From Oscillospiraceae bacterium (GTDB lineage: Bacteria; Bacillota; Clostridia; Oscillospirales; Ruminococcaceae), in NCBI GenBank assembly GCA_009780025.1, contig WRAV01000007.1:1-64000 (forward strand): 64,000 bases of DNA, read 5' to 3'. Position numbers and translations under genes: made by a program. The notes under the pieces are model-generated. The model saw nothing but the letters and a program-made list of their open reading frames with translations. It searched no databases and was not told where the DNA came from. Each line of letters begins with the position of its first letter. Position 1 is the first letter of the stretch. Of the stretch, positions 1-64,000 are shown one piece after another.

Positions 1-119
1 AATTAAGGTAAGTTTGTTAACTTTCAACTATTCGCTCTCTCGCAGGGTTTGTTTGACATGCGCTTTTTTGTAAGATGCATTTCTTAGAAAAATGGCTTGA
101 CATCTAATAGTTGGTCACC

Positions 120-512
120 TCAATACGCGAATGTGTCTGCGTTGTCGGACCGGGCGCTTTGTTCACTAATAATCAACAGGGAAGTGCGGTTGGGCACGCA
201 GACCGCCATCTGACCCGGCAGGGACAAAAAACCGCTGCGCACACAGATTTGGTCCGGGCAGTCGGAGCAGACAAAGGTGGCCGCGCCGTCTCTCAGCAAA
301 AAGCGCACGTTTACTTCGTCGGGCTCAAACATTATTTCGTCGGCAGTGGACAAAGGTGATCTCCAGACAATTTGTCCGCTGATGCTCACCTGCGCGAACT
401 GATCGCCATACGAGATGACTGTGCCACGCCAGGCATAGGCTAAAAGGGCCAGCAAAACTAGCCCCGCAAAAAAACAGATATCCCGCCTGTTCAGTAGCTT
501 TCGCTGTATCAT
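120..512 (-). CDS. NusG domain II-like membrane-anchored protein
   Basis: This 130-residue protein has one N-terminal membrane segment (about residues 12-30). The rest resembles the NusG domain II family: a beta-rich domain holding CSDCPDQICVRSG followed by a proline/glycine turn and CVPNR. These stand-alone proteins are frequent in Clostridia and often lie in Gx/Rnf or FAD:protein FMN transferase neighbourhoods, but no such neighbour is visible here because the window starts just downstream. The start at 512 is preceded by a GAGG-type binding site. The exact function is not known; the family assignment comes from the motif only. Confidence 0.7.
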   Translation of the reverse strand: MIQRKLLNRRDICFFAGLVLLALLAYAWRGTVISYGDQFAQVSISGQIVWRSPLSTADEIMFEPDEVNVRFLLRDGAATFVCSDCPDQICVRSGFLSLPGQMAVCVPNRTSLLIISEQSARSDNADTFAY

Positions 513-673
513 ATGAGCCTCGCCGTCTTTTGTTTAGATAGCTCCACCGCACTAAATTTACATCATTTTCAGCGAGGTGTCAACGGTTTGATGGTTTGTG
601 TAAACGCCTTGATAAAACAAAACGCGCCCCCAGAAACCTGGGAACGCGAGCTGTCCCGGCAGTTAGCCGGTGG

Positions 674-747
674 CGCGCTTGAAGGGATTCGAACCCCTGA
701 CCTTCTGATTCGTAGTCAGACACTCTATCCAACTGAGCTACAAGCGC
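674..747 (-). tRNA. tRNA-Arg (anticodon ACG)
   Basis: Read on the minus strand, a 7-bp acceptor stem GCGCTTG/CAAGCGC encloses a D-arm (TAGCTCAGTTGGATAGA), an anticodon arm CTGAC-TACGAAT-CAG with anticodon ACG, and a T-arm with the invariant TTCGAAT loop. The discriminator base is G and CCA is not encoded. ACG is normally deaminated to ICG and reads CGU/CGC/CGA. The gene stands alone, with no tRNA cluster around it. Confidence 0.95.
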
Positions 748-865
748 GTGTGTGAAGAACTATCATAATATACCACCTGCAACCCGAAAAGTCAATAGTT
801 TACTTTCTAAACTTTCAAAATGCAAAATTATGGGATTAAGCGCTAATTATTTTGACATTATGTAG

Positions 866-894
866 TTGAAAACGCCGTGACTTGTTGATATAAT
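866..894 (+). promoter_or_regulatory. sigma-A type promoter
   Basis: TTGAAA at 866-871, a 17-base spacer and a perfect TATAAT at 889-894 lie about 65 bases upstream of the GTG start of the surface protein. Confidence 0.75.
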
Positions 895-959
895 GAGAGT
901 TGGAAAACGTCGAATTTTGTCGAATAAAAATTAAAGAGATAACAGCTGGGGTGAGTTTT

Positions 960-2234
960 GTGAAAAAATTATTGATGGTTTTGGTCGCTTTTTGCTGCGT
1001 GTCGGCGCTGGCAGCCCCGCTAGCGGCAGTTAGCGCGGTCACCTTTGTCGACGACTTTACTATGCGGATAAACCCGGACATCAGAACCACCGATCCTGCA
1101 TTTCCCTCGCTGGTTGAAGTGCGCAGAGCCACAACAGACAATCGTGACGCGTCTCAGCTGACCATACGGTCGGGCGTAAACCGGGGCGGGGTGCGCTACC
1201 GGATAAACGGCCTTGAGAGAATACACCTGCGCGTGTATTCTCCGGTGGGGACGTTTGCCGGTGTGCACGGGGGAACCGGCGAACTTTACTTTGGCGTTAC
1301 CCATCCACCCTACCACCCGAGCCAGGTAATTGACGCCTACTTTTTTGATGGGCGCATTTACGCGGACCACTGGGGGTGGTACGCGCTTAGAGGGAGCAGG
1401 CCGCACCTGGTTTTTGAGTCGGTGAGCAATCCGCCCCCGCGGAACCTGCTGCAAAATATGGGCGTTAACGTTTATGTGGCCCCCACTTTGGCCGGGCCGA
1501 GAACGCGTGTTCCCCTTGAACGGGCCGCGATACATTCGACGACCCTGGGTTGCGGCTCTCTCACGGTGATTGAGGACTTCCAGAGTACGGTAGGGAGAAT
1601 ACCGCCAACTGCACGCTACCTTTGGGTTGAGATAAACGACCCCGGTGACAACAGGCTGGACCAGGAAGGCCAGCGCACTTCGTTAGCGTGGGTGAACTTG
1701 AGCGGAAGGGCCCTGCGCATGGGTCTGCCACCGGAAGAATTTTTCCCGCCTGGTGGTGTTGTGCAAACGCCGGAGCCACCGGTACCGCCAACTCCGCCTC
1801 CGCCGCCTTCACCACCGACACCGCCTGCGCCGCCCTCTGCCCCTGCGCAGCCACAGGCGCGCCCTGCGGCCCCTACGGCGCCTGCTCGGCAGCCCGCACG
1901 GCCAACCACGCCTCCGCCCGAACCACCGCAGCCGCCGGAGCCACCCGAGCCGACCAGAGAGGCCCCCAGCACTCCGGCTACGGCTCAGGGAGTAAGGGCT
2001 ACGCAGCCTTCTCTTCCACGGCAGCAGCCACTACCGCCGCCGGAGCCACCGCCGCCATCGGTGCACCATCAAACAGCGGCACAGGCCGATGAGCTGATAA
2101 TCTACGAAATATCTCGCCAGCCGCAGCGCACCACCTCGACCTGGCCGGTTATTTTGTACATACTAGTCATCTCGTCGCTTATCGGTTACCTGCTCTTGCG
2201 CTCGCGCAAAACGGCAAAGAAGAGGGGAAGGTAA
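960..2234 (+). CDS. exported proline-rich protein with C-terminal membrane anchor
   Basis: I do not recognise this family. Starting at the GTG at 960 gives a 424-residue protein with a clear signal peptide (KKLLMVLVAF, then Ala-rich cleavage region), a globular part of about 235 residues, a strongly Pro/Ala-rich segment at about 265-375, and a C-terminal hydrophobic helix (about 395-413) followed by a basic tail (RSRKTAKKRGR). The layout resembles a surface protein held off the membrane by a Pro-rich stalk; no LPXTG motif is seen. An upstream ATG in frame at 900 would bury the signal peptide, so GTG 960 is preferred. A consensus promoter lies just upstream and an inverted repeat follows the stop, so it is probably monocistronic. 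Confidence 0.8.
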   Translation: MKKLLMVLVAFCCVSALAAPLAAVSAVTFVDDFTMRINPDIRTTDPAFPSLVEVRRATTDNRDASQLTIRSGVNRGGVRYRINGLERIHLRVYSPVGTFAGVHGGTGELYFGVTHPPYHPSQVIDAYFFDGRIYADHWGWYALRGSRPHLVFESVSNPPPRNLLQNMGVNVYVAPTLAGPRTRVPLERAAIHSTTLGCGSLTVIEDFQSTVGRIPPTARYLWVEINDPGDNRLDQEGQRTSLAWVNLSGRALRMGLPPEEFFPPGGVVQTPEPPVPPTPPPPPSPPTPPAPPSAPAQPQARPAAPTAPARQPARPTTPPPEPPQPPEPPEPTREAPSTPATAQGVRATQPSLPRQQPLPPPEPPPPSVHHQTAAQADELIIYEISRQPQRTTSTWPVILYILVISSLIGYLLLRSRKTAKKRGR

Positions 2235-2244
2235 ACACATTGTC

Positions 2245-2285
2245 AGGCAAAGCCCACCCGCCAATTCGGCCGGTGGGCTTTGCCT
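2245..2285 (+). terminator. inverted repeat, probable terminator
   Basis: A 14-bp stem (AGGCAAAGCCCACC pairing with GGTGGGCTTTGCCT) lies 10 bases after the surface-protein stop codon. There is no T-run on the plus strand, so the terminator role is inferred from strength and position. Confidence 0.6.
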
Positions 2286-2345
2286 ATGTTACGACAGTGT
2301 TACAAAGCCTTAATAGTTTGCTTACATTTTGCAGCTTGTTTTCAC

Positions 2346-2374
2346 TTGAATATTCTGCTCAAACAGTTTATTAT
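2346..2374 (+). promoter_or_regulatory. sigma-A type promoter
   Basis: TTGAAT at 2346, a 17-base spacer and TATTAT at 2369, about 100 bases before the pseudokinase start. Confidence 0.55.
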
Positions 2375-2474
2375 AAGATAGGAGCGCTTTGTAATTTTCC
2401 GGTAAGATTTAGAGTTATGAATACATGTTCTCAAACACACTGAGCAACTTGTTTTATTTTGGAAGGTGAAGCCT

Positions 2475-4325
2475 ATGTTAATTGGAGCCGAGGGTCGCTG
2501 CCCACACTGCATAGAACCGGTCAGCGGGTCTTTTTGCACGTCCTGCGGCAAAAGCCCGGATGACATTTGCGACGTCCAGTACGCCAGGGCGGGGACAGTT
2601 GTTGGCGGGCGCTACCTCCTGGGTGCCTGCGTGCGAAAAAACGGAGAGGGCGCGCTATATGCGGGCCTTGACAAAATGCTGCAGCAAAAGGTTTGGGTTA
2701 GGGAGTATTTCCCCCAGACTATAGCGCAGCGAGACATTGCCACCGGGCGGATAAATCCGCTTTCCGGTTGTGGGGCCCAGTACAAGGCCCTCATGTCCGA
2801 TTTTGTGGACAGCTGCAACGAAGTGCGCCGCCTCAGCGTCACCGAGCAGGTTGTCCCGCTTGAGAACGCTATTTCCGAGAATAACACCGTCTATGCCGTC
2901 TACAAAGGGCTCGACCTTGTGAGCTTTGAGGATTACTTAGAAGAACAGGGAGGCATGTTGGGTTTTAGGCAGGCCTATGCTTTGCTGCAACCTATCTGCA
3001 ACACCCTGGAGCTGCTGCACTCGCACGGGCAGGTGCACCGGGGAATTTCGCCCTACAGCATTTACATGGGGCCGGATGGCAAACTCTATCTCTGGGATTT
3101 TGCTTTGGGTGCTACACGTACAGCCGGCAGCGAGCTCGACAGTGAGCTTTTCTCGGGCTACAGCGCCCCCGAGCAGTACTCCCCCAATGGGTGGCAGGGT
3201 AGCTGGACCGATGTCTATGCTATGGGCGCGCTCTTCTACCGAACCCTGACAGGCGTTGTGCCGCCAAAGTCCATACGCATAGACAAAGAGCAAAATCAGC
3301 TGGCCCGCCCAAGCGAGCTGCAAAACGGACTGAGCGAGGATATTTCCAGGACAATAATGGCGGCGATGTTCCCAACTGCGGAAGACAGGTTGCAAACTGT
3401 GCAGACTTTCCTTTCCCGGATGGTCGAACAGCGCCCGGCCAGCACATCTGTCTACGACTTGGGCAATTCGCGCCGGGCAAATGCAAACAGTGAACCGCAC
3501 AAAAAGCCTCCCCCCCGACGCCCGGCGCCTGTCAAGCAGGAGACGCGCGAGGAGCCCTCTGTACGCCCCCAAAAACAGCGGGAAAGGGGAGGGAGCACCT
3601 TCAAGTATGTGGTGCTTGGAACCCTGATTATGCTGGTGGTTTTGCTAGGTGTGCTCTACTACTTCATGACTACCACCATATGGGATATTCTGGGCGGTGG
3701 GGCTGGGCCTGCGCCGGATCCGGACTACGAGTACGGGTATTATGTAGATCCGCCTGTGGAAAACGTGCCTGTGGCGAGTGTCCCCAATTTTGTAGGCAGG
3801 CAGTTCTCTGATTTTGAGAACGACCCCGATTACCTGGAAAGGTTTACATTCGATGCCCGGTTTGAGCGCAGGCCGGAGAGGCAGGGCGGGGAAGTTTACG
3901 ACCAGAGCCCGGACCCGGGGTCGCCTATGCCCTCAGCTGAGCCGATACGCATTGTCCTCTGGATTAACCTGGAGGATGTGGAAATGCCCGAACTTGTGGG
4001 CTTACCGCTTGAAGAGGCCACCGCGCTGCTGGCCGAGCTGGAAATATTAGAGCCGCAAACATTGACGCGAATAAGCACTGAACCTGAAGGAACCGTGCTG
4101 CAAACTGTTCCCGAAGAGGGGGCGATGCTTAGCCCTGCCCGGGACACCGTTGTGTTGATTGTGTCCGTACAGCCCGAGATAACCCAGGGTGCCCATGACC
4201 CATCGCCCGGTGGTGGCGGCGGGACACTTCTCCCGCCTGGCTGGCAGCACTTGAGCCCCGCGGAGTTTGCGCAGTTAAGCCCGGAACAACAAGCCGCGGT
4301 ATTGGCCGCTCAACGGGGCGGATAA
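2475..4325 (+). CDS. zinc-ribbon, Ser/Thr pseudokinase with two PASTA domains
   Basis: A 616-residue membrane protein. A GGAAGGTG site 6 bases upstream favours the ATG at 2475 over the GTG at 2466. Order of parts: zinc ribbon (Cys9, 12, 21, 24), protein-kinase fold (about 40-320), basic Pro-rich linker, one membrane helix (about 377-399), PASTA 1 (about 435-498), PASTA 2 (about 501-566), and a Gly/Pro/Gln-rich tail. Catalytic residues are degraded: the VAIK lysine is Arg76, HRD is HRG (188-190), the following Asn is Ser195, and DFG is DFA (208-210). APE (231-233) and DVYAMG remain. It therefore looks like a pseudokinase that could sense peptidoglycan or lipid II through PASTA and signal by binding rather than phosphorylation. 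Active PrkC/Stk1 kinases have the same PASTA layout but keep these residues. It is followed closely by yebC, possibly co-transcribed. Confidence 0.85.
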   Translation: MLIGAEGRCPHCIEPVSGSFCTSCGKSPDDICDVQYARAGTVVGGRYLLGACVRKNGEGALYAGLDKMLQQKVWVREYFPQTIAQRDIATGRINPLSGCGAQYKALMSDFVDSCNEVRRLSVTEQVVPLENAISENNTVYAVYKGLDLVSFEDYLEEQGGMLGFRQAYALLQPICNTLELLHSHGQVHRGISPYSIYMGPDGKLYLWDFALGATRTAGSELDSELFSGYSAPEQYSPNGWQGSWTDVYAMGALFYRTLTGVVPPKSIRIDKEQNQLARPSELQNGLSEDISRTIMAAMFPTAEDRLQTVQTFLSRMVEQRPASTSVYDLGNSRRANANSEPHKKPPPRRPAPVKQETREEPSVRPQKQRERGGSTFKYVVLGTLIMLVVLLGVLYYFMTTTIWDILGGGAGPAPDPDYEYGYYVDPPVENVPVASVPNFVGRQFSDFENDPDYLERFTFDARFERRPERQGGEVYDQSPDPGSPMPSAEPIRIVLWINLEDVEMPELVGLPLEEATALLAELEILEPQTLTRISTEPEGTVLQTVPEEGAMLSPARDTVVLIVSVQPEITQGAHDPSPGGGGGTLLPPGWQHLSPAEFAQLSPEQQAAVLAAQRGG

Positions 4326-4352
4326 CCATTAACCAATAACAGGGAGGTTCCC

Positions 4353-5069
4353 ATGGCTGGGCATTCTAAATGGAATAACATCAAGCGCAAGAAGGAAAAG
4401 ACCGATTCTCAGCGGGCAAAAATCTTTACCAAGATGGGCCGGGAGATTTCGGTAGCGGTGAGAGAAGGCGGTCCCGATCCAGCGTCAAACGGCAAGCTGC
4501 GGGAGGTAATCGCCAAAGCGAAGTCTCTTAACCTGCCAAACGACAACATAGAGCGGGCAATCAAGAAGGCGGGGAGCGACAAGGCCCAGTACGAGCAAAT
4601 TCTCTACGAGGGCTACGGCCCGCAAGGGGTGGCGGTAATGGTCGATTGCCTGACCGAAAATCGCAACCGCACCGCGGGTGATTTGCGCCACTACTTTGAC
4701 AAGTACGGCGGCAACCTGGGCCAGAGCGGCAGCGTGGGCTTTTTGTTTGAGCGTAAGGGTATACTCCTGCTGGAGAGTGCCGGCCTGGATGAAGGCAAAG
4801 TCATGGACGATTGCCTGGAAGCGGGTGCGCTGGATTTTAGTTTTGAGGGTGAGGCTTTGGAGATAACCTCGCCGCCGGACGACACCCTGGCAGTACGCGA
4901 AGCCATGGAGAAAAAGGGTTATCGATTCGAGATGGCCCAGGCCGAGTACGTGCCCGCGACCTATGTAAAGCTGGGCGAAGAGGACACAGTGCGAATGGAA
5001 AAGCTCCTTGAGATGCTGGAATCGCACGACGATGTGCAGGAAATCTGGCACAACTGGGAAGACGCCTAG
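4353..5069 (+). CDS. yebC: YebC/PmpR family protein
   Basis: At 238 residues it has the usual length, and it shows the diagnostic N-terminus MAGHSKWNNIKRKK and the downstream NLPNDNIERAIKKA and TENRNRT motifs. YebC/TACO1-family members were first described as DNA-binding regulators; some have since been linked to translation through difficult nascent sequences. AGGGAGG stands 7 bases before the ATG. It lies 27 bases downstream of the pseudokinase and may share its transcript. A small hairpin overlaps its stop codon (5065-5090). Identification is secure; which role it plays here is not known. Confidence 0.95.
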   Translation: MAGHSKWNNIKRKKEKTDSQRAKIFTKMGREISVAVREGGPDPASNGKLREVIAKAKSLNLPNDNIERAIKKAGSDKAQYEQILYEGYGPQGVAVMVDCLTENRNRTAGDLRHYFDKYGGNLGQSGSVGFLFERKGILLLESAGLDEGKVMDDCLEAGALDFSFEGEALEITSPPDDTLAVREAMEKKGYRFEMAQAEYVPATYVKLGEEDTVRMEKLLEMLESHDDVQEIWHNWEDA

Positions 5070-5274
5070 GGGCATGTGAACCCATAGGCCGGGTAGTGAG
5101 CTCTTAAAAAGTTTGAGAATTTTTTACATAGCTTGTAAGCTCACCGTAATATTTTGTGTATCCCACAGGTTCTAGTGTATAAGAGCCTGCGAGGCAGGTC
5201 GGACCCCGAGAGATGGCCGGTTTTGCCGCAATATCCCATCCGTTTGAGAGAGGGAAACACAAAGGAGATGCCAC

Positions 5275-6438
5275 ATGAAAAAGCGAATAATTTTACTGGT
5301 AGGTGCGATTTTACTGGCTGTCAGCCTTGCCTTTACCGCGTGTGCTGGCGCCGCTCCGGCACCGACTACGGCTGCCCCATCGCCAGCGGCGCCCCGGTTG
5401 GAGGACCCTGCGATGCCGGTGACGGGCGGCGGAGCAATTGCCTTCCAGAGAAATGTGTACGCGGCAGCAGATGTGGGGTGGGCCGAAGCCATGCTGGTGG
5501 AAGAGGCTGACTTCGCCATGGATTTTGAAATAGTTCCGGTTACCGGGGGTCCGGGCATGGAAATGCCTGCAGAACACCCTGCTGGCGACATGCTTGTGGC
5601 TGGAGGGAACGCTATGGGCCAGGTGCCCACAACCCGACGTATGATAGTCACGACTTACAGCCTCACAGCCGAGACTATGGAGTTCGAGGTCAGCAGAAAC
5701 TTTATAAGAGACATTATCCACGACTTTGGTGGGTATATTTCCGGTTCGTGGGAGGGTGGTAGAGGCTACCGCGATGTTCACCGCGAACGGGAAGCCTCCT
5801 TCACTTTGCGCATCCCTACCGGGCGGGTTCACGAGTTTGTTGCGCTGATGGGGGAGAACACCAATGTAGTCGACACCAGTGTGCACACCGAGGACATCAC
5901 CGCCAGCTTTTTCGACAACACGGCCCGCTTGGCCTCCCTGGTAAACCAGGAAAGCTTGCTGGTCGGCCTGTTGGATGCCGAGGATGCGGGACTTGAGTAT
6001 ATTCTGCAAGTCCACCGGGAGCTCGCCTTTGTTCGCCACCAAATTGAATACCTAAACACGACAATCCAGAGGCAGGAGCACAGTGTCAGCTACTCAACAG
6101 TGAATATACGCTTGCGGGAAGTAATACAGTACAGGCCTGTCTACGACCTGCCTACAACCTTCGGCGAGCGGATCAGCCAAGCTGTTTCCAGTTCTTGGGA
6201 TAACTTTGTTTGGCATTCGCAGAACACGTTTATCCGTGCTATCGGGCGGTTCCCGTTCTTCATCGTGAACCTGCTGCAATTTGTGTTCTGGGTTGCGGTG
6301 TTCTTGATTGTCCGCATGTTTATCCGCAAAAAGAAGGGTCGGTTGCCCGGTGAGAGCACCTTCGAGTGGCTGCCAATTGGACGGATAAGAAAAGGCAAGG
6401 CTCCCGCAAAGCCTGAAACTGATAGAGATGATAACTAA
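5275..6438 (+). CDS. DUF4349 domain lipoprotein
   Basis: A 387-residue protein with a lipoprotein signal: basic start, hydrophobic core and FTACAG lipobox with the acylated Cys at about residue 22. An Ala/Pro-rich linker follows, then the DUF4349 region (about 120-290), which includes a long helical, coiled-coil-like part around HRELAFVRHQIEYLNTTIQ. A membrane helix sits near 325-345, followed by a short basic cytoplasmic tail. DUF4349 proteins are common in Firmicutes and have no firm function; membrane or envelope stress roles have been suggested. AAGGAG precedes the ATG. A stem with T-run follows, so it appears to be a single-gene unit. Confidence 0.9.
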   Translation: MKKRIILLVGAILLAVSLAFTACAGAAPAPTTAAPSPAAPRLEDPAMPVTGGGAIAFQRNVYAAADVGWAEAMLVEEADFAMDFEIVPVTGGPGMEMPAEHPAGDMLVAGGNAMGQVPTTRRMIVTTYSLTAETMEFEVSRNFIRDIIHDFGGYISGSWEGGRGYRDVHREREASFTLRIPTGRVHEFVALMGENTNVVDTSVHTEDITASFFDNTARLASLVNQESLLVGLLDAEDAGLEYILQVHRELAFVRHQIEYLNTTIQRQEHSVSYSTVNIRLREVIQYRPVYDLPTTFGERISQAVSSSWDNFVWHSQNTFIRAIGRFPFFIVNLLQFVFWVAVFLIVRMFIRKKKGRLPGESTFEWLPIGRIRKGKAPAKPETDRDDN

Positions 6439-6469
6439 AATTTACCTTAAAATACATTGATTATAAAAT

Positions 6470-6496
6470 CCGGTCTGCACAAGCGGGCCGGGTTTT
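6470..6496 (+). terminator. intrinsic terminator
   Basis: A 9-bp stem (CCGGTCTGC with GCGGGCCGG, two G-U pairs), an ACAA loop and five T residues follow the DUF4349 gene. Confidence 0.8.
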
Positions 6497-6548
6497 TGCT
6501 ATAGTTCGTCTGAAATATGGCTGCAACACTGAATATATAGTCAGCAGG

Positions 6549-7599
6549 CTTCAAAAATGCCACAAGGGTTGCGTGTGTTTTGTTTTTTGCAAATGTCGTA
6601 GGGTGTGGGGTTTTCTCTCACGAGTTCCATGGGCGCACCTCCTGTGTAGGCCGCAGCGACCCTGACGCGCTGCTTGTGTAAGTCCCAGGTCAAGATATTA
6701 AGGTCAAGTTCAAGGTCATAATCTTAATCAGCCTTCGGGCGAGGATAATGTGCCGCTCATGCCGCGGGGGCACTTACTTTCTTTGTCTCGCCAAAGAGAA
6801 AGTAAGCAAAAGAAAGGCGACTGGGGGAGGACCGGGTCTGTCTCGCAAAGGTCGCTCGCAAACAACTCCCCCAGACCCCCACTGGTGGGTCAAGGGCACG
6901 TTGGTGGGGGCGGTAGGTATGCGGACTGGTGATTCTGCTCCGCAGCGGACAGTATTGTCAACAACGGCACAGTTTGCAGCGAACACCTCACCGCGAAGAT
7001 TCCTTATTCTAAACCCGGGCTCGCATAGCGGCTGGGTAGGTTTGCTGGTAATCCTTACGATGGAATTGCACGACTTATCCAGCGGCTATGCCGGCAGGGG
7101 TTTAACTTCGCGGCGAAACGCTTGATGTCAGATATGCTGCTGTTGACAAGTCGGGAGCTCGTAATAATTACACGCCAACAGACGTTCTGGTTTTCGCTTA
7201 CCTGTCCGTATAGAGGGGGTCTGGGGGAGTTGAGAGCGACAGTGCTTGGAGCTCTCCCGGTTCTCCCCCAGTCGCTTTTCTTTTGCTTACTTTATCTTTG
7301 GCGAGACAAAGAAAAGTAAGTGCCTCCGCGGCAGGAGCGGCACATTAGTCTCGCCCGCAGGCGAATTTAAATTAAGACCTTGAACTGGAACTTGACCTTA
7401 AGACCCAGAACTGTACCTTGATCAAGCGGCGCGTCGAGGTCGCCGCGCCCTACACACCGCACAAAGCCCGCAGGCGGGAAAACCCTGTCCCTACAGCACG
7501 GTTAGGTTTGTGGGAATTGGCCAGGATGCCCGGGTGCGTGTCCCCTGCACGCAAAACCTTGACCTTAAAACTCACTCAACCTTTGCGGCATTTTTGAAG
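6549..7599. repeat. large imperfect palindrome of about 1.05 kb
   Basis: The stretch between the DUF4349 terminator and 7.6 kb holds no convincing gene. It reads as one long inverted repeat. Matching arm segments, outside to inside: CTTCAAAAATGCC (6549) with GGCATTTTTGAAG (7587); GTGTAGGCCGCAGCGACC with GGTCGCCGCGCCCTACAC; runs of AAGGTCAAG/CTTGACCTT; GTGCCGCTCATGCCGC with GCGGCAGGAGCGGCAC; TTTGTCTCGCC with GGCGAGACAAA; GGCGACTGGGGGAG with CTCCCCCAGTCG; ACTCCCCCAGACCCCC with its complement; TTGTCAACAACGGCA with TGCTGCTGTTGACAAG; and GCATAGCGGCTGG with CCAGCGGCTATGC near the centre. No transposase is seen. A shorter relative lies at 21377-21613. Confidence 0.85.
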
Positions 7600-7640
7600 T
7601 GGAATGAGTATAGCGCCAAATGCGCGAGGTGTGCAAATGC

Positions 7641-7669
7641 TTGTTTTTTGGGAGGAGATGGGGTATACT
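7641..7669 (+). promoter_or_regulatory. probable promoter of the scaffold/GTPase unit
   Basis: TTGTTT at 7641, a 17-base spacer and TATACT at 7664. It leaves a leader of about 115 bases before the ATG at 7793. Confidence 0.5.
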
Positions 7670-7792
7670 GGTGACGGGTAAAAATAAGAAGAGCGTTGTT
7701 GGATATTATCCTTCAAGCCGCGCAGCACAACCTCCGGAGTGAGCCGGGTGCGATAAGGCAGCGGATGGAGGATACGGAGGTTTACTGACGGA

Positions 7793-10750
7793 ATGGAAAG
7801 AGAAAATTACTATATACTGCTGGAGCTGCCTGTAGACCCGCCGGCTGGCGACCCGGCGCATATACGCGCGGCGCTTAGCAGGAAAAAACAGGAATGGACA
7901 CGAATGCAGGACAACCCACGCAAGCGAACTCAGGCGCTTGCTTACATTGCCCTGTTGCCGGATATGGAGCAGGTTCTTTTTGACCCGGTCGCCCGGAAGA
8001 ACGAGGCCAGACTGGCAAGCGAAGTGCTTGAGGATATGCTCCGCCGATTCGAAGCCGAGCTGCGCATCTTGGAGGGTAAGGGGCACCTGCTACCTCGAGA
8101 GGTGACGGCAATTGCCGCAAAATACAAGGCTTACGGTGTAGATCAACAAAAGGTGTACGGGCTGGCTAAAGTCCCGGTGTCCGAATGCCCCCCCGAGCGG
8201 GAAGATGCCGAGCAGGGCGGGGAAGTGCTTGACCGCCTGACCGCTAAAACTATTCGGCGGGCCCTGGCTATTGTTGAGCAAGACGATCTCTACCTCTTTC
8301 TGGGGGAGCCCAGGCACTCTACTATTAAAAAGTTGCGTGACGCAGCGCAGGAGCGCCGCAGGTTAGCCGCCGGGCAAAAGACAGCAAAATCGGTGGCAAC
8401 GGGGGAGCTCGCGGGAATCTGCCTGAGGTTGTTTGAAAGCTCCGACGCTAAGCAGCGATATGACCGTTACTTAAAAATCAGCGTTTATCCGGCCTTGGGA
8501 GAGATGGTGGACGAGGAGTTTGTCCGGCAAAAGTACATCGGCGAACCGGCGCTTCTCAGACTTGTCAACTACGGAGTGGAGAGCTGCGGCTGCACTGTGC
8601 TGGAAGCCGAAGATTATATCCGCCGGTACTGTGCGGCTTATCGCATCCCTATGGGTGAAGAGAAGGCTACGCTTAACTGTCCCGCCTGCAAAGAACTTAT
8701 TCCCTGCGAAAGCGTGGTCTGCGGGCACTGTGCCGCGCCTATCCAAGGCGCCTGCCCCAGCTGCGCTGCCCCATTTGATGGGGGCCCGGCTGTATGCCAC
8801 GACTGCAAATTTATGCTCGGGGATATGGTGAAGGCGCTGCCTTACCTTGAGGGCGCACACGCTTCGGCTATAGACGGCAACTGGTCGCTGTGCAGGCGCA
8901 ACCTTAGCTTCGCCGAAAAATACTGGCCGGGCCACCCGGAAATCTCGCAGCTCGAAGAGCGCGTTAAAGGCCTAGAAAACCGCTACAACGAGTACGTGCA
9001 GCAGCTGAGCGACTGCATGGCCAAAAACCAACACTACGCTGCTCTTGAACTGATTGCCGAGGCGCATCGAAAAAACATAGCCCTACCCCAGGCAACCGTA
9101 CGGCAGGTGGAGCGGACAATAGACGATCTGGAAAGCCAGCTGGACAAAATCGCCAAAGAGGACAAGCCGGATATTTACTTACTCATTTCGTTGGCGGAGA
9201 CGGTGTCCGACAGTATAGAGCTCACCCGGATACTCTCAGCGCACCCGCCGGAGGCTCCCGGCCCGCTAAAATGCGAAAACGTGGGGCGGCAGATGCACCT
9301 AAACTGGCAGGCCAGCGGCAGCCCCGGCAGCATAAAATACCTGCTGGTGCGTAAACAGGGTGAAGAGCCCTTCACCGCGTTTGACGGTGACGTAGTCTAT
9401 AACGGCCCCGCTTGTTTCTTTATTGATAAGACCGCGCATCCACTGGCGGAGTACTACTACAAAGTTTACACACATAGGGGCGGGACATACTCTGCTAAGG
9501 GTCAGATCGTGGGCCTGATTATGGCGGTGCCAGAGGTTGAGCAGCTGCGCATCTTCCCCGCGGACGGTGGGGCACAGCTCACATGGGAGTTTAACCCGGA
9601 TGTCCGCAAGGTGCTTATTTGGCGCAAGCTGGGCGGGGAGCGCCCAACTGCTCCAGAGGACGGCATCCTGCTCGAGACCGAACGTATCGACGGATTTGTG
9701 GACTCGAAAATCAAAAACGACGTTGAGTACTGGTACTATATTTGCGCTGTCTATATGGTCGAAGGGAAGCGGGTCGTCTCAAAGGGCGTGTCGGAAGCGA
9801 TCACCCCGCGCAAGATTATTGCGCCGGTTGACCATCTGACAATAGCCAGAAGCGAGTACGAGAGCGAGTACGTGGTCAACTGGAGCGGGATGGACTCCAC
9901 CGATCTAATTCTGTTAGGCAGCAAGAGCGAGCCCGGCGTAAAAGTCGGCGAGATAGTCGCGCTGCAAGACTTGCTGGCGGAATACCGCAATATTGCGCTC
10001 CATGCCCGGGGAGCCGAGGGTGGACGCTTTAGGCAGAGCTTTACCGGCGGGCTCTATATCTTTGCCGCGGTGGTTTTTGGCAAGTACGCGGTTGTGGGGC
10101 CTCCCCAGTATATAGCCAACCTCAAAGATGTTGGAAACCTGAGCGCCGAGTTGGTCGAAAGCGGCTTGCATCTGCACATGAACTGGCCAGCAGGGCTCGA
10201 AGAAATTGCTGTTGCCTATAAAAACGACGCCTACCCCGCAAGCCCCGATGATTTAGGCGCAACTACAATTAAGGTGACCCGGCAGCAGTACGACTACGAC
10301 GGGGGCGTTGACCTGCGCGGGATTGCGCCGGGTGCGTACTATATAACGGTGTTTGCCCTCTACCCCACCGGCGAGGACGACCAAAGTGCCTCTGAGGGTG
10401 CGCGGATATTCTACGACCACCAACCCTGCCAAGATGTGTTCTACCGCATTGTCTACAAGAAAAAGCTGTTTAGGAAGCAGGCAGACCTCTCCCTGATTTT
10501 GAGCGGGCAAGGGCACTTTACCCTACCTTCTATAGAACTCGTATGCAAGATCGGCAGCCTGCCTTTAAATCGAAAGGATGGCCAATCGCTGACTGTGCTC
10601 GACCAGTCCCCGAAGGTCAAAGGTGAGATCGAGTTTAAGTACCAGATAGATAGCCTGCCACAGGATTCTCATTTGCGGATTTTCCTGACAAGCGAGAAGG
10701 AGTACAAGAAATTCAGATTGATGCCCGGGACCGAGCTGAAGATAACATAG
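7793..10750 (+). CDS. J-like / zinc-ribbon / FN3-like multidomain protein
   Basis: I do not recognise a named family. The 985-residue protein has no signal peptide or membrane segment. Parts in order: a J-domain-like start (about 3-72, beginning ENYYILLELP) in which the HPD motif is absent (MQDNPRK at that place); helical region; a second J-like helical segment (about 160-235, DLYLFLGE ... RYDRYL); a double zinc ribbon with Cys pairs at about 298-341; a helical region (about 345-485); and three to four FN3-like beta repeats (about 489-575, 580-670, 676-775, 776-870) followed by a beta-rich C-terminus. It ends 19 bases before the P-loop GTPase gene, so the two are surely co-transcribed. The build suggests a cytoplasmic scaffold or adaptor. 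Losing HPD makes DnaK stimulation unlikely. Function is unknown. Confidence 0.8.
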   Translation: MERENYYILLELPVDPPAGDPAHIRAALSRKKQEWTRMQDNPRKRTQALAYIALLPDMEQVLFDPVARKNEARLASEVLEDMLRRFEAELRILEGKGHLLPREVTAIAAKYKAYGVDQQKVYGLAKVPVSECPPEREDAEQGGEVLDRLTAKTIRRALAIVEQDDLYLFLGEPRHSTIKKLRDAAQERRRLAAGQKTAKSVATGELAGICLRLFESSDAKQRYDRYLKISVYPALGEMVDEEFVRQKYIGEPALLRLVNYGVESCGCTVLEAEDYIRRYCAAYRIPMGEEKATLNCPACKELIPCESVVCGHCAAPIQGACPSCAAPFDGGPAVCHDCKFMLGDMVKALPYLEGAHASAIDGNWSLCRRNLSFAEKYWPGHPEISQLEERVKGLENRYNEYVQQLSDCMAKNQHYAALELIAEAHRKNIALPQATVRQVERTIDDLESQLDKIAKEDKPDIYLLISLAETVSDSIELTRILSAHPPEAPGPLKCENVGRQMHLNWQASGSPGSIKYLLVRKQGEEPFTAFDGDVVYNGPACFFIDKTAHPLAEYYYKVYTHRGGTYSAKGQIVGLIMAVPEVEQLRIFPADGGAQLTWEFNPDVRKVLIWRKLGGERPTAPEDGILLETERIDGFVDSKIKNDVEYWYYICAVYMVEGKRVVSKGVSEAITPRKIIAPVDHLTIARSEYESEYVVNWSGMDSTDLILLGSKSEPGVKVGEIVALQDLLAEYRNIALHARGAEGGRFRQSFTGGLYIFAAVVFGKYAVVGPPQYIANLKDVGNLSAELVESGLHLHMNWPAGLEEIAVAYKNDAYPASPDDLGATTIKVTRQQYDYDGGVDLRGIAPGAYYITVFALYPTGEDDQSASEGARIFYDHQPCQDVFYRIVYKKKLFRKQADLSLILSGQGHFTLPSIELVCKIGSLPLNRKDGQSLTVLDQSPKVKGEIEFKYQIDSLPQDSHLRIFLTSEKEYKKFRLMPGTELKIT

Positions 10751-10769
10751 AATACGGGTGGTTGCAGCC

Positions 10770-11876
10770 ATGATGAAGAATTGCCCTAAATGCCCCAGCC
10801 TGATGGAAAACTACCGGTACGCCTGCCAGAGCCTCGCCTGCTCGAGAGCCGGAATCCCGGTGGAAGAGAGCTTGGCAGAAACCGACGCCGCGGAACAAAA
10901 AGGGCCACGGCCCGACCCCGGTTGCCCAGAATGTGGCGAAGTTATGACCTTGCATATCTGCCCTGATTGCGGTTTTGAAGTAGAGGCCGAAGAGATGCGT
11001 CGCGGTTTTATGAGTGTGTCTCTTATAGGCAACGCTGGCAGCGGGAAGAGCAATTACCTGGCCGTGCTTGTCGACCAGCTGCGGGGGGAGATGTGCAAAG
11101 TGTACGACTGCACCCTTTACCCAACCGGCGGCGACCGCACCATGAACTACTACGAGCGCGAGTACCGCCGTCCGCTCTACGAGCAGGGGGTCTGTGTAAC
11201 TGCTACCCAGCAGGAAGACCTAAACCCGCTTACTTATACTTTGTTGTTTGAGGGACAGGGTGGCCGGCCGGGTAGGGGAGTAGGCCTTGCTTTTTATGAC
11301 AGCTGTGGCGAAAAGCTGGAAACCCAACAAGAGATGGCGGCAATGAGCCGTCGGCTACTCGGTTCAGGGGGGATACTGCTCCTACTGGACCCCAGTCAGC
11401 TGCCCGCCATAAGGGAAGCGCGCAAGGCAAAAAAATTGCCGGTGCTGCCCTCGGATGCCCAGGCGCTGTTGTTGCGCACCATACACATTATCCGAGCGGG
11501 GCTGGCGAGTGGGGAAGTTGAAAAGAAAATCGATATTCCGATAGCTGTCTGCCTCACCAAGCTGGATACCCTTTACCCGCATCTCGACCCGGCTAGCTTT
11601 GTGGGCGCGCCCTCGCGCAATTTGCGCAAACCTATGTTAAACAAGGCTGATATTTCCAGTTGCAACCTTGAGGTTATGGCTCTGCTGGAAAGCTGGGGCG
11701 GCGGAGAGTTTGTCCGGCATGTGCGCGGCCAGTTTTCCAACTACTGCTTTTTTGGGCTGAGCTCTTTGGGCTGCGAGCCGGGCAGCAAAAACGAGGTGGA
11801 TAGGATAAGCCCGCACCGTGTGCTCGACCCCATGCTTTGGCTGCTTTGGCAGAGCAAGATTCTGCAGGCGGGGTAG
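10770..11876 (+). CDS. zinc-ribbon P-loop GTPase (TRAFAC-like)
   Basis: A 368-residue cytoplasmic protein. The N-terminus carries two Cys-rich zinc-binding segments (Cys5/8/19/24 and CPEC...CPDC at about 52-67). The NTPase core shows G1 GNAGSGKS (87-94), a G3-like DSCGE (177-181) and a G4-like TKLD (263-266), so GTP is the likely nucleotide. The FYDSCGE form is reminiscent of the double-GTPase families that I recall from predicted NTP-dependent conflict systems; only one GTPase domain is evident here. The ATG at 10770 has a GGGTGG site 9 bases upstream and is preferred over GTG 10758. It is the second gene of a two-gene unit with the 985-residue protein. The role is unknown; an ATPase cannot be excluded. 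Confidence 0.8.
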   Translation: MMKNCPKCPSLMENYRYACQSLACSRAGIPVEESLAETDAAEQKGPRPDPGCPECGEVMTLHICPDCGFEVEAEEMRRGFMSVSLIGNAGSGKSNYLAVLVDQLRGEMCKVYDCTLYPTGGDRTMNYYEREYRRPLYEQGVCVTATQQEDLNPLTYTLLFEGQGGRPGRGVGLAFYDSCGEKLETQQEMAAMSRRLLGSGGILLLLDPSQLPAIREARKAKKLPVLPSDAQALLLRTIHIIRAGLASGEVEKKIDIPIAVCLTKLDTLYPHLDPASFVGAPSRNLRKPMLNKADISSCNLEVMALLESWGGGEFVRHVRGQFSNYCFFGLSSLGCEPGSKNEVDRISPHRVLDPMLWLLWQSKILQAG

Positions 11877-11877
11877 G

Positions 11878-12153
11878 CTACCCGAGAGAGTTTGCGCGGA
11901 TGCCAAGTTCCTTGAGGGTGTATACGATTTCTTGTACTTTAGCAAAACAATCGTCAGAGCTGAGGCTGTCATCTTCGATGATGGCCTTTATTTTTGTTAA
12001 CGCGCGATAGCATCTGGCCTTCATCAGGCTGGTCAGCAGAAACTCAATTTCTTCCCCTTTATCTGGGCTTTGCGAGTTAACTATCTCGGCTAACAAAGAT
12101 TCGGTCTGTTCCTGCATTATGGTATGAGTCAGAACTTCTTTGTATAGATTCAT
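11878..12153 (-). CDS. small acidic helical protein, unknown
   Basis: A 91-residue protein with no recognised domain, predicted mostly helical and rich in Glu, Leu and Lys. The ATG at 12153 has GAGGTGAT 6 bases upstream, so the longer reading frame starting at 12186 is rejected. TTGTGA-17-TATACT upstream on this strand is a plausible promoter. It is divergent from the XRE regulator and converges on the GTPase gene, ending one base after that gene's stop. The arrangement suggests that the XRE protein regulates it, but no toxin or antitoxin motif is visible. Confidence 0.65.
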   Translation of the reverse strand: MNLYKEVLTHTIMQEQTESLLAEIVNSQSPDKGEEIEFLLTSLMKARCYRALTKIKAIIEDDSLSSDDCFAKVQEIVYTLKELGIRANSLG

Positions 12154-12183
12154 GCTATCACCTCTATATAAGTATAATGCATA

Positions 12184-12207
12184 CAATGATAAATCACAAG
12201 CATCATT
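12184..12207. promoter_or_regulatory. candidate operator between divergent genes
   Basis: AATGAT and ATCATT face each other across 11 bases in the 114-base region between the small gene and the XRE gene. The position would suit autorepression by the XRE protein. This is inference only. Confidence 0.3.
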
Positions 12208-12267
12208 ATATGAGTTACATTAGGTTTATATAATGGCCTACCTTCTCTATAATTATGTAGGGGTGTT

Positions 12268-12498
12268 GTGGTGGATTTAGCTCACGCTGAAAAATACAAG
12301 AAGTTGGGGCTGAACATAGCCTACTATAGAAAGGCCAGTGGATATACCCAACTACAACTTTCTGAGATGCTTAACATTGACAGAACGCATATGGGCAATA
12401 TAGAGCTGGCCAGGTCTGGCGTGTCGCTGGATATTATATTTAGGATATCGGACTTGCTGGACGTTCCCGTAAATAAATTGTTTGAATTTAGAGACTAA
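12268..12498 (+). CDS. XRE-family helix-turn-helix regulator
   Basis: A 76-residue protein that is essentially a lone Cro/C1-type HTH: LGLNIAYYRKASGYTQLQLSE (helices 1-2), then the recognition region NIDRTHMGNIELARSG and a closing helix ending in the family-typical VPVNKLFEF. Two GTG codons in tandem (12268, 12271) can start translation after AGGGGTG. TATAAT at 12229-12234 is a likely -10 box. A strong terminator follows. It is probably an autoregulator that also acts on the divergent small gene. Confidence 0.88.
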   Translation: MVDLAHAEKYKKLGLNIAYYRKASGYTQLQLSEMLNIDRTHMGNIELARSGVSLDIIFRISDLLDVPVNKLFEFRD

Positions 12499-12527
12499 AA
12501 AAGGCGCACACGTTGCGCCTTTTTCTT
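12497..12527 (+). terminator. intrinsic terminator
   Basis: AAAAAGGCGCA pairs with TGCGCCTTTTT across a short CACGT loop, immediately after the XRE stop codon. Confidence 0.9.
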
Positions 12528-12611
12528 TGCAAAAAATCAAATGCATAGGACTAACTTGGCGCTGGCAGACATATAGTTGTTGTAGATTACGATAGAGGAG
12601 AGGGTGTCCCT

Positions 12612-14144
12612 ATGGAGTTAAATCTACGCCAGCAAACAATTACCATAAACGAGACCGTTTTGCAAGCCAGCGTGGAGCAGCCGATTGAGTGCGACGCGCT
12701 GCTACCCGACTACCTGCCCGACATAGTAAAAGTGCTTAAATGCGCGGCGGTGGCCCACGTGGAAACAAGCTCGGTCAGCGCCTCACGGCTGACTGTCGAG
12801 GGGATCGTGCAGATACATGTCTACTACTCCTCCGAGCAGAACCAAATTCGCCACGCCGAGTATAAGGTTCCATTTGCAAAGCAGGTGGAACTGCGTTCTT
12901 CTCCCGAGCGGCCGGTGGTCAGTATTATCCCCAGCGTGGACTACGTAAACTGCCGGGCTGTCAATCAGCGCCGGATAGACGTACGCGGAGCGATCTCGCT
13001 GGCGCTTAAGATAATCGACCAAAAAGAACAACAGATTCTGGTAGACGCAAACGGAGCCGGGTTACAGCTCAAGCGGGAAGTTGTGAGAGCCACCGATATT
13101 GTAGGTCACGCGAGAACCACATTCTCGGTCAGCGAAGACCTGGAACTGGGCTACGGCAAAAGCCAGATAGGCTCGATTGTGCGCACTTCCCAGAAGGTGC
13201 GGGTGCATGAGCACAAAGTTATCTCCGGTAAAGTGGTGATTAAAGGGGATCTGCTGCTACACGTCCTCTACCAGCCATTGGAAGACGACGAGGGTCTGGA
13301 GTCGATGGAGTACACCTTGCCGATCTCCCAAATAATAGACAGCGAGCACGCCAGCGAAGACTGCGAGTGTGACCTTGAGGTGTTCATCGCGGGCTGCGAG
13401 CTCACCCCCAAAACCGGAGACGATGGCGAGATGCGCATGTTTGGCCTTGAAGCTAAGATAGGCGCTAACTTGACCGTGCACCGGCGCAGCGAGGTTCCGG
13501 TGGTCAGCGATTGCTATTCAACCAAATTCGAGGCAGTAGCTGCCCGCTCGCCGGTCAGCTTTATCCGGCTGATTGATATAATAAACGAGGCAATCTCCCA
13601 CAAAGTGACCCTTGAGCTGCCCGAAGGCGTGGAGCGAATGCTGGACGCTTGGGGAGATATAGAGGCGGTCACCTACAGGCAAGAAGCCGACGAGCTGACG
13701 CTCGAGCTCAAGCTGAATGTCTGCCTGTTTGCCCGCATGGCTAACAAGGAGTGCTTTTACTTTGAGCACCCCACCGAGCTGACCCACACTATCACTCTTA
13801 GCCAGGATTGCCTTGACATACAGTTTGAACCGACATGCGACCTTATCTCATCCAGCTACTCACTGGTTGGCAAAGAGAAAATCGACATGCGCTTTGAGGT
13901 CGTGGTGCGCGGCAGTGTCTACTGCAATGTCAGAAGCGAGGCGATTTCCGACATCACTGTGGACGAGGAGCAGGCGAAGACCAAAGAGCAAAACAAGCTC
14001 TATATCTACTACGCCGACATGGGTGAGAGCGTGTGGAATATTGCCAAACACTACAATACCGCCGCCAGCGCTATCTGGGAAGAGAACAACATCGAAGACG
14101 ATATGCTGGGCGAAGGGCGGATGCTGCTGATACCGATCGTATAG
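12612..14144 (+). CDS. DUF3794 (SPOCS) repeats with C-terminal LysM
   Basis: A 510-residue cytoplasmic-type protein with no signal peptide. The N-terminal two thirds contain DUF3794/SPOCS-type repeats (first around residues 40-125, with VEGIVQIHVYY; another around 190-275, VVIKGDLLLHVLY). The end is a LysM domain (about 460-508, GESVWNIAKHYNTAASAIWEEN). Such proteins belong to the spore-envelope set in Clostridia, where SPOCS repeats are proposed to assemble in the coat and LysM binds glycan. It precedes spoIVA, separated only by a palindromic repeat. GGAGAGGG lies 7 bases before the ATG. Confidence 0.92.
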   Translation: MELNLRQQTITINETVLQASVEQPIECDALLPDYLPDIVKVLKCAAVAHVETSSVSASRLTVEGIVQIHVYYSSEQNQIRHAEYKVPFAKQVELRSSPERPVVSIIPSVDYVNCRAVNQRRIDVRGAISLALKIIDQKEQQILVDANGAGLQLKREVVRATDIVGHARTTFSVSEDLELGYGKSQIGSIVRTSQKVRVHEHKVISGKVVIKGDLLLHVLYQPLEDDEGLESMEYTLPISQIIDSEHASEDCECDLEVFIAGCELTPKTGDDGEMRMFGLEAKIGANLTVHRRSEVPVVSDCYSTKFEAVAARSPVSFIRLIDIINEAISHKVTLELPEGVERMLDAWGDIEAVTYRQEADELTLELKLNVCLFARMANKECFYFEHPTELTHTITLSQDCLDIQFEPTCDLISSSYSLVGKEKIDMRFEVVVRGSVYCNVRSEAISDITVDEEQAKTKEQNKLYIYYADMGESVWNIAKHYNTAASAIWEENNIEDDMLGEGRMLLIPIV

Positions 14145-14146
14145 GA

Positions 14147-14226
14147 TTGTAGGGGCGCCGCTTTCTGCGCCCGGGATTTCCACAAACGCCGCGTTAGGCC
14201 GGGCCGACCAAGGGCGGCCCCTACAA
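14147..14226. repeat. TGTAGGGGC...GCCCCTACA palindromic element
   Basis: TTGTAGGGGCG at the left faces GGCCCCTACAAC at the right within 80 bases, with GC-rich inner pairing. Relatives occur at 19013, 26270 and 35182. Sits between the LysM gene and spoIVA. Confidence 0.75.
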
Positions 14227-14256
14227 CATAATCGTATTAAGAAGGAGTTGTCGCTC

Positions 14257-15735
14257 ATGGAAAAGCGCAATATATACGCCGATATTTCCCGCCGGACCGA
14301 GGGGAATATCTACGTAGGCGTGGTGGGGCCGGTGCGCTCCGGCAAGTCGACGTTTATAAAGAAATTTATGGAGACCCTGGTCATCCCCAGGATTGAAAAC
14401 GAGTTTGTGCGCGACCGTGCGGTGGATGAGCTGCCCCAGTCCTCGGGCGGCAAGACAATTATGACCACCGAGCCCAAGTTTATTCCGGAAGAGGCCGTGA
14501 ATGTCCAGCTGGCCGAAAACGCGGGAATGAACGTCCGGCTAATCGACTGCGTTGGCTATATTGTACCCAGCGCCCTTGGATACATTGAGAACGAGAACCC
14601 CAGAATGGTGAGCACCCCTTGGTTTGAAGAGGCGATTCCCTTCAACATGGCGGCTGAGGTAGGCACTCGGAAGGTTATAACCGACCACAGCTCAATCGGC
14701 CTGGTCATCACCACCGACGGCTCAATTACAGATATACCACGCGCTGAGTACGAAGAGGCAGAAGAGCGTGTAATAAACGAGCTCAAGGATATACGCAAGC
14801 CTTTTGCCGTGTTACTAAACACCACCTCCCCAAACTCCGCGGCGACCGCCGAGCTGCGCATGGCCCTGGAAGAAAAGTATGGGGTGCCGGTAGTGGCCAC
14901 CAGCTGCCTCGATCTGCGTGAAGAGGACATAAGGGAAGTGCTGCGCAGTGTGCTCTTCCAGTTCCCGGTTAAGGAGGTTTGCGTCGACATCCCCGGATGG
15001 ATTTCGGCGCTGGAGAAGAACCACTGGCTCAAGGCCAGCGTGTACGGGCAGATACAGTCCGCCGCCAAGGCTATCCAGCGGGTGCGGGATGTGGAAGGCG
15101 CCTTTTCCGCCCTGGCTGAATGTGAGCATATCGACGCTCACAAGGTTGAGGATATCGACCTTGGCAGAGGTAGTGTGCGGATGAATATCTCGGTGCATAC
15201 AAGCCTCTTCTACACTATTCTGGGTGAGGCCACCGGGATCGAGATTGACGGCGAGTCAGGCCTTATGCCCACCATGATTGAGCTTGCGCGGATTAAGAAA
15301 GCCTATGATAAAATCCGCAGCGCGCTTGACGAAGTCACGGCCACCGGCTACGGCATTGTTATGCCCGGTCTTGAAGAGCTTACGCTGGAAGAGCCGCAGA
15401 TTGTCAGTCAGGGTGGGAAGTACGGGGTTAAGCTGAGGGCGAGTGCGCCGTCGATACATATGATGCGCGCCGACATAACCACCGAAATCTCCCCCATTGT
15501 CGGCAGCGAAAAACAGAGCGAAGAGCTTGTTATGTTCCTGCTAAACGACTTTACCGAGAATCCGGAGAAGATTTGGAACTCGAACATCTTCGGAACCTCG
15601 CTGCACCAGTTGGTAAACGAGGGGCTGCGCAATAAGCTCTACCGCATGCCATCCGATGCCCGGATTAAGCTTCAAGAAACCATTGAGCGGATAATCAATG
15701 AGGGGTGCAGCGGGTTGGTTTGTATTATACTATAA
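14257..15735 (+). CDS. spoIVA: stage IV sporulation protein A, spore coat ATPase
   Basis: A 492-residue protein, the same length as the Bacillus subtilis protein. The N-terminus has a P-loop VGPVRSGKST (about 23-32), and the family's TRAFAC-like ATPase core follows, including SSGGKTIMTTEPKF. SpoIVA hydrolyses ATP and polymerises into the coat basement layer on the outer forespore membrane, anchored by SpoVM. The C-terminus (GCSGLVCIIL) is the part that contacts the membrane system in known members. AAGGAG sits 9 bases before the ATG, so the upstream TTG at 14248 is not needed. This is the strongest sign that the organism makes endospores. Confidence 0.97.
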   Translation: MEKRNIYADISRRTEGNIYVGVVGPVRSGKSTFIKKFMETLVIPRIENEFVRDRAVDELPQSSGGKTIMTTEPKFIPEEAVNVQLAENAGMNVRLIDCVGYIVPSALGYIENENPRMVSTPWFEEAIPFNMAAEVGTRKVITDHSSIGLVITTDGSITDIPRAEYEEAEERVINELKDIRKPFAVLLNTTSPNSAATAELRMALEEKYGVPVVATSCLDLREEDIREVLRSVLFQFPVKEVCVDIPGWISALEKNHWLKASVYGQIQSAAKAIQRVRDVEGAFSALAECEHIDAHKVEDIDLGRGSVRMNISVHTSLFYTILGEATGIEIDGESGLMPTMIELARIKKAYDKIRSALDEVTATGYGIVMPGLEELTLEEPQIVSQGGKYGVKLRASAPSIHMMRADITTEISPIVGSEKQSEELVMFLLNDFTENPEKIWNSNIFGTSLHQLVNEGLRNKLYRMPSDARIKLQETIERIINEGCSGLVCIIL

Positions 15736-15759
15736 CAGCAAAGGCTGAACACAAAAACG

Positions 15760-15801
15760 AAAAAGCAGAGGTCAGAAAGACAATTCTGACCTCTGCTTTT
15801 T
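15760..15801. terminator. bidirectional terminator
   Basis: An 18-bp perfect stem (AAAAAGCAGAGGTCAGAA with its complement) with A and T runs on the two sides lies between the convergent spoIVA and iolG. Confidence 0.92.
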
Positions 15802-15814
15802 ATCCTTAAGTTTT

Positions 15815-16819
15815 TTATTTTTCAACCGAAACCGGGCGGCCCTCTTTAAGTGAGCGCTGCGCAGCCATGGCCATAAGCACTGACTGTAGCCCGTCCTCAA
15901 TGCCCACAGGCACCGGCAGGTCATCCTCGATTGCGGAGATAAATTCCTTCATCTCCTGTACAAAGGAGTCCATATACCGCTCCAGGAAGAAGTGAAGCGG
16001 CTTTTCGGCGCAGACCCCTCCGGCAGTGCTTAGTACAGCGGTGGACAGGGTGTCGTTACCTGTGGCGATTTGGCCCAGGCTGCCCAGCACCTCCACCCGC
16101 TGGTCGTAGCCGTATGACGCCTCGCGGCAGTTGTCGATGAGCGCGATGGCCCCGTTTTTCATGGTGATAGTGATAAGGGCTGTGTCAATATCCCCGGCTG
16201 TGCCAATAGCGGGGTCTACCAGGTTCGCTGCTTGGACGAAGACAGTGTCGGCCTCGCAGCCGGCAAGATAGCGCAGCATGTCGAAGTCATGGATAGTCAT
16301 ATCCATGAACATTCCGCCCGAGGTTTCGATATAAGATATTGGCGGGGGCCCGGGGTCTCTAGATGTTATCTTAATGGTCCGTTGTGTGCCGATTTGGCCC
16401 TGTTCTATTGCGGTGCGCACCGCTTTAAAGTTGTGGTCAAAGCGGCGATTGAATCCAACCTGATACTTAACCGAACTGTTCTTAAGCGCATCCTTGACCT
16501 TGAGAATCTCGCCCAGGTCTTGAGAAACCGGCTTCTCGCAAAAGACATGCTTGCCGGCGGCGATGACCTCCAGGGAGATAGGTGCGTGAGTGTCGGTGGA
16601 AGAGCAGATTAGCACGGCATCTATACTGGGGTCGTGCAACAGTTCACGGTAGTCCTCCGCGCAACCCCCGATTCCCAATTTTTTGGCCCAATCTCTGGTG
16701 TCGTCGTTCATAAATGGGTCGGCGATTAGCTTTACACAGGCTCCCGGCAGTCGCTGGGAAATGCTCTCGGCGTGCAGTTTTCCAATCCGTCCGGCTCCAA
16801 TAATACCTAGGTTTGTCAT
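15815..16819 (-). CDS. iolG: inositol 2-dehydrogenase, Gfo/Idh/MocA family
   Basis: A 334-residue NAD-dependent oxidoreductase. The Rossmann start LGIIGAGRIGKLHAESI and the CEKPVSQDL motif (catalytic-type EKP) are clear, as is the substrate region GGMFMDMTIHDFDMLRYL with its conserved Asp and His. IolG oxidises myo-inositol to scyllo-inosose, the first step of inositol breakdown. The ATG at 16819 directly precedes the Rossmann fold; starting at 16885 would add 22 unrelated residues. It is divergent from iolD across a 237-base promoter region. Other dehydrogenases of the family look alike, but the iol context supports the call. Confidence 0.88.
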   Translation of the reverse strand: MTNLGIIGAGRIGKLHAESISQRLPGACVKLIADPFMNDDTRDWAKKLGIGGCAEDYRELLHDPSIDAVLICSSTDTHAPISLEVIAAGKHVFCEKPVSQDLGEILKVKDALKNSSVKYQVGFNRRFDHNFKAVRTAIEQGQIGTQRTIKITSRDPGPPPISYIETSGGMFMDMTIHDFDMLRYLAGCEADTVFVQAANLVDPAIGTAGDIDTALITITMKNGAIALIDNCREASYGYDQRVEVLGSLGQIATGNDTLSTAVLSTAGGVCAEKPLHFFLERYMDSFVQEMKEFISAIEDDLPVPVGIEDGLQSVLMAMAAQRSLKEGRPVSVEK

Positions 16820-16945
16820 TCTTAAACGGCCCCCAATTCTCAGTTTTCTGACTCCTAGTATACTGCTCTCATCGCGGATTATCAAGGGTTGTGTACTCTG
16901 CGTGAAGACAAAAAGTTAAGAATAGTTAAAACTTACCTATCTTTA

Positions 16946-16974
16946 TTTACTTGAAAAGTTCGGTATGCTATACT
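16946..16974 (+). promoter_or_regulatory. promoter of iolD operon
   Basis: TTTACT at 16946, a 17-base spacer and TATACT at 16969, about 80 bases before iolD. No obvious palindromic operator overlaps it. Confidence 0.6.
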
Positions 16975-17056
16975 TGACTGGCTCAGAGATGGGAGCTTGC
17001 GATACGGCTATATGGCCCCCGCTTCCAAATCAAAAATATTAAGGGGACGATAGAAT

Positions 17057-18985
17057 ATGGCGGCGAAACCCATGACAGTGGCCCAAGCGCTGGTGAAGTT
17101 TCTGGATAACCAGTATGTCTCCTTTGATGGTGTGGAATCGAAGTTTGTGGAGGGCATCTTCACTATTTTTGGCCACGGTATTGCGGTGGGGCTCGGGCAA
17201 GCACTGGATGAGAACCCAGGCAGCCTGAAAGTATTCCAAGGCCGCAACGAGCAGGGCATGTGCCATGCTGCCATTGCCTACGCAAAACAACTTAACCGGC
17301 GCGGAATAATTGCCTGCACTTCCTCGGTGGGGCCGGGCGCTGCCAACATGGTGACGGCTGCAGCCACCGCCACAGTCAACAATATCCCACTGCTGCTGTT
17401 TCCTTCAGATACATTTGCTTCCCGGCAGCCAGACCCTGTTCTCCAGCAGCTGGAGAACCCTGGAGATTTGAGCATTACTACCAACGACGCGTTCAAGCCT
17501 GTTTGCAGGTATTGGGATCGTGTAACCCGTCCGGAACAGCTTATGAGCGCTGTGATAAATGCCATGCGTGTGCTGACTGACCCAACCCAGACTGGTGCTG
17601 TCTGCGTCTCTCTGCCGCAGGATGTTCAGGGGGAGAGCTTTGACTTTCCGGACTACTTCTTCGCGAAGCGCACTCACCGCATTACCCGACCGGTGGCTGT
17701 GGAGGAAGAGCTGGAAGCCGTAGCCGAAGTTATCGCAGGGGCGAAACATCCGCTCGTCATCGTTGGCGGCGGGGTCAAATATTCCGAGGCCGGGCAGGTC
17801 ATGGAGGACTTCTGTGCTGAGTTTAGCATTCCCTTTAGCGAGACCCAGGCGGGCAAGAGCGCCTGCATTTCCAGTCATTCAATGTGTTTGGGCGGCATTG
17901 GTGTAACCGGCACACTGGCGGCCAACAAAATTGCGCTAAAGGCCGATGTAGTCGTCGCTGTGGGCACACGTCTGGGCGACTTTGCCACCAGTTCAAAGTG
18001 GCAGTTCCAAAACCCTGACGTGAAGATCGTGACCATAAACAACAGCCGCTACCACGCCGAAAAGATGGACGCCGTTACCGCTGTGGGAGACGCAAAGGTC
18101 ACCATAGAGGCCCTTGGGGCCAAGCTGCGTGGTAAGGGCTACAAGTCAGCGTACACAAATGAAGTCAAAGACGCAAAGGCTGCCTGGGACACCGAGATGA
18201 AGCGCCTGGCCGGCTATGTATACGGTGAAAACTTTGAGCCGACGGTCAAAAACCGCGATCCGCGTACGGTTCCTCAGTTTGTGGAGCTGACTGGCAGCAG
18301 CCTTACACAGGCGGCGGCTATATGCGCGGCGCGTGAGAGTATAGGCAAAAACGACAATATCATAACCGCGGGTGGTAGCTTGCCCAGTGACTTGCAGCGA
18401 ATTTGGACTACTGACAAGCGGGGCGGTTACCACGCCGAATACGGCTACTCCTGCATGGGATACGAGGTCGCGGCGACTCTGGGTGTCAAGTTAGCCCAGC
18501 CCGAGAGTGACGTCTGGGCGTTTGTGGGGGACGGTTCCTTCCAGATGCTGCACAGCGAGATTATGACTATAGTCCAAGAGGGCCTTAAGGTCAACATTCT
18601 GGTATTTGATAACTGCGGATTTGGTTGCATCAACAACCTGCAGATGAACAACGGCGTGAGCAGCCTTGCAACCGAGTTCAGGCGCAGAGATAAAAACGGC
18701 AAGCTGCTGGGAGACCTTATCCCGGTAGACTACGCTAAAATTGCCGAGGGTTATGGCCTCAAAAGTTACACCGCACGTACGCTGGATGAGCTAAAATCCG
18801 TTATAGCCGATGCCAAAAGACAGCCAGGCCCTGTTCTTATCGATCTCAAGATAATCCCCAAGACTATGACCGACGGCTACGAGAGTTGGTGGAATATCTG
18901 CGTGGTTGAGCAGGGTGGCAGCGAGGACGTACGAAAAGCGGCGCAGGCCACTATGGACGGGCGTAAAAAGGCTAGGTTGTACTAA
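17057..18985 (+). CDS. iolD: trihydroxycyclohexane-1,2-dione acylhydrolase
   Basis: A 642-residue thiamine-diphosphate enzyme with the three-domain layout of the family: N-terminal pyrimidine-binding domain (GHGIAVGLGQAL, RNEQGMCHAAIAYA with the activating Glu), central domain, and C-terminal PP-binding domain (VGDGSFQM followed by a NNL segment, the metal-binding GDG-N motif). IolD hydrolyses the ring of the trione formed by IolE to 5-deoxy-D-glucuronate. AAGGGG lies 9 bases before the ATG. It leads the plus-strand inositol cluster. Confidence 0.95.
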   Translation: MAAKPMTVAQALVKFLDNQYVSFDGVESKFVEGIFTIFGHGIAVGLGQALDENPGSLKVFQGRNEQGMCHAAIAYAKQLNRRGIIACTSSVGPGAANMVTAAATATVNNIPLLLFPSDTFASRQPDPVLQQLENPGDLSITTNDAFKPVCRYWDRVTRPEQLMSAVINAMRVLTDPTQTGAVCVSLPQDVQGESFDFPDYFFAKRTHRITRPVAVEEELEAVAEVIAGAKHPLVIVGGGVKYSEAGQVMEDFCAEFSIPFSETQAGKSACISSHSMCLGGIGVTGTLAANKIALKADVVVAVGTRLGDFATSSKWQFQNPDVKIVTINNSRYHAEKMDAVTAVGDAKVTIEALGAKLRGKGYKSAYTNEVKDAKAAWDTEMKRLAGYVYGENFEPTVKNRDPRTVPQFVELTGSSLTQAAAICAARESIGKNDNIITAGGSLPSDLQRIWTTDKRGGYHAEYGYSCMGYEVAATLGVKLAQPESDVWAFVGDGSFQMLHSEIMTIVQEGLKVNILVFDNCGFGCINNLQMNNGVSSLATEFRRRDKNGKLLGDLIPVDYAKIAEGYGLKSYTARTLDELKSVIADAKRQPGPVLIDLKIIPKTMTDGYESWWNICVVEQGGSEDVRKAAQATMDGRKKARLY

Positions 18986-19012
18986 ATCGGGCAGTGGGCA
19001 AACGTTGATTGC

Positions 19013-19104
19013 TGTAGAGGCGAACTGTGTAACTAAAGTCGCAAAAACCGCGTTGCCTGCCGGAGTATAGCGGCAACTGCGGGCGAATACAGTTTGCCCC
19101 TACA
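19013..19104. repeat. TGTAGAGGC...GCCCCTACA palindromic element
   Basis: TGTAGAGGCGAACTGTGT faces ATACAGTTTGCCCCTACA with a GC-rich middle (GTTGCC...GGCAAC) between iolD and iolE. Same family as the element at 14147. Confidence 0.75.
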
Positions 19105-19157
19105 CGTGTAAACAACGCTATATATCCACTCCCTTAAATCGCAGGAGGGCTTTCCAG

Positions 19158-20054
19158 ATGTTTGACCCCCAAAAAGTTAAATTGGGCATAGCGCCCATCG
19201 GATGGACTAACGACGACCTGCCTGACCTTGGCAGCGAGAACACTTTTGAGCAGTGCATCTCAGAGATGGCACTGGCGGGGTTCGCCGGCACCGAGGTGGG
19301 CAATAAATACCCCAAAGACCCGCAGGTGCTAAAGTCTTACCTTGAGCCGCGAGGGTTGAGTATCGCAAATGCATGGTTCAGCTCGTTCTTAACCACTAAG
19401 CCGTACGAAGAAGTCGAGCGCGAGTTTATCGCTCACCGGGACTTCTTGCACGCCATGGGCGCAAAGATAATCGGCCTGAGCGAGCAGGGTCACAGCATAC
19501 AGGGTCAGCAAGATACCCCAATCTTTGAGGGGAAGTATACGTTAAACGATCAAGAATGGGCCCGCTTGACCGAAGGGCTTAACAAACTGGGCTCACTTGC
19601 CCGGGAAAAAGATATGTACCTTACCATACACCACCACATGGGTACTGTGGTGCAGACAGCGGCCGAGACCGACAGTCTGTTGCAAAGCACCGACCCGGAA
19701 CTTATATTTTTGCTCTACGACACAGGGCACTTCGCCTACTGTGGGGAGGACCCGCTGGCGGTGCTAAAGCGACATATAGGGCGGGTAAAGCACGTACACC
19801 TCAAGGACGTCCGCGCCCAAGTTGTAGAGCGGGTTAAGGACGAGAAGCTCAGCTTCTTGCAGGGGGTGCGCCTTGGCACATTCACTGTGCCGGGGGACGG
19901 AGACATTGACTTCGCGCCCATCTTTGCGGCTCTTGCCCAAAGCGGCTACACCGGCTGGCTATTGGTTGAAGCCGAGCAGGATCCGGCTGTGGCCAACCCG
20001 TTTGAGTACGCTCTTAAAGCGCGCAACTACATTCGCGATAAAGCTGGTATCTAA
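19158..20054 (+). CDS. iolE: myo-inosose-2 dehydratase
   Basis: A 298-residue TIM-barrel protein of the xylose isomerase-like fold. Diagnostic features are the start KLGIAPIGWTNDDLPDLG, the HHHMGTVVQT metal-binding stretch (about 155-164), LYDTGHFAY, HVHLKDVR and a C-terminal LVEAEQDP. IolE dehydrates scyllo-inosose to the trione used by IolD. AGGAGGG precedes the ATG. It follows iolD after a repeat-bearing gap and is followed by a MITE-like element. Confidence 0.95.
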   Translation: MFDPQKVKLGIAPIGWTNDDLPDLGSENTFEQCISEMALAGFAGTEVGNKYPKDPQVLKSYLEPRGLSIANAWFSSFLTTKPYEEVEREFIAHRDFLHAMGAKIIGLSEQGHSIQGQQDTPIFEGKYTLNDQEWARLTEGLNKLGSLAREKDMYLTIHHHMGTVVQTAAETDSLLQSTDPELIFLLYDTGHFAYCGEDPLAVLKRHIGRVKHVHLKDVRAQVVERVKDEKLSFLQGVRLGTFTVPGDGDIDFAPIFAALAQSGYTGWLLVEAEQDPAVANPFEYALKARNYIRDKAGI

Positions 20055-20057
20055 TGG

Positions 20058-20216
20058 AACCTGTCTTCATAGCTCAAAACGCCCCCACAGCGATGATTTT
20101 TCCGCCGGCCTGCGTCAATTTCCCTTGGAATACACAAATTCCTGCAAAAAAATTTCCTTGTCCGACGAAAAAATCTTTCGCTGTGGTGGGGCATTCTTCA
20201 CTTATGAAGACAGGTT
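20058..20216. repeat. MITE-like hairpin element, AACCTGTCTTCATA ends
   Basis: The 159-base element has perfect 14-base terminal inverted repeats (AACCTGTCTTCATA and its complement). The pairing continues inward: GCCCC-ACAGCGA-ATTTTT faces AAAAAT-TTCGCTGT-GGGGC. A related 118-base element is at 37199, sharing the ends and an inner TGCGTCAAT. No transposase is in the window. Confidence 0.8.
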
Positions 20217-20297
20217 TTAACTACAGCTTTTGAGAATAATCATTACAACAAGTACGAGCACCACGACAAAATGAAATCGAGAAAGGTTGTTACAAAA

Positions 20298-21308
20298 ATG
20301 AAAAAGCTACTTGCAGTACTACTAGTCTTAATTCTCGCAGTGGGAGTTGCCGCTTGTGCGCAGACCCCTCCGCCGGCTCCCCCGGCACCTCCGGCAGACG
20401 CTCCCGCCACGGAAGACGCTCCGGAAGAGCCTGCCGTTGAGCAAGGTGACTTCACAATTGGTTATGTAATCAACAATTTTGGCGACACCTTCCAGAACTT
20501 TATCTACGAAGCTATGGCAGACTATGCTGCTGCTCACGGCGTTACAGTAATCAACGCCGACGCGAATGAGTCCACCGCTACCCAGCTCAACGAAGTCGAG
20601 AACATGATAGTTCTCGGTGTCGACGCGCTGATAGTGGTTCCGGTTGACACAAGCGCTATGGAGCCCATCACCCGCGCTGCTCAAGAAGCCGGCATCCCGC
20701 TGATCTACGTAAACCGCAACCCCTTTGCCGGCATGGAAGACCAAATGCCTGCAGGCGTCTACTACGTGGGCTCTCAAGAAATCGAAGCTGGCTTTATGCA
20801 GATGCGTCATATCGGCCCCATGCTCGGCGGTGAGGGCGGTGTTGCCATCCTGCAGGGTATCCTTTCCAACGAGGGCGCTATCATGCGTACCGAAGGCAAC
20901 CAGCAGATAATCGCGGAAGAGTTCCCCGGTATTGACGTTCTTGCAATGGAGACCGCCAACTGGCAGACCGGCGAAGCTGTAACTGTGGTTGAAAACTGGA
21001 TCACCGCATTCGGCGATGGCCTGAACGCAGTGCTCGCCAACAACGACGATATGGCTATCGGCGCAATCCGCGCGCTACAAATGGCCGGCCGCGAAGATGT
21101 TCTGGTAATGGGCATTGACGGCAACCCCAACGCTCTCGAAGCAATCGAGGAAGGCGGGCTTGTAGGCAGTGTATTCCAGGATGCTGTTGGCCAGGGCCAA
21201 GGCTCGATGCGCCTGGCACTCAATGCGTTGACTGGCGTGCAACAGGACAGCGTACTCTGGATTCCCTTCCAACTCATCACCGCTGAGAACGTAGCGGACT
21301 TTAAATAA
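20298..21308 (+). CDS. sugar/inositol ABC transporter substrate-binding lipoprotein
   Basis: A 336-residue lipoprotein: hydrophobic signal with lipobox VAACAQ, a Pro/Ala/Glu linker, then a type 1 periplasmic-binding fold of the RbsB/IbpA group (IGYVINNFGDTFQN, VDALIVVPVDTSAMEPI, ILQGILSNEGAIMRTEGN, LANNDDMAIGAIRAL, GIDGNPNALEAI). The ATG at 20298 directly begins the signal peptide, so the in-frame ATG at 20271 is rejected. The gene precedes its ATPase and permease and lies between iol enzymes, so inositol or a related cyclitol is the probable ligand. Confidence 0.92.
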   Translation: MKKLLAVLLVLILAVGVAACAQTPPPAPPAPPADAPATEDAPEEPAVEQGDFTIGYVINNFGDTFQNFIYEAMADYAAAHGVTVINADANESTATQLNEVENMIVLGVDALIVVPVDTSAMEPITRAAQEAGIPLIYVNRNPFAGMEDQMPAGVYYVGSQEIEAGFMQMRHIGPMLGGEGGVAILQGILSNEGAIMRTEGNQQIIAEEFPGIDVLAMETANWQTGEAVTVVENWITAFGDGLNAVLANNDDMAIGAIRALQMAGREDVLVMGIDGNPNALEAIEEGGLVGSVFQDAVGQGQGSMRLALNALTGVQQDSVLWIPFQLITAENVADFK

Positions 21309-21328
21309 GAATCACTACAGCACCGTTT

Positions 21329-21364
21329 AAGGAGCGGCGGCGGGCTTGCTCGCCGCCGCTCCTT
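21329..21364 (+). terminator. strong hairpin after the binding-protein gene
   Basis: A perfect 14-bp GC-rich stem (AAGGAGCGGCGGCG with its complement) with an 8-base loop and a short T stretch 20 bases after the stop. Such hairpins often end or stabilise the abundant binding-protein message while letting some read-through reach the ATPase. Confidence 0.75.
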
Positions 21365-21376
21365 ATAGCTGGCGAG

Positions 21377-21613
21377 CTTCGAAACTGCTCCAAAGAGTGC
21401 CGGTTTTAAGGTCAAGAGCTTTAAGTTCGAGTTCAAGTTCAAGATATTTAAGGTCAAGACCAAATGTTAAATCGCCTGCGGGCGAGACAAAGAAAAGTAA
21501 GTGCCTCCGCGGCAGGAGTGGTACAATATTCCCAGCCCGCAGGCTGAGTTAATATTTGGTCTTGACCTTGAACTTGACCCTAGGAACCTGCAACCCTTGG
21601 AACAGTTTTGAAG
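21377..21613. repeat. short member of the CTTCAAAA palindrome family
   Basis: CTTCGAAACTGCTCC at the left faces GGAACAGTTTTGAAG at the right. Inside, AAGACCAAATGTTAA faces TTAATATTTGGTCTT and GCCTGCGGGC faces GCCCGCAGGC. One arm holds GGCGAGACAAAGAAAAGTAA and CTCCGCGGCAGGAG, shared with the 6.5-7.6 kb palindrome. It separates the binding-protein gene from the ATPase gene. Confidence 0.8.
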
Positions 21614-21665
21614 TTCGTTGACTATATTTTTCACTCACAACATATCTAAGAGGAGGGCCAGGGAA

Positions 21666-23225
21666 ATGGCTGAAGCCGCCTGTTTGTTAGAGGCCCGTAA
21701 TATAACCAAGCTCTTCCCAGGAGTAAAGGCTCTTGATGGAGTGAATTTTAGTGTCCGCGCGGGGGAAGTCCACGCATTGCTAGGCGAAAACGGCGCGGGT
21801 AAGTCTACGCTGGCCAAATGCTTTATTGGGATACACCAGCCCACGTCCGGGGAAATTTTGCTTGAGGGCAAGGCGATGGAGTTTGTCGGCACCCGCGCGG
21901 CCCTAAGCGCGGGTATCTCGATGATTCACCAGGAGCTCAGTCCGGTGCTCTCAAGGCCGATTATGGAAAACATATGGCTGGGCCGGGAGCCGCTGAACAA
22001 GCTGGGCCTTGTCGACCACAAGAAGATGTACGAGGACACCCAAAAGTTGCTGGCAACCATCGACATGCAAGATAACCCAAAGACTCTTATGAGCGAGCTA
22101 ACTGTCGCCAAAATCCAGATGATAGAGATTGCCAAAGCGGTCTCTTACGACTCTAAGCTGATTATTATGGACGAGCCGACCTCATCTTTGATGGATAGGG
22201 AAGTTGAACAGCTTTTCCGAATTATTCGCGAGCTGACCGCTAAGGGGATCGGTATCATATACGTTTCCCACAAAATGGCGGAGATTTTTAAGATTTCTGA
22301 TCGATTCACTGTACTGCGGGATGGTGCGTATATTGGTACGCGCAACACAAATGAATCCAAGCTCGAGGACATAATCAACATGATGGTGGGACGCGACCTG
22401 AAGGAAATGTATTCTAAATCCGACCACCAGAAGGGCGAACCCCTGCTTGAGGTAAGCGACCTTAGCAGTGGCAAAGTCTTCAGCGGGGTCTCGTTCACCG
22501 CGCGCAGAGGCGAAATTTTGGGTTTTGCCGGCCTTATGGGCGCCGGGCGGACAGAAGTTATGGAGACGATCTTCGGCAGCCGGCGCAAGACTCAAGGCAA
22601 AATCCGAATAAATGGCGAGAGTGTACAGATAAAACACACCCGGGACGCCATAAAGCGAGGCATCGCAATGCTGACCGAGGACAGGCGGCGGACGGGTATC
22701 TTCCCTGTGCTCTCGGTCAAGGACAACATGATTTACGCCAGGTTACCACACTACCTAAACAAGCTTGGTCTGCTGAGGCTGGGGCAGATGGATAAAGACT
22801 GTGCCCACTACAAAGAGCGTGTTGACGTGCGCACCCCAAGCCTGCGGCAGCAGATACAGTTTCTCTCTGGGGGAAACCAGCAAAAAGTGCTCGTGGCTAA
22901 GTGGCTGCTGATCCAGCCGGATATTCTGATATTGGACGAGCCGACCCGAGGCATCGATGTTGGAGCCAAGGCCGAAATCTACAAGCTGATGGAAAACCTG
23001 GCGCGGGAGGGCAAGTGCATCCTGATGGTTTCCTCCGAGCTGCCCGAGATTTTGGGGATGAGCGACCGAATAGTGGTCATGCATGAGGGGCGGGTAACCG
23101 GCATTTTGGAAAACACACCCGATATGAGCGAAGAGCAGATTATGGCCTATGCCACAAAAGCGGCCGGGGCTCAGCCCGGCAAAGATACCCCAAACGTAAA
23201 GGAGAGTGCAGACGATGGCAACTAA
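21666..23225 (+). CDS. sugar ABC transporter ATPase, RbsA/MglA type
   Basis: A 519-residue protein with two fused nucleotide-binding domains. The first has Walker A GENGAGKST and Walker B LIIMDEPTSSL. The second has a degenerate Walker A (GLMGAGRTEV), LSGGNQQKVLVAKWL signature and LILDEPTRGIDVG, the usual asymmetry of the CUT2 family. The ATG at 21666 is preceded by GAGGAGGGCCAGGG; the frame upstream to 21618 is repeat sequence. Its last 11 bases overlap the start of the permease gene, showing translational coupling. Confidence 0.95.
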   Translation: MAEAACLLEARNITKLFPGVKALDGVNFSVRAGEVHALLGENGAGKSTLAKCFIGIHQPTSGEILLEGKAMEFVGTRAALSAGISMIHQELSPVLSRPIMENIWLGREPLNKLGLVDHKKMYEDTQKLLATIDMQDNPKTLMSELTVAKIQMIEIAKAVSYDSKLIIMDEPTSSLMDREVEQLFRIIRELTAKGIGIIYVSHKMAEIFKISDRFTVLRDGAYIGTRNTNESKLEDIINMMVGRDLKEMYSKSDHQKGEPLLEVSDLSSGKVFSGVSFTARRGEILGFAGLMGAGRTEVMETIFGSRRKTQGKIRINGESVQIKHTRDAIKRGIAMLTEDRRRTGIFPVLSVKDNMIYARLPHYLNKLGLLRLGQMDKDCAHYKERVDVRTPSLRQQIQFLSGGNQQKVLVAKWLLIQPDILILDEPTRGIDVGAKAEIYKLMENLAREGKCILMVSSELPEILGMSDRIVVMHEGRVTGILENTPDMSEEQIMAYATKAAGAQPGKDTPNVKESADDGN

Positions 23226-24216
23226 TATGGAAGGGACGCGGCACCAAGCGGCTGCCATTGTAAAAAAATACGGGATAATTCTGGTGTTGCTGTTGATGGT
23301 TATCGGGCTGTCTATTTTTCAGCCGGCATTTCGCAGCACGGCAAATATCATAAACATCCTCAACCATACCGCGATATTCGGTATTATGGCGGTGGGGCTT
23401 ACCTTTGTAATTATTTCAGGCGGCATTGACCTTTCGGTAGGGTCGGTGTTGGCCTTTTCTGGGGTTATTATGGGCGCGATGAGCCAGACGGCCATGGCCT
23501 CGACACCTATCTGGGAGGCCATTGGGCCCTTCCCGTTCATCATTGCCCTTGCGGCCTGTCTTGCGGTGGGTTCTTCTTGTGGAGCGGTCAGTGGTTCGCT
23601 GATAGCGCAGACGCGAATACCCCCATTTATCGCCACACTGGGCATGATGACGGTGGCCCGGGGTCTTGCGCTGATAGTGACCGGAGGTCGTCCGGTTAGC
23701 CAGCTGGACCCTGGGTTTAGCGCAATCGGTAGTCGGATAATGAACAACACCATCCCGGTGCCGGTAATCATTTACCTTGTGGTTATCGCACTGGCCTGGA
23801 TTTTGCTGAACAATACAAAGTTCGGCAAGAGCGTTTACGCCCTGGGCTCCAATCGGGCGGCCGCCGAAATTTCGGGGATAAACGTAAAGGCCACTCTGAT
23901 AAAAGTCTACATGCTTGCGGGCTTTTTGGCAGGGCTTGCGGCAATTGTATTCTCGGCGAGGACGCTGAGCGCACACCCAGGCGCGGGAACCGGTTACGAG
24001 CTGACCGCAATCGCGGCGACCACTATAGGCGGCACTAGCCACTCCGGCGGGATTGGTACTATGTGGGGCGCTGTTGTAGGTGCCTTGGTGCTGGCGGTTT
24101 TGCGCAACGGTCTTACACTAATTGGGATACATGCTCACTGGCAAGGGGTGATCGAGGGCGCGATAATTGTTGTGGCCGTGGTTATCGACATGCGCAAAAA
24201 CCAGGTGAAGAAATAA
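23215..24216 (+). CDS. sugar ABC transporter permease, RbsC type
   Basis: A 333-residue integral membrane protein with about ten hydrophobic segments and the CUT2 permease signature GGIDLSVGSVLAFSGV and GRPVSQLD, ALGSNRAAAEISGINV. A single permease forming a homodimer is normal for this class. AAAGGAG about 10 bases upstream supports the ATG at 23215. The gene ends 20 bases before the second dehydrogenase. Confidence 0.94.
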   Translation: MATNMEGTRHQAAAIVKKYGIILVLLLMVIGLSIFQPAFRSTANIINILNHTAIFGIMAVGLTFVIISGGIDLSVGSVLAFSGVIMGAMSQTAMASTPIWEAIGPFPFIIALAACLAVGSSCGAVSGSLIAQTRIPPFIATLGMMTVARGLALIVTGGRPVSQLDPGFSAIGSRIMNNTIPVPVIIYLVVIALAWILLNNTKFGKSVYALGSNRAAAEISGINVKATLIKVYMLAGFLAGLAAIVFSARTLSAHPGAGTGYELTAIAATTIGGTSHSGGIGTMWGAVVGALVLAVLRNGLTLIGIHAHWQGVIEGAIIVVAVVIDMRKNQVKK

Positions 24217-24235
24217 CGTGGGGAGCTGAGCAGCT

Positions 24236-25279
24236 ATGCAAATTTTGCCAGGCACTATCACCGGGCGGCCTGTGCGGGTGGGTTCAGTTGGCCTTGGGCG
24301 GCTGGGCGTGCTCCACGCGGAAAATATCGCAATGCGCATACCCGGCGCGATTTTAAGCGCGCTCTGCGATCTCGACAGGACGCGCCTTGAACATACAGCA
24401 GCGGCCCTCGGCGCTGAGAGAACTTTTACAGACTTTGCCGAAATGGCCGCGTGGGACGGAATCGACGCGGTTTGCATAGTTTCGCCCTCGGCGTTGCATA
24501 CCAAGCATATACGCATAGCCATGGAACATGGCAAACACGTCTTTTGCGAGAAGCCGCTGGGAGTGACGCTAGAGCAGTGCAAGGATGCCGAGCAGGTGGT
24601 GGGTGCGCACCCTGAGCTTATTTTTATGCTTGGATTTATGCGACGGTACGACCCATCCTATATTTACGCCAAGCAGAAGTTGGACGCCGGAGAAATTGGC
24701 AGGGTTGTTCTGCTGCGCTCTTACAGTCAAGACCCAGACCACCAGATTAAAGGTGCGCTGGCTTTTGCGCCCCACTCGGGCGGACAGTTTTTGGATATGG
24801 CTGTCCACGACATTGACCTTGCCCGCTGGTTTATAGGGCGGGAGCCGGAGAAGGTTTGGGCTATCGGCGGTTGTTATGCGCATCCCGAGTTTGCACAGCA
24901 TGGTGATGGCGACAACGTCAGCTGCCTGATGAAGTTCGAGGACGACGCCATGTGTTTTTTGCTGGCCGGGCGTACCTCCCCCCACGGGTACAATGTGGAG
25001 ACCGAGATAATGGGCACCAAGGGCACCCTGCGCATTGCCAGCGTGCCGCAGAAGAATCTTGTGGAGATACTGGACGAGCACGGAGTGCGCAAGGAGTGCT
25101 CGCAGACCTTTCATGAGCGGTTTGGGGAGGCGTTCTTAGGCGAAATGCGCGAGTTTATCTCTTGTATTCGCCAGGGGCGCAGGCCGGAAGTGAGCGTGTC
25201 CGACGGCACCCGAGTCTTGGAAATCGCGACACAGTGCAAGGCCTCCTTTGAGACCGGGGAGCTTGTTTGCTGCAAATAG
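24236..25279 (+). CDS. second Gfo/Idh/MocA inositol-type dehydrogenase
   Basis: A 347-residue NAD(P)-dependent oxidoreductase with Rossmann motif VGLGRLGVLHAENI, HVFCEKPLGVTLEQC and the GGQFLDMAVHDIDLARW substrate segment. It is distinct from IolG at 15.8 kb. In known iol systems an additional family member acts on scyllo-inositol or D-chiro-inositol (IolX, IolW, IolU in Bacillus subtilis), which is the likely role here. It sits between the permease and iolB in one transcript. Confidence 0.88.
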   Translation: MQILPGTITGRPVRVGSVGLGRLGVLHAENIAMRIPGAILSALCDLDRTRLEHTAAALGAERTFTDFAEMAAWDGIDAVCIVSPSALHTKHIRIAMEHGKHVFCEKPLGVTLEQCKDAEQVVGAHPELIFMLGFMRRYDPSYIYAKQKLDAGEIGRVVLLRSYSQDPDHQIKGALAFAPHSGGQFLDMAVHDIDLARWFIGREPEKVWAIGGCYAHPEFAQHGDGDNVSCLMKFEDDAMCFLLAGRTSPHGYNVETEIMGTKGTLRIASVPQKNLVEILDEHGVRKECSQTFHERFGEAFLGEMREFISCIRQGRRPEVSVSDGTRVLEIATQCKASFETGELVCCK

Positions 25280-25294
25280 GAAAGGGTGAGCAAA

Positions 25295-26071
25295 ATGGAG
25301 AAGAAAGTGTTCGGCTACCCGCAATTTGACGAGAGCGGCGAGAAGATTCTCACCACGTACGAAGGCCCGTACCGGGATATGCTGATGGATATTCGCGTCT
25401 ACCGCCTGAAAGCGGGGGAACGCCGCAGTTTTGGCCGCTCCGGCGAAGAGGTGGCCCTGCTGCTTCTCGAGGGCGAGGTCGCTTTCAAGTGGGGCGGCAA
25501 AGAGCAGGCCGCGACCCGCCAAAGTGTCTTCACTGAAGGGCCTTGGGCATTACATCTTTGCGGGGGGCGCACGGCGGAAGTGGAGGCCACCAGTACATCA
25601 AAGGTGCTTGTGCAGTACACATACAATGACAACGAATTTGACAGTAGGATCTATTGCCCGGAGGATGCTCCATTTGGCGACGTTTGCCGTGGCAAGTTTG
25701 GTGATACCGCCAACCGCCGAGTGAACACAATCTTCGATTACAAGAGCGCACCATACTCAAACATGGTGTTGGGCGAGGTGCTTAACGACAAGGGAAACTG
25801 GTCGGGGTACATCCCTCACCACCACCCGCAGCCGGAGGTCTACTACTTCCTGTTCGACCGGCCGGAGGGTTTTGGAGCCAGCTTTGTGGGCGAGGATGTC
25901 TACAAGAGCGTGGATGGCAGTTTTTCTGCGATACTGGGTGGGTTGACTCATCCACAGGTTTGCGCGCCTGGGTTTGAGATGTACACTTGCTGGATGATCC
26001 GTCACTTTAAGGGCAACCCATGGGGCCCGCGAATTGATGATGAGCGCTACACCTGGCTTTACGACATTTAA
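25295..26071 (+). CDS. iolB: 5-deoxy-glucuronate isomerase
   Basis: A 258-residue bicupin protein. Metal-binding His/Glu residues are visible in IPHHHPQPEVYYF, and the C-terminus has the family's MYTCWMIRH and PWGPRIDDERYTWLYD. IolB converts 5-deoxy-D-glucuronate to 2-deoxy-5-keto-gluconate. GGAAAGGG 8 bases upstream favours the ATG at 25295 over the GTG at 25286. It is the last gene of the plus-strand iol operon; the next enzymes (iolC kinase, iolJ aldolase, iolA) are not in the window. Confidence 0.95.
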   Translation: MEKKVFGYPQFDESGEKILTTYEGPYRDMLMDIRVYRLKAGERRSFGRSGEEVALLLLEGEVAFKWGGKEQAATRQSVFTEGPWALHLCGGRTAEVEATSTSKVLVQYTYNDNEFDSRIYCPEDAPFGDVCRGKFGDTANRRVNTIFDYKSAPYSNMVLGEVLNDKGNWSGYIPHHHPQPEVYYFLFDRPEGFGASFVGEDVYKSVDGSFSAILGGLTHPQVCAPGFEMYTCWMIRHFKGNPWGPRIDDERYTWLYDI

Positions 26072-26072
26072 A

Positions 26073-26104
26073 AATCACCCCGCCGTGAGGCGAAGTGATT
26101 CTCT
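26073..26104 (+). terminator. terminator of the iol operon
   Basis: AATCAC and CGCC pair with GGCG and GTGATT around a GTGA loop immediately after the iolB stop; CTCTT follows. Confidence 0.7.
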
Positions 26105-26214
26105 TACAACAGACGTGTGAGCTTGATATTGAACTTGCGGGCCGCCTCTCCCCACGAACCCGTCATTGTAGAGCTCGCATCTCTGGGCGGCCCGTGGATT
26201 TATATCCAAGCTCA

Positions 26215-26350
26215 GGTTTAAGCCCTTGAACTGGAACTGGGCCTCAAGACCTTGAGCTGGACCTTGACCTTAGAAACCCGGACGGCCAATGGCCGCCCCT
26301 ACAGCAACAGGTGCGTGGAATATAGCCTGGGCAACAAAACCTCGCCCCTA
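26215..26350. repeat. fragmentary intergenic repeats
   Basis: The gene-free stretch 26105-26395 holds CCTTGAACTGGAACT...GAGCTGGACCTTGACCTTAG, like the arms of the 6.5 kb palindrome, followed by GGACGGCCAATGGCCGCCCCTACAG and CTCGCCCCTACAAAC of the GCCCCTACA family. I see no gene here. Confidence 0.65.
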
Positions 26351-26395
26351 CAAACAAACCAACGCGTTCACCCTGAATGATTTTCCGTGCATATG

Positions 26396-26424
26396 TTGAC
26401 AGGCTTCATAGATTATGCTAAACT
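26396..26424 (+). promoter_or_regulatory. strong promoter of the structured RNA
   Basis: TTGACA at 26396-26401, a 17-base spacer and TAAACT at 26419-26424 give a predicted start near 26431, at the base of the first hairpin. Confidence 0.75.
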
Positions 26425-26430
26425 TAGCTC

Positions 26431-26656
26431 AGTTAGAAGCCCCTTTAGACAAAGGGGTCGCGTGGCTGCCACCAGAGTGCCGGCAAGCACTCGGCAGCGA
26501 ACGAAGGTGAAACCCCGTTAAGACAACCCACCCTCGAACTGCCACACGACATACACATTATACACCATCTGTATAATTTTCTCAAGTGGGTGGCAGCAGG
26601 CGCTAGTTTGTATTTGTAGCGCGCGTGAGGGTATTTCACCTTGCGCGCGCTTTTTT
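26431..26656 (+). ncRNA. structured RNA, possibly raiA type
   Basis: About 225 bases from a consensus promoter to an intrinsic terminator, with no reading frame of its own. Helices: H1 CCCCTTT-AGAC-AAAGGGG (26440-26457); H2 GCTGCC, ACCA bulge, GAGTGC-CGGCAA-GCACTC, GGCAGC (26465-26498); H3 AACG-AAGG...CGTT (26500-26519); H4 CTGCCAC with GTGGCAG (26540-26596) enclosing ATTATAC-ACCATCT-GTATAAT. The GCTGCCACC of H2 can instead pair perfectly with GGTGGCAGC at 26589-26597, so two folds compete. GGGGTCGCGTGGCTGCC and the general layout recall the raiA RNA as I remember it, but I cannot run a covariance search. It may act in trans or as a leader of the downstream zinc-finger gene. Confidence 0.65.
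26619..26656 (+). terminator. intrinsic terminator of the structured RNA
   Basis: GCGCGCG pairs with CGCGCGC, extended inside by GTGA/TCAC, followed by six T residues. Confidence 0.9.
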
Positions 26657-26743
26657 GTTGGCCGTTGGGGTTTTGACTGGCTTGTATAGGGGGTCTGCGC
26701 GATCCCCTCATCAGGTCGGATCAAAAACAAAGGTGTGACAACA

Positions 26744-27022
26744 ATGGCAAAACACAGATCACGTGTGCGGTACATGGACGAGTTTGGCTGTGTCGCTATC
26801 CCCAAGGAGATGTCCGAAGCGTTGGGGTGGGACACCTACACCAGGCTGAGGATGGCGATAAGCGAACACAATGAGGATGTGATTGTCTTGATGAAAATCT
26901 CGTCACGCTGTTCGCTCTGCTTGGTGGAATCCGCATTTATGGAAAGGTTTGAGAAGGGGCATATCTGCCCTGTCTGCAAAGCAAAACTAAAAAAATATGT
27001 GAAAAGCGGGGATGTTGCCTGA
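26744..27022 (+). CDS. SpoVT/AbrB-like protein with zinc ribbon
   Basis: A 92-residue protein. The N-terminal half (RYMDEFGCVAIPKEMSEALGW) fits the swapped-hairpin AbrB/SpoVT DNA-binding fold; the C-terminal half has CSLC (about 53-56) and CPVC (about 75-78), a zinc-ribbon-like pair. AAAGGTG 8 bases upstream supports the ATG at 26744. AbrB-like proteins regulate transition-state and sporulation genes or serve as antitoxins; the fused zinc ribbon also occurs in short clostridial regulators. It lies 88 bases after the terminator of the structured RNA and is followed by a terminator shared with hisK. Confidence 0.75.
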   Translation: MAKHRSRVRYMDEFGCVAIPKEMSEALGWDTYTRLRMAISEHNEDVIVLMKISSRCSLCLVESAFMERFEKGHICPVCKAKLKKYVKSGDVA

Positions 27023-27042
27023 GTTTAGGCACATCCCCGCTT
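27004..27042. terminator. bidirectional terminator
   Basis: A 12-bp stem AAGCGGGGATGT/ACATCCCCGCTT overlaps the end of the AbrB-like gene and serves the convergent hisK. Confidence 0.85.
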
Positions 27043-27046
27043 ATGT

Positions 27047-27874
27047 CTAAATCGCAAAGTCCTCGAACTTGCCGCCGCGCCAGATTTTTATTTGTTTGTA
27101 GCCCACTTCCCGCAGCAGTGCAAGGCTCTCTTCGAAGCCGTGGTCAATAGTCTCTTTGCTGTGCGCGTCCGAACAGAGGGTAAGCGGAGCGCCTTTGGCA
27201 AAAAGCATCTGCAAAAGATCGGGACTGGGGTAAGGTCGGGTGATGTATCCGCGAGACATGCCGCCGGTGTTGACCTCTGTGACGATACCGCTGTTTGCAA
27301 TGGCGGTGGTGATTTTCTCCCACATGGCTTTGTGCCAGCTTGCGTTCGGGTCGTAAAAACGGTGTTCGCGGTTGAGCTTAGCTATGACGTCAATGTGCCC
27401 GATGATATCCGGCTTGAGTTTGGTTAAGGCAAGGACGCTCGCCCCGTATTGTTCAATAAAATTTTGCACATTGCCACCGCCGGCGTCGGCAATACCCTCC
27501 TCGAAAATTTCGGGGTTGAAGTCGATGGTGTAGTAGTCGCCGGTATTTTTGCTGAGCACGTAGTGCACCGAGCCGACAATGTGGTCCCAGCCGGCGCTCA
27601 TGTAGTCGCGCATGTAGTAGAAGTCGGTTTCCAGCCCGCAGCTGACCTCGATTTGGGAAGCGTACTTGTCTTTTAGGTGCTCTACCTCGGTGCGGTAAGC
27701 TTCCATTCTGCTTTTGGGGATGCAGACGTCTAAGTCGTACGGTGCGTAGGCGTGTTCGGCAATCCCGACACTGGTGAAACCAAGATCAATAGCCGCCAGA
27801 ATCATCTCTTCTGGGGTGTTTTTGCCGTCGCCAAATAGGGTATGTACGTGCATAGAGGAGGGGAAAGTGTTCAA
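27047..27874 (-). CDS. hisK: histidinol-phosphatase, PHP family
   Basis: A 275-residue PHP-family phosphatase. Metal ligands are seen in [10 protein letters not shown] (N-terminal HxH), GIAEHAY, CGLETD, HIDV and the C-terminal CSDAHSKE. It removes phosphate from L-histidinol phosphate, the step before HisD, replacing the HisB-N phosphatase of enterobacteria. It overlaps hisIE by 4 bases (ATGA) and is the last gene of the operon. Confidence 0.92.
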
Positions 27875-28506
27875 CTCTCGTCCCCTCCCTTCTTCTGTGC
27901 ATATCGCCGGGCAAGCTCGCCGCGAATATCTTCGGGGCTTAGCCCCTGCTCAGCCATCAGCACCAAGGCATGGTAGGTGAGGTCGGCCAGCTCGCAAGTG
28001 AGTTCGTGGTTGTCGTTGTTTTTAGCGGCGATAATGACCTCTGCAGTCTCTTCCCCAACCTTTTTGAGGATTTTGTCGACGCCTTTGGTGAACAGGTAGG
28101 TGGTGTAAGAGCCTTCCTGTGGGTTTTGCTTGCGGCCCACCAGCAGCGAGTGCAGCCCATCAACTGAGAAGCGCTCCTGCGCCTCTCCATGCAGGGGCTG
28201 GTAGAAGCAGGTGTTCGCACCGGTGTGGCAGGCCGGGCCTGCCGGGATGACCTTCACCAGCAAGGCGTCGCTATCGCAGTCGGTGGTAATAGAAACCACC
28301 TTCTGGACATTGCCCGAGCTTTCCCCTTTGCGCCAGAGCTGCCCCCGGCTGCGGGAGTAAAAGCAGGTAAAGCCTTCCTGGATTGTAATACCCAGGCTCT
28401 CTCGGTTCATGTAGGCGAGGGTTAAGACTTCTCCGGTGGCTTTGTCCTGTACGATAGCCGGAATCAGCCCGCGCTCGTCGAACTTAAGGTCGTCAATGTT
28501 TATCAT
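27871..28506 (-). CDS. hisI: bifunctional phosphoribosyl-AMP cyclohydrolase / phosphoribosyl-ATP pyrophosphatase
   Basis: A 211-residue fusion protein. The N-terminal HisI part has [25 protein letters not shown] and [11 protein letters not shown]; the C-terminal HisE part (from about 115) has the GSYTTYLF and [13 protein letters not shown] motifs. It performs steps two and three of histidine synthesis. Start follows hisF by 20 bases. Confidence 0.95.
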
Positions 28507-28526
28507 AGCTCCAACACCCCCCGATA

Positions 28527-29288
28527 CTATTTCAACATCCGCACTTCAATACCGTTCTCGTTCAGGTATTCTTTGAGGTCGGGAATAAGCAGCTCCTTGA
28601 AATGGAAGATCGAGGCGGCAAGCCCTGCGTCTACATCCACCTGCTCGAACAGTTCAAGGAAGTGCTCTTTTGTGCCGGCCCCGCCCGACGCAATAATGGG
28701 CAAAGTGGAAACTGCCCGCATGGCGCAGAGCAGCTCAATGTCGAAGCCACCGCGCACACCGTCGGTGTCGATGCTGTTTACCACCAGCTCCCCAGCGCCG
28801 CTCTCCTGGCCTTTGTAGGCCCACTCCAGGGCGTCTATGCCGGTGTCGATTCGTCCCCCGGCTGAAAACAGCCTAAACTCGCCATCGACCCGCTTAACGT
28901 CCATGCTCAGCACTACGCACTGGTCGCCGTATTTTTTGGCGGCAGCTTCAATCAGCCCAGGGTCTTTGATAGCCCCCGAGTTGACGGAAACCTTGTCCGC
29001 GCCGCAGCTGAGCACCCGCTCAAAGTCGTCGAGGCTGTTTATCCCGCCGCCAACTGTCAGGGGAATAAACACCTGGGACGCCACTTTGCGCAGCAAGTCG
29101 ACGAACAGGCCGCGGTTCTCGTGGGTGGCGGTTATGTCGTAAAATACCAGCTCGTCCGCGCCCTGAGCGTTGTAAAAAGCGGCGGCGTCGACGGGGTCGG
29201 TAACATCCTGTATCCCCTCGAACTTTACGCCCTTGACCACGCGCCCATCCCGGATATCCAGACAAGGAATGATTCTTTTTGTCAGCAT
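28527..29288 (-). CDS. hisF: imidazole glycerol phosphate synthase, cyclase subunit
   Basis: A 253-residue (beta-alpha)8 barrel starting [20 protein letters not shown]. Catalytic Asp residues lie in CLDIRDG and in [11 protein letters not shown]. It joins ammonia from HisH to PRFAR to give imidazole glycerol phosphate and AICAR. Overlaps hisA by 7 bases. Confidence 0.97.
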
Positions 29289-29998
29289 TTTGCGCCCTCC
29301 AATGCATCGGTTAGTTTTAGCTTGCCCTCGTAAAGGGCCTTACCTATGATTGCTCCGTGCAGCCCAATTTTGCTCAGTGCTTCTATATCTTTAAGACTGC
29401 TCACCCCGCCGGCGGCGATGATGTTGCAGCCTAGTGCGCTATTCAAGTTGGCGTAAAGTTCGGCGTTTACACCCTCCAACAGCCCGTCCCGGGAAATGTC
29501 GGTGAAGATAATTGTCTGCACCCCAGCGTCTTCCAGCTTGTGGCAGAACTCGGTCGCGTCAAGGCCGGCGTCCTTCAGCCAGCCACGGGTGGCGACCTTC
29601 CCGTCGCGAGCGTCAACCGAGACGGAGATTTTCCCACCGTGTTTAGCAGCCATGCGCTGGGTAAACGCGAAGTCCTCCACCGCTACTGTGCCCAGAATCA
29701 CGCGGCTGACACCCAGACCCAGGTAGGCGTCTATGCTCGCTTCGTCCCGGATGCCGCCGCCTACTTGGACGAACATTTGCCCGGTGGCCAAAATATCTCT
29801 GATGGTCTCGAGATTTACCAGCGCACCGTCCTTGGCACCGTCCAGGTCTATGATGTGCAGGTTGGTCGCGCCCGCCCCAACAAACTCGCGGGCGGTGTCG
29901 GCGGGCTGCCCGCCGTAAACCTTCATCTTGTTGTAGTCGCCTTGTGTCAGGCGAACCACTTGTTTGTTTCTAAGATCGATTGCCGGAAAAACTTCCAT
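29282..29998 (-). CDS. hisA: ProFAR isomerase
   Basis: A 238-residue barrel beginning MEVFPAIDLRNKQVVRLTQGDY, with VGGGIRDEASI and FTDISRDGLLEG. It isomerises ProFAR to PRFAR. AAGGAGAG 7 bases upstream of the ATG at 29998 decides the start; the longer frame to 30031 begins inside the preceding intergenic region. Confidence 0.96.
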   Translation of the reverse strand: MEVFPAIDLRNKQVVRLTQGDYNKMKVYGGQPADTAREFVGAGATNLHIIDLDGAKDGALVNLETIRDILATGQMFVQVGGGIRDEASIDAYLGLGVSRVILGTVAVEDFAFTQRMAAKHGGKISVSVDARDGKVATRGWLKDAGLDATEFCHKLEDAGVQTIIFTDISRDGLLEGVNAELYANLNSALGCNIIAAGGVSSLKDIEALSKIGLHGAIIGKALYEGKLKLTDALEGAKC

Positions 29999-30032
29999 GC
30001 CGCACTCTCCTTCTAAAATATTAAGAGCCAAC

Positions 30033-30653
30033 TTACTGGCCGCAGAATGCCCGAAGGATTTCGAGCCCGACTTTGCCGCTCTTTTCGGGGTGGAACTGGG
30101 TTCCCATAACGTTTTTTCTCTGGACTATGCCGCTCACTTTGGCCTTGCCATAGCCCGACCAAGCGGCGGTCACTTCGCTTTTAGGCAGATAGTACGAGTG
30201 GACATAGTAAACACAGTCACCCGGCTGAACACGCTCCAGCAAGGGGCACGCAGCGCCGATGTCGGTCGGTTCCAGGGTGTTCCAGCCGATTTGAGGCACA
30301 CGGCAGGAAGGGTCGCCGACGTCTTGGGCGAGAGGGACAATCTCCCCTGGCAGCAGCCCCAATCCCTGATGGGATCCATATTCCAGGCTGCGCTCGAAGA
30401 GCAGCTGCATCCCAAGGCAGATGCCGAGCAGAGGTTTGCCCGCCCCGGCCAGCTCTCTTAGCAGGGCATCCAGCCCCTTAGCTCGCAGTTTGTCCGCGGC
30501 GTCACCGAAGGCCCCTACCCCCGGAAGGATAATGTTGTCCGCCTCAGATAGCAGATGTGCGCCACCGGTCACAACGCACTCTTGTCCAATATATTCGAGC
30601 GAGCAGCGCAGGGAGAACAAATTCCCGACCCCGTAATCTACGATGGCAACCAT
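30033..30653 (-). CDS. hisH: imidazole glycerol phosphate synthase, glutaminase subunit
   Basis: A 206-residue class I glutamine amidotransferase. The nucleophile is in GICLGMQLLFE, and the catalytic His/Glu pair is in MGTQFHPEKSG. Starts MVAIVDYGVGNLFSL. It supplies ammonia to HisF. Confidence 0.97.
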   Translation of the reverse strand: MVAIVDYGVGNLFSLRCSLEYIGQECVVTGGAHLLSEADNIILPGVGAFGDAADKLRAKGLDALLRELAGAGKPLLGICLGMQLLFERSLEYGSHQGLGLLPGEIVPLAQDVGDPSCRVPQIGWNTLEPTDIGAACPLLERVQPGDCVYYVHSYYLPKSEVTAAWSGYGKAKVSGIVQRKNVMGTQFHPEKSGKVGLEILRAFCGQ

Positions 30654-30676
30654 AAAACCTCCATGTATTCCCGGTG

Positions 30677-31735
30677 TTAAAGCTTTTCGATCACACTTAG
30701 CAGGGCGTCCATCTCCTCGTCGCTGCCGACTGAGATGCGCGCATGGCGCAGCGTTCTTGGATGGTCGAAGCAGCGCACCAATATCCCGTTTTCTCGCAGA
30801 GCTAAGTATAGCTCGCGCCCGTCCAGTCTTGGGTGGGTCACGAATAAGAAGTTGGTGGCGCTTGGCAGCACATCGAGGCCGAGTTCCCGCAGGCGGGCGG
30901 TTACCCGCTCTCTGGTGGCTTTAACCTTCTCCAGAGTCCACTGGAAGTGTGTTTCGTCTTCCAAAGAGGCGACGCCGGCCAATTGGGTCGGCCTGCTGAC
31001 ATTATAAGGATTGAAGGAGTAGCGTATCCGCTCCAGCTCCGCGATGATTTCAGGGGTGGAGATGGCGTAGCCAAGCCGCAGCCCGGCAAAAGCACGGGAC
31101 TTTGAGAAAGTGCCGATGATGAGCAGGTTCTCGTGGCGGGGGAGAAGTGGTAAGCTGTCCACGCCCTCATTTGCGAAGTCGGCGTAGGCCTCGTCGATCA
31201 TCACCAGCCTGTCTGGGTTTGCGGCCAGTATCTGTTCGATCTGGTTTCGCTCCAGCCAGAGACCGGTAGGGGCGTTGGGGTTTGCGATAATTATGTTACC
31301 ATCACACTTCGCAAAGTCGTTCGGGTCAATTGTGAAGTCGTCCTTTAGAGGGATTGGGTTTGCGTTTAGTCCGCACAGGTCGGCGTAAACCGGGTAGAAC
31401 CCGTAGCTTGGGTCCGGAAAGCTGATCTTGTCTCCCCGGTCGAAAAAGGCGAAAAACGCAAAGGCCAGCACTTCGTCCGAGCCATTGCCTACAAATACTT
31501 GGTTGGGAGCGACGCCGTAATGTTCGGCAAGCTTTTGCCGCAGGGCACCGGCTGTTGGGTCGGGGTAAAGGCGGTAATTACCGGCGTCATCTTCGGCTAG
31601 GGCCTTTGCCACCAACGGTGAGGGCGGATACGGACACTCGTTAGTGTTCAGCTTGATGTATCGCCTGTCCTGGGGCTGCTCGCCCGGTGTGTATGGCGTT
31701 AGCGAGGCAGCCTGCTTGCCGAGAAATTTGCTCAT
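30677..31735 (-). CDS. hisC: histidinol-phosphate aminotransferase
   Basis: A 352-residue PLP enzyme of fold type I. The Schiff-base lysine is in TFSKSRAFAGLRLGY; NPNAPTG and DEAYADF are also present. GAAAGGG 8 bases upstream picks the ATG at 31735. It is separated from hisD by a 337-base gap, unusual in an otherwise tight operon, and from hisH by 23 bases. Confidence 0.95.
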   Translation of the reverse strand: MSKFLGKQAASLTPYTPGEQPQDRRYIKLNTNECPYPPSPLVAKALAEDDAGNYRLYPDPTAGALRQKLAEHYGVAPNQVFVGNGSDEVLAFAFFAFFDRGDKISFPDPSYGFYPVYADLCGLNANPIPLKDDFTIDPNDFAKCDGNIIIANPNAPTGLWLERNQIEQILAANPDRLVMIDEAYADFANEGVDSLPLLPRHENLLIIGTFSKSRAFAGLRLGYAISTPEIIAELERIRYSFNPYNVSRPTQLAGVASLEDETHFQWTLEKVKATRERVTARLRELGLDVLPSATNFLFVTHPRLDGRELYLALRENGILVRCFDHPRTLRHARISVGSDEEMDALLSVIEKL

Positions 31736-32072
31736 ACTTTGCACCCTTTCGTCTAGCGCAATCGCGGATTGGTAGTTGCAGTCGAGGGAACGGGTGACGC
31801 CTTCTCTCTGCTTATAAAGGCTGTCACTTTCGTCATCTTCGTCACCCTCTTCTGCAATTTGCAGCTATAATATATGGCTATTTAAGATATTATGCTTGTC
31901 GCGTATAGCCAGCGTCGCCAGCGCCACCTTTGTTGGCCCCTTCCGCAGTTTTCAACTATAATATATAGCATTAAGATATTCTAGTTGTTTTGTGTCACCC
32001 TGGGTGACGAAGATGACGAAGATGACGAAGATGACAGCGTATATATGCACAGACGAAGCGTCACTTCTATTA
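31736..32072. repeat. repeat-filled gap in the histidine operon
   Basis: No gene is seen. Two direct copies of about 26 bases (CTATAATATATGGCTATTTA... at 31865 and CTATAATATATAGCATTAAG... at 31955) occur. GTCATCTTCGTCACCC at 31832 is perfectly inverted at 32002 (GGGTGACGAAGATGAC), followed by GACGAAGAT repeated about three times (to 32034). It may be a decayed mobile repeat. Confidence 0.65.
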
Positions 32073-33353
32073 TCAACTGCCCTTCCTGCTTTTCGCAGCC
32101 CTTGCGTGGGCGCTAAGTCCCTCGTGTTCGGCGAAGAGGGCTACGTCATCGGCTACCGCCTCCATTGCCTGTCTGTCATAGCTGAGGAAGGACGACGCCT
32201 TGACAAAGTCGCTCACCCCCAAGGGGGAAGAGAACCGCGCTGTGCCGTTTGTGGGCAGCGTGTGGTTTGGCCCGGCAAAGTAGTCGCCCAGTGCCTCTGT
32301 GGTGTGACGGCCCAAAAATACCGACCCCGCGTGACGTACCCGGGGCAACAGGTCAAACGGCTGGTCAACACAGAGCTCCAGATGCTCGGGGGCAATGGCG
32401 TTGGAGACGTCCAGGGCGCGGTCTATCGAGGCCACTATAAAAATGGCCCCGTTGTCGTCAATTGATTTACGGGCGATCTCGGCCCGGGGCAGGGTGGCCA
32501 GCTGTGTCTCTATTTCCTGAGAAACTTTGCCGGCCAGCTCACGGTCGGTTGTCACTAGGATCGAGGCGGCCAGGGTATCGTGCTCGGCCTGAGAGAGCAG
32601 GTCGGCGGCGATGTGGGCGGGGTCGCAGTCACCTTCGGCGATTACCAACACTTCACTCGGCCCGGCTATCATATCGATGTCCACCAGACCATAGACCATC
32701 CGCTTGGCGGTGGCCACGTAAATATTACCGGGGCCGACAATCTTGTCCACCCGTGGGATGCTAGCCGTGCCGTAGCTAAGAGCCGCTACCGCCTGGGCTC
32801 CGCCCATAAGGAAGACGCGGTCGGCGCCGGATATAGCAGCTGCCGCGAGAATGTCGTCGGGTATTTTGCCGTCCGGGCCGGGAGGTGAGACCAGCAGTAC
32901 TTCGTCCACCCTGGCAAGCTTTGCGGGGATTATATTCATCAGTGCGGTGGAGGGGTAGCGGGCCGTACCTCCGGGGACGTAAACACCCACCCGCTCAAGG
33001 GGAAGCACTCGCTGGCCCATCACGACGCCCGGCCGGGGAGTGAGCATATACCCCGAGCGCAACTGCGGGCTGTGGTAGGTCCGTATATTTTCGGCCGCCC
33101 GCTCAAGCACGGCAAGGAACTTCTTGTCTATTCGAGCTCTGGCCGCCTCCATCTCGGATGGGGGCAGCTCAAGCGCGGTAAGTGCCGCGCCGTCAAAGCG
33201 CTGGGTGTATTCCTTTACGGCGTCGTCACCTCGGGCTTTAACATCGGCTAAAATCCCGGCGACAACACTGTCTATCTGCTGTTGGGATTCCTCTTTGCGG
33301 CCCAAAAGCTTGGGGGCCTGGGTTGGGTCTGGGCACTCGATTATACGTATCAT
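32073..33353 (-). CDS. hisD: histidinol dehydrogenase
   Basis: A 426-residue zinc enzyme carrying out the two final NAD-dependent oxidations to histidine. Conserved stretches include GVYVPGGTARYPSTALM, DMIAGPSEVLV, AQAEHD-type QAEHDTLA, and the catalytic EHLELCVD. Start overlaps the hisG stop by 4 bases. Confidence 0.97.
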   Translation of the reverse strand: MIRIIECPDPTQAPKLLGRKEESQQQIDSVVAGILADVKARGDDAVKEYTQRFDGAALTALELPPSEMEAARARIDKKFLAVLERAAENIRTYHSPQLRSGYMLTPRPGVVMGQRVLPLERVGVYVPGGTARYPSTALMNIIPAKLARVDEVLLVSPPGPDGKIPDDILAAAAISGADRVFLMGGAQAVAALSYGTASIPRVDKIVGPGNIYVATAKRMVYGLVDIDMIAGPSEVLVIAEGDCDPAHIAADLLSQAEHDTLAASILVTTDRELAGKVSQEIETQLATLPRAEIARKSIDDNGAIFIVASIDRALDVSNAIAPEHLELCVDQPFDLLPRVRHAGSVFLGRHTTEALGDYFAGPNHTLPTNGTARFSSPLGVSDFVKASSFLSYDRQAMEAVADDVALFAEHEGLSAHARAAKSRKGS

Positions 33354-33973
33354 CCGGGTACCTCCCCAGCCAGGGCCAGCTTCATCCGCTCGATCTCTTT
33401 GGCCTTGAATTTATAGCTGGCTATGTTGGCAATCAGTCGGGCACTGATTGGCAGTATTGTTTCAAGGATAGCAAGGTTGTTGGCCTTTAGGGTGCCGCCG
33501 GTTTGCACAATATCCACGACAACGTCCGAAAGGCCGACCAAGGGGGCCAGCTCAATAGAGCCATTCAGCGCGATTAGCTGAATCTCCCGGCCCTTCTCCC
33601 CGTAGTATTTGCGTGCAATGTTGGGAAACTTAGTTGCGACCCGCAGGGGCGAATCCCCGGGGTCGACAAACCCCTGGGGCCCGGCGACAATCATATCGCA
33701 GACACCCAGGCGCAAATCCAAAAGCTCGTAGACATCCGGAGTGGCCTCCAGCAGGGTATCTTTGCCAACAACGCCTATATCCGCGGCCCCGTGCAGCACA
33801 TACACGTGAACATCCGAGGGCTTTACCAGGAAATATCGGATACCGTTTTCCTCATCCTCAAGTATCAGGCTGCGAGAATTTTTAGCAAGGGACGCGCCTT
33901 TGTATCCTGACTTTTCCAGCAGGGCAAAGACCTCGTCCGAGAGCCGGCCTTTTGGCAGGGCTACGTTTATCAT
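33350..33973 (-). CDS. hisG: ATP phosphoribosyltransferase, short form
   Basis: A 207-residue catalytic subunit (INVALPKGRL at the N-terminus; DIVQTGGTLKAN for PRPP binding). The short form lacks the C-terminal regulatory domain and needs HisZ, which is encoded directly upstream. It commits PRPP and ATP to histidine synthesis and is the expected feedback point. Confidence 0.97.
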   Translation of the reverse strand: MINVALPKGRLSDEVFALLEKSGYKGASLAKNSRSLILEDEENGIRYFLVKPSDVHVYVLHGAADIGVVGKDTLLEATPDVYELLDLRLGVCDMIVAGPQGFVDPGDSPLRVATKFPNIARKYYGEKGREIQLIALNGSIELAPLVGLSDVVVDIVQTGGTLKANNLAILETILPISARLIANIASYKFKAKEIERMKLALAGEVPG

Positions 33974-35097
33974 TGCGCGCTGCCTCCTTCTGGGAAATTT
34001 ATCAGCTTAGCGTAGGAGATGCCCGAGATGTCTGCGCCTTCGGACTCGCAGCGGACGGTCAGCCCCTGCTCATTAAAGTCGCTCACTAGCTCAAGCAGAG
34101 TCTTCCAATTGCAGGGGTTTTTGTAGGTGATGAGAACGTCCAGTTGGCGAGAATACTTGGCAAAGTAACTTTCCAGCCGGTGGAGTTGTATGGCAAAGCC
34201 TATGGCACCGCTGCGCTTGCCCAGCTTTTTCATTAAATTGTCGTACCGGCCGCCGCCACATACCACACCGGGAATCCCGTTAATGTAGCCGGTGAAGATG
34301 AGGCCGTTGTAGTAGTCAAGGTCGCTGACCACAGAAAAGTCCAGGTTGACGGCCTGCCCGGCAGTTGGGCGGACGATGTCGGCAAGGGTCAAGAGCTCTT
34401 CAAAAGCACGCTCCATCTTGGGGCCGCGCACCAAGGTTTTGGCCCGGCCAAGCTCGCTGGGGAAGGGGCCGCACAGTCCGGCCAGCGTAAGTATCCGCTC
34501 TTTGTCCTCGGAGGGGATGCCATTGGTGTCCAGCAGGGCGGCTACACCGTGAATGCTCTTGTCGTGGATGGCAGCTAGAAGTTCCCGTTCCAAGCCGGGG
34601 GGGATGTTGGCGTCCTCAAGCAGCCCGGAAGAGAACCCTAGGTGAGAGACGTCAACTGCGCTTTCCTCCCCGATAAGAGCAAGGGAGCGCAGGGCAAGGT
34701 CAAGCACCTCCAGGTTGGAGAAAGGGTCGTCGCGGCCGATCCACTCCAGCCCGATTTGGGGCAATGCCCGACAGCCTTCACCGGGCGAAAAGCGCACTAC
34801 GTCGTCGGTGTAGTAGAGCTTTTCAGTGCAGTCAAGCTGCCCGGATACGGTGCTTTTGGCAATGGAGAGGGTGACGTCCGGCTTGATGGCCCGCAACCTC
34901 CCGACAGGGTCGGTAAAGGTGAGTATCCAGTCCGCGCCCAGGAAGTTTTTGTTGTCGAGGTAAAGTGAGTAGTCCTCGAACATTGGCGGGGAAATTTGCT
35001 TGAAGCCTCGGCTCTCGTAGAGTGCGCGCAGGCGCAACACACAAGCCTCCAGCGGAAAAAATGCAGGCAGACGCTTTTGAGTGGCTGGTTTTTGCAT
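33970..35097 (-). CDS. hisZ: ATP phosphoribosyltransferase regulatory subunit
   Basis: A 375-residue histidyl-tRNA synthetase paralogue without tRNA-charging function. The catalytic-core-like segments PPMFEDYSLY, TFTDPVGRLRAIKPDVT and the GGGRYDNLMKKLG motif identify it. It forms the hetero-octamer with short HisG and carries the allosteric histidine site. First gene of the operon; 4-base overlap with hisG. Confidence 0.94.
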   Translation of the reverse strand: MQKPATQKRLPAFFPLEACVLRLRALYESRGFKQISPPMFEDYSLYLDNKNFLGADWILTFTDPVGRLRAIKPDVTLSIAKSTVSGQLDCTEKLYYTDDVVRFSPGEGCRALPQIGLEWIGRDDPFSNLEVLDLALRSLALIGEESAVDVSHLGFSSGLLEDANIPPGLERELLAAIHDKSIHGVAALLDTNGIPSEDKERILTLAGLCGPFPSELGRAKTLVRGPKMERAFEELLTLADIVRPTAGQAVNLDFSVVSDLDYYNGLIFTGYINGIPGVVCGGGRYDNLMKKLGKRSGAIGFAIQLHRLESYFAKYSRQLDVLITYKNPCNWKTLLELVSDFNEQGLTVRCESEGADISGISYAKLINFPEGGSAQ

Positions 35098-35141
35098 GGT
35101 ATACAGAACCCTTCTGAGGTGATATGGCGAAGCCTGTGGAC

Positions 35142-35170
35142 ATTATACTCCTTTTTGCGCAGACAGTCAA
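35142..35170 (-). promoter_or_regulatory. his operon promoter
   Basis: On the minus strand TTGACT (35170-35165), a 17-base spacer and TATAAT (35147-35142). The leader to the hisZ start is only about 40 bases, so there is no room for a T-box or attenuator. Confidence 0.8.
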
Positions 35171-35181
35171 ACGAGCGGTTA

Positions 35182-35265
35182 TGTGTAGGGGCGGCCATTG
35201 GCCGTCCGCGATTAACCACACACATTTGTCAAGCCACGGACGCGCAATGCGCGCCCCTACAACAC
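35182..35265. repeat. TGTGTAGGGGC...GCCCCTACAAC palindromic element
   Basis: TGTGTAGGGGCGGCCATTGGCC at the left and GCGCAATGCGCGCCCCTACAACA at the right. It lies directly upstream of the his promoter. Same family as 14147 and 19013. Confidence 0.75.
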
Positions 35266-35297
35266 CCGATCGTCTGCTGAGCTTGTTCGCCAATCAA

Positions 35298-35326
35298 AGA
35301 ACCCGCACCTGCATGGCACGGGTTCT
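35298..35326 (-). terminator. terminator of the citrate lyase unit
   Basis: AGAACCCG and CGGGTTCT pair with extra inner GTGCC-type pairing; TTTG follows on the minus strand. Lies 15 bases after the dehydrogenase stop. Confidence 0.65.
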
Positions 35327-35341
35327 CACATTGTGGCGACT

Positions 35342-36283
35342 CTAAACCGAAACTTCGCGAATTACGTCTTTGAGCTTTTCGGCGGAGGCCTTAAAGCTCT
35401 CCTTCTCAGCGTCGCTCATCGGTACGGGTATGGCCTTTACGATGCCGGTTTTGTTTACGACATAGGGTAGGCTGAGCGCCACGTCGGAAACGCCCATGAA
35501 TTCGCCCTCCTGCACTTTGGAAAGTGGCAGCACGGCGTTTTCATCCTTGAGTATAATCGAAAGGACCCTTGCGGCGGCATTGGCGACTCCGTAATAGGTA
35601 GCGCCTGCCTTGCGGATTATCTCGGCGGCGGTACCAATAGTACGCTCCAAAATCTCCTCGCAGTTGGCACCGGAGGCCTCAAGCATATCCTTCAGGGGAG
35701 CGCCGCCCACATACGCGCTGCTCCAGACCGGGAACATGCTGTCTCCGTGTTCGCCGCACATGTAGACCTTCATATCGCGCACGTCTATGTTGAGCTGCAT
35801 AGCGCAGGCATAGCGTAGCCGCGCAGTGTCAAGGACGGTGCCCGAGCCAAAACAGCGATTGGGGGGCGCGCCCAGCTCCTGCTGCATAACATAAGTGATA
35901 ATGTCCACGGGGTTAGAGATAACCAACACCAGTGGGTCCTTGCTGTATTGCGCTATGTTTTTGGCAATATCCTTCGCAATGGAAACATTGGTCCTTGCAA
36001 GGTCAATCCGGGTCTGCCCGGGCTTTCTGCCCATACCTGCGGTAACAACAATCACGTCGGCGTCAGCGCAGTCGGAATACTTGCCGACGCGGATGTCTAT
36101 CGGGGTGAAAAACGAGGTCGAGTGCTGCATATCCAGCACCGCGCCGGAAGCCTTATCCTCATCGATATCGACCACAACAATCTCGTTGCATAGCTTTTGA
36201 AGCAGAAGGGAGTACATAACGGTAGCGCCCACATGTCCCGCGCCTATGACAACGACCTTCCCGGTAAAATTGCTAGCTTGCAT
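35342..36283 (-). CDS. LDH-family dehydrogenase with malate-type Arg (probable malate dehydrogenase)
   Basis: A 313-residue NAD-dependent 2-hydroxyacid dehydrogenase of the LDH/MDH superfamily. VIGAGHVGATVMYSLL binds NAD and GEHGD holds the catalytic His. Overall it reads like lactate dehydrogenase (ISNPVDIITYV, GSGTVLDTARLR). However the specificity loop is AGMGRKPGQTR: the residue at LDH position 102, Gln in lactate enzymes (NQKPGETR), is Arg as in malate dehydrogenases. The classic Gln102Arg change converts lactate to malate specificity. With citF and citE upstream, reduction of oxaloacetate to malate is the logical function. GGAG precedes the ATG at 36283, which overlaps the citE end by 11 bases. 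An automatic label would probably be L-lactate dehydrogenase. Confidence 0.85.
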   Translation of the reverse strand: MQASNFTGKVVVIGAGHVGATVMYSLLLQKLCNEIVVVDIDEDKASGAVLDMQHSTSFFTPIDIRVGKYSDCADADVIVVTAGMGRKPGQTRIDLARTNVSIAKDIAKNIAQYSKDPLVLVISNPVDIITYVMQQELGAPPNRCFGSGTVLDTARLRYACAMQLNIDVRDMKVYMCGEHGDSMFPVWSSAYVGGAPLKDMLEASGANCEEILERTIGTAAEIIRKAGATYYGVANAAARVLSIILKDENAVLPLSKVQEGEFMGVSDVALSLPYVVNKTGIVKAIPVPMSDAEKESFKASAEKLKDVIREVSV

Positions 36284-37169
36284 TGTCTGGGCTCCCTTTT
36301 TCGCAGATTTCGCTCCAGCGGGCGAGGACTCCCTGGGCGCTGGCGTAAACTGGAATGTCGACCATCTTGCCGTCGAGGGCGACTGCGGCGAGACCTTTGG
36401 CAAGACCCTCTTCCTCGAACACCTTAACGACTTTTTTTGCGTGCTCGACTTCCTTTTCGCTGGGAGCGTAGAGCTTGTTGGCAATCTCAATCTGAGACGG
36501 GTGGATGAGCATTCTGCCCTCAAAGCCCAACTGGATGCTCTCCTGGGTGTTGGCGGTGAAGGCATCTATGTTGGAGAAGTCTGCGAAGGGCGCGTCCAGA
36601 GCAACTATGCCTGCCGCACGGGCCGCCACACCAACGGTAGCGCGCCCGTAGAGCTGCTCGGCGCCCTTATTGGTGAGAGTCACGCGCATATCTGCGCAGA
36701 AGTCTACCGCGCCAAAGATAGCGGAGACGATGCGGGGGCTGGCTGAACAAATAGGGTAGGCGTTCATAACACCCATGGCGGTTTCGATTAGGCAGCAGAC
36801 TTTTACGGTGCCCTCGGGGATGCCGCGGCGGGCTTCGAGCTCATGGAGCTTCCAGTCAAGGCGCTTGATGTCGTCGGCGTCTCGGACTTTGGTCGCGGTC
36901 ACGCCGTCCAGTCCCGGCCAGATCAGGGCCTCCAGGTCTTCGTTGGTCAGCTCGGTCGCCCAGCTGTTTAAGCGCACGTACAGCTCAGCCTTTAGATCGG
37001 CGAACTTGGAAAAGCTCTCTGCCGCGAGTTTGCGCGCGGCTGCCTTTTCGGCAGGGGCCACAGAATCCTCGATGTCTAAAGTCACGATATCGCAGGGAAG
37101 GGTTGTCGCTTTTTCGATGAACTTGGGGTTGTTCGCGGGTACATAGAACACAGAACGCATCAGTGCCAC
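36273..37169 (-). CDS. citE: citrate lyase beta subunit (CitE family)
   Basis: A 298-residue HpcH/HpaI-family TIM barrel: RSVFYVPANNPKFIEKA, DIVTLDIEDSVAPAEK (metal-binding region), LYVRLNSWAT, CLIETAMGVMNAYPI (catalytic Glu) and GAVDFCADM. The beta subunit cleaves citryl-ACP to acetyl-ACP and oxaloacetate. AAAGGAGG 8 bases upstream selects the GTG start at 37169. It follows citF after a 148-base gap filled by a MITE-like repeat. CitE-like paralogues act on other acyl-CoA thioesters, but linkage to citF supports citrate. Confidence 0.88.
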   Translation of the reverse strand: MALMRSVFYVPANNPKFIEKATTLPCDIVTLDIEDSVAPAEKAAARKLAAESFSKFADLKAELYVRLNSWATELTNEDLEALIWPGLDGVTATKVRDADDIKRLDWKLHELEARRGIPEGTVKVCCLIETAMGVMNAYPICSASPRIVSAIFGAVDFCADMRVTLTNKGAEQLYGRATVGVAARAAGIVALDAPFADFSNIDAFTANTQESIQLGFEGRMLIHPSQIEIANKLYAPSEKEVEHAKKVVKVFEEEGLAKGLAAVALDGKMVDIPVYASAQGVLARWSEICEKGSPDNAS

Positions 37170-37198
37170 AATGTTCTCCTCCTTTAGCTACACTCTAG

Positions 37199-37316
37199 AA
37201 CCTGTGCTTATAGCTCACAGCACTGCCCCGGCACGGCCTTTTTCTGCCATACTGCGTCAATGCCTGGCAGCAAAATCCCGCACCGTGTCAGCACTGCTCA
37301 CTTATGAACACAGGTC
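37199..37316. repeat. MITE-like hairpin element, second copy
   Basis: AACCTGTGCTTATA at the left faces TTATGAACACAGGT at the right, with internal CTGCCA/TGGCAG and GCACGG/CCGTG pairing and a central TGCGTCAAT shared with the element at 20058. It lies between citF and citE and abuts the citF stop codon. Confidence 0.75.
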
Positions 37317-37317
37317 C

Positions 37318-38883
37318 TTATTGTTGTTGAAATTCGTATCCCTTCGGCTGGTATACAAGGTCGATAACAGTTCCATCGCGGTACTCGACCACGCCGATCA
37401 ACTTGTCGGTGAACTCTTGGGCCACTTGCGGCCCGGCAATCTCCTCGCCCTTGGCTTTCAGTTCCCTGATGTCCACGATGGGTAATCCGCTGTCCTTAAC
37501 TGCTTCCAGCAGGTCTTTGCGCAGCGGGTTTATGGCAATTCCGTGCTCGGTGACGAAGGCATCTATGGTTTCACCGGGGGTGGTGACAGTAGTCACTTTT
37601 TCGCGCACCACGCAGATAGCTTTGCGAGTGAGGTTGGCCACTACGATAGTGAGCTTGGAGCCGGCCGCTGTGTCGCTGTGTCCGCCCGATGCGCCCATGA
37701 TAACGCCGTTCGAGCCGGTGATTACGTTGACGTTGAAGTCGACGTCAATCTCGGTAGCGCCCAGGAGAACGGTGTCGAGGTAATTGACGATAGCCCCGCG
37801 GTTGTGTGGGTTTGCGTAGAGCGAGGCCGAAATCGCCATATGGTTTTCGTTTTTTCCGGCGGACTCAACGGCCACGAGATCGAAGCACTGGGTGTCGAAG
37901 AGCGCCTTAAACAGCCCTTCTTCCAGCATCTGCACAAAGTACGAGTGGATGCCGCCAAGCCCGAAGGAGCCCTTGATTCCGCGCTCTTTCATCATATCCC
38001 GCACCAGGGCGGCTGCCGCGAGCGAAGCACCAGACGCACCGGTCTGGAAGGACATGCCGTCCTTGATATAGCCCGCCGCGTCCGCGAGGTTGGCCGCGTT
38101 CGAGGCTATCTGTAGGCTGACCGGGTCGGTCTTTACTTTCAAAGTCTTGGAAACGATGCCGCCTGGGTCGCCAATAGAGTCGACCACAACGACATAATCG
38201 ACGAACTCGGAGGTAATTTCGATGGGGCAGTTGGGGTAGGGGACAAGTGTATCTGTTACGGCGACCACTGAATCCGCGTACTGGGCATCGAGGTAGGAGT
38301 AAGACAGGTACCCGCAAGCGGACTTGCCCTTGGTGCCGTTCATATTCCCCTGCTCGTCGCAAGTGGGGGCGCTTACAAAGGCTACGTCAATGTGCAGATC
38401 ACCGGATTCGATCGCTCGCGGCCTGCCGCCGTGAGTCATGAATATGGCGGGCTTTGCAAGCTTTCCGGCGGTTATTGCCTTTGCAACGGGGCCGGGATTA
38501 AAGGTGTTGGTCACTGTCTGGGTAATGACGCCGTTCTCAATCAGCTCGACCAAGGGGGCGTGGCACTCGAATATACCGGATGCCGCCAGGCGAATGTCTT
38601 TGATGCCCATTGCAGCAATCTCTTGCATGACCAGGTTTACGACCTTGTCGCCGTTGCGCATATGGTGGTGGAAGGAGACTGTCATCCCATCGCGCAGCCC
38701 GGACTTCTCGATAGCCTCGCGGATTCCCGAGAGAAGCTTTTTCTCACCGCGCTTAAAGCTTTTTAGTCGAGCGCCGGTTTTGACGCCGTCCTTCTGGGTA
38801 GCAAACGCGCCTGCGTAGGGTGTGACTTTTCCGTAGTGCTCAATCTGCTCGGGGAGGCTCCGCCCAACTTTGTTTATCATCAT
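37318..38883 (-). CDS. citF: citrate lyase alpha subunit
   Basis: A 521-residue CoA-transferase-like protein: MTVSFHHHMRNGDKVVN, FECHAPLVELIENGVI, GGRPRAIESGDLHIDVAFV, and ANLTRKAICVVREKVTTVTTPGETIDAFVTE near the end. The alpha subunit swaps acetyl for citryl on the acyl carrier subunit. AAAGGA precedes tandem ATGs at 38883/38880; the frame to 39087 is upstream noise. The acyl carrier protein gene citD and the accessory genes citC, citX and citG are not adjacent. Confidence 0.93.
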   Translation of the reverse strand: MMINKVGRSLPEQIEHYGKVTPYAGAFATQKDGVKTGARLKSFKRGEKKLLSGIREAIEKSGLRDGMTVSFHHHMRNGDKVVNLVMQEIAAMGIKDIRLAASGIFECHAPLVELIENGVITQTVTNTFNPGPVAKAITAGKLAKPAIFMTHGGRPRAIESGDLHIDVAFVSAPTCDEQGNMNGTKGKSACGYLSYSYLDAQYADSVVAVTDTLVPYPNCPIEITSEFVDYVVVVDSIGDPGGIVSKTLKVKTDPVSLQIASNAANLADAAGYIKDGMSFQTGASGASLAAAALVRDMMKERGIKGSFGLGGIHSYFVQMLEEGLFKALFDTQCFDLVAVESAGKNENHMAISASLYANPHNRGAIVNYLDTVLLGATEIDVDFNVNVITGSNGVIMGASGGHSDTAAGSKLTIVVANLTRKAICVVREKVTTVTTPGETIDAFVTEHGIAINPLRKDLLEAVKDSGLPIVDIRELKAKGEEIAGPQVAQEFTDKLIGVVEYRDGTVIDLVYQPKGYEFQQQ

Positions 38884-39080
38884 ACATTTCCTTTCATCTG
38901 CACATTTTCGCCCGGCTCGATAGGCGAGGCGCTTTGCATAAGTATAACATCCATACCCTTTGTAGACATTATAACAAACTTTTAAAGGCATTTCAACCGA
39001 AATGGTTCGGGAAGTGTCAAAATTATCACAATTCAACAAGCCCCAAACGGCGGGGAATCGACGGTTTACGAACAAAAGTG

Positions 39081-39109
39081 TTGACATGCCCGATTATCGG
39101 GAGTATAAT
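39081..39109 (+). promoter_or_regulatory. consensus promoter with embedded palindrome
   Basis: TTGACA (39081), 17-base spacer and TATAAT (39104), both perfect. The spacer contains CCCGATTATCGGG (39089-39101), a perfect 6-bp dyad that could be a repressor operator. Confidence 0.85.
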
Positions 39110-39125
39110 AATGGAAAAGAATACA

Positions 39126-39245
39126 CTTGTTAGGTGAGGCTCCTAAAAGAACACAGGCTACTGCCCTTAAATGTCGAGAGACGCCACGGGGTAGAACAGG
39201 CATAGTCGGATTAAGGCTTGCTTAATGTAGCTGGTTTGGCTCTTC
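39126..39245 (+). promoter_or_regulatory. M-box (ykoK) magnesium riboswitch
   Basis: The aptamer shows the conserved run GTTAGGTGAGGCTCCTA, then ACAGGCTACTGCCC, AATGTCGAGAGACGCC, GGGTAGAACAGGCATAGTCGG, TTAAGG and AATGTAGCTGG, in the order known for the M-box. In characterised cases Mg2+ binding favours a downstream terminator, lowering transport gene expression. The expression platform ends in the terminator at 39374. The target is uppP-mgtE. Confidence 0.92.
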
Positions 39246-39373
39246 CAAATCTACGTCTTTTAGTGCTAAAGCTCATACGAGGGGTCGGGCATGTGGATTT
39301 CGTGTATTTTGCGATAATCCGTAAGCTAGTTAAGCAGTTATCGCAAGAGTGGCTTCTAAGCTTGCCGGCTGCT

Positions 39374-39403
39374 AAAACGCGACCTCTCGAAGGTCGTTTT
39401 TTT
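39374..39403 (+). terminator. riboswitch-controlled terminator
   Basis: CGACCT/AGGTCG with a CTCGA loop, flanked by AAAA on the left and seven T residues on the right, 130 bases after the aptamer and before uppP. Confidence 0.85.
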
Positions 39404-39530
39404 ATTGGTCGAACGAGCGCTTTGCCAAACAATGAAAGGGGTGATATGGTGGATCCTGACGGTAAAACGAGACGGAACGATGTTATTGGCAATCAAAGCA
39501 TAACAAAATCAAATCGTACGGAGAGAACAA

Positions 39531-40307
39531 ATGAGTTTGCTGGAAGCAATAATTCTAGGGCTGATACAGGGCGTGTCGGAGTTTTTGCCTGTGTCCAGCT
39601 CGGGGCACTTGTTGGTGTTTCATCATATCTTCGGCATAACTGCGGAGGACAACCTAACTTTCATAATAGTGCTCAACATGGGCAGCCTGATACCTTTGCT
39701 ATATGTGTTCCGCAAAGATCTCTGGGCGCTTGTAAAGAATCCCTTACAGAAAACCACAGGTCTGCTCGTGGTTGCGACTGTACCACTGGTTATTGTTACC
39801 TTGCTCTTTGAGGGGTTTATCGAGTCAATGTTTCACATGGTGTATTATTTACCGGTTGGATTTGTTATTACAGGCGTAGTTTTACTGCTTTCGGACAGAC
39901 TAAAGAAGAACGACAAAGACATGGGTGAGCTGCGCTTTATTGACGCCGTTTTGATTGGCTTGGCCCAAGCCGCCGCTGTTTTCCCCGGCATATCGCGCTC
40001 TGGTAGCACAATTACTGCGACAATGGCAAGAGGCGTAAACCGGGAGAGCGCTGCAAAGTTTTCCTTTCTGATGTCGGTGCCCGCAGCTATTGGAGCTATG
40101 GTGTTTCGGGCAAGCCGTATTCTGGCGGACCCGGCATTGATAGAAGGGCTGAACTTCCTAAATTTGGCCGCGGGGTTTGCGACCGCAGCTATAACAGGGT
40201 ATTTTGCGATAAACTTTATGCTCGCCATTGTCAAAAGGGCTAAGCTGAAGTACTTTGCATTCTACTATGTTTTTGCGCTTGCTGTGTTTGTTGTTTTGCT
40301 ATTCTAA
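39531..40307 (+). CDS. uppP: undecaprenyl-diphosphatase, BacA/UppP
   Basis: A 258-residue membrane protein with the family motifs ILGLIQGVSEFLPVSSSGHL (catalytic Glu and Ser) and FPGISRSGSTI (catalytic Arg). It dephosphorylates undecaprenyl pyrophosphate on the outer face so the lipid carrier can be reused for peptidoglycan and exopolysaccharide; loss gives bacitracin sensitivity. GGAGAG precedes the ATG. It is the first gene behind the M-box, an uncommon placement, followed by mgtE 68 bases later. Confidence 0.96.
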   Translation: MSLLEAIILGLIQGVSEFLPVSSSGHLLVFHHIFGITAEDNLTFIIVLNMGSLIPLLYVFRKDLWALVKNPLQKTTGLLVVATVPLVIVTLLFEGFIESMFHMVYYLPVGFVITGVVLLLSDRLKKNDKDMGELRFIDAVLIGLAQAAAVFPGISRSGSTITATMARGVNRESAAKFSFLMSVPAAIGAMVFRASRILADPALIEGLNFLNLAAGFATAAITGYFAINFMLAIVKRAKLKYFAFYYVFALAVFVVLLF

Positions 40308-40375
40308 CCAATTTGATTTTGTTATAAAGATTGCCGCCGAGAAAAAGTGACTACAGAAAAATTCGGAGGTGCAAT

Positions 40376-41767
40376 ATGCTTAAAGAAGCTATGATGACCC
40401 ATATCAAGGACAAGGATATGGAGAACTTAAAGACCTTGCTTGCGACTGCGGAAGAGTTGGAAATTTTGGACGCCTTTTACGATTTGACTTCCGAAGAGCA
40501 GGTAATTGTGTTCAGGCTGCTTGCCAAAGACCACGCTCTGCGCATATTTGAAGAACTGGACACCGACGAGCAGCAGAATCTGCTGCGCTCGTTCACTGAC
40601 GAGAGAGCCATCGAGCTCGTGAACGAAATGGCCCCGGACGACCGCGTAAGGCTGCTCGACGAATTGCCCGCAAGTGTGGCCAAAAAGTTGATAAACTCCC
40701 TTTCGCCGGATGAAAGGGAAGTAACCAATGTGCTAATGGGCTACAAGCCGGAGACCGCCGGACGGGTTATGACCACCGAGTATATCTCGCTCAAAAGAGA
40801 TATGACAGTGGAACAAGCCCTGGAAAAAGTGAGTGCGCAGGCCGAGGACAAGGAGACCGTATATACACTGTTCGTTACGGACGACGCCCAAAAACTTGAA
40901 GGCATACTTACCCTGAAGGGCCTGCTCATCGCGAGGGGGGCGTCCGGCACTACGATTGGCAAAACAGACGGCAACACTCTTGTGGGGAGTATTATGTCCC
41001 AAAACGCCATAAGCGTGACTACCGACGCAGACCAAGAGAAAGTTGCCCACATTTTGCAGGAACTTGACCTACTCGCGCTTCCCGTTGTAGACAAGGAAGG
41101 CCGGATGGTTGGCATCGTAACCATAGACGACGCCGTCGACATTCTGGAAGAAGAAGCTACCGAGGATATTTACGACGCGGCCGGCCTTGCCGACATAACC
41201 GGCAATGAAGCCGACCGTAGCGAGGTTTTGGTAAATGGGAATTTGTGGAGAATATGGATGGTGCGGCTTCCAATCTTGCTCATCACCCTTTTATTTGCGC
41301 TATTTTCAGGAGTTGTCATCAACGAATTTGAGGATACTCTAGAATCTATCCCCGCAGTCGCGATATTTATTCCACTGCTCATGGGTATGAGCGGGAATGT
41401 GGGTACACAGTCTTCAACTGTTTTTGCACGTGGGGTTGTGCTTGGGCACATTCAAATCAACAGCTTTTTCAAACACTTTTTCAAGGAAATAGGAGTGGGA
41501 TTCAGCATAGGACTTGTACTAGGTGTTGCAACCGGTTTTATAGCCGCTATCTGGCAGGGCATGCCCATGCTTGGATTAGCCGTTGGTCTTGCCCTTATTG
41601 TCGCGATGACACTGGCTGCTCTGCTAGGTTTTTTAGTGCCATTTGTCCTAATTAAGCTTAACGTTGACCAGGCGGCGGGCTCCGCGCCGATAATCACATC
41701 TATCAAGGATATTGCGGGTCTCCTAATCTACTTCATGTTTGTAAGTGTCTTCCTGGGAATAGGTTAG
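40376..41767 (+). CDS. mgtE: magnesium channel/transporter MgtE
   Basis: A 463-residue protein with the standard order: N-terminal helical superhelix domain (about 5-130), two CBS domains (about 135-260, from VMTTEYISLKRDMTVEQAL), a plug helix, and five membrane helices (about 285-462). PLLMGMSGNVGTQSSTVFARG is the conserved Mg2+ pore region. CBS domains close the pore when Mg2+ is ample. CGGAGGT is 5 bases before the ATG at 40376. Regulated by the M-box upstream of uppP. Confidence 0.96.
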   Translation: MLKEAMMTHIKDKDMENLKTLLATAEELEILDAFYDLTSEEQVIVFRLLAKDHALRIFEELDTDEQQNLLRSFTDERAIELVNEMAPDDRVRLLDELPASVAKKLINSLSPDEREVTNVLMGYKPETAGRVMTTEYISLKRDMTVEQALEKVSAQAEDKETVYTLFVTDDAQKLEGILTLKGLLIARGASGTTIGKTDGNTLVGSIMSQNAISVTTDADQEKVAHILQELDLLALPVVDKEGRMVGIVTIDDAVDILEEEATEDIYDAAGLADITGNEADRSEVLVNGNLWRIWMVRLPILLITLLFALFSGVVINEFEDTLESIPAVAIFIPLLMGMSGNVGTQSSTVFARGVVLGHIQINSFFKHFFKEIGVGFSIGLVLGVATGFIAAIWQGMPMLGLAVGLALIVAMTLAALLGFLVPFVLIKLNVDQAAGSAPIITSIKDIAGLLIYFMFVSVFLGIG

Positions 41768-41824
41768 CAGTGAAGCCCAGGTTTGTGTGACACTTTACGT
41801 AGATACTTGCATTTATAAGCCCAA

Positions 41825-41861
41825 AACGCCAACACAGCATTTCCATGCTGTGTTGGCGTTT
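41825..41861 (+). terminator. hairpin terminator after mgtE
   Basis: A perfect 16-bp stem (AACGCCAACACAGCAT with its complement) and TTCC loop, followed by only a short T stretch. Confidence 0.75.
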
Positions 41862-41914
41862 CTCGCGTTATAGGCGCAGGTTTCTTTAGATAACAATTTG
41901 ATTTGAGTGGTGTA

Positions 41915-41943
41915 TTGACATACGTGTTAGTTTATGCTAACAT
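41915..41943 (+). promoter_or_regulatory. ZIP gene promoter with operator TGTTAG-N6-CTAACA
   Basis: TTGACA (41915), 17-base spacer, TAACAT (41938). The dyad TGTTAGTTTATGCTAACA (41925-41942) overlaps the spacer and the -10, a typical repressor position. A DtxR/MntR or Fur-type metal regulator is a plausible binder; this is inferred from the gene it controls. Confidence 0.65.
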
Positions 41944-41960
41944 ATTAATTGTTCGCATAG

Positions 41961-41994
41961 GTACCGCCTGAGTATTTGGAGCCTCAGTGGGTAC
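41961..41994 (+). promoter_or_regulatory. leader hairpin upstream of ZIP gene
   Basis: GTACC and CTGAG pair with CTCAG and GGTAC across a small GC/TG internal loop and a 10-base loop. It lies in the 5' leader, 32 bases before the start codon. I do not recognise a riboswitch class. Confidence 0.4.
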
Positions 41995-42026
41995 AGTATC
42001 TAATGGCATATATTGGGAGGTTTAAC

Positions 42027-42848
42027 ATGAACGACGTATTATTTGCATTTTCACTTACTCTAATCGCGGGACTGGCCACGGGGATTGGTGGCCTTGTGGC
42101 GCTGTTTTCTAAAGCCACAAACAAAAGGTTTTTATCAGTTTGCTTGAGCTTTTCGGCGGGCGTAATGATTTACATAGCCTTCGCGGAGATATTCTTAGAG
42201 GCACATGAAGCGCTGGAATACGCGTACGGTGACGGGGTGGGGTACTTAATATTGACAGTAGCCTTTTTTGTCGGGATTGGGCTAATGGCACTTGTAGATA
42301 GGTTCCTGCCCCACGACGACGAGATAGAGGAGCTTTTGGAGGATATTCCACAAGAGGAACTGGCTGCCCGCAATGAGAAGAGGGAGCTTAAGCGCACAGG
42401 AGTTTCGTCTACTATAGCTATTGCCATACACAACTTTCCCGAGGGCCTGATTACCTTTTTGGCAGCGATGCACGATCCAATCATGGGCATAGGTATTGCA
42501 ATTGCTATTGTAATTCACAACATCCCGGAAGGTATTGCGGTGTCGGCTCCTATTTACCACGCGACGGGAAGTAAGCGGAAAGCGTTTTTAGCTTGCGCGG
42601 GTGCGGGACTAACAGAGCCGCTGGGTGCGCTTGTGGCTTGGCTTCTGCTCCGGAACGTTCTTGCTGACATTGAGGGCGCGTTGGGAATGGTCTTTGCAGC
42701 AGTCGCCGGGGTAATGGTGTACGTTGCCATTCATCAGTTGCTGCCTACGGCCCAAAAATACGGCAAGCACCATTTGGTTATGAGGTGGCTGTTTGCTGGA
42801 ATGGGTGTAATGGCAGTCAGTCTGGTTATCCTTGAGTTTTTCAAATAG
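42027..42848 (+). CDS. ZIP family divalent metal transporter (ZupT-like)
   Basis: A 273-residue protein with eight likely membrane segments. Signature metal-site motifs are HNFPEGLITF (helix 4) and HNIPEGIAVSAPI (helix 5), with EPLGALVAW after them. An acidic cytoplasmic loop (about 105-125, DDEIEELLEDIPQEE) lies between helices 3 and 4 where ZIP proteins usually have a His-rich loop. Probable substrates are Zn2+, Mn2+ or Fe2+. GGGAGGT 6 bases upstream chooses the ATG at 42027 over 41976. Confidence 0.92.
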   Translation: MNDVLFAFSLTLIAGLATGIGGLVALFSKATNKRFLSVCLSFSAGVMIYIAFAEIFLEAHEALEYAYGDGVGYLILTVAFFVGIGLMALVDRFLPHDDEIEELLEDIPQEELAARNEKRELKRTGVSSTIAIAIHNFPEGLITFLAAMHDPIMGIGIAIAIVIHNIPEGIAVSAPIYHATGSKRKAFLACAGAGLTEPLGALVAWLLLRNVLADIEGALGMVFAAVAGVMVYVAIHQLLPTAQKYGKHHLVMRWLFAGMGVMAVSLVILEFFK

Positions 42849-42861
42849 CGCAAGCATAAGC

Positions 42862-42901
42862 AAATGGCGGTGGCCACCTGCACGGGTGACCACCGCCATT
42901 T
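42862..42901. terminator. bidirectional terminator
   Basis: A long stem (AAATGGCGGTGG-CACC with GGGTG-CCACCGCCATTT) between the convergent ZIP and ROK genes. Confidence 0.9.
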
Positions 42902-42913
42902 AATGTTTATGTC

Positions 42914-43867
42914 TTAGGTCGTTGTGTTGCCGCGCTGGGCAGAGGCCAAGTGGTACAACCCCAAAATAACTGAGCTGTCGGGGTTTGCCGCCCGCCGGAT
43001 TTCCACATGTCCGCAGGAATCCCAAAGGCGCTCGGCTACGCCATCAGTCACAGTTGCGAAAAGCTCGCCGCTATTCATAACGCCGCCGCTTAAAATGACC
43101 AGCGCCGGGTCGTAAGCGTGTATATAGCTGACAATAGCGGCCCGCCAAACATCAATACAACGCTTGGCTATCTCTGACGCCACAGCGTCCCCGCAGCGGG
43201 ACAAGCGGAAGAGCGCTTCGTAGTTTATATCCGGCTCCTTTGCAAGGGAACTTTGCGAGTAGCCCGGGTGCTCCCGAACTATGTCTGGCAAGGCCCAGCC
43301 CCCGGTGTTGGCCTCTATGCAACCGCTATTCGGGCAGGTGCACTTGCGCCCGCCGTTGATTTCGACGCAAAAATGTCCGCCAACAACCCCGGCCTGAAAA
43401 TTAGCGCCACCCAGCAGCTTGCCGTCCAGCGCCACAGCCGTGCCGATTCCGGTGCCAAAAATCACCAGCACAACATCGGAAAAGCCCTGACCGCAGCCGT
43501 GGTGCATCTCTCCCATAAGGGCGGCTTTGCTGTCCATAGCCAGAACCATGGGCAACCCGAATGCCTCACGGCACCACGCGCCCAAGTCCATCGACTTGCT
43601 GTCCTCGTACTTCTCGTACAAAGCCAGCACTTTGCCGCGTACAGAGTCCACAACGCCCGGCATAGCGATACCGATGCTGCCGAAGGTATCAATCGGTCTG
43701 CTGCCCAGTAACCGATAGACGGCGTCTTTGGTATCGGGCAAGCGCGGCGCAAGTCCCTTATCCGAATAGGCGGGAATGCTATCGCTGGTTGTGATGACGC
43801 CATCTTCTACCAGTGCAATTTTTATGTTTGTCCCGCCAAAGTCAATGGCAATTATGTTGTTTGGCAT
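42914..43867 (-). CDS. ROK family sugar kinase or regulator-like kinase
   Basis: A 317-residue ROK protein without an N-terminal HTH, so more likely a kinase than a repressor. IAIDFGGTNIKIALV is the phosphate-binding loop, FGTGIGTAVALDG the second, and CTCPNSGCIEANTG the zinc/ROK signature. GGVVGGHF precedes it. Glucokinase or N-acetylhexosamine kinase are the likely activities; location after galU suggests supply of sugar phosphate to the polysaccharide locus. It ends the minus-strand series. Confidence 0.85.
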   Translation of the reverse strand: MPNNIIAIDFGGTNIKIALVEDGVITTSDSIPAYSDKGLAPRLPDTKDAVYRLLGSRPIDTFGSIGIAMPGVVDSVRGKVLALYEKYEDSKSMDLGAWCREAFGLPMVLAMDSKAALMGEMHHGCGQGFSDVVLVIFGTGIGTAVALDGKLLGGANFQAGVVGGHFCVEINGGRKCTCPNSGCIEANTGGWALPDIVREHPGYSQSSLAKEPDINYEALFRLSRCGDAVASEIAKRCIDVWRAAIVSYIHAYDPALVILSGGVMNSGELFATVTDGVAERLWDSCGHVEIRRAANPDSSVILGLYHLASAQRGNTTT

Positions 43868-43895
43868 TTTTTCTCCTCATATGTTCTGCCGGGAA

Positions 43896-44765
43896 TCAAA
43901 GACTGCCCATTAGGTTCTCTATGTATTTCTTAAATTCCACGCCGATTTCCGGATGTTGCAGCGCCATTTCAACATTCGCCTTCATATATCCGAGCTTATT
44001 CCCCATGTCGTAGCGCACGCCCTCGTACTCAACGCCAACCATACCCTCTGTGGTGGCGAGAATCCGCATTGCGTCTGTAAGCTGAATCTCACCGCCGGCA
44101 CCCTTTGGCGTTTTTTCCAGTATCTCAAAGATTGATGGCGGCAAAACACAGCGCCCAAGTATAGAGTAGTTTGAGAACTCTTGCCCGGCAGCGGGCTTTT
44201 CAATCATATCGGTAACGCTGTAATGGGACGCGGCAATTGGTTCAACCTTTACCGAACTGACTTTTGTAAGCATTTCTGTCGGCACCGGCTTTATGCCGGC
44301 AATGCCCTTGCCGTATTTTTCATAAGCTGCGCAGAGCTGGCCTGTGGCGGGGTTATCTCCCACGACCACATCATCGCCATAAAGCACGGCAATGGGCTGC
44401 CCGGCCGCAAATGTTTTGGCCTGCAATACCGCGTGCCCAAGACCGAGCATTTCTTTTTGGCGGAGGTAATGGATATTGGCCATGCTCGCGACCTTAACAA
44501 TGCTTTCATATTTTTCTTTATTTCCGGATTGCAGCAGATTCACCTCAAGGTCGGGTGAACGATCAAAGTGATCCTCAATAGTGGTTTTGCCACGGCTTGT
44601 GATAATTAAAATATCCTTAATCCCTGAGCGAATGACCTCATCGACAATATACTGAATGGCGGGCTTGTCCACAATCGGAAGCATTTCCTTTGGCATGGAC
44701 TTAGATATGGGAAGTACGCGCGTGCCAAGTCCCGCCGCGGTGATTACCGCTTTTGTAACTTTCAT
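43896..44765 (-). CDS. galU: UTP-glucose-1-phosphate uridylyltransferase
   Basis: A 289-residue nucleotidyltransferase. AVITAAGLGTRVLPISKSMPKEML is the nucleotide-binding start; VLYGDDVVVG, GRCVLPPSIFEIL and GGEIQLTDAM are also typical. It makes UDP-glucose for glycan synthesis. Start is 45 bases after the murJ-like stop; 28 bases before the ROK gene. Confidence 0.96.
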   Translation of the reverse strand: MKVTKAVITAAGLGTRVLPISKSMPKEMLPIVDKPAIQYIVDEVIRSGIKDILIITSRGKTTIEDHFDRSPDLEVNLLQSGNKEKYESIVKVASMANIHYLRQKEMLGLGHAVLQAKTFAAGQPIAVLYGDDVVVGDNPATGQLCAAYEKYGKGIAGIKPVPTEMLTKVSSVKVEPIAASHYSVTDMIEKPAAGQEFSNYSILGRCVLPPSIFEILEKTPKGAGGEIQLTDAMRILATTEGMVGVEYEGVRYDMGNKLGYMKANVEMALQHPEIGVEFKKYIENLMGSL

Positions 44766-44810
44766 TAAAAGATTACCCCCATTTAGTTTAGCTGTATATG
44801 AGTACTGTTT

Positions 44811-46355
44811 CTATGTAGTCTTACTTCTACGTAAAAGTTTTAGTGCGGCCGCGGCTGCGTCAAAGCCAACTCTGCTCTTCATCAAAAGCAGCAGCGCGCC
44901 ATAAACTAACGCGCCTGCCGCCACAACTGCGATACAAAGTACGGTGCTTTGCAGTGTAGGGACACTCAAAAGCGGTAACGTATGCGATAAGAGCCAAACA
45001 CATACACCCATTGCCAGCGACGCCAGAGAAATCTTTGCGAGCTCGGGCAGGTCTTTGCGCAAGCCTAGGCTGCCCAGCTTTTTGCGTAAGAACACAATAA
45101 GCAGCAGTGTAGCCAAAAAGGCCGAAAGTGAAGCTGCAAGCGCCAGGCCCTCAGCACCCAGAGGTCCAATTAGCCAAAAGTGCAGCGCTATACTGGCAAG
45201 CACTGCGGCAATAGAGATGTAGGCGGGGGCCTTTGTGCTCTGAACCGCAAAGAACCCGCGTACGATCAACGGATTTATGCCGCCTGACAGCAAAAGCATT
45301 GCGTGCATTCTAAGGATTGCGGCAGTTCGTGCGGTGTCCTCAGCGGTGAAGTGCCCGCGCTCGAACATGATGCGCACGCCTGGTTCCGCTAAGACTATAA
45401 GTCCTATGCAAAGTGGCAGCATAATAGCCGTTATATATATAATGCTGCGAGTGAGTATGCCTTTAAGTTTTGCAATATCATCACTGGCTGCGAGTTTGGA
45501 CATGTGGGGGTAGAGTACAGTAAAAAGCGCGTGCCCAAAGAGCGCGACAAACAACGCCGCAACCCGGTTTGAATAATTGAGGTACGAAATAGTCCCAACC
45601 GGCAGCGTCGCAGCGAAGTTCCTGCTTATAATCATGTTAATTTGCCCGGACGCGGTTGCGAGAAATATTGGTGCAGTGAGGATAAACACTTGCCTTAAAT
45701 CGGGTGATTGCAGGTCGAGGTATGGCCGATACGTGTATTGATGCTTTCGGTTGGCTATTGACAGCACAAGCATACTCAGTGCGCTCCCGGCGACGGGGGC
45801 AAGCGCGATTATTAAATTGCGGTCATATATCGAGCCCAATATCAAGCCGAGAATTACGGTTATATTTCTCCAAACCGGACGTATACCCGAGACAAAGAAG
45901 GCGCCTTTAATCTCAAGGTGGGCGTTGTAAACATCCATTAAGAGAATAAACACAGCCGACCAGACCATATATCGGACAAAAAATACGGCAATCTCGAATG
46001 TTTCAGGGTCCAATTGGAATGCGAAAAGGCGAACTAGTGCGCCAGGGAAAATAGTGAAAACAACAGAAAAAGCGAGACTGATAAATAATAGGCAAGTCAT
46101 TATGTTTCGGGTGAACTTGGCTGTGTCTTCTACTCGGTGATACATGGGAATAAAGCTTGCAGCCACTGCGCCGCTAATAAAAACCAATAGTGAGTCTGGT
46201 ATGGTAAATGCCAAAATAAAGGCATCGGAAACGATATCGGCGCCATAGTTGGCAGCCAGCACCATCTCGCGGACAAAGCCTGTAAGGCGGGAAAGCATTG
46301 TGCCGGTGCTGAGGATTATGACGGATTTTAGTAGGGTGTTTTTTTCAATTGGCAT
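44811..46355 (-). CDS. murJ: MurJ/MVF-family lipid-linked oligosaccharide flippase
   Basis: A 514-residue membrane protein with about 14 helices of the MOP superfamily. STGTMLSRLTGFVREMVLAANYGA is the MurJ-type start, and GGINPLIVRGFFAVQSTKAPAYISI lies in the second half. MurJ exports lipid II; in this locus, between galU and pyruvyl transferase and with no separate Wzx, the protein may instead or also flip the exopolysaccharide repeat unit. The ATG at 46355 fits family length; 46391 is the alternative. Confidence 0.88.
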   Translation of the reverse strand: MPIEKNTLLKSVIILSTGTMLSRLTGFVREMVLAANYGADIVSDAFILAFTIPDSLLVFISGAVAASFIPMYHRVEDTAKFTRNIMTCLLFISLAFSVVFTIFPGALVRLFAFQLDPETFEIAVFFVRYMVWSAVFILLMDVYNAHLEIKGAFFVSGIRPVWRNITVILGLILGSIYDRNLIIALAPVAGSALSMLVLSIANRKHQYTYRPYLDLQSPDLRQVFILTAPIFLATASGQINMIISRNFAATLPVGTISYLNYSNRVAALFVALFGHALFTVLYPHMSKLAASDDIAKLKGILTRSIIYITAIMLPLCIGLIVLAEPGVRIMFERGHFTAEDTARTAAILRMHAMLLLSGGINPLIVRGFFAVQSTKAPAYISIAAVLASIALHFWLIGPLGAEGLALAASLSAFLATLLLIVFLRKKLGSLGLRKDLPELAKISLASLAMGVCVWLLSHTLPLLSVPTLQSTVLCIAVVAAGALVYGALLLLMKSRVGFDAAAAALKLLRRSKTT

Positions 46356-46472
46356 AAGTGAGGTGTCCCTTACATATCTTAAAATTTTCAAATATCTTCG
46401 GATTAAATTCCAGCAGTTTTACTGGTTTCTATCCAAGCTATATACCCTGCGACTTATGCTATAAGAAGCGGA

Positions 46473-47354
46473 TTAACTGTATATGTCGTAAGGGAAAGAT
46501 GCCACTAATTTCTTTTTCAATAGAGATAAATCAGGAATATCGGGAGGAGTGATGTTCATTGCTTCGCGCACAGAATTTGCAATGGGAAACTCTAACCTAC
46601 CGGTGCTGAAATACCAGTCCGAGTATTTAAGATGGCTATTGCGTGGGCGCAATAATACAGATGGAATACCATAAGCCTCTGCAAGTATAATCCCGTGCAA
46701 ACTTTGAGAAATAACAACATCAACACTTAAAATGCTATCAACAAAAGATTTGTAATCTGACGTTGAAATATCTATGTGCTTGATATCTGCATATGCATCT
46801 GATTTACTCTTGATTTTAGTTATGTAGTTGTCCTTTTCATCAACTTCAGCAAAGTGAAAGACAAGCCCAAAACGGTTAGTTTTTTTTATATTTGAGGGGG
46901 TATAGATGTCTGGCATTAATATTGCAGGGTCACCATATATTTCAGGAACATTGTATCCGTAATCCATTAAAACTGCTCTGGTAATCGGACCTCTTACAGC
47001 TCTTATATCAAGCTTGCGCCTCTTCAACCTGTAAGTTAATGTTGAGCTAAGAACGCCACTTCCCCATACAGTGCAGTCTTGAATACCGGCTGTAAGCACG
47101 CTTCCAATAGCACAGAAATGCTGTGTTTTCGATGTTGGGGCATCAGGAGAAATTGCCTGCCCAGAAAGCATGTGGTTTACAACAATCGGCGAAATTTGGT
47201 CTCCGAGGTTAGGGATGTTACAATAATTTAAATTTACATGTTTATTTTTCGCACATTTTGCTTCCAATAACACGAATCGATTTCGCAGGGGAAATAAAAG
47301 CTTTATTATGAATTTTTTTGTTCCATCGCCTAATAACTTCTTTATGCGTTCCAT
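46473..47354 (-). CDS. polysaccharide pyruvyl transferase family protein
   Basis: A 293-residue protein with the family pattern: NIPNLGDQISPIVVNHML near the start, WGSGVL, IRAVRGPITRAVL, YGDPAILMPDIY and SQSLHGIILAEAYGIPSV near the end. Such enzymes add ketal-pyruvate from PEP to a sugar of the repeat unit, giving it negative charge. The gene and the next upstream one are markedly AT-rich compared with their neighbours, suggesting recent transfer. Confidence 0.88.
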   Translation of the reverse strand: MERIKKLLGDGTKKFIIKLLFPLRNRFVLLEAKCAKNKHVNLNYCNIPNLGDQISPIVVNHMLSGQAISPDAPTSKTQHFCAIGSVLTAGIQDCTVWGSGVLSSTLTYRLKRRKLDIRAVRGPITRAVLMDYGYNVPEIYGDPAILMPDIYTPSNIKKTNRFGLVFHFAEVDEKDNYITKIKSKSDAYADIKHIDISTSDYKSFVDSILSVDVVISQSLHGIILAEAYGIPSVLLRPRNSHLKYSDWYFSTGRLEFPIANSVREAMNITPPDIPDLSLLKKKLVASFPYDIYS

Positions 47355-47393
47355 AATATGACTGCCCCATTCACATCATCTTTTTTACACACT

Positions 47394-48572
47394 TTACGTG
47401 CGTGTATGCAAATATTTCGAGGTGCATGTACTTTGCTCAATCGAAGCATTTTCTGCCTTTTTGTAGTCAAAGAATAAAAACATTAGTATAGGCCATATGG
47501 TTGCTTGATGCCTTACCCAAGAACCAAAGTCTGGCTCAAACAATCCTGAACCTAATAAAAATCCTGTATATATGACTAGTGCTATCGATTGAAATTCAGA
47601 AGACTTATTTTGAAAAACACGCTTTACAGTTTTAATAAAGGCTGTTGTTATCATAATTTGATAAATAAAAAAAATCAAATAAAATCCTCTAAAATATATT
47701 CTTCCACTTATGGTTAATAATTCAATAGGAATCATCATACGAATAAGATTAATAATATAATTTATCATATACAGAAAAATATTATTGCTATTATTTGAAA
47801 CCAGGTCATTAATCATGGTAGCGGCATCCAAAGTATCCTCGCGGCGATAATTAAGGCGATTGCGCATACCAACAATTACATTGTATTCATCCGGCGCATA
47901 TAACATTATAAACAAAAGTGATATGAATACTACAAAAGCAAGGAAAAACAAATATATAGCGGCGTTTTTGACTTTAGTTTTTTTTAGATATGCAACTACT
48001 AAGCAAGCCGCTAACATATAAGCTGTAATTAATATAAAATAGACACGAAATATCAGCCCCCAACATAATAATATGCAGAGGCATAGGAGTATTTTTTTAT
48101 TATATGATAAGTTTGATTTGATAATAGAGTATATAAATAAAAACAAAGTAAACTGATAAACATCCTTGCCTAAAACAAATACAAAAGTATTTAGTAAAAC
48201 TACTGAAGCAAACACCCAAAAATAATCAAAGATTCGAGTGATTTTGAATTTGGATAAAATGATAATAAAAATAACATTGAACATAAGAGCAAATACGACA
48301 CTCCACTGCAAAAGTGATGTAAGTCCAAAGATGTTAATTGTATTAGAAAAAAATGCTGAGATCAGGTTTGAATTGGAATTTTGCAGAGTGAATGGCATGG
48401 GATTATGCATCAGATCTAATATTCTATATTGATCGATGAAAAATCTATCCGGCAATACAGCATAACGTACTATTTTTGATAATATTGCGATAATAATTAT
48501 AACCAGCGAAATAATGTGAAAATTGAAATTAGAATACGATGTGCGAACCTTTAAATATTTTCCTTGATTCAT
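47394..48572 (-). CDS. polytopic membrane protein, Wzy-like polymerase candidate
   Basis: A 392-residue protein with about ten to twelve hydrophobic helices and a longer extracytoplasmic loop (about 230-270, ending in RNRLNYRREDTLD). No catalytic motif is diagnostic; topology and location fit O-antigen/exopolysaccharide polymerases. The ATG at 48572 sits one base after the stop of the glycosyltransferase gene, showing translational coupling; frames starting at 48644 would lie inside that gene. Strongly AT-rich codon use. Confidence 0.7.
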   Translation of the reverse strand: MNQGKYLKVRTSYSNFNFHIISLVIIIIAILSKIVRYAVLPDRFFIDQYRILDLMHNPMPFTLQNSNSNLISAFFSNTINIFGLTSLLQWSVVFALMFNVIFIIILSKFKITRIFDYFWVFASVVLLNTFVFVLGKDVYQFTLFLFIYSIIKSNLSYNKKILLCLCILLCWGLIFRVYFILITAYMLAACLVVAYLKKTKVKNAAIYLFFLAFVVFISLLFIMLYAPDEYNVIVGMRNRLNYRREDTLDAATMINDLVSNNSNNIFLYMINYIINLIRMMIPIELLTISGRIYFRGFYLIFFIYQIMITTAFIKTVKRVFQNKSSEFQSIALVIYTGFLLGSGLFEPDFGSWVRHQATIWPILMFLFFDYKKAENASIEQSTCTSKYLHTRT

Positions 48573-48573
48573 A

Positions 48574-49692
48574 TCACGAGACTGTTTCCCTCTCATAAAA
48601 TAGAAGCAATATCTTTGCTTCCACCCCAATCTCAAACCCCGCATCAGTGACTTGCTTGATGCCAGATTTTCTATCGTTTGATGCTGGAGATAATATATTC
48701 TTTGACCACTTTTCTGCGGGTTGACTCAACGATATATATGAGAAGTTTTCGGTTATTTTTGCTTCTTTAGGTACCATATTAGACGCGACAACTTTTAGTC
48801 CAACAGCCTGTGCTTCGATCGCAACCATTCCAAGTCCCTCATACAAGCTTGGCAGCAAAAAAATGTCCATTGCCTGTAACAATCTATGGACATCGTTGCG
48901 CACTCCCAAAAACTTTACGCAGTTATCTAGCCCTAACCGTTTAACCTTTTCTGTTATTTCTTGCTCCAACTCGCCCTCGCCGACCAACAGCAAAACCGAA
49001 TCTGGATTGCGAAGGTGAACCTGTTCAAATATGTCAATCAAAAACGAGTGGTTTTTCTGTTTCATGAATCGTCCGACATGTCCGATTACAAGTTTATCCT
49101 TTACGCTGAGCTCTGTTTTGACATCTTCACGAATTTGCGAGTCAAACATGAACTTGGACAGATCAATAGCGTTCTTTACGAGCGTGACATTGCCGCGACT
49201 ATACAACTTATTCCCAAATAGCCAACGCCCTGCGTGTTCAGAACAAGCACAGAAATGTGTAGGGAAAATTCGAGAGAATGGCCGCAGCGTGTACTTTAGC
49301 ACATTTCTTGCGGTTTCGCCTTTCCCTGCAGTGCTGTGGCTATGAGCAATCCTGACCGGCACGCCGGCTCGCTTTGCGGCGAACAATGGAAAGATACTCA
49401 AGGTGTTGATGTGAGAATGCACTATGCGGTAGTTATTCTCGCGAAAGAGCTTGACTAACGCTTTGTGGTACGAGACCGGCTTTTGATAAGGTGGTACTTT
49501 ATGAATTCTGCCCCCTAAGCGCTTTATCTCCTCGTGCGGGACTATAGTAGAGTCTTCATCTATGATAAAATCAAACTGCACTCTTGTTTTATCAATGTGG
49601 CGGTAGTAGTTCATAACTACTGACTCCACACCACCGGACATCATTTTCCCCATTATATGAGCAACGCGGATCGGTTCGGAAACTTTAGACAA
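48574..49692 (-). CDS. glycosyltransferase family 4, EpsF-like
   Basis: A 372-residue GT-B fold enzyme. Acceptor-side motif IMGKMMSGGVESVVMNYYR at the start; HSHSTAGKGETARN in the middle; donor-side VGHVGRFMKQKNHSFLIDIF, LLVGEGELEQEI and the E-x7-E region SLYEGLGMVAIEAQAVG (about 288-304). It most likely transfers a sugar from a nucleotide donor to the lipid-linked intermediate. It is the only classical glycosyltransferase in the locus. Confidence 0.93.
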   Translation of the reverse strand: MSKVSEPIRVAHIMGKMMSGGVESVVMNYYRHIDKTRVQFDFIIDEDSTIVPHEEIKRLGGRIHKVPPYQKPVSYHKALVKLFRENNYRIVHSHINTLSIFPLFAAKRAGVPVRIAHSHSTAGKGETARNVLKYTLRPFSRIFPTHFCACSEHAGRWLFGNKLYSRGNVTLVKNAIDLSKFMFDSQIREDVKTELSVKDKLVIGHVGRFMKQKNHSFLIDIFEQVHLRNPDSVLLLVGEGELEQEITEKVKRLGLDNCVKFLGVRNDVHRLLQAMDIFLLPSLYEGLGMVAIEAQAVGLKVVASNMVPKEAKITENFSYISLSQPAEKWSKNILSPASNDRKSGIKQVTDAGFEIGVEAKILLLFYERETVS

Positions 49693-49704
49693 TTCATCCC
49701 ACCC

Positions 49705-50430
49705 CTACTTCGCGCCTAGCTGCCTGAATACAACAAGCATAGTTTTGAAAATAATCTTTATATCCAGCGGCAAGCTGCGCTCGTTTATGTATCTTATATC
49801 AGACTCTACCCACTCATCGAATGTCATATCTCTATCGGAAATTTGCCAATAGCAAGTCAATCCCTGTGTTACGCTTAGCCGCCCCATGTGGTACGGCGCG
49901 TATTGCTCAACTTCGTTGGGAAGAGGCGGGCGAGGTCCAACGATGCACATATCGCCTTTAAGGATATTAATTAGCTGAGGTAATTCATCTATACATGTTT
50001 TGCGAATAAAATTCCCAACTTTGGTTACACGGGGATCATTATGAATTTTGAAGACCGGTCCATCGCGCTCATTTAAGTCTTGCAAATCTTTAAGCCTAGC
50101 TTCCGCGTCTATAAACATGCTCCTGAACTTATACATGGTGAAGCGCTTTTCATCTTTCCCAACTCTAACTTGTTTAAAGAACACAGGCCCCTTAGAATCG
50201 AGCTTAATCATGATAGCGACAAGCAAAAAGAGAGGTGAAAGCAACACCAGCGCTATCGCGGAGCACAATATGTCCATCACTCGCTTAGCAAAATGATATG
50301 CGAACCTGTTGCTTTGTTTAGTCGCAGTTGCCGGAAAATCATATACCAATGCTGTGGTGGTTATGGGTTCTATTGAATCGCACTCTGCGCTGCTTTGCGA
50401 GAGTATCACGCGTTCCTCTATTCTATTCAT
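49705..50430 (-). CDS. undecaprenyl-phosphate sugar phosphotransferase
   Basis: A 241-residue short-form bacterial sugar transferase (WcaJ/PglC family) with one hydrophobic segment (about 52-75). Diagnostic motifs: GPVFFKQVRVGKDEKRFTMYKFRSM, DGPVFKIHNDPRVTKVGNFIRK, DELPQLINILKGDMCIVGPRP. It places the first sugar-1-phosphate on undecaprenyl phosphate. An acidic/Ser-rich N-terminus of about 45 residues precedes the membrane segment. Confidence 0.95.
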   Translation of the reverse strand: MNRIEERVILSQSSAECDSIEPITTTALVYDFPATATKQSNRFAYHFAKRVMDILCSAIALVLLSPLFLLVAIMIKLDSKGPVFFKQVRVGKDEKRFTMYKFRSMFIDAEARLKDLQDLNERDGPVFKIHNDPRVTKVGNFIRKTCIDELPQLINILKGDMCIVGPRPPLPNEVEQYAPYHMGRLSVTQGLTCYWQISDRDMTFDEWVESDIRYINERSLPLDIKIIFKTMLVVFRQLGAK

Positions 50431-50445
50431 TTTTAACTATACTCC

Positions 50446-51138
50446 TCAAATCAGGTTGTTATTAAATTCAACAAGACCTTCGAGTTCATTTTTTTTAAGC
50501 TTTGAGCGAAGCGCCTTATACGCTGTATCCATATTGGGGGTCCGGTGCAGAGTGTCGTGAGTGTCGCTGCCAAATATAATAGGGTATCCATCGTGTATTA
50601 GAGAAATTACAAATTTAGATGTGCGTCTCTTATTTAGCGCCCCACTATTTATTTGCAGCACTGCTTCTCGGACAGACAGCAGGCGGTGTATTTCATCTTT
50701 TGAATACAACTGCAAATAACGGTCTACATGCGCAAAGACCGGAACCAGACGATAGCCATACATGATGTTGTAAATTTCGGATATCATCCACTCTTTGAGC
50801 GGCGAGTAGGGCAGCTCCAGCAATATGTATTTGCTCCCCGCGAGTGCAAGTTCACGTACTTTATCGTTTTCCGATAGCCCCATTTCAATAGATACTTCCG
50901 CACCAAGCGAGACGGATATGCCTGGGGAGTTGGGTAAAGCATCAAAGGCTTTCTGCCTGTTAGTCAAGAAGGTCTCTACCGACTCCTGGTGGGCTATGAA
51001 GTGGGGGGTAGCGACCACGCGCTCGATGCCCTGCGACTTGCACATTTCCAGCATTTGCAGGCAGTCATGTGGGTACTTAGGCCCGTCATCAATATCAGGA
51101 AGAATATGAGTGTGATAATCAGTTGTTAACAAATCCAT
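50446..51138 (-). CDS. CpsB/CapC-type tyrosine-protein phosphatase
   Basis: A 230-residue PHP-domain phosphatase: DYHTHILPDIDDGP (metal-binding HxH), VVATPHF, GAEVSI, LLELPY, PVFAHVDRY and GSDTHD. It dephosphorylates the partner kinase CpsD. Start ATG at 51138, 11 bases after the cpsD stop. Confidence 0.94.
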   Translation of the reverse strand: MDLLTTDYHTHILPDIDDGPKYPHDCLQMLEMCKSQGIERVVATPHFIAHQESVETFLTNRQKAFDALPNSPGISVSLGAEVSIEMGLSENDKVRELALAGSKYILLELPYSPLKEWMISEIYNIMYGYRLVPVFAHVDRYLQLYSKDEIHRLLSVREAVLQINSGALNKRRTSKFVISLIHDGYPIIFGSDTHDTLHRTPNMDTAYKALRSKLKKNELEGLVEFNNNLI

Positions 51139-51149
51139 CACTTCTTGCT

Positions 51150-51851
51150 TTAAGAATATTTGCTGTATTTATACTTGCCGAACCTGCCTGCCTTTTCCTT
51201 TATACCGTTGACAACCAAACCCAAGATATTCGCGCCGGAAAATTCAAGACTGGAAACCGCTTTTGTCAAGTCGTTGTAGGTGCTTTGCCCATGCCGTGCC
51301 ACCACGACAACCCCGGCTGCCATATTCGAGACAACCAACGCGTCGGTGACCACGTTAATTGGTGGGGTATCAATAAAAATATACTCGTAGCGCGCACGTA
51401 GCTGATTTATCAGAAGAGACATGCGTTCGGCCCCTAAAAGCTCGGAGGGGTTTGGAGGGGTAGGGCCGGATGTTATGAGGTCAAGGTTTGGCATTACATC
51501 GTGATTAATTACCTCATCAAGATCGCTGAAGCCTGCGAGAATTGTAGAGAGTCCCTTGTTGTTGTTGATTGCAAACACCTTAAATTGGGTGGGCTTGCGC
51601 AGGTCCGCATCAATTAGAACAACTTTCGCGTCTGTCTGGGCCATTGCAATTGCAAGGTTCGCGCAGGTAGAGGACTTGCCCTCAGACGGGGATGCGCTTG
51701 ATACTACGACAGTTTTGTTTTCACCTGCAGCCAAAGTAAACAGTAAGTTGGTGCGCAATGTTTTGTATGCTTCAGCCACTTGAAACGGCATGGCGCCTAG
51801 AAGGCTTGCACTGCCATCCATGAGCTGAGAAACGTCTCTTTTATTTCGCAT
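51150..51851 (-). CDS. CpsD/CapB-type BY-kinase
   Basis: A 233-residue cytoplasmic kinase with Walker A SASPSEGKSST, Walker A' VVLIDADLRKPT and Walker B FIDTPP. The C-terminus GKYKYSKYS is the Tyr cluster that is autophosphorylated. It needs the transmembrane partner CpsC, encoded just upstream with an 11-base overlap. Confidence 0.95.
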   Translation of the reverse strand: MRNKRDVSQLMDGSASLLGAMPFQVAEAYKTLRTNLLFTLAAGENKTVVVSSASPSEGKSSTCANLAIAMAQTDAKVVLIDADLRKPTQFKVFAINNNKGLSTILAGFSDLDEVINHDVMPNLDLITSGPTPPNPSELLGAERMSLLINQLRARYEYIFIDTPPINVVTDALVVSNMAAGVVVVARHGQSTYNDLTKAVSSLEFSGANILGLVVNGIKEKAGRFGKYKYSKYS

Positions 51852-52614
51852 AACGGGCTCCCCCTTTTCGCGCCGTAGTAAAGTCGGGAATTTCCCCTAA
51901 AACCGGTATGTTGAAACGTCTCTTTAACCCCTCTTCATCCTTTATAGTATTGTCGAAAAGGTGTCTCAGCAGCACGATAACCACCGCCAAAGCTATGCCG
52001 ACGATAAGTCCGATTATACTGTTAAATAAAACCCTTGGCGAGGACTGATCGTCTGGAACTCTAGCGGTGCCAATAACCTCGACAGAACCAGCCCCCACCA
52101 CCCGAATCAGGACATCGGGGGCAATTTCTGTCATAATAGTGCATATCCTTGCGGACAATAGCGCGGACCTGGTTTGTGCCTGTATTCTCAAGACCTCGGT
52201 GTTGTTGACCGAACTCATACTGATCATTCTGCGCAGCGCGTCCGTGTCAACCCGTGTATGCCCGCTCGACCGGTTTAGGGGTACAAAATATGCAAGCCAT
52301 TCTTCGCCGAATTCCGCCAGAAGCTGGTTCCCAAGCTGATCCAGCACATAGTCGTCCTGCAATATGACAATGTAGGTGTTGACTAGTCTTTGCGCTGCGT
52401 TGATATCGGCCAAACCAATGGTTCCCATAGCCAGTGTTTCGGGCGAGTTGTTCACGTGAAGGGATATAGACGATGTGTACTGCGGCGAAACAACAAACCT
52501 GGAAACCATATAAGTAGCGGAAGACACCACAATAGCTATAAGTATGATTATCCAAGCTTTTTTAAGCAACGCTTCGAATATTTCTTTTAGGTCCAGCTCA
52601 AAATGCTCCGGCAT
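51841..52614 (-). CDS. Wzz/CpsC chain-length determinant and kinase activator
   Basis: A 257-residue protein with two membrane helices (about 17-37 and 185-207) flanking an extracytoplasmic domain; the first helix is preceded by LDLKEIFEALLKKAWII. The cytoplasmic tail after helix 2 activates CpsD. GAGGAG 6 bases upstream of the ATG. Confidence 0.93.
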   Translation of the reverse strand: MPEHFELDLKEIFEALLKKAWIIILIAIVVSSATYMVSRFVVSPQYTSSISLHVNNSPETLAMGTIGLADINAAQRLVNTYIVILQDDYVLDQLGNQLLAEFGEEWLAYFVPLNRSSGHTRVDTDALRRMISMSSVNNTEVLRIQAQTRSALLSARICTIMTEIAPDVLIRVVGAGSVEVIGTARVPDDQSSPRVLFNSIIGLIVGIALAVVIVLLRHLFDNTIKDEEGLKRRFNIPVLGEIPDFTTARKGGARYAK

Positions 52615-52688
52615 AGTTATCTCCTCTTTGTGCAGTTGATTATCGAGGATTTTTGCACCCTCGCACGCGCGGAATGTCAGCTGGTCGG

Positions 52689-54068
52689 TCAGCCAATCAA
52701 TTCCTCAATGCTTACCTGCACAGGCGCGTCTCCAACGGGTTCATATTGCTCTACTTCCTGTAAGTCAACATGAGAATATGGGGGTGCTGCAGGTGGTGGT
52801 AGGCTCAAAGGCATCTCAATATCTTCCGGCTCCATGTAAGGCTCTCCCCAGTCATATATGTCTGGGTTACCGGTACGTAGCCAATACACATACTCCCTAT
52901 AAAACGGCTGGTGGAAGATGATTTGATAAGGCACTACACCATGATGGTCTCTTGTAAGCGCAAAATGGTGGATGCCTAGCCCGCCGCCAAATATTGTTAT
53001 CAACAAGGCAATAAAAACCGCTGTGTACTTTACTGTATATTTTCTAATCAGCGCGGACGGATCTTCTTCCTTCAGCTTCTTGGCAAGCTCGCCTACCAAA
53101 ATGGAAATACCCACAGGGGCAAGGAGGGCAAAGTTTAATCCGAGTCTGTCCAATATTGAGTGGCGCGTTCCCATAAGTGCGAAGAAGAACGCGAAGAAGG
53201 CGTAGTTTACATACAAGTAATTCCCTTTGTCAAGCCTTTTGAGCGCACCCGAACCAAGAAATAGGATAAGAAATACGATAGCTACAGCGATTGTAAATTG
53301 CGGAGCAAATACAGCTTGCATGTGAATATTGTTAAGTGAGTAGTATTGATACCAATGCTGGGTCACAAACTCAAGAATTCTATGAGTATTGAAGTAAATT
53401 GCCGCTGTTATGGCTACATAGGCTGCAAGCACGTATTTATTGATAGGCACTAGGTTGATAAAGAAGAACGGGATTAGCAGAAGCGCGGACATATGCATAG
53501 AGGCGGCGAGCAGCACGACCGCAAAATACCCGACAGCGTATCCGGCCATAGCCGGAGACCAACGCTTTTCCATGAAATATTCAATAAATTTTTTCAAGAG
53601 CGGGAGCGTGAACATCGCTATAGCTGCCGCCAGCGTTTGCCTAACAAAGTTCATCGAGCAGTAGTAATGGCTCAATGCAACAAACAAAAACACGCTGATA
53701 AAGGGGTTGAGCGAATATCGCCAGTAGAAGAGCATGACCAAAAATATAATCAAGAAACTTGTTAACACAAAGAGGGCCTGAAAGTTTGGCGTTACAAGCA
53801 TTAGCCCTCTCAGCAACAGCGTGAACCCGGGTTCCCAGCGATGCTGCGCCATAAATTCACTGGTCGGGTCGTTCAGTATGCGGTCATATATCGGGGCGTA
53901 CACAAAGCTGTAATCATAACCGACGTCGTAGCGGATAGCGGACAACGCGAATAAAACAGCGAAGGAAACCAGCAGGAAGATGGCATCTTTTAGGCGGCTG
54001 CGTTTTACTGTACACAAGCAAGCACCGCACAAGCTCAAGCCAATTAGCATTATGTAGTAAACGGTCAA
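52689..54068 (-). CDS. EpsG-family polysaccharide polymerase
   Basis: A 459-residue protein with about ten membrane helices. AIRYDVGYDYSFVYAPIYDRI near the start and MNFVRQTLAAAIAMF are EpsG hallmarks. An uncommon cytoplasmic or external tail of about 60 residues, acidic and Pro-rich (MEPEDIEMPLSLPPPAAPP), follows the last helix. The start is a TTG at 54068 placed 7 bases after GAGGGGA; the first ATG would be 18 bases further in. First gene of the exopolysaccharide operon. Confidence 0.9.
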   Translation of the reverse strand: MTVYYIMLIGLSLCGACLCTVKRSRLKDAIFLLVSFAVLFALSAIRYDVGYDYSFVYAPIYDRILNDPTSEFMAQHRWEPGFTLLLRGLMLVTPNFQALFVLTSFLIIFLVMLFYWRYSLNPFISVFLFVALSHYYCSMNFVRQTLAAAIAMFTLPLLKKFIEYFMEKRWSPAMAGYAVGYFAVVLLAASMHMSALLLIPFFFINLVPINKYVLAAYVAITAAIYFNTHRILEFVTQHWYQYYSLNNIHMQAVFAPQFTIAVAIVFLILFLGSGALKRLDKGNYLYVNYAFFAFFFALMGTRHSILDRLGLNFALLAPVGISILVGELAKKLKEEDPSALIRKYTVKYTAVFIALLITIFGGGLGIHHFALTRDHHGVVPYQIIFHQPFYREYVYWLRTGNPDIYDWGEPYMEPEDIEMPLSLPPPAAPPYSHVDLQEVEQYEPVGDAPVQVSIEELIG

Positions 54069-54164
54069 CTCAAAATCCCCTCAAACCTTAGTCGCGAAAC
54101 AGTTCAAAATATTCCCTTTGCATTACATAGAGCCATCGATTCTTCTCTCCGGAGAAAAGAATAC

Positions 54165-54210
54165 AATGTATGACGTCCACGTTCACAAGAAGACATGGAC
54201 GTCATACATT
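54165..54210 (-). terminator. terminator of the secreted Gly/Pro protein gene
   Basis: A perfect 15-bp stem (AATGTATGACGTCCA with its complement) begins 19 bases after the stop of the minus-strand gene at 54229; TTCTTTTC follows. Confidence 0.8.
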
Positions 54211-54228
54211 CTAAGTTGGTATAATTCG

Positions 54229-55065
54229 CTACCTGCGGGTAAGCGGCCTGTCGGTTATGATGATGTCGCCGCCTACGGGTGTGGAAAAATGGAGGTAGCC
54301 ATTTGCGTCAACCCTAAACTGGGTATCAATTCTTGCAAAAGTGTTTGCTTCCCGATCATAGGCGTAAAACACCAAGCTGTCTACGTTTAGTCTGGACAAG
54401 TCAACAAGGACAGCCATTCTGATATTTGCGCCAAAGGCACCTGTTTGCCCGAGGCTAACAGCGACAACGTTGTTGTTAAAAGACCGCTCGAATATGCGGA
54501 CTGCTCTTTGCACCTCAACGCCGCTGACACGCAGTGAGAAGTCGACGGTACCGGAAAGTGTCGCCGCCGTTGTGGAGTCCACGAACATGCGGCTAAGAAC
54601 GCGGCCACCCTCCCTGGTATCTAGGTGTACAATGGCACTAGCTACGCCCGCTTGGGCTGCCTGGGTAAAGACTCCCTGTATAACAGATGCGGGAGCTGTG
54701 GATACGTTGGTAAGCACGATGCTTGCGCGCTCACCTGCGGAAAGCGCTTGCTGAATCGCTGCGGTTGTTGCCGTGCTTACCTGTGTTGGTGTAGCGGGGG
54801 CAGGGGCTACAAATGTGGGAAGTACTGGTGTTGTGGTTCTAACGTTAGTACTGCCACCACCACCGCCACCGCCACTACTGCCACCACCGCCACTGCCGCC
54901 TCCACCGATTATAATTGGTGGTGCCCAAGGCGGAGGAATTGGAACAAATGGAGGAGCTGTAGGTCTGGCGCCGTCACCGTAACCGACAGCTGCGAACGCT
55001 GGAGCGGAAAGGCTTGCGACAACAACCACTGCCAAGAGAATGGCTGCTGCTTTGCGAAAATGCAT
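54229..55065 (-). CDS. secreted protein with Pro/Gly-rich linker
   Basis: Function not recognised. The 278-residue product has a signal peptide (FRKAAAILLAVVVVASLSAPAFA), a Pro-rich stretch (PPFVPIPPPWAPP), a run of Gly/Ser (about 52-72), and a C-terminal domain of about 185 residues that is beta/alpha mixed and ends FSTPVGGDIIITDRPLTRR. The last part resembles the module found near S-layer or cell-wall proteins in Clostridia, but no SLH domain is present. A perfect AAGGAGGT 7 bases before the ATG suggests high expression. Separate unit from the exopolysaccharide operon. Confidence 0.8.
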   Translation of the reverse strand: MHFRKAAAILLAVVVVASLSAPAFAAVGYGDGARPTAPPFVPIPPPWAPPIIIGGGGSGGGGSSGGGGGGGSTNVRTTTPVLPTFVAPAPATPTQVSTATTAAIQQALSAGERASIVLTNVSTAPASVIQGVFTQAAQAGVASAIVHLDTREGGRVLSRMFVDSTTAATLSGTVDFSLRVSGVEVQRAVRIFERSFNNNVVAVSLGQTGAFGANIRMAVLVDLSRLNVDSLVFYAYDREANTFARIDTQFRVDANGYLHFSTPVGGDIIITDRPLTRR

Positions 55066-55387
55066 GCGTTTAACCTCCTTGTGAGCTTTTTCTTGAGAAT
55101 GTGCTGGTCTGGTAATGAAAAGGAATATTTTGAACGGTTTCGCATAAGTACCGTTTCAAACAATAATATCGCACATGTGATATAGATTATGCAGGTTTTA
55201 AGGCACAAAGTATAGTTAAGGCGTGCAAGATACGCACACAACCTTATCGCCGTCACTCATTAGTAATTAAGTGCGGCGCAAAGTAGAAAGTGTTGCGTAT
55301 CTTAAGGCTTGACCTTTACATATAGACACAAAAACAATTAATCTCTCAACCTATCATGTATTTTAGCAACTTACATTTGGCATGTCA
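55066..55387. other. AT-rich intergenic region
   Basis: No gene, RNA or repeat that I can support. It holds the 5' leader of the secreted-protein gene and the downstream region of recQ. Confidence 0.5.
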
Positions 55388-55420
55388 ACTAAAAATATCT
55401 CCAATAAACCGAGATATTTT
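55388..55420 (-). terminator. recQ terminator
   Basis: On the minus strand AAAATATCTC pairs with GAGATATTTT across a 9-base loop, followed by TTAG after extra T residues, 65 bases after the recQ stop. Confidence 0.75.
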
Positions 55421-55485
55421 AACTAATTTTACATCATAAATATTAGGATTCTGTAATGATGTTACGCTTTGGTTATATAGCTACA

Positions 55486-57711
55486 TCAGTACAGCTCCAG
55501 AATGACCTTATCTACTACAAACCGCTGAGCCTGCACATTAAAGGTATTGACTTTGCACAAGCTTCCACGTATTTCCTTTTCCGATGTTGTGATGCCGAGC
55601 TCATTGCCCATTTTTGTCGCAACCTTAAATCCATCCTCTATACGCAGATATCCCTGTTCAATCAGCCAGGCGTTGATTTTTGCGCCGGTCAATTTCTTCA
55701 TTCCACGCCGTATTAGCGCACAGTTTATTCGCTCCGCGACCACACTTACGGAAACCATTTCATCCGAGACCTCAATCTCATTCCCCCGCATAGGTTCTGG
55801 TCCCGGCGATGATGCAGACTGCTCGGATATTGCGGCATGTCCGTGTTTCTGCACAAACTCAGATATAGTCTTCAAGAAAGCTTCACCGTACCGCTCCAGT
55901 TTGACCTGCCCCACGCCAGAGACTTTCAGAAACTCTTCGTCGGTGGACGGCATTTGGACACACATGTCGGCAAGTGAGCTGTCAGCGAATACGATATAAG
56001 CGGGCACGTTTTGATTTTTGGCGAGCTCGCCACGCAGGGACACAAGCTTGGCGAAGAGCTGCTCGTCTACTTCCCGAGGGAGTGACCGTTTCGAGTGTTT
56101 AGGTTCGCGGCGGGAAGACGACGTTTCCTTTGCCAGCTTCATCTCTACATGCGCATTGCCGCGCAGCACTTCACCGGCGAGGTTGCCCAGCGCGAGTACA
56201 GGGTACTGGTCATCCGTTGTGCGCAAATATTCCCGTAGCACAAGGCCCTGGATAACATCGCGTAGCCGCTTTTCCGGCTCATCACAAATGTTATAGGTAG
56301 AGAGTTTGTCCAGCCCCCAGCGCGTTACTTTCTCATTTTTGCTGCCACGAAGCACGTCAATTACAAGCTTGATACCGTACCGCTCTCGCATACGGCTGAC
56401 ACAGGAGAGAATCTTTTGGGCCAAAATTGTGACGTCCTCGGTCTCGAAGTTAGTCAGGCAACTGGTGCAGTTCCCGCAATAAGGCTGTGGGTGTTCACCG
56501 AAATACCGCAATATGTATCCGCGCAGGCACTCATCGGTGTGGCAATAAAAGGTCATCACCTTGAGGCGCCGGCGGTCACGCTCTTTTAGCAATTCTTCGC
56601 TCTCGGCATCCTCGTACCTGGCCTCGCGATTGTTTTCTATGAGGAACTGGGCGGTGCGCACGTCCTGCCCAGAATAAAGCAGCAGGCAGGTGGCTGGGTC
56701 GCCGTCACGCCCCGCCCGCCCGGCCTCCTGGTAGTAGCTCTCGATGTTCTTTGGCATGTTGTAATGCACAACGTACCGCACATTGGACTTATCAATACCC
56801 ATGCCAAATGCGTTGGTCGCGACAATAATTTTGGCGCGGTCGTATATGAAGTTGTCCTGGTTTTGCCGGCGCTCGTCGTCGGGCAGCCCGGCGTGATAGC
56901 GCAGCGCGGAGTAGCCCTGGGCGCATAGCATCTCGCAAACTTCCTCAACGGCGTTTCTTGTGGAGCAGTATACTATGCCGGCTTCATTTTTTCTGTGATA
57001 TAGAAAATCAAGGAGCGTGCCGTCTTTATTGCCTGGTTTTTGCACGCTGAAATGCAGGTTTTGACGGTCAAAGCCGGTGACGAGTATGTACGGGTTGTCG
57101 AGCCCAAGCCGCAGAGCGATGTCCTTCCGGACTTCGGCGGTTGCCGTTGCGGTGAAGGCGGAGAGAACCGGACGGCTTGGCAGGGCGTCGACAAAACCGC
57201 GTATCCCAAGATAGCTTGGGCGGAAGTCCTGCCCCCACTGGCTGATACAGTGAGCTTCGTCCACGCTTACCATGGCAATCTGCGCACCTTGTGCAAACTC
57301 CCGGAAGGTATCGGTTTCGAGGCGCTCCGGGGCCACATAAATTATGCGATAGACACCCGCTCTTGCGTTGTCCAGCACTAGGCGGCTTTGGCGCTCTGTA
57401 AGCGAGCTGTTTAGGTAGGCGGCGCGTATGCCTGCCTGAGTGAGGGCCCCGACTTGATCTTTCATCAGCGAAATCAGCGGGGAGATTACCAGCGTGATGC
57501 CCTTCATAAGCAGCGCCGGGAGTTGGTAGCAGATAGACTTACCCGCACCGGTGGGCATTATTCCCAGGCAGTCTCCGCCGGAGAGAATGGTGTCGACAAG
57601 CGCTTCCTGCCCTTCGCGGAAGCTGTCATAACCGAAATAATGCCCAAGAGCCTCAAATTTTTGTGCTTGCCTAATGAGAATCACTCGCTTCCTGTAGTGG
57701 GATGTAAACAT
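55486..57711 (-). CDS. recQ: ATP-dependent DNA helicase RecQ
   Basis: A 741-residue SF2 helicase. Motif I GIMPTGAGKS, motif II DEAHCISQWG, motif III SAFTATAT, motif VI QEAGRAGRDG. The zinc-binding Cys set of the RecQ-Ct follows (CHTDECLRGYIL, CGNCTSC), then winged helix (around 415-515), an HRDC domain (about 545-620, with FLKVSGVGQVKLERYG) and an extra C-terminal helical segment of about 90 residues. It unwinds forks and recombination intermediates. The exact start is uncertain because no good binding site precedes 57711. Confidence 0.95.
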   Translation of the reverse strand: MFTSHYRKRVILIRQAQKFEALGHYFGYDSFREGQEALVDTILSGGDCLGIMPTGAGKSICYQLPALLMKGITLVISPLISLMKDQVGALTQAGIRAAYLNSSLTERQSRLVLDNARAGVYRIIYVAPERLETDTFREFAQGAQIAMVSVDEAHCISQWGQDFRPSYLGIRGFVDALPSRPVLSAFTATATAEVRKDIALRLGLDNPYILVTGFDRQNLHFSVQKPGNKDGTLLDFLYHRKNEAGIVYCSTRNAVEEVCEMLCAQGYSALRYHAGLPDDERRQNQDNFIYDRAKIIVATNAFGMGIDKSNVRYVVHYNMPKNIESYYQEAGRAGRDGDPATCLLLYSGQDVRTAQFLIENNREARYEDAESEELLKERDRRRLKVMTFYCHTDECLRGYILRYFGEHPQPYCGNCTSCLTNFETEDVTILAQKILSCVSRMRERYGIKLVIDVLRGSKNEKVTRWGLDKLSTYNICDEPEKRLRDVIQGLVLREYLRTTDDQYPVLALGNLAGEVLRGNAHVEMKLAKETSSSRREPKHSKRSLPREVDEQLFAKLVSLRGELAKNQNVPAYIVFADSSLADMCVQMPSTDEEFLKVSGVGQVKLERYGEAFLKTISEFVQKHGHAAISEQSASSPGPEPMRGNEIEVSDEMVSVSVVAERINCALIRRGMKKLTGAKINAWLIEQGYLRIEDGFKVATKMGNELGITTSEKEIRGSLCKVNTFNVQAQRFVVDKVILELY

Positions 57712-57852
57712 GCCGCATACAGAGGACAGACTCGCGACAAGTTAACGCTTGCAGTCAATACACGATAGCTTGGAATATTGCATTTATTATACAGCGACTG
57801 GTTGAGCATGGCAATAGATAGCACCGCCTCGCCACACTTTCCTGCGCACAAC

Positions 57853-57901
57853 AAGGATTTCCCTCTGGTAATGAAGTGATCATTGCCAGAGGGAAATCCT
57901 T
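57853..57901. terminator. bidirectional terminator
   Basis: A 16-bp stem (AAGGATTTCCCTCTGG with its complement) follows the ferredoxin-like gene on the minus strand, ahead of the recQ upstream region. Confidence 0.85.
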
Positions 57902-57929
57902 AGAAACAAAACATGGGCAGAGTAATTTT

Positions 57930-58628
57930 TTAGTTTCCTATAATTTTGCCGTCAGTTGAGATGGTCGCTACTTGCCACGGAATCATCTTTCCACAATTTT
58001 GAAGCGCCGTTTTAGTAGCGTGTTCAATTCCGCTGCAGCAGGGTACTTCCATTCTGGCAACAGTTACGGATTTTATATCGTTCTGCTGCAGGATAGCAGT
58101 CAGTTTTTCAGCGTAATCCCCATCGTCCAGCTTTGGGCAGCCAATGATAGTTATTCTATTTTTCATGTAATCCTCATGAAAGTCACCATAGGCATAGGCG
58201 GCACAGTCAGCTGCAATTAGCAGGCTGGCGCTGTTAAAATAAGGTGCATTTGGCGGTACTAGCTTTATTTGTACCGGCCATTGGTTGAGACGGGTTTGAG
58301 CTATAGGGGTTTTTGTTTGAGACTTTTCGGAAGTATACTCTCGCTCGAGCGTCTTTGAGTGCGTGCCGGGGCACCCACAGGCCAATGTATCCGGCTGTTT
58401 ATTTTCCATATCAGATTTTATTACCACTGTTTCGACTTCTCGCTCTTCAAAGCTAATTGCTTGGGTGGGGCAAACAGGCAAACAACGACCAAGGCCGTCG
58501 CAATAGTCTTCACGCAGTAGTTTTGCCTTTCCATCTACAAGGCCGATTGCGCCTTGATGGCAAGCCGACGCGCACAACCCACAACCGATACACTTGTTTT
58601 CATCAATTGTAATAATGTTTCTTTTCAT
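57930..58628 (-). CDS. 4Fe-4S ferredoxin-like protein with C-terminal redox domain
   Basis: A 232-residue protein. N-terminal cluster motifs CIGCGLCASACHQGAI and CDGLGRCLPVCPTQAI fit the clostridial dicluster ferredoxin group in which the second motif has C-x5-C. The C-terminal part (about 110-232) has CPKLDD and PCCSG cysteines. These proteins occur next to Crp/Fnr regulators and hybrid-cluster or nitrosative-stress genes in Clostridia; here the divergent regulator is present, hcp is not in view. An electron carrier or sensor partner is probable. Confidence 0.85.
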   Translation of the reverse strand: MKRNIITIDENKCIGCGLCASACHQGAIGLVDGKAKLLREDYCDGLGRCLPVCPTQAISFEEREVETVVIKSDMENKQPDTLACGCPGTHSKTLEREYTSEKSQTKTPIAQTRLNQWPVQIKLVPPNAPYFNSASLLIAADCAAYAYGDFHEDYMKNRITIIGCPKLDDGDYAEKLTAILQQNDIKSVTVARMEVPCCSGIEHATKTALQNCGKMIPWQVATISTDGKIIGN

Positions 58629-58648
58629 AATGACCTCAACCTCTCATC

Positions 58649-58677
58649 TTGACTTGTTGGAGCCAGTATACTAAAAT
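58649..58677 (+). promoter_or_regulatory. promoter of the Crp/Fnr gene
   Basis: TTGACT (58649), 17-base spacer, TAAAAT (58672). A dyad GTTGTATATGCAAC (58693-58706) sits just downstream of the start point and could be an autoregulatory site. Confidence 0.6.
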
Positions 58678-58719
58678 AAACATAATGCGTCTGTTGTATA
58701 TGCAACGGTGGAGGCTTAT

Positions 58720-59373
58720 GTGAAAAAGATTTTTGAAATAGCTAAAATCAACCCCTTATTTCAAGGAATCGCCCTCGTCGACTTTGAGCATATGTTGAAC
58801 TGCTTGTCTACGAGGACAGCTATGTATAGAAAAGGTGATATGATACTGCTGTCCGGCGGTTGTGTAAACTTTGTCGGGTTAATTTTATCCGGAAGCGTAA
58901 AAATAATAAGAGAAGATGTTAGTGGCAATGCTACTATTTTAGCCAAGCTTACCGTCTCGGAAATTTTCGGTGAGGTCTTTGCTTGCGCCGAAATACTCCA
59001 CAGTACCGTAACTGTACAAGCGGTGGAAGATACAGAAGTTTTGTTTATTGACTACAGCAGAATAATTATGTCGTGCACCAGCGCCTGTAATTTTCATACA
59101 CAGCTTATAAAAAATATGCTGAAGCTGGTAGCTCGTAAAAATATAATGCTCAATCAAAAACTTGAAATTCTCTCAAAGCGGACAACTAGAGATAAGCTGC
59201 TTTGCTTTTTTGACTTTCAGCGGGGTGCAGCAAAAGAATTTACAGTTCCATTTAACCGTGAAGAAATGGCGAGTTATCTTTGTGTTGACCGCAGTGCCAT
59301 GTCTAACGAACTATGTAAAATGCGCGATGATGGATTGCTTAAATTTAATAGGAATCAATTTGAAATTATGTGA
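58720..59373 (+). CDS. Crp/Fnr family transcriptional regulator
   Basis: A 217-residue regulator: cyclic nucleotide-binding-like beta barrel (about 20-120, VNFVGLILSGSVKIIRED, SEIFGEVFA), dimer helix, and C-terminal HTH (about 165-215, FNREEMASYLCVDRSAMSNELCKMRDDGLL). There is no N-terminal FNR-type Cys set, but Cys residues at about 26, 48, 88, 128 and 132 might hold a cofactor. GGTGGAGG 6 bases upstream points to the GTG at 58720. Divergent from the ferredoxin-like gene, which it probably controls. Confidence 0.9.
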   Translation: MKKIFEIAKINPLFQGIALVDFEHMLNCLSTRTAMYRKGDMILLSGGCVNFVGLILSGSVKIIREDVSGNATILAKLTVSEIFGEVFACAEILHSTVTVQAVEDTEVLFIDYSRIIMSCTSACNFHTQLIKNMLKLVARKNIMLNQKLEILSKRTTRDKLLCFFDFQRGAAKEFTVPFNREEMASYLCVDRSAMSNELCKMRDDGLLKFNRNQFEIM

Positions 59374-59435
59374 CATGATCTACTTTTAAATGGATTGCAA
59401 CTTGCGGAAAGTATCTGCAGCTAGGTGGTAGAGGT

Positions 59436-59882
59436 TTGATAGAATGTAACACAGCTGTTAAAAACAAAGAAAGCAGTGTACCATCTAATGCGAAAGCGGT
59501 AGGACCTGCCAAGTACGTCTATATAATTGGGGGGTTACTTTTTCTTGGATTAGGGGCTGCAGGAACGGTGTTACCTTTCGTTCCCACAACTCCTTTTGTG
59601 TTGTTGGCTGCTATATGTTTTGGCAGAAGTTCCAACAGACTTTATAAGTGGTTTATTTCTACCCGCTTATATCGAAATAACCTTGAAGGATTCGTAAAAA
59701 GGAGAGCATTGTCTGTTAGGGCAAAGTTGACCCTATTAGCGACAATAACGGTCTTTATGGGATTCAGTTTTTTTGTAATGCGTGCCATGTCCGCGCCACT
59801 TGTATCCCAGGCGATACTTGCGATAATTTGGGCCTTGCACGTTTTATACTTTGGTTTTAAGGTTAAGACGATGCGCAAATAA
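59436..59882 (+). CDS. DUF454 (YbaN) family membrane protein
   Basis: A 148-residue protein with about four hydrophobic segments; the family motif GLGAAGTVLPFVPTTPFVLLAAICFGRSS followed by the helix RLYKWFISTRLYRNNLE is clear. Biological role unknown. It starts with TTG (59436), about 8 bases after AGGTGG; there is no in-frame ATG near. In many anaerobes DUF454 sits near Crp/Fnr and hcp genes, and here it follows the regulator by 62 bases. Confidence 0.88.
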   Translation: MIECNTAVKNKESSVPSNAKAVGPAKYVYIIGGLLFLGLGAAGTVLPFVPTTPFVLLAAICFGRSSNRLYKWFISTRLYRNNLEGFVKRRALSVRAKLTLLATITVFMGFSFFVMRAMSAPLVSQAILAIIWALHVLYFGFKVKTMRK

Positions 59883-59932
59883 AAGCTTTAGGGCCACGGT
59901 ATGTGCCAGTTATTGCATGGATTAACTATTGC

Positions 59933-59970
59933 CAATGGGTCAAACAGAATTTTCTCTGTTTGACCCATTG
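59933..59970. terminator. bidirectional terminator
   Basis: A perfect 16-bp stem, CAATGGGTCAAACAGA with its complement, 51 bases after the DUF454 stop and before the convergent exported-protein gene. Confidence 0.85.
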
Positions 59971-60042
59971 ATAATCCAAGCCAAAACCTGCTGAAGAAAC
60001 AATAACCTGGCATGTCGGAAGCCTTGGCGTGAGAGGATTTGC

Positions 60043-61053
60043 TTACCCAATTCCGGGGCGGTCGTAGCTAAAGCCGGGGATGAGATCGTTATGCTGTGTT
60101 GTTATGCTAACGGCGCGTTGTTCTGCTGACTGTACGGGGATTCTGATGGTAGCTTCCCGCCCAGTATCGTCGGTGGCCGTGAATATGAAAGCTTCAAGGA
60201 CAGAGATCGTATTTCCGGAACCTGGCATAATGAAAATGTCAATCAAGCTGACATCTACTACTGCCGAACTGCTGAAATGGCGCTCGGCAAACCCTTTTGC
60301 CGTTTGCGTATAGGCTTCAAGCGCTTCGGGCGAAACCCCTCCCACATGTTCAATACGTTCGTGTACGTCAGTTATATCATTCCACCCAAGCTCCAGCAGT
60401 AACATGCGCCATTCCATCATCGCCTCAATATCTCTTGGAGATGATATCACAGCCGAAAATCCTGTCGATATGTCGATCCTAATTCCTGTTACTGCGTCAA
60501 TTATAAACCTGTATTGCTCGCTCTCCATAGTAATGAGTATATCTGATTTCACCAAGGTGTCGTAGGTGCCTTGCGCGGCATCCATTTCACTACGGTCATG
60601 ATTTACTGCACGGGCATGATTTACAGCATCAAGAGCTTCTGAGGAACCCGCTACCCTGCCAATCCAATATGTCCTTGACTGGCTGGGCCACGCAGCGAAA
60701 AGCATTTCAACATACATCCCATCAATGCTCTCACCAAACACATCCCAAATATACTGCGCGCCAATTTGAGCGGCTTCTTCCATTGGCATGGCATGTGCGG
60801 ATACGGTGTTGTTGGTGTGCTCGTTCAGCGAAGGGCTTTCAAGAATCGTCAAGTTGGGCGCTTGAAAGCTTTCTGACGGCAGGTTTGGGGTGATGATGAT
60901 TGTTTCTGTGGCAATAGGTATGGCCTGTGTTCCGCTTGCAGCCGCTGCAAAAGCCAGGCTGTTGGCTCCGATAAGGGCTGCGCTAAATGCTCCGATGGCT
61001 AAAGCGGATACCGCCGCCATTTTTATAATATCTTTGCCTCTTGTCTTTTTCAT
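60043..61053 (-). CDS. exported protein of unknown function next to a two-component system
   Basis: Not recognised. A 336-residue protein with an N-terminal signal or anchor (MAAVSALAIGAFSAALIGANSLAFAAA), a disordered Thr/Pro/Ser linker (about 40-80) and a C-terminal part of about 245 residues with two alpha/beta units (MEEAAQIGAQYIWDVFG; TQTAKGFAERHFSS) that resemble PepSY-like repeats in build. AAGGA lies 12 bases before the ATG. It follows the histidine kinase gene by 91 bases and may be its input partner or target. Confidence 0.75.
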   Translation of the reverse strand: MKKTRGKDIIKMAAVSALAIGAFSAALIGANSLAFAAAASGTQAIPIATETIIITPNLPSESFQAPNLTILESPSLNEHTNNTVSAHAMPMEEAAQIGAQYIWDVFGESIDGMYVEMLFAAWPSQSRTYWIGRVAGSSEALDAVNHARAVNHDRSEMDAAQGTYDTLVKSDILITMESEQYRFIIDAVTGIRIDISTGFSAVISSPRDIEAMMEWRMLLLELGWNDITDVHERIEHVGGVSPEALEAYTQTAKGFAERHFSSSAVVDVSLIDIFIMPGSGNTISVLEAFIFTATDDTGREATIRIPVQSAEQRAVSITTQHNDLIPGFSYDRPGIG

Positions 61054-61144
61054 GATTTGTCGTTTCCTTCCAGATTTGAATTGTTTTGTGGGCCTCACAA
61101 GAATTATGATAAACCAGAGCTGTTATCGACTTATTTTTGAGTTA

Positions 61145-62512
61145 TTATGAAGTTGTAAATGTTACATGCACCGAAGTTCCTTCGCCCACAGTGGATTCCA
61201 CTGCCATCTCGGCATTATGTACTTCCGCAATTTTATTGCAGAGGGTCAGGCCAAGGCCTATGCCGCCGTCTTCCCGGCTTCGGGATTTATCTACACGGTA
61301 AAACGGCTCCGCGATTTCTGGTAAGCTTTCTTTGGGGATGCCACAGCCATCGTCAATAACAGATATCAGTGTGCCATTAGGCAGTACTTTGGCTTCCAAG
61401 CGGATATTGCCACCAGCTGGTGGGCAGGCTTTTAGGGCGTTGCAACATAGGTTTAAGAGCAGGCTTCTAATCAAATCCTCTTGCCCATCTATAGTATCTA
61501 TATCGCTTTGGCAAACCATGCGCACATTATGCTTACGCAAAGATGCCTCCATTGTTTGACCGATATCTTCAAACAACGCGGGAATCGAAATCGGACTTTT
61601 TACGGGCTGATAATTGCGTAGCGTTGCGAGCTCCAGCAAGGAATTGGCTATTTTTCTCATGTGATTAGCCTCATCCATAATATACCCTGCTGATTCTATG
61701 GTTTCTTTTTCATCTAACGATGCCTTTTGCAAATACTCCGCATAGCCGTAGATAGATGTTAGCGGCGTTCGGATTTCGTGGGCAAAGTTATCCACGAACT
61801 GTTGTTTGCTTACGGCTTCTTCTTCTAAAAATATTATCTGGCGCTCTACTTTTCCTGCCATTTTATTAAAGTCAAGAGCGACCTGTGCCAGCTCGTTATT
61901 ACCCTTCACATTAATCCTTTCGCCAAACTGCCCGTTTGCAATTTTCCTAGAAGCCTTGGCGACGATACTTAGCGGTTTAAAGATAGATGACAATATAAAA
62001 TACAGGGCAAACGCAGCGACAATGGAAAACACAATGGCCGAAAACAAGAGGATGCGTTGAATGTTTTGCATATCCGCAATGTTTTCGGTTACATTCAGGC
62101 TGTAATTCAGCTGGAAGTATCCCAAACGCCCCGGTAAGAATCCTGCAATGTAAATAAAATACTCAGCTCCCTGAATGACAAAGGAAACCTCACCTTCCGA
62201 AAGTAAGTTGCCTTGCCCGGATAATGTTAAGTCAGCTATAGAAATATGAACGTTTTGCCTAATATAATATCTCGCGTAGCCGCTAACAAGATTATCTACA
62301 GCCAAAGAAAAATCCACGAGGTCCATGCCTCTGCCGTATAGAACCGCAATATCTCTAGATAGCGAGTGGGCGATGGCTTGATACTGGCCGGCGCTTTTTT
62401 CTTTAAGCATACTCACTTGGCTGCTAGTCATGTAGACAGAGACAATCCCTACGCTAGAAAACAGGATACAGAGAAAAAGCAGATAAGTAGCGAAAAATGT
62501 TTTCAGTCTCAT
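61145..62512 (-). CDS. sensor histidine kinase with HAMP
   Basis: A 455-residue membrane kinase. Two membrane helices (about 7-28 and 150-172) flank an extracytoplasmic sensor of about 120 residues, then HAMP (about 172-225), HisKA with the phosphoacceptor in NFAHEIRTPLTSIYGYAEY, and HATPase with N box LLNLCCNALKA, DDGCGI, GGIGLGL. The ATG at 62512 overlaps the response-regulator stop by 4 bases (ATGA), which decides the start. Confidence 0.95.
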   Translation of the reverse strand: MRLKTFFATYLLFLCILFSSVGIVSVYMTSSQVSMLKEKSAGQYQAIAHSLSRDIAVLYGRGMDLVDFSLAVDNLVSGYARYYIRQNVHISIADLTLSGQGNLLSEGEVSFVIQGAEYFIYIAGFLPGRLGYFQLNYSLNVTENIADMQNIQRILLFSAIVFSIVAAFALYFILSSIFKPLSIVAKASRKIANGQFGERINVKGNNELAQVALDFNKMAGKVERQIIFLEEEAVSKQQFVDNFAHEIRTPLTSIYGYAEYLQKASLDEKETIESAGYIMDEANHMRKIANSLLELATLRNYQPVKSPISIPALFEDIGQTMEASLRKHNVRMVCQSDIDTIDGQEDLIRSLLLNLCCNALKACPPAGGNIRLEAKVLPNGTLISVIDDGCGIPKESLPEIAEPFYRVDKSRSREDGGIGLGLTLCNKIAEVHNAEMAVESTVGEGTSVHVTFTTS

Positions 62513-63168
62513 AGTTTCACCTCCAGCCGATACCCTAACTTGTATACGGTTTTTATTACATCTTCCCAGCCCAGCTTTTTGCGGATATTGTGGATATGTA
62601 CGTCTACCGTTCTTGTATCGCCGCCATAGTCGTATCCCCATGCAATTTCAAGCAGCTTATCTCGAGACATGGCTATATTGCGGTTTTTTATCAGCGCCTC
62701 AATAAGAATAAATTCCTGTGGTGCAAAGTCTACGGCCTCATTTTTGTAAAGCACCTGCCTGCTTGATAAATCTACCTTTACGTCACGCAGGCAAAACAAT
62801 TTGTCCGCTTTGTTAGTGCGCCTTAGAACAGATTCTATCCTTGCTTGCAACTCCAGCATGTCAAAGGGCTTTACTATATAATCGTCCGCTCCCAATTTCA
62901 AACCTCTAATTTTGTCTTGCACCCTACCGCGAGCTGTTAAAAATATTATGGGAATATCCACTGCAATCTCCTCAATCACTTGGAAGCCATCCAGTTTTGG
63001 CAGCATGATGTCGAGCAAAATAAGATCGAAGTCGTACCTCTCAATTTCATTGAAGACAGACTCGCCATCAAAAACGGAAACGCAGGTATGTCCCACGAGC
63101 TCAAGATTTTTCTTGATGAGCGTATTTATCGCCTTTTCATCTTCCACTATAAGTATTAGTGCCACCAT
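62509..63168 (-). CDS. OmpR/PhoB-family response regulator
   Basis: A 219-residue regulator. Receiver: acidic pair VEDE, phospho-Asp in LILLDIMLPKLDG, Thr in LTARG, Lys in VKPFD. C-terminal winged helix from about 125, ending in the typical HIHNIRKKLG and VYKLGYRLE. GAGG is 5 bases before the ATG at 63168. Upstream lies a tandem 11-bp direct repeat that fits its own binding site. Confidence 0.96.
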   Translation of the reverse strand: MVALILIVEDEKAINTLIKKNLELVGHTCVSVFDGESVFNEIERYDFDLILLDIMLPKLDGFQVIEEIAVDIPIIFLTARGRVQDKIRGLKLGADDYIVKPFDMLELQARIESVLRRTNKADKLFCLRDVKVDLSSRQVLYKNEAVDFAPQEFILIEALIKNRNIAMSRDKLLEIAWGYDYGGDTRTVDVHIHNIRKKLGWEDVIKTVYKLGYRLEVKL

Positions 63169-63194
63169 TCTCACCTCAATAACAGCTTACCATC

Positions 63195-63216
63195 AAGTTG
63201 TTAAGAAGTTGTTAAG
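63195..63216. promoter_or_regulatory. tandem 11-bp direct repeat, likely response-regulator box
   Basis: AAGTTGTTAAG occurs twice in perfect tandem, 27 bases upstream of the response-regulator start. An 11-bp head-to-tail repeat is the arrangement bound by OmpR/PhoB-family dimers, so autoregulation is suggested. Confidence 0.7.
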
Positions 63217-63281
63217 CCAAGCAACGGCTTTGAAGTTTACCTCAAGGCCGAAGATATTTAGGAATTATTTTAAAACCCCTA

Positions 63282-63310
63282 TTGACAAATACCGAATATG
63301 GAATTATAAT
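63282..63310 (+). promoter_or_regulatory. perfect consensus promoter
   Basis: TTGACA (63282-63287), 17-base spacer, TATAAT (63305-63310), upstream of the winged-helix gene. Confidence 0.9.
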
Positions 63311-63338
63311 CACTTATGGAATCAATGGGGGGTGCGCC

Positions 63339-63896
63339 ATGCCAAAAGACATTCTTGAAGTGCTTTTAAATCCTGTGCGTATGCGGGTTTTGCAGTTATT
63401 TAGGCCCGGTGAATCCGGCGCGGGAGGCCAAATGACTGCAAACGAGATATGCGAGCAGCTAAGCGACATTCCGCGTACAACTCTATATAGACATATAGGT
63501 GTCTTGATTGATGCCGATGTCTTGGACATCGTATCTGAGCGAAAAGTGCGCGGCAGCGTCGAGCGCACACTTGCGCTTAATATGTCGGAATTTGAAAAGT
63601 TAAGGGGCAATAATGTAGAGAATGTTCCGCAGTTGGCGTTGCGCTATTTAATGGTTATTTATGCAAAGTTTGAAAAATACTTCCGTACCCACGAGCGAAT
63701 AGCAGAGAAAGACACGATGTTTTTTACCAGTGCGATACTTATGCTAAACGATCAAGAATTCGAGGGCTTTTTGACCGAGATAACTGCGGTGTTTGATAAG
63801 TATAGCTCTAAAGGGGCGTCCGAAGGATGCAAGTCGCGAGATATTTCAATCATCTGCGCGCCGCCGGAAGAAATGAGGAAAACTGAAGGGGGCTAA
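63339..63896 (+). CDS. winged-helix regulator (ArsR/PadR-like)
   Basis: A 185-residue regulator. N-terminal winged helix (about 1-85): ILEVLLNPVRMRVLQLF, MTANEICEQLSDIPRTTLYRHI, then a wing with VRGSVERTLAL. The C-terminal helical part (about 100-165) is probably for ligand or dimer contact. GGGGGGTG 5 bases before the ATG at 63339 fixes the start. In similar regulators a transporter or efflux gene lies downstream, which would be beyond this window. The strong unshielded promoter hints at autoregulation. Confidence 0.88.
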   Translation: MPKDILEVLLNPVRMRVLQLFRPGESGAGGQMTANEICEQLSDIPRTTLYRHIGVLIDADVLDIVSERKVRGSVERTLALNMSEFEKLRGNNVENVPQLALRYLMVIYAKFEKYFRTHERIAEKDTMFFTSAILMLNDQEFEGFLTEITAVFDKYSSKGASEGCKSRDISIICAPPEEMRKTEGG

Positions 63897-64000
63897 TACT
63901 TTATAGCTGATTAATAAAGCGTACAAAGAAAAAGGCAAAAACCTAAAACCCCTAGTAAGCCACACAATATTCATGGATCAGATTGGCACATCTATTTTGG

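What the first reader, a model, noticed from the sequence alone, without database searches (positions are those of the whole stretch)
7793..11876. Two-gene unit: J-like/zinc-ribbon/FN3 scaffold plus zinc-ribbon GTPase
Seen: a 985-residue protein with a degenerate J-domain start (no HPD), a second J-like segment, double zinc ribbon and several FN3-like repeats is followed after 19 bases by a zinc-ribbon protein with GNAGSGKS, DSCGE and TKLD. Known: zinc-ribbon adaptors, J-like domains and TRAFAC GTPases recur in predicted NTP-dependent conflict or signalling systems. Inferred: the first protein is a scaffold that recruits clients or partners and the GTPase is a switch. The pair may be a defence, stress or sporulation-linked system. 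It lies next to a large palindrome and an XRE regulator/small gene pair, which fits an accessory island.
Basis: partly seen in the sequence, partly recalled or inferred. Interest (0 to 1): 0.8.

Follow-up and report, generated by a model that had tools for sequence, protein, structure and literature searches.

The report
Stripped-down sensor–GTPase gene pair
Two neighbouring genes encode a large multi-domain protein and a zinc-binding GTP switch that normally sit in a bigger predicted bacterial defence or stress operon; in this organism and its closest relatives the supposedly essential third partner (GAP1) and most other parts are gone, leaving a minimal, still-conserved version.

Summary
7793-10750 encodes two HPD-less J-like domains, a double zinc ribbon (8 Cys invariant in 48 relatives), a TPR-like region and five beta-sandwiches (FN3 type). 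10770-11876 encodes a two-zinc-ribbon GTPase over the Pfam cut-off for DO-GTPase2. Both are orthologues of components of the DO-GTPase/GAP1-N2 systems (HSP70/GrpE theme) predicted by Kaur et al. 2020 (PMC7159879). In 73 of 89 related loci the FN3/J gene lies directly upstream of the GTPase gene; the two proteins' distances correlate at r=0.91. What is new is the reduction. The window's genome (94.7% complete) has no detectable GAP1, no second (membrane) DO-GTPase and no HSP70 beyond ordinary DnaK. The window and three clostridial MAG loci form a 100/100-supported GAP1-less clade nested among GAP1-bearing systems: one keeps GrpE-HSP70, another shows only the pair. Low dN/dS (0.05-0.12) in the clade argues against decay. 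In three of its four members the otherwise invariant catalytic-position glutamate (E185) is lysine; the window keeps E. The palindrome is a dispersed repeat (at least 40 copies) and flanking genes are housekeeping, so nothing marks a defence island. Function is untested; scaffold/sensor plus GTP switch is the best reading.

The parts
7793..10750 (+). 985-aa J-like/zinc-ribbon/TPR-like/FN3 protein (FNIII component of a DO-GTPase system)
   Evidence: ORF; orthologues (27% over 770 aa), 56% in L083; adjacent upstream of the GTPase in 73 of 89 loci
7796..8074 (+). J-like domain 1 (aa 2-94), no HPD; loop is DNP where relatives L083/L085 have HPG/HPL
   Evidence: (6rzy_A Z 8.6 over aa 2-73)
8234..8485 (+). 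J-like domain 2 (aa 148-231), no HPD
   Evidence: (3ucs_C Z 8.4; 4wb7_A Z 8.6)
8678..8806 (+). double zinc ribbon (aa 296-338), 8 Cys invariant in 48 sequences
8822..9247 (+). TPR-like helical region (aa 344-485)
   Evidence: Z up to 9.9 to TPR chains, aa 343-398; a few relatives hit Pfam TPR families
9266..10417 (+). four FN3-like beta-sandwich domains (aa 492-875)
10430..10726 (+). C-terminal beta-sandwich domain (aa 880-978)
10770..11876 (+). zinc-ribbon DO-GTPase (ATG start; upstream GTG at 10758 possible)
   Evidence: PF19993, 28.4 bits, cut-off 27
10782..10841 (+). zinc ribbon 1 of the GTPase (C9, C12, C23, C28 in P0002 numbering)
10923..10970 (+). zinc ribbon 2 of the GTPase (C56, C59, C68, C71)
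11028..11051 (+). G1/P-loop GNAGSGKS
11298..11312 (+). G3/Walker B DSCGE; E185 is the position that is K in L083/L084/L085
11556..11567 (+). G4 TKLD

Best explanation
The pair is a reduced DO-GTPase system of the GAP1-N2 type, HSP70/GrpE theme. It kept the FN3/J-like scaffold and the zinc-ribbon GTPase, and lost GAP1, the membrane DO-GTPase and the dedicated HSP70/GrpE. Shown: orthology, adjacency, co-inheritance, absence of the other parts at the locus and (by profile search) in the genome, purifying selection in the clade, and predicted folds. Inferred: the scaffold binds a client or trigger through its FN3, TPR and J-like surfaces. It relays this to the GTPase held beside it by zinc-ribbon contacts, and the GTPase acts as an on/off switch by GTP binding. 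The HPD-less J-like domains serve as docking modules rather than as stimulators of HSP70 ATPase. Without GAP1 the switch must either act alone or signal to a host partner, possibly chromosomal DnaK. The physiological role (defence or envelope/protein stress) is undetermined. The confidence given is for the reduced-system identity; for the scaffold-switch mechanism I put about 0.45, and for an anti-phage role about 0.25.
For: PF19993 hit over cut-off. Full systems GrpE-like/HSP70(-vWA) > J/ZnR/FN3 > ZnR-GTPase > GAP1, with a ZnR-TM-GTPase further on, in L039, L040 and L065/L066, annotated with Pfam. 80 further loci; FN3/J directly upstream in 73 of 89, GAP1 in 64 of 75 loci with long flanks. 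Mantel r 0.91 between the two proteins over 56 loci, 0 of 2000 permutations as high. GAP1-less clade WIN+L083+L084+L085 at 100/100, nested with nine GAP1+ rows at 98/93; the FN3/J tree gives WIN+L083+L085 at SH-aLRT 100. L085 keeps GrpE and HSP70 but no GAP1. Window genome: no PF20013, no GAP1 with a four-sequence profile, no second DO-GTPase, only DnaK plus two hits in 343-344-aa frames (MreB-sized) for HSP70. dN/dS L083 vs L084 0.11-0.12 (GTPase) and 0.05-0.06 (FN3/J part). Folds.
Against: No functional study of a DO-GTPase system turned up in the paper searches. The profile search for GAP1 had no positive control in the same call, and GAP1 diverges fast: PF20013 missed the GAP1 of G375. The genome is 94.7% complete. 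For L083 and L085 only the flanks, not whole genomes, were tested; L084 has almost no upstream flank. The window protein is only 1.4 bits over the DO-GTPase2 cut-off.
Confidence: 0.72

Rival explanations
1. The pair is a decaying remnant of a full system and no longer works.
For: Most components are missing. In L083/L084/L085 the catalytic-position E185 is K. Independent lone GTPases exist in L045 and L104.
Against: Both frames are full length and 55-56% identical to L083 over their whole length. dN/dS is 0.05-0.12 in the close pair L083/L084. Zinc ligands, P-loop and G4 are kept in all four, and the window keeps E185.
Confidence: 0.1
2. The pair still works with partners in trans: a GAP1-like protein too divergent to detect or in the missing part of the assembly, and the cell's ordinary DnaK.
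For: The genome is 94.7% complete in 72 contigs. GAP1-N2 is missed by Pfam in some true systems (G375). A canonical DnaK is present.
Against: GAP1 lies with the GTPase in 64 of 75 well-flanked loci, usually right downstream. The window's pair is well inside a contig and is followed by a convergent gene. The same GAP1-less layout recurs in L083 and L085. HPD is absent from both J-like domains, which argues against canonical stimulation of DnaK.
Confidence: 0.18
3. The pair has been domesticated to a housekeeping or envelope/sporulation role unrelated to conflict.
For: Flanks are housekeeping in the three reduced loci that can be read: SpoIVA and YebC here, the methylaspartate pathway and an EPSP-synthase-family gene in L083, a class II lysyl-type tRNA synthetase in L085. 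No match to P0002 on phages or plasmids. A DO-GTPase has been linked to membrane stress by others (PMC11237479).
Against: Patchy distribution: none in 13 other genomes of the window's own family and 3 of 197 in its order, and different neighbours in each reduced locus, which is unlike a housekeeping gene.
Confidence: 0.2

Closest known systems
DO-GTPase / GAP1-N2 systems, HSP70-GrpE-DnaJ/FNIII theme (Kaur et al. 2020, PMC7159879)
   Same: Two-zinc-ribbon DO-GTPase, FNIII protein fused to a J-type domain or TPR, gene order FN3/J then GTPase; HSP70/GrpE kept in the sister L085
   Different: No GAP1, no membrane DO-GTPase, no HSP70/GrpE in the window's system; J-like domains lack HPD (as do all relatives compared)
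DO-GTPase / GAP1-N2 systems of the tubulin theme (Clostridium, e.g. L095-L103)
   Same: Zinc-ribbon DO-GTPase preceded by a short FN3-related gene
   Different: These carry GAP1 and a tubulin-like gene; their FN3-related protein is much shorter (about 350-450 aa)
Lone zinc-ribbon DO-GTPases (L045, L104)
   Same: Same GTPase family without GAP1
   Different: No FN3/J partner; a separate loss on the tree
Methanomassiliicoccales systems (L157, L159-L162)
   Same: J/FN3 > GTPase with no GAP1 detected where the flank is long enough
   Different: HSP70 retained next to the pair; a separate branch; GAP1 may be divergent rather than absent

Membership tests
DO-GTPase (PF19993) | Match over the curated cut-off | tested here: met
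   28.4 bits, cut-off 27, E 1.6e-6
DO-GTPase (PF19993) | Conserved glutamate in Walker B/G3 | tested here: met
   DSCGE in the window; E in 79 of 82 rows, K in L083, L084, L085
DO-GTPase (PF19993) | N-terminal zinc ribbon(s) (60% of the family) | tested here: met
   two Cys4 ribbons, Cys kept in relatives
GAP1-N2 DO-GTPase system | FNIII-repeat protein in the operon, fused to J or TPR in the HSP70 theme | tested here: met
GAP1-N2 DO-GTPase system | GAP1 protein with GAP1-N2/M/C domains | tested here: not met
   none at the locus or found in the genome; caveat: 94.7% complete genome and fast divergence of GAP1
GAP1-N2 DO-GTPase system, HSP70 theme | Dedicated HSP70 and GrpE genes in the neighbourhood | tested here: not met
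   HSP70: only DnaK on another contig, none by profile at the locus. A dedicated GrpE was not searched genome-wide. Both present in sister L085
GAP1-N2 DO-GTPase system | Second, TM-bearing DO-GTPase (only in some systems) | tested here: not met
   profile A6 finds only P0002 itself
J-domain co-chaperone (Hsp40) | J fold | tested here: met
   predicted model, Foldseek probability 0.97-1.00 for J-domain chains and Z 8.4-8.6 for both domains; Foldseek E-values about 1, so moderate support
J-domain co-chaperone (Hsp40) | HPD tripeptide | tested here: not met
   0 of 57 in either segment
Known anti-phage defence system (PADLOC) | Match to a system model | tested here: not met
   only weak partial matches of P0002 (PDC-S64 E 0.0017, PtuA1 E 0.017), none of P0001
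Anti-phage defence | Protects cells from phage | not testable with these tools
   needs experiment

The most novel reading that the evidence does not exclude
GAP1 is dispensable: the FN3/J-like protein and its zinc-ribbon GTPase are by themselves a complete minimal sensor-switch. In this lineage the switch has moved away from ordinary hydrolysis control, as suggested by Glu-to-Lys at the Ras-Gln61-like position in three of four members and the unusual DSCGE in the fourth.
Probability: 0.35. Interest if true: 0.62.

Novelty: new variant of a known kind. Interest (0 to 1): 0.45.

Why it matters
DO-GTPase systems were described with GAP1 as a constant, coordinating component, and no experimental study of one was found in the library searched. 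A natural two-gene version that evolution kept intact would be the simplest form to express, purify and test. It suggests which parts are core: the FN3/J scaffold and the zinc-ribbon GTPase. The clade-specific change at the catalytic position gives a direct biochemical question, GTP hydrolysis with Glu versus Lys.

Tried and rejected
Accessory island marked by the palindrome: rejected, its arm occurs at least 40 times in the genome. Defence-island context: PADLOC hits of neighbours are generic HTH models for the XRE gene and mad3/mad8 for the gene at 21618-23222, which follows an RbsB-like binding protein and is probably a sugar-ABC ATPase; not taken as defence. Recent acquisition by composition: GC3 of the pair (0.66-0.67) is within that of neighbours. 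PASTA kinase at 2466-4325 as a partner: it has an N-terminal CxxC segment, like the zinc-ribbon kinases of Kaur's third theme, but it is separated by YebC, a DUF4349 gene and the palindrome, and no kinase gene was recognised beside the pair in L083 or L085 (ORF lists read by eye); not included. Phage, plasmid and viral collections: no relative of P0002. A general link between GAP1 loss and E185K: not supported, since L045, L104, L131 and the archaeal rows, where no GAP1 was detected, keep E. No close sequence relative in the PDB.
Full report
Observation. The first protein has 985 residues. The second starts at ATG 10770, 19 nt after the first stop, or at GTG 10758. The pair lies inside a contig of a 2.06-Mb, 94.7% complete genome and is followed by a convergent small gene.

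Domains. The GTPase matches DO-GTPase2 (PF19993) at 28.4 bits, cut-off 27. No NCBIfam or PADLOC model names it. For the large protein I built an alignment of 57 sequences from session loci and folded its two halves with 48 of them. Both models reach mean pLDDT 92.7; pTM is 0.45 and 0.62, so domain arrangement is not reliable. The N-terminal half holds two J-like domains: residues 2-73 align with a J-domain over 69 of 70 residues, and 148-231 with CbpA's over 72 of 74; Foldseek gives J-domain chains probabilities of 0.97-1.00 but E-values near 1. Middling Z is common for helical bundles, so I call the J fold moderately supported. HPD is absent from both segments in all 57 sequences, including those of systems that encode HSP70 beside it, so its loss is older than the loss of HSP70 in the window. 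Six relatives keep HP followed by another residue in the first loop. Then come a double zinc ribbon with eight invariant cysteines (46 of 48 members hit DZR) and TPR-like helices. The C-terminal half has five beta-sandwiches; 19 of 48 members hit Pfam fn3, best 1.4e-10, and the model matches fibronectin repeats 7-10 at 5e-13.

What it belongs to. Kaur et al. 2020 (PMC7159879) predicted DO-GTPase systems. In the GAP1-N2 type, a GTPase with two zinc ribbons goes with GAP1 and an FNIII protein; in one theme HSP70 and GrpE are present and the FNIII protein is fused to DnaJ or TPR. Loci L039, L040 and L065/L066 show that layout with Pfam support, their FN3/J and GTPase proteins being orthologues of the window's. 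A scan of 84,980 species genomes gave 80 more loci. Profiles run over all ORFs put the FN3/J gene directly upstream of the GTPase in 73 of 89 loci and GAP1 in 64 of 75 with long flanks. Distances of the two proteins correlate at r=0.91 over 56 loci. A few loci appear twice under different handles (L039/L123, L040/L137), so these counts are slightly inflated.

What is different here. No GAP1-N2, no GAP1 by a four-sequence profile, no membrane DO-GTPase, and only an ordinary DnaK on another contig plus two matches in MreB-sized frames. The closest relatives, L083 (Oscillospiraceae MAG, 54% GTPase, 56% FN3/J) and L085 (Oscillospiraceae MAG, 43% and 41%), also lack GAP1 at the locus. L083 has the bare pair; L085 has GrpE-like, HSP70, FN3/J, GTPase. 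L084 matches L083 but its contig starts inside the FN3/J gene. On a careful tree of 82 GTPases these four form a clade at 100/100, inside a 98/93 group whose other nine members have GAP1; the FN3/J tree agrees. The simplest history is loss of GAP1 and the membrane GTPase in the clade's ancestor, then of HSP70/GrpE on the branch to the window and L083. GAP1 also appears lost separately in L045/L104 (lone GTPases), L131 and Methanomassiliicoccales archaea, with the caution that divergent GAP1 can be missed: the survey profile missed L038's GAP1-M protein, which Pfam sees weakly.

Is it alive? Yes by sequence: dN/dS between L083 and L084 is 0.11-0.12 for the GTPase and 0.05-0.06 for the FN3/J part; window against L083 is saturated at silent sites but points the same way. 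Of 62 columns conserved in at least 85% of the other rows, only six are replaced in all four. The most telling column is E185, right after the G3 glycine and equivalent by motif position to Ras Gln61: E in 79 of 82 rows, K in exactly L083, L084 and L085, E in the window with a cysteine in place of the usual alanine (DSCGE). That three separate assemblies carry K argues against sequencing error. By analogy with Ras Q61K (my own knowledge), K would slow hydrolysis; this is inference.

Context. Flanks are housekeeping: YebC, SpoIVA, inositol catabolism here, and other genes in L083 and L085. No phage or plasmid relative, none in viral contigs. The palindrome is a dispersed repeat. None of 13 other genomes of the same family has the GTPase, so distribution is patchy. 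Defence is therefore a prediction inherited from the family, with no local support.

Mechanism. Best reading: the FN3/TPR/J-like protein senses or holds a client and sets the state of the GTPase next to it; zinc ribbons on both proteins are likely docking elements. Confidence is high for the family assignment, moderate for the GAP1-less state, and low for the biological role.

Noticed in passing
6536-7612: Large imperfect palindrome is one of at least 40 dispersed copies in the genome, often inverted pairs about 650 bp across and often at contig ends; looks like a MITE-type or other palindromic repeat family.
   Followed up: partly
2466-4325: Ser/Thr kinase with two PASTA domains and, unusually, an N-terminal CxxC zinc-ribbon-like segment.
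   Followed up: no
L083:9995-11080, L084:570-1649, L085:10007-11083: G3 glutamate of the DO-GTPase is lysine in these three only, out of 82.
   Followed up: partly
L045:8902-10080 and L104:9965-11143: Lone zinc-ribbon DO-GTPase genes with neither FN3/J nor GAP1 beside them; sister to Clostridium tubulin-type systems.
   Followed up: partly
L159, L160, L161, L162: Methanomassiliicoccales archaea carry J/FN3 > GTPase with HSP70 nearby but no GAP1 detected.
   Followed up: partly
L040:15311-16427: The GTPase gene of this otherwise full system is split into two overlapping frames, a frameshift or assembly error.
   Followed up: no
L065:11673-17154: Three consecutive HSP70-family genes, the one nearest the FN3/J gene fused to a vWA domain.
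   Followed up: no
900-2234: 444-aa ORF with no Pfam match and only a chance-level NCBIfam one (E 0.2).
   Followed up: no
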